Shown here in pieces: positions 1 through 23,016 of a stretch of DNA of 23,016 bases (within the stretch, counting starts at the first letter, position 1; each line of letters starts with the position of its first letter). Source of the DNA: a virus; IMG/VR virus record IMGVR_UViG_3300006802_000612, positions 1 through 23,016 of that record; one strand, given 5' to 3'. The position numbers and the translations under genes are program-made. Below the pieces are notes generated by a model that saw only the letters and a program-made list of their open reading frames with translations, was not told the origin of the DNA and searched no databases.

Positions 1-670
1 ACTTACAATCAATATCAATAAAATTTAAACCGCAATTTATGTCGAGTTCAGCATCAAAAATATATGGCTTAATAGTCTCTATTAAAGCTTCTTCATTGCA
101 AGGCTTGTTAGATTTAGCATAACTTCGGTAGCCATCTTTTTTAAATATAAGAAAATTGTTGGCAAATTGTTTTTCGGTCATCTTTAAAATAGATGGATGT
201 ATGAAGTTAATTTGTGAGTATAAGTCAAGCAAGCTATTAGTAAGCGGAGTGCCGTTTAGTATCAATCTAAACTTAAATAAATGCCAATTAGATACAAGCC
301 TTGCCGTTCTCTTGGCAATTAGGTTCTTAATAGTTATACTCTCATCAACAATACAAAAACTAGCTTTATTTGTTGCTAACGAAACAAGCTGTAAATACTT
401 ATTATCGCTACCTCCGATGCTTTCAATTGTAAAGTAATGTATTGGCTTTGTTAAGTTAAAACTCCATTTATCTATTTCGGCAATATAAGATTGTGATTTT
501 ATCAATGAAGCAGGTGCTATCCATATGATACAATCATAATCATCTTGTTTAGATATAGCCAAGTCCATTGCAACCTTTGTTTTGCCAGTTCCCATTGACA
601 TAAACAAAATGCCACCTTTAAGCTTGCTTAATTTTTCAAAAGCTCTTTTTTGATAATCAAAATTACTCAC
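1..670 (-). CDS. DEAD/SNF2-like helicase, 3' part outside the window
   Basis: The first 223 residues are visible and the reading frame is open to the left edge. I place the start at a GTG whose codon lies inside the stop region of the ParB-like gene upstream (8-base overlap, GTGAGTAA), which suggests translational coupling. No ATG lies closer to that junction. Visible superfamily 2 features are a YQKRA motif near residue 6, a Walker A at about residues 25-31 (SMGTGKT), a motif II of the form VDES followed by IKN, and motif III-like LNGTPLTN. The family is an ATP-driven translocase or helicase acting on DNA or RNA. The C-terminal helicase lobe is not in the window. It is the last visible gene of an operon starting at 2989, so its job is probably tied to the IbrA/IbrB-like proteins. 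A generic phage replication or repair helicase is the alternative. Confidence 0.85.
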   Translation of the reverse strand, partial: MSNFDYQKRAFEKLSKLKGGILFMSMGTGKTKVAMDLAISKQDDYDCIIWIAPASLIKSQSYIAEIDKWSFNLTKPIHYFTIESIGGSDNKYLQLVSLATNKASFCIVDESITIKNLIAKRTARLVSNWHLFKFRLILNGTPLTNSLLDLYSQINFIHPSILKMTEKQFANNFLIFKKDGYRSYAKSNKPCNEEALIETIKPYIFDAELDINCGLNFIDIDCK

Positions 671-1172
671 CAACCTCCCAAGATTTAGAAAATTCTTTAT
701 CTTTAAATAATGAAGCAAGCCCTGTTATTTGTTTCATTCTTAAAAGTTCATCGGCATCCATGCCAAGGTGTTTAGCAATCCATTTATCGCTTTTACCCAT
801 TTCTAATAGCTCGGCAACAATATTTGACATTAAATCTACGGAGTGCGAACCTCTTGCTCTGTTGTGCCTAATTGTCGAAGCCATCCTATTACTAATATCT
901 TTTTCTATTACAACAACTGGTAATTTTCCGCCCTCTCTTTCATAAATATCTTTATGTTTATTGATAATTGTGTATCGGTGGAAGCCATCAACTATCTCAT
1001 ATTTATCAATATCTGCTAAATAATAACAAACAATTGGCATTGTGTAGCCATCATTAAGAATTGATTGATAAAGCAACTTCATTTCAGGTGAAGCTACACT
1101 GTTAGGGTTGTAAGCATTTGCTTGTATTTTTTCTACTGAAACTGCAATAACATTATAAACTGGACTTGTCAT
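663..1172 (-). CDS. ParB/sulfiredoxin-like domain protein, IbrB-like
   Basis: 169 residues. The N-terminal half is a ParB-N/Srx-type domain with the signature EIVDGFHRYTI at about residues 59-69, followed by NRARGSHSVD at about 104-113. A helix-turn-helix-like segment follows (KSDKWIAKHLGMDADELLRMKQITGL). This order matches IbrB, which in E. coli is encoded beside the PAPS-reductase-like IbrA. Here too the upstream neighbour is an IbrA-like gene, 3 bases away. ParB-N domains bind nucleotides (CTP) and many act on DNA. The precise activity of IbrB is not established, so a regulatory or DNA-binding role is inference. There is no ParA partner, so plasmid-style partition is unlikely. Confidence 0.85.
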   Translation of the reverse strand: MTSPVYNVIAVSVEKIQANAYNPNSVASPEMKLLYQSILNDGYTMPIVCYYLADIDKYEIVDGFHRYTIINKHKDIYEREGGKLPVVVIEKDISNRMASTIRHNRARGSHSVDLMSNIVAELLEMGKSDKWIAKHLGMDADELLRMKQITGLASLFKDKEFSKSWEVGE

Positions 1173-1175
1173 ATT

Positions 1176-2468
1176 TTATAAATTTTTATATTTTGTTAAT
1201 AATTCTTTCATTCGCTCTTGCTGTTGTTTAGTTTGAGTAAATGAAATTGTTTTGCATAAATGATCGTTTTTAAGAATACAAATTGCCATTCTCCGCCAAG
1301 TCGGAGCTAATTTTGCACTTTCAATTTTAACATCTAAACAATCATTGATTTTTGTATAGACTAAAAGCTTTTTATCTTTTTTGCCTCTTGTAGATATTTT
1401 TTCTAATATTTTTGCACCTTCTGGCAATTTGTTTTCAAGATTATTACGAACTGGACAACCTTTTTTGTTCCAATATTTCATAAACTTAATAAATCTTTTC
1501 TTGTAGTGATTAGCAAGTTCAGGCGGTAATGTTGAAAGCAATAATTTTGTATAACTTTTCCAAGTATGCCCCTTTGGTAATTTAACCTTACCATAGCCCA
1601 TAATTTTCTCGCCACAATAGATATTGCCAAAATTAGCTCCGCTTACTCTATTAACAACTTTAGCCCAAGTCTCCTGCTCTATTACTCGAAACAATGCTAA
1701 TCCTATTCTTTGATCGTCGCCATAGGGTTGACAAATTCTTTGATTAGCAATCGACAAGCCAGCTTTCCAAAACAAATCATAAACTTTGTTATAATCCCAA
1801 TTAAATTTAGCATTGCCAACCCATATATCTTCGGTAGTCCAATCATAAATCGGATAACAATTAAAGACATCATTAGAAATTTGAGTAGTCCATATCTTGT
1901 TTTGAAACATCTTTTTATCTTTACTAGCAATTGTTCGGTATCTATTTAAACTCTCATCGCTCCTGATACCAACTAAACAAGCGGTTGTTTTTCCTTTAGA
2001 AAACCACTTTCCAAATGCTGGTGTAAATTGCTCAAACTCCATTTTTTCTTTAAAAAAATCAAAATAATCAAGACTAGAAATAACATAGTCACGAATTGGC
2101 ATTTGCCTTATCCACTTGTCTTGTTGCTCACTATCCCAACAAGTCCAAAACGGATTGAATACACTAACAGCATTACGAAGAGTAAGAGGAAGGCAAACAA
2201 AATAAGGCTCTATTAAGTCAAGGTTGCTGTCAATAGTGTTTAAGATATAGTCAATTGTTGCCTTGTATTGCCCTTCTAAATCGACTACTAAAACTCCTAT
2301 TTTTTCTTTAATATTATTAGCTCGCATATAATCAAGAGTAAGATTAAGCATCACTCCGCTATCTTTACCGCCACTAAACGATAAATAAACTTTCTCAAAA
2401 TTGTCAAAAATAAATTTTAACCTATCTTGTGAAGCTTCATAAACATTCTTATCAAGATACTTTTTCAT
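1176..2468 (-). CDS. PAPS-reductase-family PP-loop protein (DUF3440, IbrA-like)
   Basis: 430 residues. The PP-loop SGGKDS is at residues 32-37, the diagnostic ATP-pyrophosphatase motif of the adenine nucleotide alpha-hydrolase fold used by PAPS reductases. Further family motifs are GIRSDESLNRYR, YPIYDWTTEDIW and a QPYGDDQR segment. A C-terminal extension beyond a normal cysH domain is typical of the DUF3440/IbrA group. The true reaction is not known. Members resemble DndC-type sulfur-mobilising enzymes in fold, so nucleotide activation or sulfur transfer is possible but unproven. The start overlaps the end of the small upstream gene by 17 bases. The pairing with an IbrB-like gene is conserved in E. 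coli and other phage-type loci. Confidence 0.88.
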   Translation of the reverse strand: MKKYLDKNVYEASQDRLKFIFDNFEKVYLSFSGGKDSGVMLNLTLDYMRANNIKEKIGVLVVDLEGQYKATIDYILNTIDSNLDLIEPYFVCLPLTLRNAVSVFNPFWTCWDSEQQDKWIRQMPIRDYVISSLDYFDFFKEKMEFEQFTPAFGKWFSKGKTTACLVGIRSDESLNRYRTIASKDKKMFQNKIWTTQISNDVFNCYPIYDWTTEDIWVGNAKFNWDYNKVYDLFWKAGLSIANQRICQPYGDDQRIGLALFRVIEQETWAKVVNRVSGANFGNIYCGEKIMGYGKVKLPKGHTWKSYTKLLLSTLPPELANHYKKRFIKFMKYWNKKGCPVRNNLENKLPEGAKILEKISTRGKKDKKLLVYTKINDCLDVKIESAKLAPTWRRMAICILKNDHLCKTISFTQTKQQQERMKELLTKYKNL

Positions 2469-2709
2469 ATATTAAATCATTGATTGCTGTTTGATTAAAT
2501 ACTGGCTCAATAGTTTTAGGTATGTGTATATAATTTTCATATTTTATCTTTTTGCTTTGTGCCAGTTTATCATCAATTATAATAGAATTACCTTTGCCAA
2601 ATCTAATAGCTACCTTTGGCAACCAAGCCATTACTTCATCCTTGAATAAGATGAAGTAGGCTTTTTCGGTCTCCCTCATTATTTGCTTAAACTTCGCTTT
2701 CACTTTCAT
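2452..2709 (-). CDS. small unknown protein, paralogue of its upstream neighbour
   Basis: 85 residues from the ATG at 2709. A TTG four codons upstream is possible but less attractive. I recognise no family. It aligns by eye with the gene just upstream: both have a T-E-K-A tetrapeptide near residue 13-20, then a beta-like stretch, a W-x-P motif (AWLPK here, FWHPAK there) and R-x-x-G-K. Both end with an IEPV/IEEV-like segment and a short amphipathic helix. The start lies inside the end of that upstream gene and the stop lies inside the start of the IbrA-like gene. It is therefore translated as part of the same operon. A role as accessory subunit or small nucleic-acid-binding partner is a guess. 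Confidence 0.7.
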   Translation of the reverse strand: MKVKAKFKQIMRETEKAYFILFKDEVMAWLPKVAIRFGKGNSIIIDDKLAQSKKIKYENYIHIPKTIEPVFNQTAINDLIYEKVS

Positions 2710-2989
2710 TTTTCGGTGCAAATATTTCTTGAATTTGTTTGGCTGTGTATTCTACTTCCTCGATTTTAGTGAATGAAGTTGTTTTGCCTTCGCCATTTCT
2801 AAAGCATTTAAATTTAAACTCTTCTGTAAAACTAATTGTCATTAAATAGCCATTCTTACCACTAGTTCTAACACATTTTGCGGGGTGCCAAAACATTAAT
2901 TTAGATTTTGGAAGTTTAATTAAAACTGCTTTTTCGGTTTTTGTTTCAATTAAGTTTGAATTTGCTGTTACTTGGATCCAGTTTGTCAT
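2687..2989 (-). CDS. small unknown protein, first gene of the IbrA/IbrB operon
   Basis: 100 residues with no family I can name. It carries TEKAVLIKLPK, then FWHPAKCVR and SGKNGYLMTISF, an arrangement mirrored in the downstream gene, so the two are probable tandem duplicates. No membrane segment or signal peptide is seen, and the composition is soluble and mildly basic. It is the promoter-proximal gene of the leftward operon, with the promoter at 3042-3070. The start is preceded by an A-rich leader rather than a Shine-Dalgarno. A distant resemblance of its TISFT segment to the C-terminus of the IbrA-like protein (KTISFTQT) was noticed but is too short to rely on. Confidence 0.7.
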   Translation of the reverse strand: MTNWIQVTANSNLIETKTEKAVLIKLPKSKLMFWHPAKCVRTSGKNGYLMTISFTEEFKFKCFRNGEGKTTSFTKIEEVEYTAKQIQEIFAPKNESESEV

Positions 2990-3016
2990 ATTTGCCTTTA
3001 ATTTTAGTTAGTTAAT

Positions 3017-3036
3017 TATCAAAATTTTTTTTGATA
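3017..3036. promoter_or_regulatory. palindrome at the transcription start, candidate operator
   Basis: TATCAAAA, four T, TTTTGATA: a perfect 8-bp inverted repeat. It begins about 6 bases downstream of the -10 element and covers the predicted start of the leftward operon. The position fits a repressor site. An RNA hairpin at the 5' end of the message is the alternative. Confidence 0.5.
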
Positions 3037-3041
3037 TACAT

Positions 3042-3070
3042 AGTTTAACTATTTAAAAAATAAATGTCAA
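3042..3070 (-). promoter_or_regulatory. sigma-70 promoter of the IbrA/IbrB-like operon
   Basis: On the minus strand there is TTGACA (3065-3070), a 17-base spacer and TAAACT (3042-3047). The predicted start site is near 3035, inside an 8-bp palindrome. The layout is the same as the early promoters further right, so this operon probably belongs to the same expression class. Confidence 0.75.
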
Positions 3071-3146
3071 GAATTATTTTTAAATTATTTTCAAGCTACA
3101 AAACAAAGGGGCGAGGGCTATTTTTAGAAAATAAGTAAAAAATATT

Positions 3147-3626
3147 TTAAGCAATTAATCCGTGATTTTTTAAAGCTGTGATTATACTTGCAATTGCAGT
3201 TCTTGCTTCTGCATCTACTATTGTTCCGCCAGCAGGATTGTTAATTGTTGCTTGTTGACTGCCAACAACTTTAATATTATTTACTTTGTAAGATAAAGCA
3301 TTAAAAGATTTGTCGCAGTCAGTATCGCCTACAATAGTATTTTTGGTATTACCTGCTTTGAAAGCGTTGTTAGAAACTCTATTCTTTACTTCGCTATCAC
3401 CATCTTCGAGAATTGATTGTGTAGCCACTTCGTAAGGTATGCCGAATAAATTTGTTTTACTACCATTGCAACCAAACAATAAAACAAGTGCCGTATCTGT
3501 CGGCTTAACTTTTGATTGCGAGCCGTAAGGATATAGCAACAATACATCGTCGTAGACTTCGTTATACATTGAAACAACCGTGGCATAAGTGCCATCAGTT
3601 TTTGTGATATAGCCTTTAATAATCAT
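3147..3626 (-). CDS. baseplate assembly protein V / Mu gp45-like
   Basis: 159 residues from the ATG at 3626. The longer open frame to 3713 would run into the start of the opposite gene and has no initiation signal, so I reject it. The N-terminal half is a small beta-barrel-like region (ITKTDGTYATVVSMYNEVYDDV, then LYPYGSQ and ALVLLFGC) as in Mu gp45 and baseplate V proteins, which sit at the tail-spike hub. The C-terminus ends in an AGGTIVDAEARTAIASI type helix common on gp45-like and fibre proteins. It is shorter than Mu gp45 (about 200 residues). In Mu-like phages gp45 is co-directional with gp46-48; here it is on the opposite strand, divergent from them. Confidence 0.7.
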   Translation of the reverse strand: MIIKGYITKTDGTYATVVSMYNEVYDDVLLLYPYGSQSKVKPTDTALVLLFGCNGSKTNLFGIPYEVATQSILEDGDSEVKNRVSNNAFKAGNTKNTIVGDTDCDKSFNALSYKVNNIKVVGSQQATINNPAGGTIVDAEARTAIASIITALKNHGLIA

Positions 3627-3690
3627 AGTTTTTTTTAATGCTATTTTAATAGAGTATTTTATCTTATTATTATAAACTTTTAAAATAAAA
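3627..3690. promoter_or_regulatory. divergent intergenic region between baseplate genes
   Basis: 64 bases, almost all A and T, between the gp45-like start (minus) and the gp46-like start (plus). TATAAT-like hexamers occur on both strands (minus TTTATAATAATAAG; plus TTATTATTATAAAC). I see no TTGACA-like -35 at the right distance, unlike the early promoters. Late transcription from here would probably need a phage activator. This is inference from position only. Confidence 0.35.
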
Positions 3691-4122
3691 ATGGCAATAG
3701 ATTTTAAACTCACACAAAAAAAAGATTATTGGGATCTAGACATTGAAAACGGCGATATTGCCAAAACCGATAGTTTAGACACTGCCCTTTATATGTCGGT
3801 TTTTTGTGAAAAAAGAAGCGATAAAGTAAGCGAGCCAACATTAAGAAGAGGGCACTTTACCAATGCTTTTAATCGTGTTGCTAGTTATGAAGTAGGCTCT
3901 TTATTGTGGCTATATACAACACAAGCCAAACAAACTCAATCTAATCTAACAATGATTGAAACATCAGTAAAAGACGGCTTAAAATGGATGATTGACGATA
4001 GCATAATTAGTAAAACAAATGTTAAAGCTACTAAACAAGATACAAAAGTTAGTATTGAAGTAGATTTAATAAATAAATTGCAAGTTAATAGTAAATATTA
4101 CAACCTTTTTTTAAATTTATAA
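3691..4122 (+). CDS. Mu gp46-like baseplate/tail protein
   Basis: 143 residues, the usual length for the GP46 family (about 130-150). Family features in order: an N-terminal W-D-L-D-x-x-x-G-D-I stretch, then SLDTALYMSVFCEKR, RRGHF, GSLLWLY, and a C-terminal GLKWMIDDSI helix followed by a beta strand. The protein is a structural part of the contractile-tail baseplate, joining wedge and hub. The stop codon TAA runs directly into the ATG of the gp47-like gene (TAAATG). There is no Shine-Dalgarno, and the start is preceded by an A-rich leader. Confidence 0.85.
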   Translation: MAIDFKLTQKKDYWDLDIENGDIAKTDSLDTALYMSVFCEKRSDKVSEPTLRRGHFTNAFNRVASYEVGSLLWLYTTQAKQTQSNLTMIETSVKDGLKWMIDDSIISKTNVKATKQDTKVSIEVDLINKLQVNSKYYNLFLNL

Positions 4123-5466
4123 ATGGCAATCGAGTTCTCAACAATATCACAAATACAAGAAAGACTTGCAAATGCCTTAATTCTTGCCGTAAATGCAGGA
4201 CAGCTCGATACATCAAAGCAAATAGATCCTAATATTAGAAATTCTTTTGCTCTTGGTTTGGTTAAATCACTGTCGGCTGGTTTTGATGAGAATAATGATA
4301 ATGTTAAAGAAGTCTTGAAACAATTATTCCCGCAAACTGCAACTGGCGACTATTTAGAATTGTGGGCTTCTTGGTTCGGTATTACTAGAAAAGATCCAGT
4401 CAAAGCCGAAGGTTATGCTGTATTTACTGGGGTTGCTTCTACAACAATACCTACTGCAACTGCAATACAAAAAGCCGATGGCACACAATATGAAACACAA
4501 GCAGGTGCCACAATATCGGCTCAAACAATAGGTATAACAACATTGACTAGAAGTGGAACTACTGCAACGGCTACAACTACTTCTAATCACAATTTAGCAA
4601 CTGGTGTATCTATTACTATTGCTGGTGCTTCTCAAACAGAGTATAATATTACTGCAACAATTAATGTTATATCAAACACTCAATTTACCTATACAATAAG
4701 CGGAACACCTGCAAGTCCTGCCACTGGCACAATAACTGCAAGTTTTACTTCTGCATTTGTTTTTATAAAAGCCCTTGATTATGGAGTAAATGGCAATTCT
4801 GCTGGCGGTTCTCAATTATCTTTAATAAGTCCAATAGTAGATGTTGATGATAGTTGTTATTTAAGTTATGATGGCTTGGCACTTGGTTTAGATGCCGAAA
4901 CTGATGATGAGCTAAGAAGCAGATTAAGTGAAAGATGCTCTAATTTTACTGCACCATTCACAGCTTCTGGATTGCCAGTATTTATAAAAGAAAGAATTGC
5001 TGGTATTACTAGGGTTTGGGTTCAAACTGCCACACCATCGGCTGGTTATGCCACCATCTATTTTACTCGTGATAATGATACCAATATAATTCCTACAGCC
5101 TCACAAGTAAATGCTGTTAAAAATGCAATCATTGATGTTGATAACGGAATTAAACCTGCAAATACTCCCGATAATTATGTTGTAGTATCTGCACCAACTG
5201 CCGTTCCAATTGCAATAACATTCGCAACATTAAGCCCTAATACCGTGGCTATGAAAACTGCAATCACAACAACACTTAACGATTATTTTAAAAGCCCTGC
5301 AATCAATGTCGGCGACGATATTACAGTTAATCAAGTCAATGCTTTAATTTATAATGTTATTGATGAAGACGGCAACTCGCCAACTTTTACATTATCAGCA
5401 CCATCAAGCACAACAGTAGTGAGTGATTCACAATTAGCAACCCTAGGCACAATAACTTATCCATAA
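4123..5466 (+). CDS. baseplate J / Mu gp47-like protein with inserted beta domain
   Basis: 447 residues, longer than the usual 350-380 of baseplate J proteins. Recognisable core: GDYLELWASWFGITRKDPVKAEGY near residues 75-98, GVNGNSAGG, a D-x-E-T-D-D-E-L-R-S-R-L motif, SGLPVFIKERIAGI, and a C-terminal GDDITVNQVNALI region. The extra length is a Ser/Thr-rich beta-sandwich-like insert at about residues 138-210 (TLTRSGTTATATTTSNHNLATG through TFTYTISG-like strands). Wedge proteins of this family form the outer baseplate and connect to the fibres. The stop overlaps the next start (TAATG). Confidence 0.9.
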   Translation: MAIEFSTISQIQERLANALILAVNAGQLDTSKQIDPNIRNSFALGLVKSLSAGFDENNDNVKEVLKQLFPQTATGDYLELWASWFGITRKDPVKAEGYAVFTGVASTTIPTATAIQKADGTQYETQAGATISAQTIGITTLTRSGTTATATTTSNHNLATGVSITIAGASQTEYNITATINVISNTQFTYTISGTPASPATGTITASFTSAFVFIKALDYGVNGNSAGGSQLSLISPIVDVDDSCYLSYDGLALGLDAETDDELRSRLSERCSNFTAPFTASGLPVFIKERIAGITRVWVQTATPSAGYATIYFTRDNDTNIIPTASQVNAVKNAIIDVDNGIKPANTPDNYVVVSAPTAVPIAITFATLSPNTVAMKTAITTTLNDYFKSPAINVGDDITVNQVNALIYNVIDEDGNSPTFTLSAPSSTTVVSDSQLATLGTITYP

Positions 5467-6071
5467 TGCTTAAAGAAAGAACACAAACACAACAAGCCGA
5501 TATTTTAGCACAATATTTAAGAGATGATAGCCTGCACGAAGCTAAAAATAGGGACGGTTCAACATTAAGAAAAATATTGATAGGCTTAGCTAGTGAGTGG
5601 CTAAATTTTAGAAGTAAAATAAACGAAGTTTCTAACGAATACAACCCAAAAACAACAACTCAACTGATTGAAGAGTGGGAACAGTTCGTAGGTATCCCTG
5701 ACAATTGCATTCCAGTAGCTTCTACAATAGAACAAAGAAGGTTAAATGTTTTATTAAAATTAGCTGGTATCAATGCAGCAACCGAAAAACAATTTAAAAA
5801 TGTTGCATCTATTCTTGGTTATAATATTGAAGTATCTAATGGAGTGTCAACATCAACATTCCCATTGACATTGCCGTTTTTGTTAATTAGCGAAGCCTCG
5901 GCACCATTCACAATTGTTATTACATTGCCAAGCTCTATAAAGCCGAGTGGTTTTCCTTTAACTTTTCCTTTTACTTTAACATCTCAACAACCAGCAATTT
6001 TAGATTGCTTGTTTAACAAGCTTAAACCTGCAAATACTCAATTATTTTTTAGGTATTCTAATGCTTTATAA
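5466..6071 (+). CDS. Mu gp48-like tail protein (DUF2313)
   Basis: 201 residues, close to the family's usual 190-210. Diagnostic stretches: NPKTTTQLIEEWEQFVGIPDNC, then STIEQRRLNVLLKL, a conserved helix over FKNVASILGYNIEV, and a beta-rich C-terminus with repeated FPLT(L/F)PF motifs. The family (YmfQ/DUF2313/gp48) is a baseplate component located next to protein J and upstream of the fibre, exactly as here. Its ATG shares the last base of the preceding stop, implying coupled translation. Confidence 0.85.
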   Translation: MLKERTQTQQADILAQYLRDDSLHEAKNRDGSTLRKILIGLASEWLNFRSKINEVSNEYNPKTTTQLIEEWEQFVGIPDNCIPVASTIEQRRLNVLLKLAGINAATEKQFKNVASILGYNIEVSNGVSTSTFPLTLPFLLISEASAPFTIVITLPSSIKPSGFPLTFPFTLTSQQPAILDCLFNKLKPANTQLFFRYSNAL

Positions 6072-6088
6072 TTTTAATTTAAAACACT

Positions 6089-7291
6089 ATGTCTGATTTT
6101 AATACATCAAAAATTGATGGCAACACAGTAGGGGCTATTGAATGGAACCAGCTTGCCGATGTCGATAATCTTATTATTAGCTCTGGTCAAACTCCATCTA
6201 CTTCTAATTTAGAACAACTTGGTATTGGTTCTGCAAGATATTCTAGTGGAGGTCAATTCTTTACTGATAGCGGGACTGCGAATACTTATGTATTAAGCCC
6301 AGTTTCGCCTTTTAAGTCTCCTGTATCAAGTGGAGCTGGCGAAGGTTATTTTAATGGAATGATTATTCGCTTTCGTGCTGGCAATGCCAATAGTGGAGCT
6401 TCAACAGTCAATGTCAATAGTGCTGGTGTGAAAAATCTTAAAAAAGCCGATGGAACTGATGTTGCAACTGGTGATATTTTAACTACTCGTGATGTTGTTT
6501 TTAGATATGATGGCACTAACTTTATTAAAGTAGAAAATGTTAATCCTGCCACAAACACAATTCAAGGTATATCTTATTTACCACAAAAAATAACTATTGC
6601 CAACAACTCAACTGATGCAAATAACGATATAGATTTTTCGGGCGGTAATTTTGTTTTTAGCGATTTTTCTGGGCAAGCCTATGTGCCTGCAATGACAAAA
6701 CGGCTTGATGCTAACTGGACTGCTGGCACTAATCAAGGCGGTTTAGATACTGGCACAAAAGCAAATTCTACTTGGTATTATTGCTATACTATATACAACC
6801 CTACAACACAAGCAAGCGACTTTTTATTTTCTGCAAGTGCTACATCACCTACTTTACCGAGTGGTTTTACAAAACTTAAGTATATTGGATCGATTTTAAC
6901 AAATAGCAGTGGTAATATTATTGCTTTTAAACAAGTAGATAATTATTTTTACTTCCCTGAAATATTAGATGCTAGCCCAACCCCTACTAGCGGTGTTTAT
7001 TCTACTTATACATTAAGTGTCCCAAAACAAAATAACATTATTGCTATGGTTAGAAGTTCTATTGCATACACTGGAACTGGTGTAACTAGTGTTAATATTT
7101 ATTTTAGAGCAACTGGAACAAGTATTGCTTTTATAGGACATGGTTTTACAACAAATGGATATACTAGTAATAGTATTGTAAATTTTGTGTCAACAAATAA
7201 TCTAGGACAAGTTGATGTATCTTTTAATTTTACAGCACCTGTAAGTAATGCTACATTGCATACTTTTGGCTATATTGATAATAACTTATAA
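6089..7291 (+). CDS. tail fibre protein
   Basis: 400 residues. Low in charged residues and rich in Ser, Thr, Asn and Gly. The N-terminus (SDFNTSKIDGNTVGAIEWNQ) resembles attachment regions of fibre proteins. Residues of the form YFNGMIIRFRAGNANSGASTVNVNSAG near 85-115 are the common phage fibre repeat that ends in NTGA(A/S)T-type strands. The C-terminal half is beta-rich without motifs I recognise and would carry receptor binding. The position directly after the gp48-like gene and before a fibre-assembly candidate supports the call. The 17-base gap before it holds an A-rich leader. Confidence 0.8.
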   Translation: MSDFNTSKIDGNTVGAIEWNQLADVDNLIISSGQTPSTSNLEQLGIGSARYSSGGQFFTDSGTANTYVLSPVSPFKSPVSSGAGEGYFNGMIIRFRAGNANSGASTVNVNSAGVKNLKKADGTDVATGDILTTRDVVFRYDGTNFIKVENVNPATNTIQGISYLPQKITIANNSTDANNDIDFSGGNFVFSDFSGQAYVPAMTKRLDANWTAGTNQGGLDTGTKANSTWYYCYTIYNPTTQASDFLFSASATSPTLPSGFTKLKYIGSILTNSSGNIIAFKQVDNYFYFPEILDASPTPTSGVYSTYTLSVPKQNNIIAMVRSSIAYTGTGVTSVNIYFRATGTSIAFIGHGFTTNGYTSNSIVNFVSTNNLGQVDVSFNFTAPVSNATLHTFGYIDNNL

Positions 7292-7302
7292 TAACTACTA
7301 CT

Positions 7303-7821
7303 ATGAAAATTTATTTAAAATCTCCTGAAGACAATAGAATTATTGAGTTTCAAAACGAAAACGAAGTAGGTGCTGGCTTTATTGGTTGGCAACCTGCAAC
7401 CGAGCAAGAAATAACCGCTTTTCTTTTTGAAAAAGCCAAACAATCTAAACTTGCCGAACTAGATATTTTTCACGATAGCGAAGAAGTAAAATATTTAATA
7501 ATCAAAATTGGCAAGTTGCAGACTGGAATTTTTGTTAATTCATACTATCGCTATATAATTGATGAGCAAAGAATTTTGCTGGCAATAAGAAAAGAGAATG
7601 GGGAAGCAAACCCAACTTGGCTATATCAAAATGGCATAACTCTACCGCTTGACTTAAAAACATTGGACCAAGTTCGATTATATATTGGTAAATTAACTGA
7701 TGATAATTTTAGGGCTAAAGCCAAAAATATTCAGGCAATTAACAACTTTAAAACTATTAGAGAATTAGAAAAATTTGATATTAAAACAAATTACCGATTT
7801 AACCAAATTTTAACTTTTTAA
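7303..7821 (+). CDS. probable tail fibre assembly protein (DUF4376-like)
   Basis: 172 residues. The start resembles fibre-assembly proteins: short beta strands (KIYLKSPEDNRIIEF), then GFIGWQPATEQEI, and an Ala/Lys/Glu-rich helix (AFLFEKAKQSKLAELD) leading into a domain of the DUF4376 type. Such proteins help the fibre trimer fold or attach, and their genes usually follow the fibre gene, as here. The C-terminal part (from about residue 70) has no motif I can name. The match is by general pattern, so a structural fibre tip protein is possible. Confidence 0.55.
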   Translation: MKIYLKSPEDNRIIEFQNENEVGAGFIGWQPATEQEITAFLFEKAKQSKLAELDIFHDSEEVKYLIIKIGKLQTGIFVNSYYRYIIDEQRILLAIRKENGEANPTWLYQNGITLPLDLKTLDQVRLYIGKLTDDNFRAKAKNIQAINNFKTIRELEKFDIKTNYRFNQILTF

Positions 7822-7822
7822 A

Positions 7823-8095
7823 ATGTTAAAATTATTATTAAAACTATACAATCTTTTTAAATCAACTTTTTTAAGCCCAAAAGGCACTGTTTCGAGCAAA
7901 AGATTAATTGGTTTTTTAATGATAACAGAGGCTGGTTTTTTAATCGCCTATTCCGTATTTATGAAGCTACATTTCGGCAAAACTCTTGATGAAAATTTAG
8001 TTAATTTGTTAAACTCTTTGCTTTACATTGGCGGTGGTTTAGTAGGTGCTACTATTTTTGAAAAAAAATTTAAAACAATAAAAAATGAAAACTAA
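7823..8095 (+). CDS. holin candidate, two membrane segments
   Basis: 90 residues. A basic, amphipathic N-terminus (KLLLKLYNLFKS) is followed by SSKRLIGFLMITEAGFLIAY (membrane segment about residues 25-45) and LLNSLLYIGGGLVGATIF (about 62-80), then a Lys-rich tail. The SSKR-hydrophobic-GGG pattern is frequent in small phage holin-like proteins. It opens the lysis module and overlaps the next gene, a putative cell-wall-active protein, by 11 bases. By context it forms the inner-membrane lesion at the end of infection. Direct proof is lacking. Confidence 0.6.
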   Translation: MLKLLLKLYNLFKSTFLSPKGTVSSKRLIGFLMITEAGFLIAYSVFMKLHFGKTLDENLVNLLNSLLYIGGGLVGATIFEKKFKTIKNEN

Positions 8096-8699
8096 TTTAA
8101 AAATTATTTATGATAATTTAAAAGATGGTGATTGTTTAGCTTTTTATCGTAAAGCTTGGTATCTACAAATAATCCCATTTTTTACAAAAGAAAAAAATGA
8201 TAAAGAAGCTCCGCAACACGTGGCAATTTGTTATGAAGTTAAAAGAGATGTAAATAAAATTAGTTTTAAATTAAGCGAACAAAATTTTCACGGCGGACAA
8301 TATAAGGATGTCGCTATATATCACTGGCAAAGTATAGAAAAAGAAAATGTATTTTGGACTTTTGATGATTATTTTTTAAAGCAAGATAAAATTGCCTTGT
8401 TAAGTCTCAAACAACCGCTTACGGCACAACAAATAGAAAATGGTATTACTGACGCTAAAAATCAAGTTGGTAAAATTTATGGCTATTTATCTTTACCACT
8501 TGGTATAGAATATTTAGAAAAATTACTTCCAAACTGGTTAAAAGAAAAAATATTAAAAATACAAAACTCGCAACAAAAAAGACATTGTGCTTTACATATT
8601 CGCTGGAACTTAAAAAAAATGGGAGTTTATGATTTTAAAGATTTTAATCCGAGCCCTCTCGAAATAACTAAATTACCTATTTTTAATGTTCTTGTTTGA
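8085..8699 (+). CDS. permuted papain-fold (YiiX/NlpC-P60-like) protein, endolysin candidate
   Basis: 204 residues. Motif order fits circularly permuted NlpC/P60 enzymes: DGDCLAFYRK near the N-terminus, a His in APQHVAICYE (about residue 46), a strand-rich centre (KDVAIYHW), then IYGYLSLPLGI and a Cys in RHCALHIRW near residue 168, where the nucleophile is expected. Members cleave amide bonds in peptidoglycan or lipids. It lies between the holin candidate and the spanins, the usual endolysin slot, so it may be the lytic enzyme. There is no signal peptide, so it would need a holin. Catalytic residues are inferred by eye, not by alignment. Confidence 0.6.
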   Translation: MKTNLKIIYDNLKDGDCLAFYRKAWYLQIIPFFTKEKNDKEAPQHVAICYEVKRDVNKISFKLSEQNFHGGQYKDVAIYHWQSIEKENVFWTFDDYFLKQDKIALLSLKQPLTAQQIENGITDAKNQVGKIYGYLSLPLGIEYLEKLLPNWLKEKILKIQNSQQKRHCALHIRWNLKKMGVYDFKDFNPSPLEITKLPIFNVLV

Positions 8700-9357
8700 T
8701 ATTTTATCCAAAATCAATGCTATTAATGGTTTTTTTAAACTAATAAAATCTTTTAACAAAATCTTGTTAATTGTTATTTTACTAACAATTACAATTGCAA
8801 TTAGTGGTTTTTTTATAATAAAAAAACATTATGATAATTCAATTTACATCGATACCGTGCAAGACGAGAGAATTAAAAAAGAGATACAAAATATTTTAAG
8901 AAAATGCGGTGATAAAAATGCCATTGCTGTAAGTGTTATTAGTAGCGAAACTACTAGCAATTATTATGGTAAATTTAAAGAGTTTTGGGCTTGTGATAAA
9001 AATTATAGTGCAGAATGTTTATTAGATTTAACTTTGCAAGAAAAATATAGAAGCGATTATAATGTAGATTTTGAAACATATAAATTATTAAAAGATATTG
9101 CTATTGAAAATGAAACAAAAGAATTAAATTTGGCAACTTTTAACATTGAAAGATATTTAACAATTTACGAGATATTAAGACAATCGCCTAATTTTGATAA
9201 TATACATACATTATGGTTAAGCGGTGTAATAAATACTGAAAAAAAAGTTATTTATGCCATCTCAATGACAAGTTGGAGCAATAAATATTGTGAAAATGCA
9301 GCTTTTTATTTAGATAAATTAAAACAAAAACTACCGATATCGAAACTATGGAAATAA
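8686..9357 (+). CDS. single-pass membrane protein of the lysis module, function unknown
   Basis: 223 residues. After an amphipathic N-terminus there is one strong membrane helix at about residues 26-47 (ILLIVILLTITIAISGFF), then a basic stop and about 170 residues that would be periplasmic. This part has four Cys (CGDKN, FWACDK, AECLL, KYCEN), which could form disulfides. Nothing identifies an enzyme. It starts inside the end of the preceding gene (14-base overlap) and its end overlaps a 59-residue membrane gene. Its position among lysis genes suggests envelope action or control of lysis (for example an antiholin-like role), which is inference. Confidence 0.65.
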   Translation: MFLFDILSKINAINGFFKLIKSFNKILLIVILLTITIAISGFFIIKKHYDNSIYIDTVQDERIKKEIQNILRKCGDKNAIAVSVISSETTSNYYGKFKEFWACDKNYSAECLLDLTLQEKYRSDYNVDFETYKLLKDIAIENETKELNLATFNIERYLTIYEILRQSPNFDNIHTLWLSGVINTEKKVIYAISMTSWSNKYCENAAFYLDKLKQKLPISKLWK

Positions 9358-9527
9358 TTTATATAATTACAATATCAATTTTTAATACAATTTTGACAGT
9401 AGGTTCGATAGTTTATTTTCATTGTAGGCTTAATAAAATGGATTTAAGAATAGAGCACGAAATTAAAAACCAAAAACATACACAAGGTTTATTGCAAAAA
9501 TTTAATAAAACCGATAATATTTTATGA
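9348..9527 (+). CDS. 59-residue membrane protein of the lysis module
   Basis: A short gene. An N-terminal membrane segment covers about residues 3-25 (IIYIITISIFNTILTVGSIV), followed by a charged, coil-like tail (MDLRIEHEIKNQKHTQGLLQ). It starts 10 bases before the end of the upstream gene and ends in an ATGA overlap with the i-spanin gene, so it is locked into the translational chain. Size and topology fit a class III-type holin or a holin/antiholin accessory. I recognise no family. Confidence 0.65.
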   Translation: MEIIYIITISIFNTILTVGSIVYFHCRLNKMDLRIEHEIKNQKHTQGLLQKFNKTDNIL

Positions 9528-9862
9528 TTAATTTGTATTTTAAATTATTTATGGCTTTTTTTAACTTGAAACTTAATAAAAAAATATTTTTTTATGGCAT
9601 TGTATTTGTATTGATTATTGCTGTATATTTTTTAACAATTGTTTTTATGAAACAACAAACTAAAAATGCTGTTATTAAAGTAAAAGAAGAAGAGAGGTTA
9701 GCTTGTGAAAATATGATAGCTTCCGGGAATTTAGACAATCAAACAAAAACAATCAAAACAATTATAAAATATGAAAAAATTAAAAATGACGTGTCTACTT
9801 ATGATATTAATGAGCGGTCTCGCCTCTTGCAACAAATTGAAGACTTTAACTTTGCAGACTAG
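9524..9862 (+). CDS. inner-membrane spanin (Rz-like)
   Basis: 112 residues. One N-terminal membrane helix (about residues 21-42, IFFYGIVFVLIIAVYFL) is followed by a charged periplasmic part predicted to be helical (VIKVKEEERLACEN, then TIIKYEKIKND). It ends in NERSRLLQQIEDFNF, a tail typical of i-spanins. The diagnostic feature is that a second gene with a lipobox starts inside it in another frame, the Rz/Rz1 architecture. The pair would span the periplasm and fuse inner and outer membranes in the last lysis step. Its first residues resemble those of the membrane gene at 10575. Confidence 0.75.
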   Translation: MINLYFKLFMAFFNLKLNKKIFFYGIVFVLIIAVYFLTIVFMKQQTKNAVIKVKEEERLACENMIASGNLDNQTKTIKTIIKYEKIKNDVSTYDINERSRLLQQIEDFNFAD

Positions 9863-10043
9863 TAATCAAAATTGTTGCGACATTATACCTAGTTTAGACA
9901 TAAAAGAGATTGTAAAGCAAAATGAAGTATTAAGCCAGCCAGTATTTACTCATCTTATTTTGGTGATGGCAGTTAAAAAATGCGGTTGTTTGCCAGACGA
10001 GGAGGCAAAAGAAAAATGTTTTAATAAATTTAAATTAAAATAA
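9771..10043 (+). CDS. outer-membrane lipoprotein spanin (Rz1-like)
   Basis: 90 residues. A lipoprotein signal peptide (MKKLKMTCLLMILMSGLASC) has a LASC lipobox with Cys20 as the lipidation site. The mature part is about 70 residues with several Cys (NQNCC, KCGCL, EKCFN), as in some o-spanins. The gene begins 92 bases before the end of the i-spanin gene, in a different frame. The overlap and lipobox together support the o-spanin call and mean the host has an outer membrane. A hydrophobic stretch near residues 60-68 (THLILVMAV) is unusual for the family. Confidence 0.75.
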   Translation: MKKLKMTCLLMILMSGLASCNKLKTLTLQTSNQNCCDIIPSLDIKEIVKQNEVLSQPVFTHLILVMAVKKCGCLPDEEAKEKCFNKFKLK

Positions 10044-10044
10044 A

Positions 10045-10578
10045 ATGCAAATTCTACTTAAAAGATATTATACTAAAAACGGAGACGGTGCCACTCTTGG
10101 CATTTTAACCGCACCAGAGTTGGATAAATTAAATTCTGAGCCAATATGCTATACAATTGAAAGACCACTATTTTATAAAGGCAATAGCAATAAAAGAGAT
10201 GATAAAAAAACTGCTACTATTAATGAAAGTTGTTGCATACCTATTGGTAAATATAAAGTAGTTAAGCACTCTTCTGTAAAATTCCCATTATCTTTTTTAA
10301 TAAAAGAAGTTCAGGGTAGAAATATAATTTTGATACATCAAGCCAACTGGATGGAGGAGTTGCTTGGCTGTATAGCAACTGTAGATCAAATCGTTAATAG
10401 CAATAAAAAACCAAGTGGTTATTGGGGTTTTAACTCTATGGAAATGTTAAGAAAATTAGAAAATTTTATTGCTGACAAAACAAGCAATATTAACGAATTT
10501 ACTTTGACAATTATTGATAATCAGGGAGAGCTTGTTAAAAAGCAACTTCTTAACAAAAATAAAAATTTAGTTTTATGA
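10045..10578 (+). CDS. DUF5675 phage protein
   Basis: 177 residues. Conserved features of the DUF5675 family, in order: LKRYYTKNGDGATLGIL, ICYTIERP, CCIPIGKYKV, then IILIHQANW and LLGCIATVDQ. The His in ILIH and the Cys in GCI resemble the catalytic layout of L,D-transpeptidase-type proteins, so a peptidoglycan-related function is plausible, but the family's activity is not established to my knowledge. It lies right after the spanins and overlaps the next gene by four bases (ATGA), consistent with a lysis or envelope role. No signal peptide is present. Confidence 0.75.
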   Translation: MQILLKRYYTKNGDGATLGILTAPELDKLNSEPICYTIERPLFYKGNSNKRDDKKTATINESCCIPIGKYKVVKHSSVKFPLSFLIKEVQGRNIILIHQANWMEELLGCIATVDQIVNSNKKPSGYWGFNSMEMLRKLENFIADKTSNINEFTLTIIDNQGELVKKQLLNKNKNLVL

Positions 10579-10952
10579 AATTTATATTAAATTTGTATTT
10601 TAAGCTATTTAGGGCGGTTTTTAATAAATTACCTATCTTTACTAATAAAAGTGGCAAAAGCAACTGGGATTGGCTAAAACTTGATAAAAACGATACTTTT
10701 ACAAAAGTTTTAGGTTCAATCTTTTTTTATGGTATTACTGGTTATTTTTTGATGGTAGCAAAATTTTTTATTAATAGTTATATTACATTAGATTTGTTAA
10801 GCAAGATTGGTTTTAGTGCTATTAATAATATTGCCTATTTAAACTCAAAAATTTTTCAAGCAACTATGATATGGTTTATAAGCTGGTTAATTACAATGTT
10901 AATTATACTTAAAAATCATAAAAAAAAACCAAACATTAAAAAAATTTTTTAA
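10575..10952 (+). CDS. two-pass membrane protein, unknown
   Basis: 125 residues. Membrane segments are at about residues 46-66 (LGSIFFYGITGYFLMVAKFF) and about 94-112 (ATMIWFISWLITMLIIL), with a Lys-rich C-terminus. The N-terminus (ILNLYFKLFRAVFN) closely matches the first residues of the i-spanin (INLYFKLFMAFFN), suggesting a copied leader segment. It might be a second holin-type protein or a superinfection-exclusion protein. Nothing in the sequence decides between them. It is embedded in the lysis operon with ATGA coupling to the preceding gene. Confidence 0.6.
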   Translation: MKFILNLYFKLFRAVFNKLPIFTNKSGKSNWDWLKLDKNDTFTKVLGSIFFYGITGYFLMVAKFFINSYITLDLLSKIGFSAINNIAYLNSKIFQATMIWFISWLITMLIILKNHKKKPNIKKIF

Positions 10953-10953
10953 T

Positions 10954-11385
10954 ATGCAAAAAAAAGATATATTATTTTTTATTTTAGCAACAATTTTATT
11001 TATTATTTGTTGCTTTATATCTATCAATAGTTATGCAACAACAATTAATAGAGTTGTTGATGGCGATACTTTTGTTATAAACAAGCCAAAACCTCCATTA
11101 GAATTGATGCAAACTAGACATAGAATAGCTGGTATTGATACCCCCGAAAGTTTTAAACAAGTTGCAAAATGTAAAAAAGAGATTGAACTTGGCTTAAAAG
11201 CAAAAGAATTTGTTTCTAACTTTGTTAAGGGCGGTGTTGAGATTGTTTATTTAAAATTAGATAAATACGGCAGATATTTAGTTAATGTAGATAAAAACGG
11301 CTTAAACCTTGCCGATGAGTTAGTTAGAAACGGTTTGGCGGTTTATTATGATGGTGGAACTAAGAAAAAAGACTGGTGCAAGTAA
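10954..11385 (+). CDS. exported staphylococcal-nuclease-like protein
   Basis: 143 residues. A signal peptide or anchor (ILFFILATILFIICCFISI) with a likely cleavage site near NSYA-TT is followed by an SNase domain: RVVDGDTFVI, RIAGIDTPES (catalytic Arg and Glu, equivalent to R35 and E43 of the S. aureus enzyme), KAKEFVSNFV and DKYGRYLV (third catalytic Arg, equivalent to R87), then LADELVRNGLAVYY. It should be a Ca2+-dependent phosphodiesterase acting in the periplasm or outside the cell. As the last gene of the lysis module it could clear extruded host DNA or degrade DNA of competing phages; both are inference. Confidence 0.88.
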   Translation: MQKKDILFFILATILFIICCFISINSYATTINRVVDGDTFVINKPKPPLELMQTRHRIAGIDTPESFKQVAKCKKEIELGLKAKEFVSNFVKGGVEIVYLKLDKYGRYLVNVDKNGLNLADELVRNGLAVYYDGGTKKKDWCK

Positions 11386-11455
11386 AATAAACAAGGGGTA
11401 ACTATTGCCACCCCTTGCAATATTGCAAACTCAAAAACAAGAATTGCTTTTGAAC
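11384..11455 (-). ncRNA. candidate small structured RNA, leftward
   Basis: A near-consensus leftward promoter (11462-11490) points at a stretch with no leftward gene. The predicted transcript starts near 11455 and soon meets a perfect 8-bp, GC-rich hairpin (11392-11417) followed by TTTATTTT, a weak terminator-like U run. The transcript would be about 70 bases with a second small stem (TCAAAA...TTTTGA). It ends at the stop codon of the plus-strand nuclease gene. No homology to a known RNA family was recognised. If termination fails, it becomes an antisense RNA to the lysis genes. Confidence 0.4.
11392..11417. terminator. GC-rich hairpin between convergent transcription units
   Basis: CAAGGGGT, a 10-base loop, ACCCCTTG: a perfect 8-bp stem. 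It is one of the few GC-rich spots in the window. Leftward it is followed by TTTATTTT and looks like a modest intrinsic terminator. Rightward, 7 bases after the nuclease stop codon, it is followed by CAATATTGC and no T run. It may also block the rightward lysis transcript, but less convincingly. Confidence 0.5.
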
Positions 11456-11461
11456 AAGATA

Positions 11462-11490
11462 ATTATGATGCATTATTTTTAACTTGTCAA
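11462..11490 (-). promoter_or_regulatory. leftward sigma-70 promoter facing a gene-free stretch
   Basis: On the minus strand there is TTGACA (11485-11490), a 17-base spacer and CATAAT (11462-11467). An array of 11-base repeats begins 8 bases upstream of the -35 (from 11499). No leftward protein gene follows, so it should make an RNA or an antisense transcript. Confidence 0.6.
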
Positions 11491-11498
11491 TAGTTTTT

Positions 11499-11641
11499 TT
11501 TATCTTTTGTTTATCTTTCCTTTATCTTTTGTTTATCTTTTTAACATAATTTTAATAAAGCAATATAGTTGATTTTACTGGCTCGGTGGCAGTTTCTTTT
11601 ATCTTTTGTTTATCTTTTGTTTATCTTTTGTTTATTTATTT
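11499..11641. repeat. two clusters of an 11-bp iteron-like repeat in helical phase
   Basis: The unit is TTTATCTTTTG on the plus strand. Cluster 1 (11499-11542) has four tandem units, two exact or nearly so and two with changed last bases. Cluster 2 (11598-11641) has three exact units and one degenerate unit. The first units are 99 bases apart, exactly nine repeat lengths, so all copies lie on the same face of the helix. The array is directly upstream of the leftward promoter and in an AT-rich convergent intergenic region. Options are binding sites for a replication initiator (origin iterons) or for a transcription factor. Confidence 0.75.
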
Positions 11642-11755
11642 TTCATTCCAGAATAGTTTCTCAATAACAAATTTTTTTTCTTTTAAGCTATTATTCAATA
11701 AACTTTCTTTTTTAATTTCTAAAATGCTTTTAAAAAGGGCATTATATTCACTCAT
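11636..11755 (-). CDS. 39-residue microprotein, last gene of the tyrA-thyX operon
   Basis: A short, Lys- and Glu-rich, probably helical protein (MSEYNALFKSILEIKKESLL at the start, LFWNEK at the end). The start overlaps the stop of the 19-codon frame upstream in an ATGA junction. The codon use and the tight junction argue for translation. No homology is recognised. Its stop codon lies within the last degenerate unit of the 11-bp repeat array. Confidence 0.5.
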   Translation of the reverse strand: MSEYNALFKSILEIKKESLLNNSLKEKKFVIEKLFWNEK

Positions 11756-11811
11756 AAAACATCGCCGTTATATAGTTTAATTCTACCATCTAGCCAAGTT
11801 TTATAGTCCAT
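11752..11811 (-). CDS. 19-residue open frame between GNAT and the last microprotein
   Basis: It encodes MDYKTWLDGRIKLYNGDVL. The ATG lies 11 bases inside the end of the GNAT gene, and the TGA overlaps the next ATG. The junctions look like those of the real genes around it, so it may be translated, either as a peptide or only to pass ribosomes to the next gene. Size alone makes the call weak. Confidence 0.35.
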   Translation of the reverse strand: MDYKTWLDGRIKLYNGDVL

Positions 11812-12103
11812 ATATATAAATTTTGTTTTCATTAATATTGCCAATGTATTTAAAGCCGTTATTTAACAAAAGTTTAATACTAATTAAATTATCATATTTA
11901 ACAATTGCCAAAATATTACCAATGCCTTTTATTCTATCAAGATAAATAGGTAAGTGCTTTTTCATAATGCCTTTGTTTTGATGTTCTGGTTTTATTTTAT
12001 ACTCAATATGCGGTAATTTTTGATTGTTATATTGCCATAAGGCAATTTCGCCAACAACCTCCCCATTCTCGATTATTTTATACTCATCTATTGTTTGTAT
12101 CAT
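11801..12103 (-). CDS. GNAT-like N-acetyltransferase
   Basis: 100 residues from the ATG at 12103, which overlaps the upstream stop as ATGA. The first nine residues of the longer frame are read from the upstream gene's last codons and are rejected. GNAT features: IEYKIKPEHQNKG (the acetyl-CoA loop Q-x-x-G), KHLPIYLD helix, then AIVKYDNLISIKLLLNNGFKYIG, the typical N-x-x-S-x-x-x-x-x-x-x-G-F ending. It is smaller than most GNATs (140-170), lacking part of the N-terminal strands. The substrate is unknown. A protein or small-molecule acetylation role in host takeover is possible but unsupported. Confidence 0.7.
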   Translation of the reverse strand: MIQTIDEYKIIENGEVVGEIALWQYNNQKLPHIEYKIKPEHQNKGIMKKHLPIYLDRIKGIGNILAIVKYDNLISIKLLLNNGFKYIGNINENKIYIYGL

Positions 12104-12306
12104 ATTTTCGGAGCGACTTTTTTTTTGCAATCAATTGTGTGAGTATTATTTTTTTGTCTAGGTTCCATAACCGCTATAATAACAAAAACAATAAAAAAAA
12201 AGAATGCAATAAATTTAAAATCTTCATTACTAAAATCATCTCCAATTCCTTTCTTTTGAATTCCACACATATCTACTTTGTTTGGTTTTGGGTTATCATT
12301 TATCAT
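12100..12306 (-). CDS. 68-residue single-pass membrane protein
   Basis: A polar N-terminal 30 residues (with CGIQKKGIGDD) is followed by one strong membrane segment at about residues 31-47 (FKFIAFFFFIVFVIIAVM) and a basic tail ending KVAPKI. The last codons and the overlapping start of the next gene form a 21-base sequence that is repeated almost exactly at this gene's own start. The gene is thus framed by direct repeats and may be an inserted cassette. The function is unknown. Confidence 0.6.
   Translation of the reverse strand: MINDNPKPNKVDMCGIQKKGIGDDFSNEDFKFIAFFFFIVFVIIAVMEPRQKNNTHTIDCKKKVAPKI
12101..12121. repeat. direct repeat, copy 1
   Basis: 21 bases containing GGAGCGACTTTT, identical to 12304-12324 except one C/T change. 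It spans the end of the membrane-protein gene (codons for KVAPKI and the stop) and the ATG of the GNAT. Confidence 0.8.
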
Positions 12307-12917
12307 ATTTTTGGAGCGACTTTTGTTATATTAGATAAATTAACTGCTTCTTTATATACAGTATTATTTAAAAACAAATCTAAATCAAAAATACATTTAT
12401 TATTATCTTTATCAATAATAGTCTCAAAAATATTTTTCTTTATAATCAATTCTTTTAAATTTTCTTTTGTTAATTTGTTTTTATAAAAATCATTAATAAA
12501 TTTATATTTAAACGTTTCGTTAACATCTTGATAAATATAAGATACATTCACAAAACCGTGAGTAATATGATATTGAATTTCATATGGTCTTTTGTCTTTG
12601 GCAATTATTACATCGCATAAAACTGGGTTAAAATATTTTTTGGTTTGTTCTTTAAAATATTCTAGTGCTTCTAAATCTAATATAATGCCGTATTTATCCG
12701 TGAATGTTTTTTCTATTTTTAATGCTTGTATTTTTGGTTTTGGAACTTTCCAAGCTTTATCATCTTGAATAGGTTTAGTAATGCCATTTTCCCTAGCAGT
12801 TTTTCGTAAAGAGTTACTATTTATATTAAATTTAACACAAATATCTTTTTCACTCCAATCTTCTAATAAACACTTTATTATTTCTTGCTTAATTGCATCG
12901 GTAAATTTAATTGGCAT
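12303..12917 (-). CDS. HTH-domain protein of unknown function
   Basis: 204 residues. The N-terminal 45 residues form a homeodomain-like helix-turn-helix (FTDAIKQEIIKCLLEDWSEK, DICVKFNINSNSLRKTAREN), as in small terminase- or transposase-type DNA-binding proteins. The remaining 150 residues have no motif I know. They include strands such as YEIQYHITHGFVNVSYIY. The last residues are KVAPKI, shared with the next gene. It is a candidate DNA-binding regulator or nuclease accessory in the tyrA-thyX operon. The gap to the VRR-NUC gene upstream is one base. Confidence 0.6.
   Translation of the reverse strand: MPIKFTDAIKQEIIKCLLEDWSEKDICVKFNINSNSLRKTARENGITKPIQDDKAWKVPKPKIQALKIEKTFTDKYGIILDLEALEYFKEQTKKYFNPVLCDVIIAKDKRPYEIQYHITHGFVNVSYIYQDVNETFKYKFINDFYKNKLTKENLKELIIKKNIFETIIDKDNNKCIFDLDLFLNNTVYKEAVNLSNITKVAPKI
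12304..12324. repeat. direct repeat, copy 2
   Basis: The second copy lies 203 bases from the first. It spans the end of the HTH-protein gene (also KVAPKI then stop) and the start of the membrane-protein gene. The two copies frame exactly one gene. Confidence 0.8.
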
Positions 12918-12918
12918 A

Positions 12919-13305
12919 TTATATAATTACATTATGTTTAATAAGAATATTTATAGCCTCTTCAACCGAATAAACCACATAATAAAAAGAGTTTTTACTG
13001 TTTTTAAAAAAGCTTTGAAAAGTAATTTGACTTTGACTTTGTTTGTTTTTGCCTGCTTTAAATTCTAAAAAAATATTATGGTCTATGCCATCAATATTTT
13101 TAATAAAAAGATAATCAGCCCAGCCAGTTTGTAATCCTTTGGCTTTTAATAAAGCTCCAGTTGTTAAAGTTCTATACTCACCAGAAGGAATATAAGTCCA
13201 ACGGTTGCAACTAAATTTTTTGTAAATTTTGTATTCGTCTATTTTTTTTTTAAAGTTTTTATGCAATTGCCCTTCAGCACCGATGCCTATTTTTCTAGTT
13301 TTCAT
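12919..13305 (-). CDS. VRR-NUC domain nuclease
   Basis: 128 residues from the ATG at 13305, which overlaps the end of the DUF3310 gene. The longer frame to 13359 lies in coding sequence of that gene and is rejected. Key features: SGEYRTLTTGALLKAKGLQTGWADYLFI (the acidic residue and G-W-A-D of VRR-NUC), then IFLEFKAGKNKQSQSQITFQ (the E-x-K of the PD-(D/E)XK core plus the Q helix). Phage VRR-NUC proteins are small endonucleases of the Holliday-junction or flap type. It probably works in recombination or replication with YqaJ and the ATPase. Length is typical for phage members. Confidence 0.8.
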   Translation of the reverse strand: MKTRKIGIGAEGQLHKNFKKKIDEYKIYKKFSCNRWTYIPSGEYRTLTTGALLKAKGLQTGWADYLFIKNIDGIDHNIFLEFKAGKNKQSQSQITFQSFFKNSKNSFYYVVYSVEEAINILIKHNVII

Positions 13306-13867
13306 TCGGTTTAAGAATAAAAGTTTCATTATCTGTTTCAAACATATAGACACCTGCATCTTGTTTTTTAAAACGGTAGGTAAATTTTACATTTTCGTAA
13401 GTCACGTTTTTTAAAAGTTTATTATAAACAAGTTCTTCAAAATCATTTTTATTAAATTCTTCATATTTTATAAATTTTTCATTAAGTAATCTTGCTTGGT
13501 CAAAAAAATAAAATTCTAGTTCTTCGTTAATTTTGAAAAAATATAACTGCCAATAATCCTCAAGAAGACTGTAGCAACTAGTTGTTTCGTAAGTATATAT
13601 TTTAGAAATCATTTTCTCTATTAATTTATCGTCTTTGTTTATAATTGCATTTTGCGTTTTTTGCAAATTATTTTCATTTTTTACCAACTCAATTAATCTT
13701 TTATAATACTCAAACCCTTTTAGCAAGTCTTCCAAACCATTTTTCTTTTTATATCTTGCAACATATTTAATAATATTGCCTTCAATAAAATTTAGATTGT
13801 TTGCTACAATAAAATCAATCGGCTCTATTGTAGATTTGTAATGTTTTGGGCTAGTTATGTTACTCAT
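13295..13867 (-). CDS. DUF3310 protein with a long unknown C-terminal extension
   Basis: 190 residues. Residues 8-62 are a clear DUF3310 domain: HYKSTIEPIDFIVANNL, FIEGNIIKYVARYKKKNGLE, DLLKGFEYYKRLI. This domain is common next to phage nucleotide-metabolism genes and may bind nucleotides. Stand-alone proteins are about 70-100 residues. The remaining ~125 residues (aromatic-rich, for example YWQLYFFKINEELEFYFFDQ) match nothing I know and may be a second domain. The start overlaps the end of thyX by 8 bases. Confidence 0.75.
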   Translation of the reverse strand: MSNITSPKHYKSTIEPIDFIVANNLNFIEGNIIKYVARYKKKNGLEDLLKGFEYYKRLIELVKNENNLQKTQNAIINKDDKLIEKMISKIYTYETTSCYSLLEDYWQLYFFKINEELEFYFFDQARLLNEKFIKYEEFNKNDFEELVYNKLLKNVTYENVKFTYRFKKQDAGVYMFETDNETFILKPNEN

Positions 13868-14651
13868 TGTTTTTACCTAAAATTGTTTCATAAACTTTAT
13901 TGTAATGCCGTTCACTTAAACCGCTTTCGGCTTGTGTTAAAAGATTTCCGTTTGCAAAACTTCTTATCCAAGCCAACTGGTCTTGTGTAATTGTTACTGC
14001 ATCTACTTTAAATTTCTTGAAAGCATCGTAAGTGACTGGAAATTTTTCTGCAATAATATCGGCTACCTTATCGGCAAACCACCTAATCTCGGCTTGTGCT
14101 GTTTCGTGCTGCCTTAACTTAATAAAATGCAACCAGTTTTTAAGATTACCTTTACAAATAAAAGTTGTGTTTGTTGCAGTTGGTAAAACTCCCCTTGCTT
14201 GCTCTCGACATACTCCATTTGCTAATAAAGTTTTATACGTTTCAAAAGAATTCTCAATGCTTTCCTGCATTATTGATTGACACAAATCTTGATTGTCAAC
14301 AGCTCCATTGCTACCTTGCTTGTTTGTTTTTGATTGCTTTCTTAATATTTCGGGCATAAAAAAGCTTTCGTTTTTTGCCTCGGTATATCTTAACGATATT
14401 TGGTTGTAAGAAAAAGTTCTGTGCCTTTGCCATTGACTAACAATATATAAAGGGGCGGTTGCTTTTACTACTATCTCCCCCATCTCAAAAGGGGAACTAT
14501 GGTCATGCTCCATAAGGTAATATAACAAATCAGTAGATTTGCCATCATTATCGGCTCCATAAGATACTCTTGCGCAGTCAGCTATTTTTTGATCGCTACC
14601 CATATGATCAGATAATTCTACTTTTATTGTTTCGCTGTATTTGTTTGTCAT
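13860..14651 (-). CDS. thyX: flavin-dependent thymidylate synthase ThyX
   Basis: 263 residues. The ThyX signature RHRx7S is at residues 76-86 (RHRTFSYNQIS), followed by LRYTE. The later GVCREQARGVLPTATNTTF is the family's dUMP/FAD-binding segment, and HFIKLRQHETAQAEIR follows. The enzyme methylates dUMP to dTMP using methylene-tetrahydrofolate, FAD and NAD(P)H, supplying thymidine to an AT-rich phage genome. It is longer than typical phage ThyX by about 40 C-terminal residues (AWIRSFANGNLLTQ onward). It lies one base after the TyrA-like gene in the same operon. Confidence 0.95.
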   Translation of the reverse strand: MTNKYSETIKVELSDHMGSDQKIADCARVSYGADNDGKSTDLLYYLMEHDHSSPFEMGEIVVKATAPLYIVSQWQRHRTFSYNQISLRYTEAKNESFFMPEILRKQSKTNKQGSNGAVDNQDLCQSIMQESIENSFETYKTLLANGVCREQARGVLPTATNTTFICKGNLKNWLHFIKLRQHETAQAEIRWFADKVADIIAEKFPVTYDAFKKFKVDAVTITQDQLAWIRSFANGNLLTQAESGLSERHYNKVYETILGKNNE

Positions 14652-14652
14652 A

Positions 14653-15501
14653 TTAAAATTTTTTATTTAAATAATAGTTGATAAAAAGTTGTTTAAAAAA
14701 ATTATGTTTTTTTGTGTTAATATAGCTATAAAAACCATCCCCTGCAAATGTTTTTATGTTATCATATTTAATAAAAAATTCTGTTAACATATAACTTTTA
14801 TAAAATGTTAAAATTTGGTTTCTTGTATTGCAAAATTCAATTTGCTTAATAAAATCACTTATTGATTTATTATTTTTCATTTCTTCAAAAATCGGATTCC
14901 ATAAATCTTTGCTAGAATTTTCCAAACGAAAACAATCAAAAAATTTATTAAAAAAATTAAATTTAGCATTCGGTAAAAATGATAAGTATTGTGGCAACCA
15001 AGAAAAACTAGCCATAGCATAATCGTGTTCTTTTGTAGTAAAGCGGCTTTCAACAATCGCACCTATTTTTGTGGCAATATCAGTAATTACATAACAGGCT
15101 GTATAACTGTTTTCTTTTGAAGCACAAATAAACCATTTTTTACCAACAAATAAATCAGGATTAGCATTTTCATAGCCTCGTTTATGAGAACCTGCCATTG
15201 GGTGGCATAAAACAAAGTTATCATTAAAATTAATATCAAAATCTTTTTTAGACATTACATCAAAAATTATTGCTTTTTTATCTGCACTAACAATTTCAGC
15301 AATTTTTTTAAAATTTTTTAAATGGCAAGCAATAACAATTAAATCAAAATTATTGCTTAAAATATTTTCTTTGGCAATATTGGGCTGTTCTAATAAAATA
15401 TTTTCATCTACAATAAAAATATTTTGTGTTATATTATATTTTTTAAAAGCTTTTTCAATAGAGCCTCCCATCATTCCTCTACCTATTATAAGTGTTTTCA
15501 T
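14653..15501 (-). CDS. prephenate dehydrogenase-like (TyrA fold) NAD(P)-binding protein
   Basis: 282 residues. A Rossmann start (LIIGRGMMGGSI, G7-x-G9-x-x-G12), the TyrA motif CHPMAGSHKRGYENANPDLF with the catalytic-type His100, and HDYAMASFSWLPQYLSF at 159-175. In true prephenate dehydrogenases this last motif reads HD...SHLPH. Here both His are replaced (Trp168, Gln171), so the substrate may not be prephenate. The protein is first in the operon, under the promoter at 15532-15560, ahead of thyX. A host-derived auxiliary metabolic gene or a repurposed dehydrogenase are the options. Confidence 0.75.
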   Translation of the reverse strand: MKTLIIGRGMMGGSIEKAFKKYNITQNIFIVDENILLEQPNIAKENILSNNFDLIVIACHLKNFKKIAEIVSADKKAIIFDVMSKKDFDINFNDNFVLCHPMAGSHKRGYENANPDLFVGKKWFICASKENSYTACYVITDIATKIGAIVESRFTTKEHDYAMASFSWLPQYLSFLPNAKFNFFNKFFDCFRLENSSKDLWNPIFEEMKNNKSISDFIKQIEFCNTRNQILTFYKSYMLTEFFIKYDNIKTFAGDGFYSYINTKKHNFFKQLFINYYLNKKF

Positions 15502-15524
15502 ATTATTTTATTTTAAGTTGTTAA
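15499..15524 (-). promoter_or_regulatory. A-rich leader element before the TyrA-like gene
   Basis: This is one of six near-identical leaders (consensus YTAACAAYTTAAAAT, an A-rich run, ATATG) that end at start codons. The others are at 18551-18576, 19562-19587, 20375-20401, 20508-20533 and 20742-20770. None contains a Shine-Dalgarno. It is probably a translation-enhancing or S1-type A/U-rich ribosome site. Confidence 0.6.
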
Positions 15525-15531
15525 TGCGATA

Positions 15532-15560
15532 ATTTTAAAACATTAAGATTAAGTTGTCAA
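15532..15560 (-). promoter_or_regulatory. sigma-70 promoter of the tyrA-thyX operon
   Basis: On the minus strand there is TTGACA (15555-15560), a 17-base spacer and TAAAAT (15532-15537). The leader element follows at once. It lies in the gap after the stop of the upstream gene (15569) and would drive nine or more genes down to 11636. Confidence 0.85.
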
Positions 15561-15568
15561 TAGTTTTT

Positions 15569-16189
15569 TTAAATATTTTTTAATAAATTAATGATTTTTT
15601 CAACATTACTTTCACATTGTTTGTAAAATTTCTCTTCATTAAATTTTTTACCTTTATTTAGGGCTTGTGCCGTGTTATATTCTAATGTATTATTGCCAAG
15701 CATTGCTAGTGGCTCAATAAAGTTAGTTTTAATCATATTGGCATATGGTTTTAAAAACTCATATTGTTTATTTGTAATAATATACTCATTATTCTCATCA
15801 AAATAAAAATTAAAACCATCGTGCTCGCATATTTCATAAAAAAATTTATAAAAAGCAAAAATAACGGCAGTTACTACTTTTGTTGTCACGCATTCTTGTG
15901 TTTGTTTATTGTAATATAAATTATAGCATTTTCTAATGATTTTATTTACATTAATTACTTGCTTAAAAAATCTTTTTTTATCTATATCATATTTTTGTCT
16001 TGTATCAATAAAAAATTTATCGGCAAAATTAATAGAGTTATTAATAGTATCTACTTGATTTTTTACAATTTCTTTTGCTTCACTGGTCAAATCTGGGCTA
16101 TCTTCTTGCACAGATCCTTGGGTTATTACATCTTTAAAAAATAAAGGTGCAAACAAAATTAACCGAAGCCTTCTGTCGTTTATATACAT
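15569..16189 (-). CDS. unknown 206-residue protein
   Basis: No family is recognised. The protein is largely helical, rich in Phe, Tyr, Asn and Lys, with no signal peptide. A weakly hydrophobic patch (VTAVIFAFYKFFYEI, near residues 106-120) is too polar for a sure membrane helix. Its ATG overlaps the stop of the MazG-like gene (TAATG), so the two are translated together. By context it is part of nucleotide or recombination metabolism. The gene ends just before the tyrA promoter. Confidence 0.6.
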   Translation of the reverse strand: MYINDRRLRLILFAPLFFKDVITQGSVQEDSPDLTSEAKEIVKNQVDTINNSINFADKFFIDTRQKYDIDKKRFFKQVINVNKIIRKCYNLYYNKQTQECVTTKVVTAVIFAFYKFFYEICEHDGFNFYFDENNEYIITNKQYEFLKPYANMIKTNFIEPLAMLGNNTLEYNTAQALNKGKKFNEEKFYKQCESNVEKIINLLKNI

Positions 16190-16731
16190 TATTTTAAAAC
16201 CTCCAACTCGGCTTTAATGTCTCTGTTGTTTGCTTTTACATCGCTGTATTTTTCGCCATATCTTTTTTGTAGTTTTAAAATATTTTTTTCTAAACCAAGT
16301 TGCCAAAGATTGCCAAACTCTTGATTAAATAAAAAATAAATATCTTCTATTTTCTCAATAAATTCTTTTATTTCGCAGAACGGTTTATTATACATTATAA
16401 CTTTTTTCATATTATCGGCAACATCAAAGGCAAGTTGTTTAATTTTAGTCAAATCTTTTGTGCCAGTTATTTTACCACTAAAATTTAAATCAAAGTTAAA
16501 TACATCACTTAAAAGGGCAATATACCAAGCACAATCGCCTAACTCTTCAATAATATTAATCTCATCATTTTTAATAATTGCTTGCTCTAGCTCATCTATT
16601 TCTAAATATAAATAAGATCCGTGTAATTTTCTTAAAGTTATAGCATTTAATCTTTCTAGTATTAAGTCATAATCTTTAATTTCGGTTCTTAAAGCTAGCT
16701 CTTTGTATTGCCTAAAATTTATATTTGTCAT
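16189..16731 (-). CDS. MazG-like nucleotide pyrophosphohydrolase
   Basis: 180 residues. The all-alpha NTP pyrophosphatase motif is visible: E44-x-x-E47 (LEIDE) and E63-x-x-D66 (IEELGDCAWYIALL), the metal-binding residues. The C-terminus has the phage-specific ending NILKLQKRYGEKYSDVKANNRD, similar to many phage MazG-family proteins. Members hydrolyse (d)NTPs to NMP and pyrophosphate. Phage copies are thought to adjust nucleotide pools or ppGpp. The spacer before it (16732-16798) has only a 4-bp hairpin and no promoter I can defend. Confidence 0.8.
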   Translation of the reverse strand: MTNINFRQYKELALRTEIKDYDLILERLNAITLRKLHGSYLYLEIDELEQAIIKNDEINIIEELGDCAWYIALLSDVFNFDLNFSGKITGTKDLTKIKQLAFDVADNMKKVIMYNKPFCEIKEFIEKIEDIYFLFNQEFGNLWQLGLEKNILKLQKRYGEKYSDVKANNRDIKAELEVLK

Positions 16732-16798
16732 ATGTTTATTATTTTAAAAAAGTTGTAATTAAAAATAAAATTATTATGTAGTGCAGAAAAAAAGCACA

Positions 16799-16990
16799 TT
16801 ATTTTACATTTTTTATTTTTGATAATTCTTGTATTCTTTGTTTAGCCAAATTTCTAATTCTGTTCCTGTCGTCGGCTGTTTCGATTTCAGGGTAGTATTT
16901 TTCAATTTCTAAAAATGTTATTAGCTCGGCAAAATCTGTTGAGATGGTTGCTTGCTCTTCTAAAAAAGAAAGTCTTTTTTCTGTTATCAT
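16799..16990 (-). CDS. 63-residue unknown protein
   Basis: A short, charged, helical protein (LSFLEEQATISTDFAELITF near the start; a basic DRNRIRNLAKQRIQ segment). No family is recognised. It follows the ribbon-helix-helix gene by six bases, so both are probably one unit downstream of yqaJ. Confidence 0.55.
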   Translation of the reverse strand: MITEKRLSFLEEQATISTDFAELITFLEIEKYYPEIETADDRNRIRNLAKQRIQELSKIKNVK

Positions 16991-16996
16991 ATTTAA

Positions 16997-17149
16997 TTAT
17001 TTTTTTAATTTTTCTTTATTTAAAAACTCTTCCAAAGCTTTTCTTACAACAAAAGAAAAAGATCGTTCGGTTTCTTTTGCATAATTTGTTAAATCTTTAT
17101 AAAGATCTTCACTTTTTAAATCGGTTGTGATTAGTAATTGTTTTTTCAT
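16997..17149 (-). CDS. 50-residue ribbon-helix-helix protein
   Basis: A beta strand (KKQLLITTDL) is followed by two helices (EDLYKDLTNYAKET and FSFVVRKALEEFLNK). This is the layout of MetJ/Arc/CopG DNA-binding proteins, which dimerise through the strand and bind operator DNA. The size is typical (45-55). It sits between yqaJ and a small unknown gene in the second early unit. It could be the repressor for one of the palindromes at the early promoters, for example 19589-19607; this is inference from position. Confidence 0.65.
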   Translation of the reverse strand: MKKQLLITTDLKSEDLYKDLTNYAKETERSFSFVVRKALEEFLNKEKLKK

Positions 17150-17191
17150 AATTATTCTTGTTGTTTTTAGATTTTATTACTGTTTGTTCTT

Positions 17192-18553
17192 TCATTTACT
17201 TTTAATTAATTTAAACATTGATTTTGTTTTGACACTGCCTTCGGCAAGCAATAAACTAGCTTCATAATCTTTTTTATTTGCTTCTTGCTTTTTAACAATA
17301 TCATCGGCACTCCATTTTGTAGGAAGTGTCATTTGCACGTTAAAAGGACTGCCTCTAAAAATAACAGATCTTTGATTTTCGGTTGCAATAGTTTTTAATT
17401 TTTTTTCAACTTTATCTTTTAATTCGCAATATCTATTGTAATTAGCTTCTAACTGGCTCATTTCGGATATATCGTCGTTTAATTCGCTTGGCAAGTCCAT
17501 TATAAGCTCTTTTCTAGCTAAAAACTCTACAAGCTCCACATCTTTTTTTAATCCTATTTTTTCAAAAAAAGCAGTTAAATTAGGCTCTAATTTTTTGATA
17601 TGGTCTTGATTTGTTAAATCTAATTTTGCGAATTCTTTTAGCTCATTTTGTATAGCCTCTTGCTCTTGTTTATTTTTTTTATCAAGATCGTTTTGTTTTT
17701 CAATAATTTTTATTTTACAAAATTCTAAAAATTCATTTTTTATAGCTTCTTGTCTTTGGTCAAGAGAGTTTTGTAAATTATTTAAAAAATTGTTTTTCTC
17801 CTCAATATGATGTATTTTAAAATCATTGTTAAAATCTGCATCAAAATAATCTAGCACATTTTCAACCGCTACAATCAATTCTTTGTCTTCTTCGCAATCA
17901 ATAACCATAGCTTCAATATCTAGCTCGGCACTTATATCGTGCTCTTTATCCCTTGTGGCAACTTGTTGTAATACAATCACTGCATTATCAATCTTATGTA
18001 AAGCCATTTGCATAGCAACTTGCAATTTATAACTTATCCAATTAATCTCTTCTTTTACTGGGTTGCCAACTGCATCTAAACCTGTATTTTTAGTTTTAAT
18101 TTCGGCAATACATCTTCTATCATCAATATTAATTAAAAAATCAATTGTTGCAATTGCTATAAAATTTTTATATTGTTTGCTAGCTTTTTTATTATAACCC
18201 GCAACCTCTTCGCAATTATTATAATGCTGTAAAAATTTATCAAAAACTGGTCGCTCTAATTCATTGCCTCGCTTGGTATTGTTATTGCTTGTTTTTTTAC
18301 TTAATAATTCTAACTCTTCGGCGGTTAGTTTTATTTTTTCTTTAATACTCCACGGGCTTTCAATGTATTTATTATCAGATACTTCTTGCTTCCAAACATT
18401 AACAGAAACTTCCTCCATTTTTTTAATTTCATTGTAAGTTTCTTGACTAATAATGTTTTTTGCAAGCAATTTATCGGAGTAGTAATAAACTAATCCTGCT
18501 ATTTGTGATGCTCCAATTGCTCCTTGTCTATTTGTAAAAAAGTTTTCTTTCAT
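17192..18553 (-). CDS. YqaJ-type phage recombination exonuclease
   Basis: 453 residues. YqaJ/lambda-exonuclease features: QGAIGASQIAGLVYY (residues 9-23), RGNELERPVFDKF, AIATIDFLINIDDRRCIAEIKTK (D and E-x-K of the PD-(D/E)XK site) and KLQVAMQMAL. The C-terminal 200 residues are helical with a Glu/Lys/Gln-rich coiled coil, longer than the usual YqaJ domain (about 200-250). It should resect double-stranded DNA ends 5' to 3' for single-strand annealing or strand exchange. Upstream lies the RecA-like ATPase; no obvious annealase is seen. Promoter at 18611-18639. Confidence 0.85.
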   Translation of the reverse strand: MKENFFTNRQGAIGASQIAGLVYYYSDKLLAKNIISQETYNEIKKMEEVSVNVWKQEVSDNKYIESPWSIKEKIKLTAEELELLSKKTSNNNTKRGNELERPVFDKFLQHYNNCEEVAGYNKKASKQYKNFIAIATIDFLINIDDRRCIAEIKTKNTGLDAVGNPVKEEINWISYKLQVAMQMALHKIDNAVIVLQQVATRDKEHDISAELDIEAMVIDCEEDKELIVAVENVLDYFDADFNNDFKIHHIEEKNNFLNNLQNSLDQRQEAIKNEFLEFCKIKIIEKQNDLDKKNKQEQEAIQNELKEFAKLDLTNQDHIKKLEPNLTAFFEKIGLKKDVELVEFLARKELIMDLPSELNDDISEMSQLEANYNRYCELKDKVEKKLKTIATENQRSVIFRGSPFNVQMTLPTKWSADDIVKKQEANKKDYEASLLLAEGSVKTKSMFKLIKSK

Positions 18554-18610
18554 ATTTTTTTATTTTAAATTGTTAATTGAGTTTTTTTGTGGTGTGTTTG
18601 TGGTGTAATA

Positions 18611-18639
18611 ATTTTAAATTATTAAAAAATAATTGTCAA
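18611..18639 (-). promoter_or_regulatory. sigma-70 promoter of the yqaJ unit
   Basis: On the minus strand there is TTGACA (18634-18639), a 17-base spacer and TAAAAT (18611-18616), then a leader ending at the yqaJ ATG. The 5' UTR contains a short CACCACAAACACACCACA direct repeat. Confidence 0.85.
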
Positions 18640-18667
18640 GTGTTTTTTAAAAATATTTTAATTTTTT

Positions 18668-19564
18668 TTAATCTACTGGTGCTTTTGTAGGTGTAAAAGC
18701 AGTATTAGTTCTTGATTTAACATTACCATCAGCTTCTTTGCAAATATTATGTAATTCTTTTTTAATATCTACCAATAATTCTTGGTTTTCCTTGTCTAAT
18801 TCACTATGCCAAGCTATAAAAGTTGATAATCCTTCCATTGCAATTAATCTTGCTTCTTTTTGTAATTGTAATTTTTCTAGGTCAATAGATGCTCCTGCAT
18901 CATTTACCCAGTCTGCAATTACTTTTCCGTGAGCTTCATTTAAAAAATTTGTAATATTTAATTGTAAATTTTTAGGGCATTTTGTAATTTCCACTTGCCC
19001 TTTATTATACATATGAAAAACAGCTAACATATCATATAAAAAAGTTTTTTCTTGTATCGGGACAATTCCATCTTCTATAATTTCTTTGCCTACTTGTTTA
19101 GTTTTTGCTTTTGCTCTGGTGCATAAAATAAAATGGCATTTTGATGATAATATAAAATCCATTAATTTTTTATGTTCTTTTTTAGGTTCCTGCCAAACAG
19201 CTATTTTATTTTTTAACGAGCTGTTGTCTGCTTGATATACGGCTCCTCCTATGCCATCCCATTCGTGGCTTATACTATCAATAATAATAGCTCCATAATC
19301 TTCATTTTGTGCTAGTTTAATTGCTTCAATAAATTTACTTGATGAAAATGGGGATTCTAAATTAATAACATCAAAATCAAAATCTGCATCGTAATGGCTA
19401 GCTCTGTGATTTTCTGTATCAATTACACAAACTCTATTGTTTTTTGCATTAGCAACTAATCCGTGTGCTAATTTTAATGCCGAAAATGTTTTACCTGAAC
19501 CGCTTTCGCCGTAAAGACATATAACTGCTGGTAATGATTTTCTAATTGCTTTTTCTATTTTCAT
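18668..19564 (-). CDS. RecA-like P-loop ATPase (Sak4/AAA_24 type)
   Basis: 298 residues. Walker A is GESGSGKT at residues 19-26 and Walker B is YGAIIIDS with Asp96. Typical of the short RecA-like phage nucleotide-binding proteins: VCVIDTENHRASHY near 45-58 and ILCTRAKAKTKQVG after Walker B. Sak4-like members act as single-strand-annealing or strand-exchange proteins with a phage exonuclease and SSB. Pairing with YqaJ fits that. The C-terminal third is helical and not characteristic. It stands alone behind the promoter at 19612-19640. Confidence 0.85.
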   Translation of the reverse strand: MKIEKAIRKSLPAVICLYGESGSGKTFSALKLAHGLVANAKNNRVCVIDTENHRASHYDADFDFDVINLESPFSSSKFIEAIKLAQNEDYGAIIIDSISHEWDGIGGAVYQADNSSLKNKIAVWQEPKKEHKKLMDFILSSKCHFILCTRAKAKTKQVGKEIIEDGIVPIQEKTFLYDMLAVFHMYNKGQVEITKCPKNLQLNITNFLNEAHGKVIADWVNDAGASIDLEKLQLQKEARLIAMEGLSTFIAWHSELDKENQELLVDIKKELHNICKEADGNVKSRTNTAFTPTKAPVD

Positions 19565-19588
19565 ATATTTATATTTTAAATTGTTAAT

Positions 19589-19607
19589 TTAGCTAAAATT
19601 TAGCTAA
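19589..19607. promoter_or_regulatory. double TTAGCTAA palindrome, candidate operator
   Basis: Two TTAGCTAA sites (19589-19596 and 19600-19607), spaced 11 bp centre to centre, lie between the -10 element and the leader of the ATPase gene. They cover the predicted transcription start. A third TTAGCTAA lies at 20398-20405 before the next gene upstream. The one-turn spacing suits a dimeric repressor, possibly the RHH protein. Confidence 0.6.
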
Positions 19608-19611
19608 TATA

Positions 19612-19640
19612 ATTTTAATCTATTCAAAAAAAATTGTCAA
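19612..19640 (-). promoter_or_regulatory. sigma-70 promoter of the RecA-like ATPase gene
   Basis: On the minus strand there is TTGACA (19635-19640), a 17-base spacer and TAAAAT (19612-19617). It sits between two genes and is followed by the TTAGCTAA pair and the common leader. Confidence 0.85.
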
Positions 19641-19648
19641 GTCTTTTT

Positions 19649-20377
19649 TTAAAAAAATTTGTTATTTTTCCACAAATCTTGCTTAAAACCATTATGATTG
19701 CCAAAGTTATTTTTTTTTACTCTTAAAGAACTCTTGATTAAATCTTTCATAATAAAAAATTCTGTTTCATTTTTTTTGCCAATATAATTATTGATAATTG
19801 TTTTAAATAATTCCTCGTGAACTATTAAACTAAACAAATTTTGCTCCATTTTTTGAAAATACATATATTGTTCGTCGTTAATTTTGTTAGATTGATATTT
19901 GTCTTTTAAATCAAAAATATCGATTGACAATGGCTCCCGTTTCATTTCTTTTTTTATTTCACCAACCAAACAGCGACCTCCCAGTAAATCTTTAAGTTGT
20001 GCTCTGGTTACAATAAAATAAACATCTAAATTTTCAGGAATTCGATTAGAGCTTTCTAAAAATTTTGCAATCAATTTTTCATTAAAACTTTTATCTTTTG
20101 GAAATGTTCCCCAATTCAAAAAAAAATCTAAAAAGTTTTTTGGAGTATTTTTATTTTTATTTTGATTATAGCTATATGTTTTATCCGCCCAAATCTTTTT
20201 ATTTAAAATTTGTTGCATAAAACCAGCTTGTGTATTATCTAAACCTAGATCACTTTCTATTTTATTCCTATATCTTAATGCAAATTTTTTTATATCATCA
20301 ATCATTTTTTCATCATCTCTTTTAAAAAGATAGAAAGTATTGCCAAGATTGTTTAAATTATAATTTTGTTCTTTCAT
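19649..20377 (-). CDS. unknown 242-residue protein
   Basis: No family is recognised. The protein is basic, rich in Asn, Lys and Phe, with helical segments and no signal or membrane helix. Segments include FKRDDEKMIDDIKKFALRY near the start and LIVHEELFKTIINNYIGKK near the C-terminus. It lies between an early microprotein and the RecA-like ATPase, where an annealase or SSB-type partner might be expected. I see no OB-fold or RecT motif to support that. Confidence 0.6.
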   Translation of the reverse strand: MKEQNYNLNNLGNTFYLFKRDDEKMIDDIKKFALRYRNKIESDLGLDNTQAGFMQQILNKKIWADKTYSYNQNKNKNTPKNFLDFFLNWGTFPKDKSFNEKLIAKFLESSNRIPENLDVYFIVTRAQLKDLLGGRCLVGEIKKEMKREPLSIDIFDLKDKYQSNKINDEQYMYFQKMEQNLFSLIVHEELFKTIINNYIGKKNETEFFIMKDLIKSSLRVKKNNFGNHNGFKQDLWKNNKFF

Positions 20378-20390
20378 ATATTTTTTTATT

Positions 20391-20510
20391 TTAATTGTTA
20401 GCTAATTTTCGTAATTCAATATCACCTCGTAATCTATCGCTTGCATATCCCAAAGCCAAACCATCTTGTTTTACTACAATTAATGCCTTATTTTTATCTG
20501 TTATTTTCAT
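20391..20510 (-). CDS. 39-residue DUF4116-like microprotein
   Basis: Residues 10-36 (LIVVKQDGLALGYASDRL then RGDIELRKLA) match one unit of the DUF4116 repeat (consensus like AVKQNGLALxYASxxLxxDxExV), which elsewhere occurs in tandem arrays in proteins of intracellular bacteria, amoeba-associated bacteria and giant viruses. Here a single unit makes up almost the whole protein. The leader element precedes the ATG. A short gap of 13 bases separates it from the next gene. Confidence 0.65.
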   Translation of the reverse strand: MKITDKNKALIVVKQDGLALGYASDRLRGDIELRKLANN

Positions 20511-20540
20511 ATTTTTTTTATTTTAAGTTGTTAGTAATTA

Positions 20541-20744
20541 TTAAAGCCAAAAAGAAATATCTTCGCAAAATGTTATAAAATTATCTGTTTTGCTCGCCGA
20601 AATTGGTTTAATTAAAGTATTAGGTTCTATATCTTCTTTTTTTGATAATTCTTGATAAATTCTATTTTTATCTTTGGCAACAATTTTTAATTGTTCTTCA
20701 ATTTTTTTTGATAATGGCTGTATTATTTTTGTTGTATTTTTCAT
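20541..20744 (-). CDS. 67-residue unknown protein
   Basis: A soluble, Lys/Glu-rich helix (SKKIEEQLKIVAKDKNRIYQ) is followed by a less ordered part ending ITFCEDISFWL. No family is recognised. It is the first gene after the promoter at 20825-20852 and has a long 5' UTR with a 10-bp inverted repeat. Confidence 0.55.
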   Translation of the reverse strand: MKNTTKIIQPLSKKIEEQLKIVAKDKNRIYQELSKKEDIEPNTLIKPISASKTDNFITFCEDISFWL

Positions 20745-20771
20745 ATATTTTTTTTATTTTTAATTGTTAAG

Positions 20772-20820
20772 TTGCCGTTTGGTTAATTTTCAAATCTATT
20801 CGTAAATAGGCAAACGGCAA
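20772..20820. promoter_or_regulatory. nested inverted repeat in the 5' UTR of an early gene
   Basis: The outer arms TTGCCGTTTG (20772-20781) and CAAACGGCAA (20811-20820) are perfect over 10 bp. An inner stem CTATT/AATAG has a 4-base loop (20796-20809). The right arm starts at the predicted transcription start. In RNA it would form a long stem that ends about 27 bases before the ATG. It could be an operator or an RNA regulatory structure. Confidence 0.65.
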
Positions 20821-20824
20821 GTTA

Positions 20825-20852
20825 ATTTTAATTAGTTATTTTTAGTTGTCAA
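20825..20852 (-). promoter_or_regulatory. sigma-70 promoter inside the 3' end of a membrane gene
   Basis: On the minus strand there is TTGACA (20847-20852), a 16-base spacer and TAAAAT (20825-20830). The -35 lies within the last codons of the two-pass membrane gene (20832-21035). It would drive the 67-residue gene, the DUF4116-like microprotein and the unknown gene 19649-20377. Confidence 0.75.
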
Positions 20853-21035
20853 GATCTTTTTTTTATTAATGTTAATGTTTAAATCACAGCAATAATAAAT
20901 TACATAGCAAATTGCATTAAAAATAACCATTATTGCAATAAACATTGCTAAACTTTTTAACAAAAAAGCAAATAATAACATTGTTTCAAAAAATATAATT
21001 AGCAAGATTAAACAAGATTTTATAAGATATTTCAT
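20832..21035 (-). CDS. 67-residue two-pass membrane protein
   Basis: Almost wholly hydrophobic: segments at about residues 5-26 (IKSCLILLIIFFETMLLFAF) and about 29-48 (AMFIAIMVIFNAICYVIYYC), then a Lys/Asn-rich cytoplasmic tail. The function is unknown. An early membrane protein of this type could be a superinfection-exclusion factor. The start overlaps the previous stop by 4 bases (ATGA). Confidence 0.55.
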   Translation of the reverse strand: MKYLIKSCLILLIIFFETMLLFAFLLKSLAMFIAIMVIFNAICYVIYYCCDLNININKKKILTTKNN

Positions 21036-21445
21036 AAATTTTGATAGAATTGTTTTAATTGATAATAATTTTTAGTTTTTATAACCTCCAAGCACCATTT
21101 CGGATATAATTGATAACTAACAAAACCATTTTGCAGAACCGAATTTTGAAACCAATCGCTTTTAAATAAAAACATAAAGCAACCGTGATTAGCTGGCACT
21201 CCAATAGAATTGCCAAGTTTATTTAAAATAACCACTTGATGCAATAAATTTGTTCTCATAAAACCGCAAAAGCCATAATCTGATCGGCTATCGTGCCAAC
21301 CAAACCAACCTTCTTTTTTGGCTGTTTCAATAAAAAAATGATTTTTTGCATCATTGTAGTATTTTAGCATAAGCTCATCAATACTCTTGTATAACTCTTC
21401 TTGTAGCCAAAAGTTGTTGTTTTGTGTTGCTATTTTTTCTTTCAT
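21032..21445 (-). CDS. 137-residue unknown early protein
   Basis: No family is recognised. The centre has a striking GWFGWHDSRSDYGFCGFMR and VPANHGCFMFLF with possible His/Asp/Cys active-site residues. It is probably soluble and globular. The gene lies in the rightmost early unit, one base after the gene upstream and overlapping the membrane gene downstream. Confidence 0.6.
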   Translation of the reverse strand: MKEKIATQNNNFWLQEELYKSIDELMLKYYNDAKNHFFIETAKKEGWFGWHDSRSDYGFCGFMRTNLLHQVVILNKLGNSIGVPANHGCFMFLFKSDWFQNSVLQNGFVSYQLYPKWCLEVIKTKNYYQLKQFYQNL

Positions 21446-21446
21446 A

Positions 21447-21926
21447 TTATTTTGATTTTAAGTTATTGTTAATTTGTTTTATGTATGTTTGTATGTTTTT
21501 TTGATTTTGTGTTGCTTGTTGCCCCTCTAATTGCTTTTTTTCGCTATTTAGTTGCAACCTTTTTTGATGGTTTTTAATTTCTTGCAAATAATCATCTGGA
21601 TAGTCAAGATAATGACTTACCAATCTAGCCCCAGTGATTTTACAAATTTCGTATTTACTTTTTTCAATTTTCTTTGGCAAAAAAGATTTTAGCCAGTCTG
21701 CCACAGCAGGGCAACCTTGATAACCATAAGCATCATTCCACTCTTTGGTGGTGGTATTAAGTATGATATAGCCAGTATGCTTTTGAAACATTTCGTTAGT
21801 CAATTTATCGGCTAGTGCCTCGTAAATCATTATAATTTTAGCATCGCTTTCTTTTTTACTTGCGAAAAAATTATCCCTCATCAAGTCGTAGTTATGTATA
21901 AATACTTTGTATTCTAAAATTTTCAT
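21447..21926 (-). CDS. 159-residue unknown early protein with coiled-coil tail
   Basis: No family is recognised. Globular residues 1-110 include an YQGCPAVADWLKSFLPKK segment. The last 45 residues are Gln/Lys/Asn-rich and likely coiled coil (KNHQKRLQLNSEKKQLEG). It sits directly behind the DUF6291-like replication protein, so a role as a partner in replication initiation is possible but not shown. Confidence 0.55.
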   Translation of the reverse strand: MKILEYKVFIHNYDLMRDNFFASKKESDAKIIMIYEALADKLTNEMFQKHTGYIILNTTTKEWNDAYGYQGCPAVADWLKSFLPKKIEKSKYEICKITGARLVSHYLDYPDDYLQEIKNHQKRLQLNSEKKQLEGQQATQNQKNIQTYIKQINNNLKSK

Positions 21927-21927
21927 A

Positions 21928-22692
21928 TTACTGGTTGCTATAAAATTTTGCTAAGCGCTCGTGTTGCTCTTTTCTTTCAAGATCCAATTGTTCTTGTCTT
22001 GTTAGCGGTTTTTTTCTACTTAAAAAATTTTCAATCTTTGTAAATTTTTCTCTAAAAGCAGATGCAGATTGCACTTCCGGGAAGTAATTAGCTTTCCAAT
22101 TGTCGGCTATTGCTTGTATGCACTTAATCACATCTTGTTTAGCTTGCTCTTCGCCTCTTGGTTGTAAATCTTTGCTAATTAGTAGCTTAATGTCTTTTTG
22201 CCAATTGTTAGTTGTTATTTTTCTTTGCATCTTGTCTTCTAAAATACTTTGAAAGTCATTAACAACATCTTCACAAAAAATATCAAGATCCGATTTTTCG
22301 ACAGTTACTATTTTATTAGGTTTATTAGATATATCTTTATCTTTATCTTTATCTTTATCTTTATCTTTATCGGCTTTTTTGGGTTCGCTTGGGTTTATTT
22401 GGGTTTCCAAATATCCCAGTGGGTTATCTTGGGTTTTTGGCCTACCGCCTTTTGCACCATTGATTTTGTTTCTTTCAACAACATTTTGATACTTTTGACA
22501 GTCTCTTTTAAACTGGTTTAAAAATGGTTCAAAAATAATAGAAATCAATCTATCTTGCGGTAAAATATTGCTTGTTTGGTATTCGTAAATAGCTTTAAAT
22601 AACTTGCCAGCCTCTTCATCGGTAAGTTGTTTAAGTATTGATAAGTTGTCTTTGTAAAGAAAAAAAGACTTATTTTTTGTTTGGTCGGTCAT
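21928..22692 (-). CDS. DUF6291-like phage replication-associated protein
   Basis: 254 residues. The N-terminal domain (about residues 8-95) has the pattern FFLYKDNLSILKQLTDEEAG, KLFKAIYEYQ, FEPFLNQFKRDCQKY, NGAKGGRPK, which I know from DUF6291/phage replisome-organiser-like proteins. A linker of six Asp-Lys pairs follows, then a helical C-terminal domain (residues about 135-254). Such proteins often serve as origin-binding or helicase-loading factors, and genes like this usually lie at the start of the early operon, as here. The ATG follows a weak AGGA. It overlaps the upstream gene by 23 bases. Confidence 0.7.
   Translation of the reverse strand: MTDQTKNKSFFLYKDNLSILKQLTDEEAGKLFKAIYEYQTSNILPQDRLISIIFEPFLNQFKRDCQKYQNVVERNKINGAKGGRPKTQDNPLGYLETQINPSEPKKADKDKDKDKDKDKDISNKPNKIVTVEKSDLDIFCEDVVNDFQSILEDKMQRKITTNNWQKDIKLLISKDLQPRGEEQAKQDVIKCIQAIADNWKANYFPEVQSASAFREKFTKIENFLSRKKPLTRQEQLDLERKEQHERLAKFYSNQ
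22333..22371. repeat. hexanucleotide repeat coding for (Asp-Lys)6
   Basis: Six exact copies of ATCTTT plus ATC on the plus strand, read on the minus strand as GAT AAA codons. Copy-number change would alter the linker between two domains without shifting the frame. Confidence 0.9.
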
Positions 22693-22873
22693 TTTGAGTA
22701 TCCTGTATTAATTTTATGAGATTATCGGCAAAATCGTAGAAACCTCGCTTAATTCTATTCTCAACTAGTTTTGGCAATTTTAGATCTGCCAAGTCGTCAA
22801 GAGTTCTTGCGATTTGTCTATCTTTCTGTCTGTCAATCTCTTTTATTAGCATTGTTTCCTGTATTTTTTGCAT
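22670..22873 (-). CDS. 67-residue unknown protein, first gene of the early region
   Basis: A charged, helical protein (IKEIDRQKDRQIARTLDDLA, VENRIKRGFYDFADNLIKLI). No family is recognised. It is the only gene in the window with a good Shine-Dalgarno: AAGGAG at 22879-22884, five bases before the ATG. It directly precedes the DUF6291-like gene and overlaps it. The position under its own promoter and hairpin marks it as the first gene of this early operon. Confidence 0.6.
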   Translation of the reverse strand: MQKIQETMLIKEIDRQKDRQIARTLDDLADLKLPKLVENRIKRGFYDFADNLIKLIQDTQNDRPNKK

Positions 22874-22888
22874 TACTGCTCCTTTTGT

Positions 22889-22920
22889 TTGGTAGACTGG
22901 GGATTGAAAAAGTCTGCCAA
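22889..22920. promoter_or_regulatory. imperfect inverted repeat before the first early gene
   Basis: TTGGTAGACT (22889-22898) and AGTCTGCCAA (22911-22920), 9 of 10 pairs, 12-base loop. It lies between the -10 element and the ribosome-binding site. It could be an operator or a 5' RNA stem controlling access to the Shine-Dalgarno. Confidence 0.55.
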
Positions 22921-22925
22921 GGTTA

Positions 22926-22954
22926 ATTTTAATTGTTTAATTTTAATTTATCAA
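22926..22954 (-). promoter_or_regulatory. sigma-70 promoter of the rightmost early operon
   Basis: On the minus strand there is TTGATA (22949-22954), a 17-base spacer and TAAAAT (22926-22931). I see nothing I can support in the rest of the window, 22955-23016. Confidence 0.75.
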
Positions 22955-23016
22955 GTTATAGCTGTAAATAAATATTAAGACTTTCTAATATATTTAAGCA
23001 AATAATCATTAATTCT

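What the first reader, a model, noticed from the sequence alone, without database searches (positions are those of the whole stretch)
1..2989. Compact phage operon: two paralogous small proteins + IbrA-like + IbrB-like + helicase
Five genes overlap or nearly touch, and the operon has its own strong promoter with a start-site palindrome. IbrA/IbrB pairs are known from E. coli, where they boost expression of immunoglobulin-binding genes. The PP-loop enzyme resembles sulfur- and nucleotide-activating enzymes, and ParB-N domains bind nucleotides. A helicase and a duplicated pair of ~90-residue proteins, coupled to them, look like a complete multi-component system (DNA modification, anti-defence, or regulation). 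The small proteins are, as far as I can tell, undescribed.
Basis: partly seen in the sequence, partly recalled or inferred. Interest (0 to 1): 0.72.

Follow-up and report, generated by a model that had tools for sequence, protein, structure and literature searches.

The report
Phage IbrAB–helicase cassette with swappable core
A phage fragment carries a self-contained five-gene cassette, two small barrel-like proteins, an ATP-using enzyme (IbrA), a ParB-like DNA-binding protein (IbrB) and a motor helicase, found in phages of unrelated bacteria, whose enzyme part is swapped as a block between near-identical copies; it probably acts on DNA, but its chemistry is unknown.

Summary
Five overlapping genes lie on the minus strand of 1-2989: s1, s2, IbrA (DUF3440), IbrB (ParB_N plus a HTH-like tail) and a SNF2 helicase cut by the contig end. 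The operon has its own promoter with a dyad at the start site. Relatives show the helicase is the last gene and is not part of a replication module. The same cassette sits between tail genes, between terminase and portal, or elsewhere: it is mobile cargo.
New here: (1) s1/s2 follow the helicase rather than IbrA (52 of 54 loci with s1/s2 have it). The small protein beside the helicase often keeps a C-terminal tail although heads differ (32/71 loci with helicase, 5/112 without; shuffles predict 2.1 and 3.7). (2) Window and L018 are ~100% identical in s1-s2 and helicase but only 42-80% identical across ibrA-ibrB, where L018 has the other IbrA subtype plus an ectoine-synthase-like cupin: an exchanged cassette. 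(3) IbrA folds like FAD synthase, CysD and PAPS reductases but lacks the reductase cysteine motif and any DndC-like cysteine set, so it is unlikely to be cysH or a Dnd sulfur enzyme.
Best reading: a DNA-acting, probably DNA-modifying, phage module; chemistry unproven.

The parts
2687..2989 (-). s1: 100-aa adaptor-like protein, predicted small beta protein with C-terminal helix, no tail motif in this lineage
   Evidence: phrog_27058 4.2e-18; AF2 pLDDT 87, pTM 0.75; no clear PDB match, best Z 3.4
2452..2709 (-). s2: 85-aa remote paralog of s1, head plus C-terminal tail
   Evidence: alignments A2/A6; hhalign s1 vs s2 E 2.4e-5
2473..2526 (-). conserved C-terminal tail of s2 (HIPKTIEPVFNQTAINDL), proposed docking peptide for the helicase
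   Evidence: tail statistics; same tail on different heads
1176..2468 (-). ibrA: PP-loop ATP-pyrophosphatase fold plus DUF3440, subtype RICQPYGDDQR
   Evidence: Pfam DUF3440 2.9e-52, PAPS_reduct 9.7e-12; AF2 pLDDT 86; FAD synthase Z 16.1, PAPS/APS reductases Z about 13.5-15.3, CysD Z 15.2; cysteine survey
663..1172 (-). ibrB: ParB_N-like (DGFHR, RHNRARG) plus HTH-like C-terminus
   Evidence: phrog_2159 4.5e-81; 19 of 19 family members match ParB_N; alignment A4
1..670 (-). SNF2-type helicase, first 223 aa of about 412 (contig end)
   Evidence: SNF2-rel_dom 9.6e-14; full-length copy in L018 with ~100% identical DNA over the shared part
3042..3070 (-). sigma-70-like promoter TTGACA-17-TAAACT
   Evidence: similar promoters upstream of s1 in relatives
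3017..3036 (-). operator-like dyad TATCAAAA-AAAA-TTTTGATA at the predicted transcription start
701..2300 (-). exchanged block: ibrA from about codon 57 through nearly all of ibrB
   Evidence: sliding identity against L018 (42-80% inside, 100% at 3100-2701 and 700-1) and against L002 (82-100% inside, 53-80% outside except the 2500-2301 edge); dN/dS table

Best explanation
This is a phage-borne cargo cassette that acts on DNA. SHOWN by sequence: a tightly coupled operon; s1/s2 travel with the SNF2 helicase; IbrA and IbrB form the core and can be fused; the IbrA-IbrB block is exchanged on a constant s1-s2/helicase chassis; IbrA has a PP-loop adenylating fold without the catalytic cysteine motif of sulfate reductases or the cysteine set of DndC. 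INFERRED: the small proteins are adaptors that bind a nucleic acid or protein with their beta heads and dock the helicase through their C-terminal tail; the SNF2 motor moves along or opens DNA; IbrB, a ParB_N plus HTH protein, targets the complex to DNA; IbrA uses ATP to adenylate (activate) a phosphate or other group, most likely on DNA or a nucleotide, in the manner of FAD synthase or CysD. In the SPF subtype an ectoine-synthase-like cupin often adds a further step. The most likely outcome is a chemical mark on phage DNA that protects it or changes transcription, which would also fit the reported IbrAB activation of prophage eib genes in E. coli. Exchange of the IbrA-(cupin)-IbrB block would change the mark.
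For: Association: 52 of 54 loci with s1/s2 have the helicase; the exceptions are L019 (contig ends) and L199. Tail motif in 32/71 helicase loci and 5/112 others; shuffles predict 2.1 and 3.7. Fusobacterium phage phiFN37 has a third gene order (ibrA-ibrB-s1-helicase), and its s1 (phrog_27058 6.7e-8) is again next to the helicase. Streptococcus phages 94 and CHPC1148 are 99.98% identical over 5.4 kb including ibrA-ibrB, yet phage 94 lacks s1 and most of the helicase and keeps a 79-aa ORF ending in the helicase C-terminus. Exchange. Subtypes: cupin only with SPF IbrA, 27/49 against 0/58 viral loci, p 3e-12. Natural fusions: IbrA-IbrB 539 aa in L229; cupin-IbrB ORFs such as L106, L107. IbrA fold. 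Cysteines over 183 IbrA: only C92 (95%) and C405 (89%) widely kept, CGxH in 1/183, CxxC in 8/183. Same cassette at different genome positions. Present in phage FCL-2, whose authors saw no lysogeny (PMC4541368), so it probably serves lytic growth.
Against: No biochemical evidence that any DNA is modified. No recognised modification gene (methylase, desulfurase, glycosyltransferase) is in the operon. IbrA-IbrB occur without an adjacent helicase in 112 of 183 loci, so helicase and adaptors are not essential to the core. The tail regex was written after reading the sequences and does not strictly match phiFN37. C92 at 95% could be catalytic. The reported E. coli phenotype (activation of eib expression) could be plain transcription regulation. 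In alphaproteobacterial genome loci the helicase occurs without a recognisable adaptor.
Confidence: 0.4

Rival explanations
1. Transcription co-activator module: IbrB binds promoters of phage or prophage genes, IbrA supplies a small-molecule or protein modification, and the SNF2 helicase remodels nucleoprotein; no DNA is chemically changed.
For: IbrAB of E. coli ECOR-9 activates prophage eib genes (Sandt et al. 2002, known here only through its title, cited in PMC10434257); IbrB has a ParB_N plus HTH layout; the operon carries an operator-like dyad at its own start.
Against: The PP-loop active site is almost invariant (S.GKDS in 182/183 IbrA), so a catalytic step is expected; block exchange of enzyme types and the cupin partner fit chemistry better than plain transcription control.
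Confidence: 0.25
2. Phage-encoded defence against competing phages (superinfection exclusion): IbrA/IbrB sense or deplete nucleotides and the SNF2 helicase with adaptors attacks incoming DNA.
For: SNF2 helicases and PP-loop enzymes recur in defence systems (weak hits to ZorD, DpdE, DrmD, BrxP); the cassette has its own promoter and moves as cargo.
Against: No nuclease or toxin domain was found; hits to defence proteins are far below curated cut-offs (DrmD 31.6 of 950 bits, ZorD 27 of 1500); persistence in lytic dairy phages gives less advantage to exclusion.
Confidence: 0.2
3. Counter-defence by a protein or nucleotide-level action (for example adenylylating a host defence protein or a signal nucleotide) rather than a DNA mark.
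For: IbrA resembles adenylating enzymes (FAD synthase, CysD); exchange of blocks suggests an arms race.
Against: Does not explain the ParB-like protein and SNF2 motor in the same operon.
Confidence: 0.1
4. Auxiliary metabolic gene for sulfate assimilation (cysH).
For: PAPS_reduct Pfam match 9.7e-12 and the PHROG annotation 'phosphoadenosine phosphosulfate reductase'.
Against: Catalytic CGxH motif in 1/183; cysH NCBIfam score 19 against a cut-off of 165; operon with ParB-like protein and helicase.
Confidence: 0.02
5. Replication or partition module continuing to the left of the window.
For: ParB-like protein and helicase side by side.
Against: In L003, L018, L021 the operon ends at the helicase and opposite-strand structural-type genes follow; the Sak4-like gene and thymidylate synthase lie 13-20 kb away in the window; in phage Pika the Sak4 module has its own helicase.
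Confidence: 0.03

Closest known systems
IbrA/IbrB of E. coli (DUF3440 + ParB-like; prophage eib co-activators)
   Same: Same two core protein families in the same order; E. coli phage PhiR5_2 IbrA is 36.5% identical
   Different: E. coli-type locus lacks adaptors and SNF2 helicase; here the core sits as an exchangeable block on an adaptor/helicase chassis
Streptococcus phage CHPC1062/Pika/CHPC1148 and Lactobacillus phage phiAQ113 loci
   Same: s1-like gene, SNF2 helicase, IbrA, IbrB in one operon
   Different: Gene order s1-helicase-ibrA-ibrB, one small protein (with tail) instead of two, and located after the lysis genes
DndC / SspD (DNA phosphorothioation)
   Same: PP-loop fold with GxRxxES motif, shared with the PAPS-reductase superfamily; a ParB-superfamily partner (DndB) is known there
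   Different: IbrA lacks a conserved cysteine set; DndC score 21 of 290 bits; no DndA, DndD or DndE in the operon
FAD synthase PAPS domain, CysD, PAPS reductase
   Same: Best structural matches of the IbrA N-terminal 260 residues (Z about 14-16)
   Different: IbrA has an extra C-terminal DUF3440 region of about 170 residues barely covered by those matches; catalytic reductase cysteine absent
SNF2-type defence helicases (ZorD, DrmD, DpdE)
   Same: Same helicase superfamily
   Different: Short, about 412 aa; scores far below the curated cut-offs
Ectoine synthase (EctC)
   Same: The accessory cupin of relatives scores 1.5e-43
   Different: Used beside or fused to IbrB in phages; absent from the window's own operon

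Membership tests
IbrA / DUF3440 (PF11922) | DUF3440 domain above the curated cut-off plus PP-loop domain | tested here: met
   177.5 bits against cut-off 25; S.GKDS in 182/183 relatives
IbrAB pair | ibrB (ParB_N) directly next to ibrA | tested here: met
   3-nt gap; conserved across nearly all complete loci
IbrAB pair | activates target (eib) gene expression | not testable with these tools
   needs experiment
PAPS reductase (CysH) | catalytic CGxH (ECGLH) cysteine motif | tested here: not met
   1 of 183 IbrA sequences; cysH score 19 of 165 bits
DndC (DNA phosphorothioation) | curated DndC score; three Fe-S cysteines plus cysteine dyad | tested here: not met
   21.3 of 290.4 bits; only C92 (95%) and C405 (89%) widely kept; requirement from PMC10853773
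Dnd/Ssp system | cysteine desulfurase and DndD/DndE or SspB/SspC partners in the operon | tested here: not met
   gene content of the window operon and complete relatives
ParB partition system | ParB_N domain and adjacent ParA/parS | tested here: inconclusive
   ParB_N in 19/19 relatives; no ParA seen in the operon, parS not searched
SNF2 helicase | SNF2 domain, Walker A, DExx, Helicase_C | tested here: met
   PF00176 51.6 of 24.9 bits; SMGTGKT and DES motifs in the sequence; Helicase_C 3.1e-12 in the full-length CHPC1062 helicase
phrog_27058 (s1) | profile match over most of the protein | tested here: met
   residues 4-95, E 4.2e-18
Known anti-phage defence systems (PADLOC, NCBIfam) | scores above curated cut-offs | tested here: not met
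   all NCBIfam defence hits far below cut-off; only weak PADLOC hits

The most novel reading that the evidence does not exclude
A new class of phage DNA-modification (or DNA-marking) system: an adaptor-loaded SNF2 chassis carrying exchangeable IbrA-IbrB enzyme blocks of at least two biochemical types, one often using an ectoine-synthase-like cupin, with a cysteine-independent adenylation chemistry not known for DNA.
Probability: 0.22. Interest if true: 0.85.

Novelty: new variant of a known kind. Interest (0 to 1): 0.55.

Why it matters
IbrA-like genes are common in phages (213 records with a match in the phage collection) and are labelled PAPS reductase or auxiliary metabolic gene; this work argues that label is wrong and that they belong to a DNA-associated module. 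It gives two unnamed small phage families (phrog_27058, phrog_5809) a testable role as SNF2-helicase partners through a C-terminal tail. The natural block exchange between near-identical operons, and the natural s1-helicase loss in Streptococcus phage 94, offer ready-made experiments on a gene pair whose function has stayed unclear since the E. coli eib work.

Tried and rejected
PDB sequence search for IbrA: no match; for IbrB only a sub-threshold nucleoid-occlusion-protein match and a short match called 'CAP repeat', not used. Structure search of s1: no PDB match above Z 3.4 (SH3-like, KOW-like and KhtT-like rows tie), so no fold name is claimed; the viral library returned only unnamed phage proteins and one annotated DUF3627 from a Spiroplasma phage. 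The 13-bp palindrome ATAGTTAAACTAT over the -10 box occurs only in near-identical copies (L018, L019) and was dropped as evidence; the dyad just downstream is better supported. The strict tail regex fails on phiFN37, so the tail there rests on the full-length PHROG match. megablast of the whole window against phages: no match. Rfam: nothing. Literature searches for IbrA/IbrB, DUF3440, and PAPS reductase with ParB and helicase found no functional study of the module in the held papers. The second 's2' of L003 (4958-5221) has the tail but a different head and was removed from the final s2 alignment. One script stopped before its last table; the table was rerun.
Full report
The window is a whole IMG/VR fragment of 23,016 bases. 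Its left 3 kb holds five minus-strand genes whose ends overlap or nearly touch: s1, s2, ibrA, ibrB and a helicase cut by the contig end. Pfam and PHROG matches identify IbrA (DUF3440 plus PAPS_reduct), IbrB (ParB_N-like, phrog_2159) and a SNF2 helicase. s1 and s2 match no Pfam or NCBIfam family. Their paralogy is remote but supported by profile comparison, and both evolve under purifying selection.

The small genes are not absent from other IbrA/IbrB loci: s1 or s2 occurs in 54 of the fetched loci, and 52 of these have the helicase. This includes Streptococcus and Lactobacillus phages. Some loci overlap on the same contig, so 54 is not a count of independent genomes. The helicase does not belong to a replication module running to the left. 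In L003, L018 and L021 the operon ends with it and is followed by structural-type genes on the opposite strand; in L004 the same cassette lies between terminase and portal-like genes, and in L002 and L195 elsewhere. In the window itself the Sak4-like gene and thymidylate synthase lie far away. The cassette is therefore cargo.

What the small proteins do. Across 183 distinct IbrA loci, 71 have the helicase beside ibrA. The small ORF next to the helicase often ends in a tail of the form [HY]xPxK(I)xPV...(I/V)xELKR, while heads differ between loci; in L003 the tail even sits on a second, unrelated head. A regex for the tail finds it in 32 of 71 helicase loci and 5 of 112 loci without, where shuffled sequences predict 2.1 and 3.7. 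The regex was written after reading the sequences, so the shuffles and the helicase-free loci are the controls. Fusobacterium phage phiFN37, fetched afterwards, has a third gene order, and the gene before its helicase is again an s1. Streptococcus phage 94 is 99.98% identical to CHPC1148 over ibrA-ibrB and beyond, but lacks s1 and most of the helicase together, keeping a 79-aa ORF that ends in the helicase C-terminus. One orphan s1 (L199) is a counter-example. The inference is that s1/s2 are helicase partners, with the tail as docking peptide. The s1 head is a confident all-beta prediction (pLDDT 87) without a clear PDB relative.

The exchanged block. Window and L018 share 100% identity at 3100-2701 and at 700-1, with 90-99% between 2700 and 2301, but only 42-80% from 2300 to 701, that is, from about codon 57 of ibrA through nearly all of ibrB; L018 also has an ectoine-synthase-like cupin gene there. 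Against L002 the pattern is reversed. Thus the enzyme block moves independently of its chassis. IbrA falls into two subtypes by the motif after R244: QPYG (window, E. coli type) and SPF (L018). The cupin occurs only with SPF (27 of 49 viral loci against 0 of 58, p 3e-12), and a free-standing DUF3440-C-terminal-like ORF likewise (28 of 49 against 1 of 58); that ORF rarely co-occurs with the helicase (1 of 38 against 28 of 69). Locus counts include related sequences, so these p values overstate independence. Natural fusions IbrA-IbrB (L229) and cupin-IbrB support joint function.

Chemistry of IbrA. Its predicted fold matches FAD synthase, CysD and PAPS/APS reductases (Z about 14-16, tied). The reductase motif CGxH is present in 1 of 183, and no cysteine set like that of DndC is conserved; C92 (95%) and C405 (89%) are the only widely kept cysteines. 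The invariant PP-loop, D63, E65, R169, E172, S173 and the DWxxxDIW region point to ATP-dependent adenylation. Sulfate assimilation and DndC-type sulfur transfer are therefore not supported; adenylation of a phosphate, as in FAD synthase or CysD, is the favoured inference. Its substrate is unknown.

Regulation. A sigma-70-like promoter lies upstream of s1 in the window and in most relatives, followed by a dyad at the predicted start (TATCAAAA-N4-TTTTGATA in the window; TATCAAGTATTTGCTTGATA in L004; TGTCAAGAGTTCTTGACA in L195).

Verdict. The anatomy, conservation, modular exchange and helicase-adaptor link are shown by sequence. That the module marks DNA is an inference at about 0.4; co-activation of transcription, superinfection exclusion and other counter-defence are live rivals. 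It is filed as a new variant of the IbrAB kind, not as CysH, Dnd or a known defence system.

Noticed in passing
L229:224-1843: A natural IbrA-IbrB fusion of 539 aa in an unannotated human faecal phage scaffold.
   Followed up: partly
L018:1934-2314; L106, L107 and other cupin-IbrB ORFs: An ectoine-synthase-like cupin gene (Pfam 1.5e-43) between ibrA and ibrB, or fused to ibrB, only with the SPF subtype of IbrA.
   Followed up: partly
L227 (Streptococcus phage 94) against L230 (CHPC1148): Otherwise 99.98% identical over 5.4 kb including ibrA-ibrB, but phage 94 lacks s1 and most of the helicase; a 79-aa ORF ending in the helicase C-terminus remains.
   Followed up: yes
L223:8745-9266: Fusobacterium phage phiFN37 has a second ParB-like gene and an annotated queuine tRNA-ribosyltransferase close to the IbrAB-helicase operon, a possible base-modification context.
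   Followed up: no
L036:1702-2091 and many QPYG loci without helicase: A recurrent roughly 125-aa protein with the motif SCEHNLTN...NRxAWLGQAACC directly upstream of ibrA; no Pfam or PHROG match for the member tested.
   Followed up: partly
L009:726-995 and similar ORFs: A free-standing 75-110 aa ORF resembling the C-terminal part of DUF3440, usually with the cupin and rarely with the helicase.
   Followed up: partly
L195:10083-10586; L002:14409-15014, 15022-15537, 16464-17045: Repeated small proteins with 'NDKEVVLKAVKxNGxALEYASEELR'-like repeats downstream of the cassette.
   Followed up: no
L199:5998-6270: An s1 gene without helicase or IbrA in the 2 kb downstream; a small ORF resembling a HTH protein follows.
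   Followed up: partly
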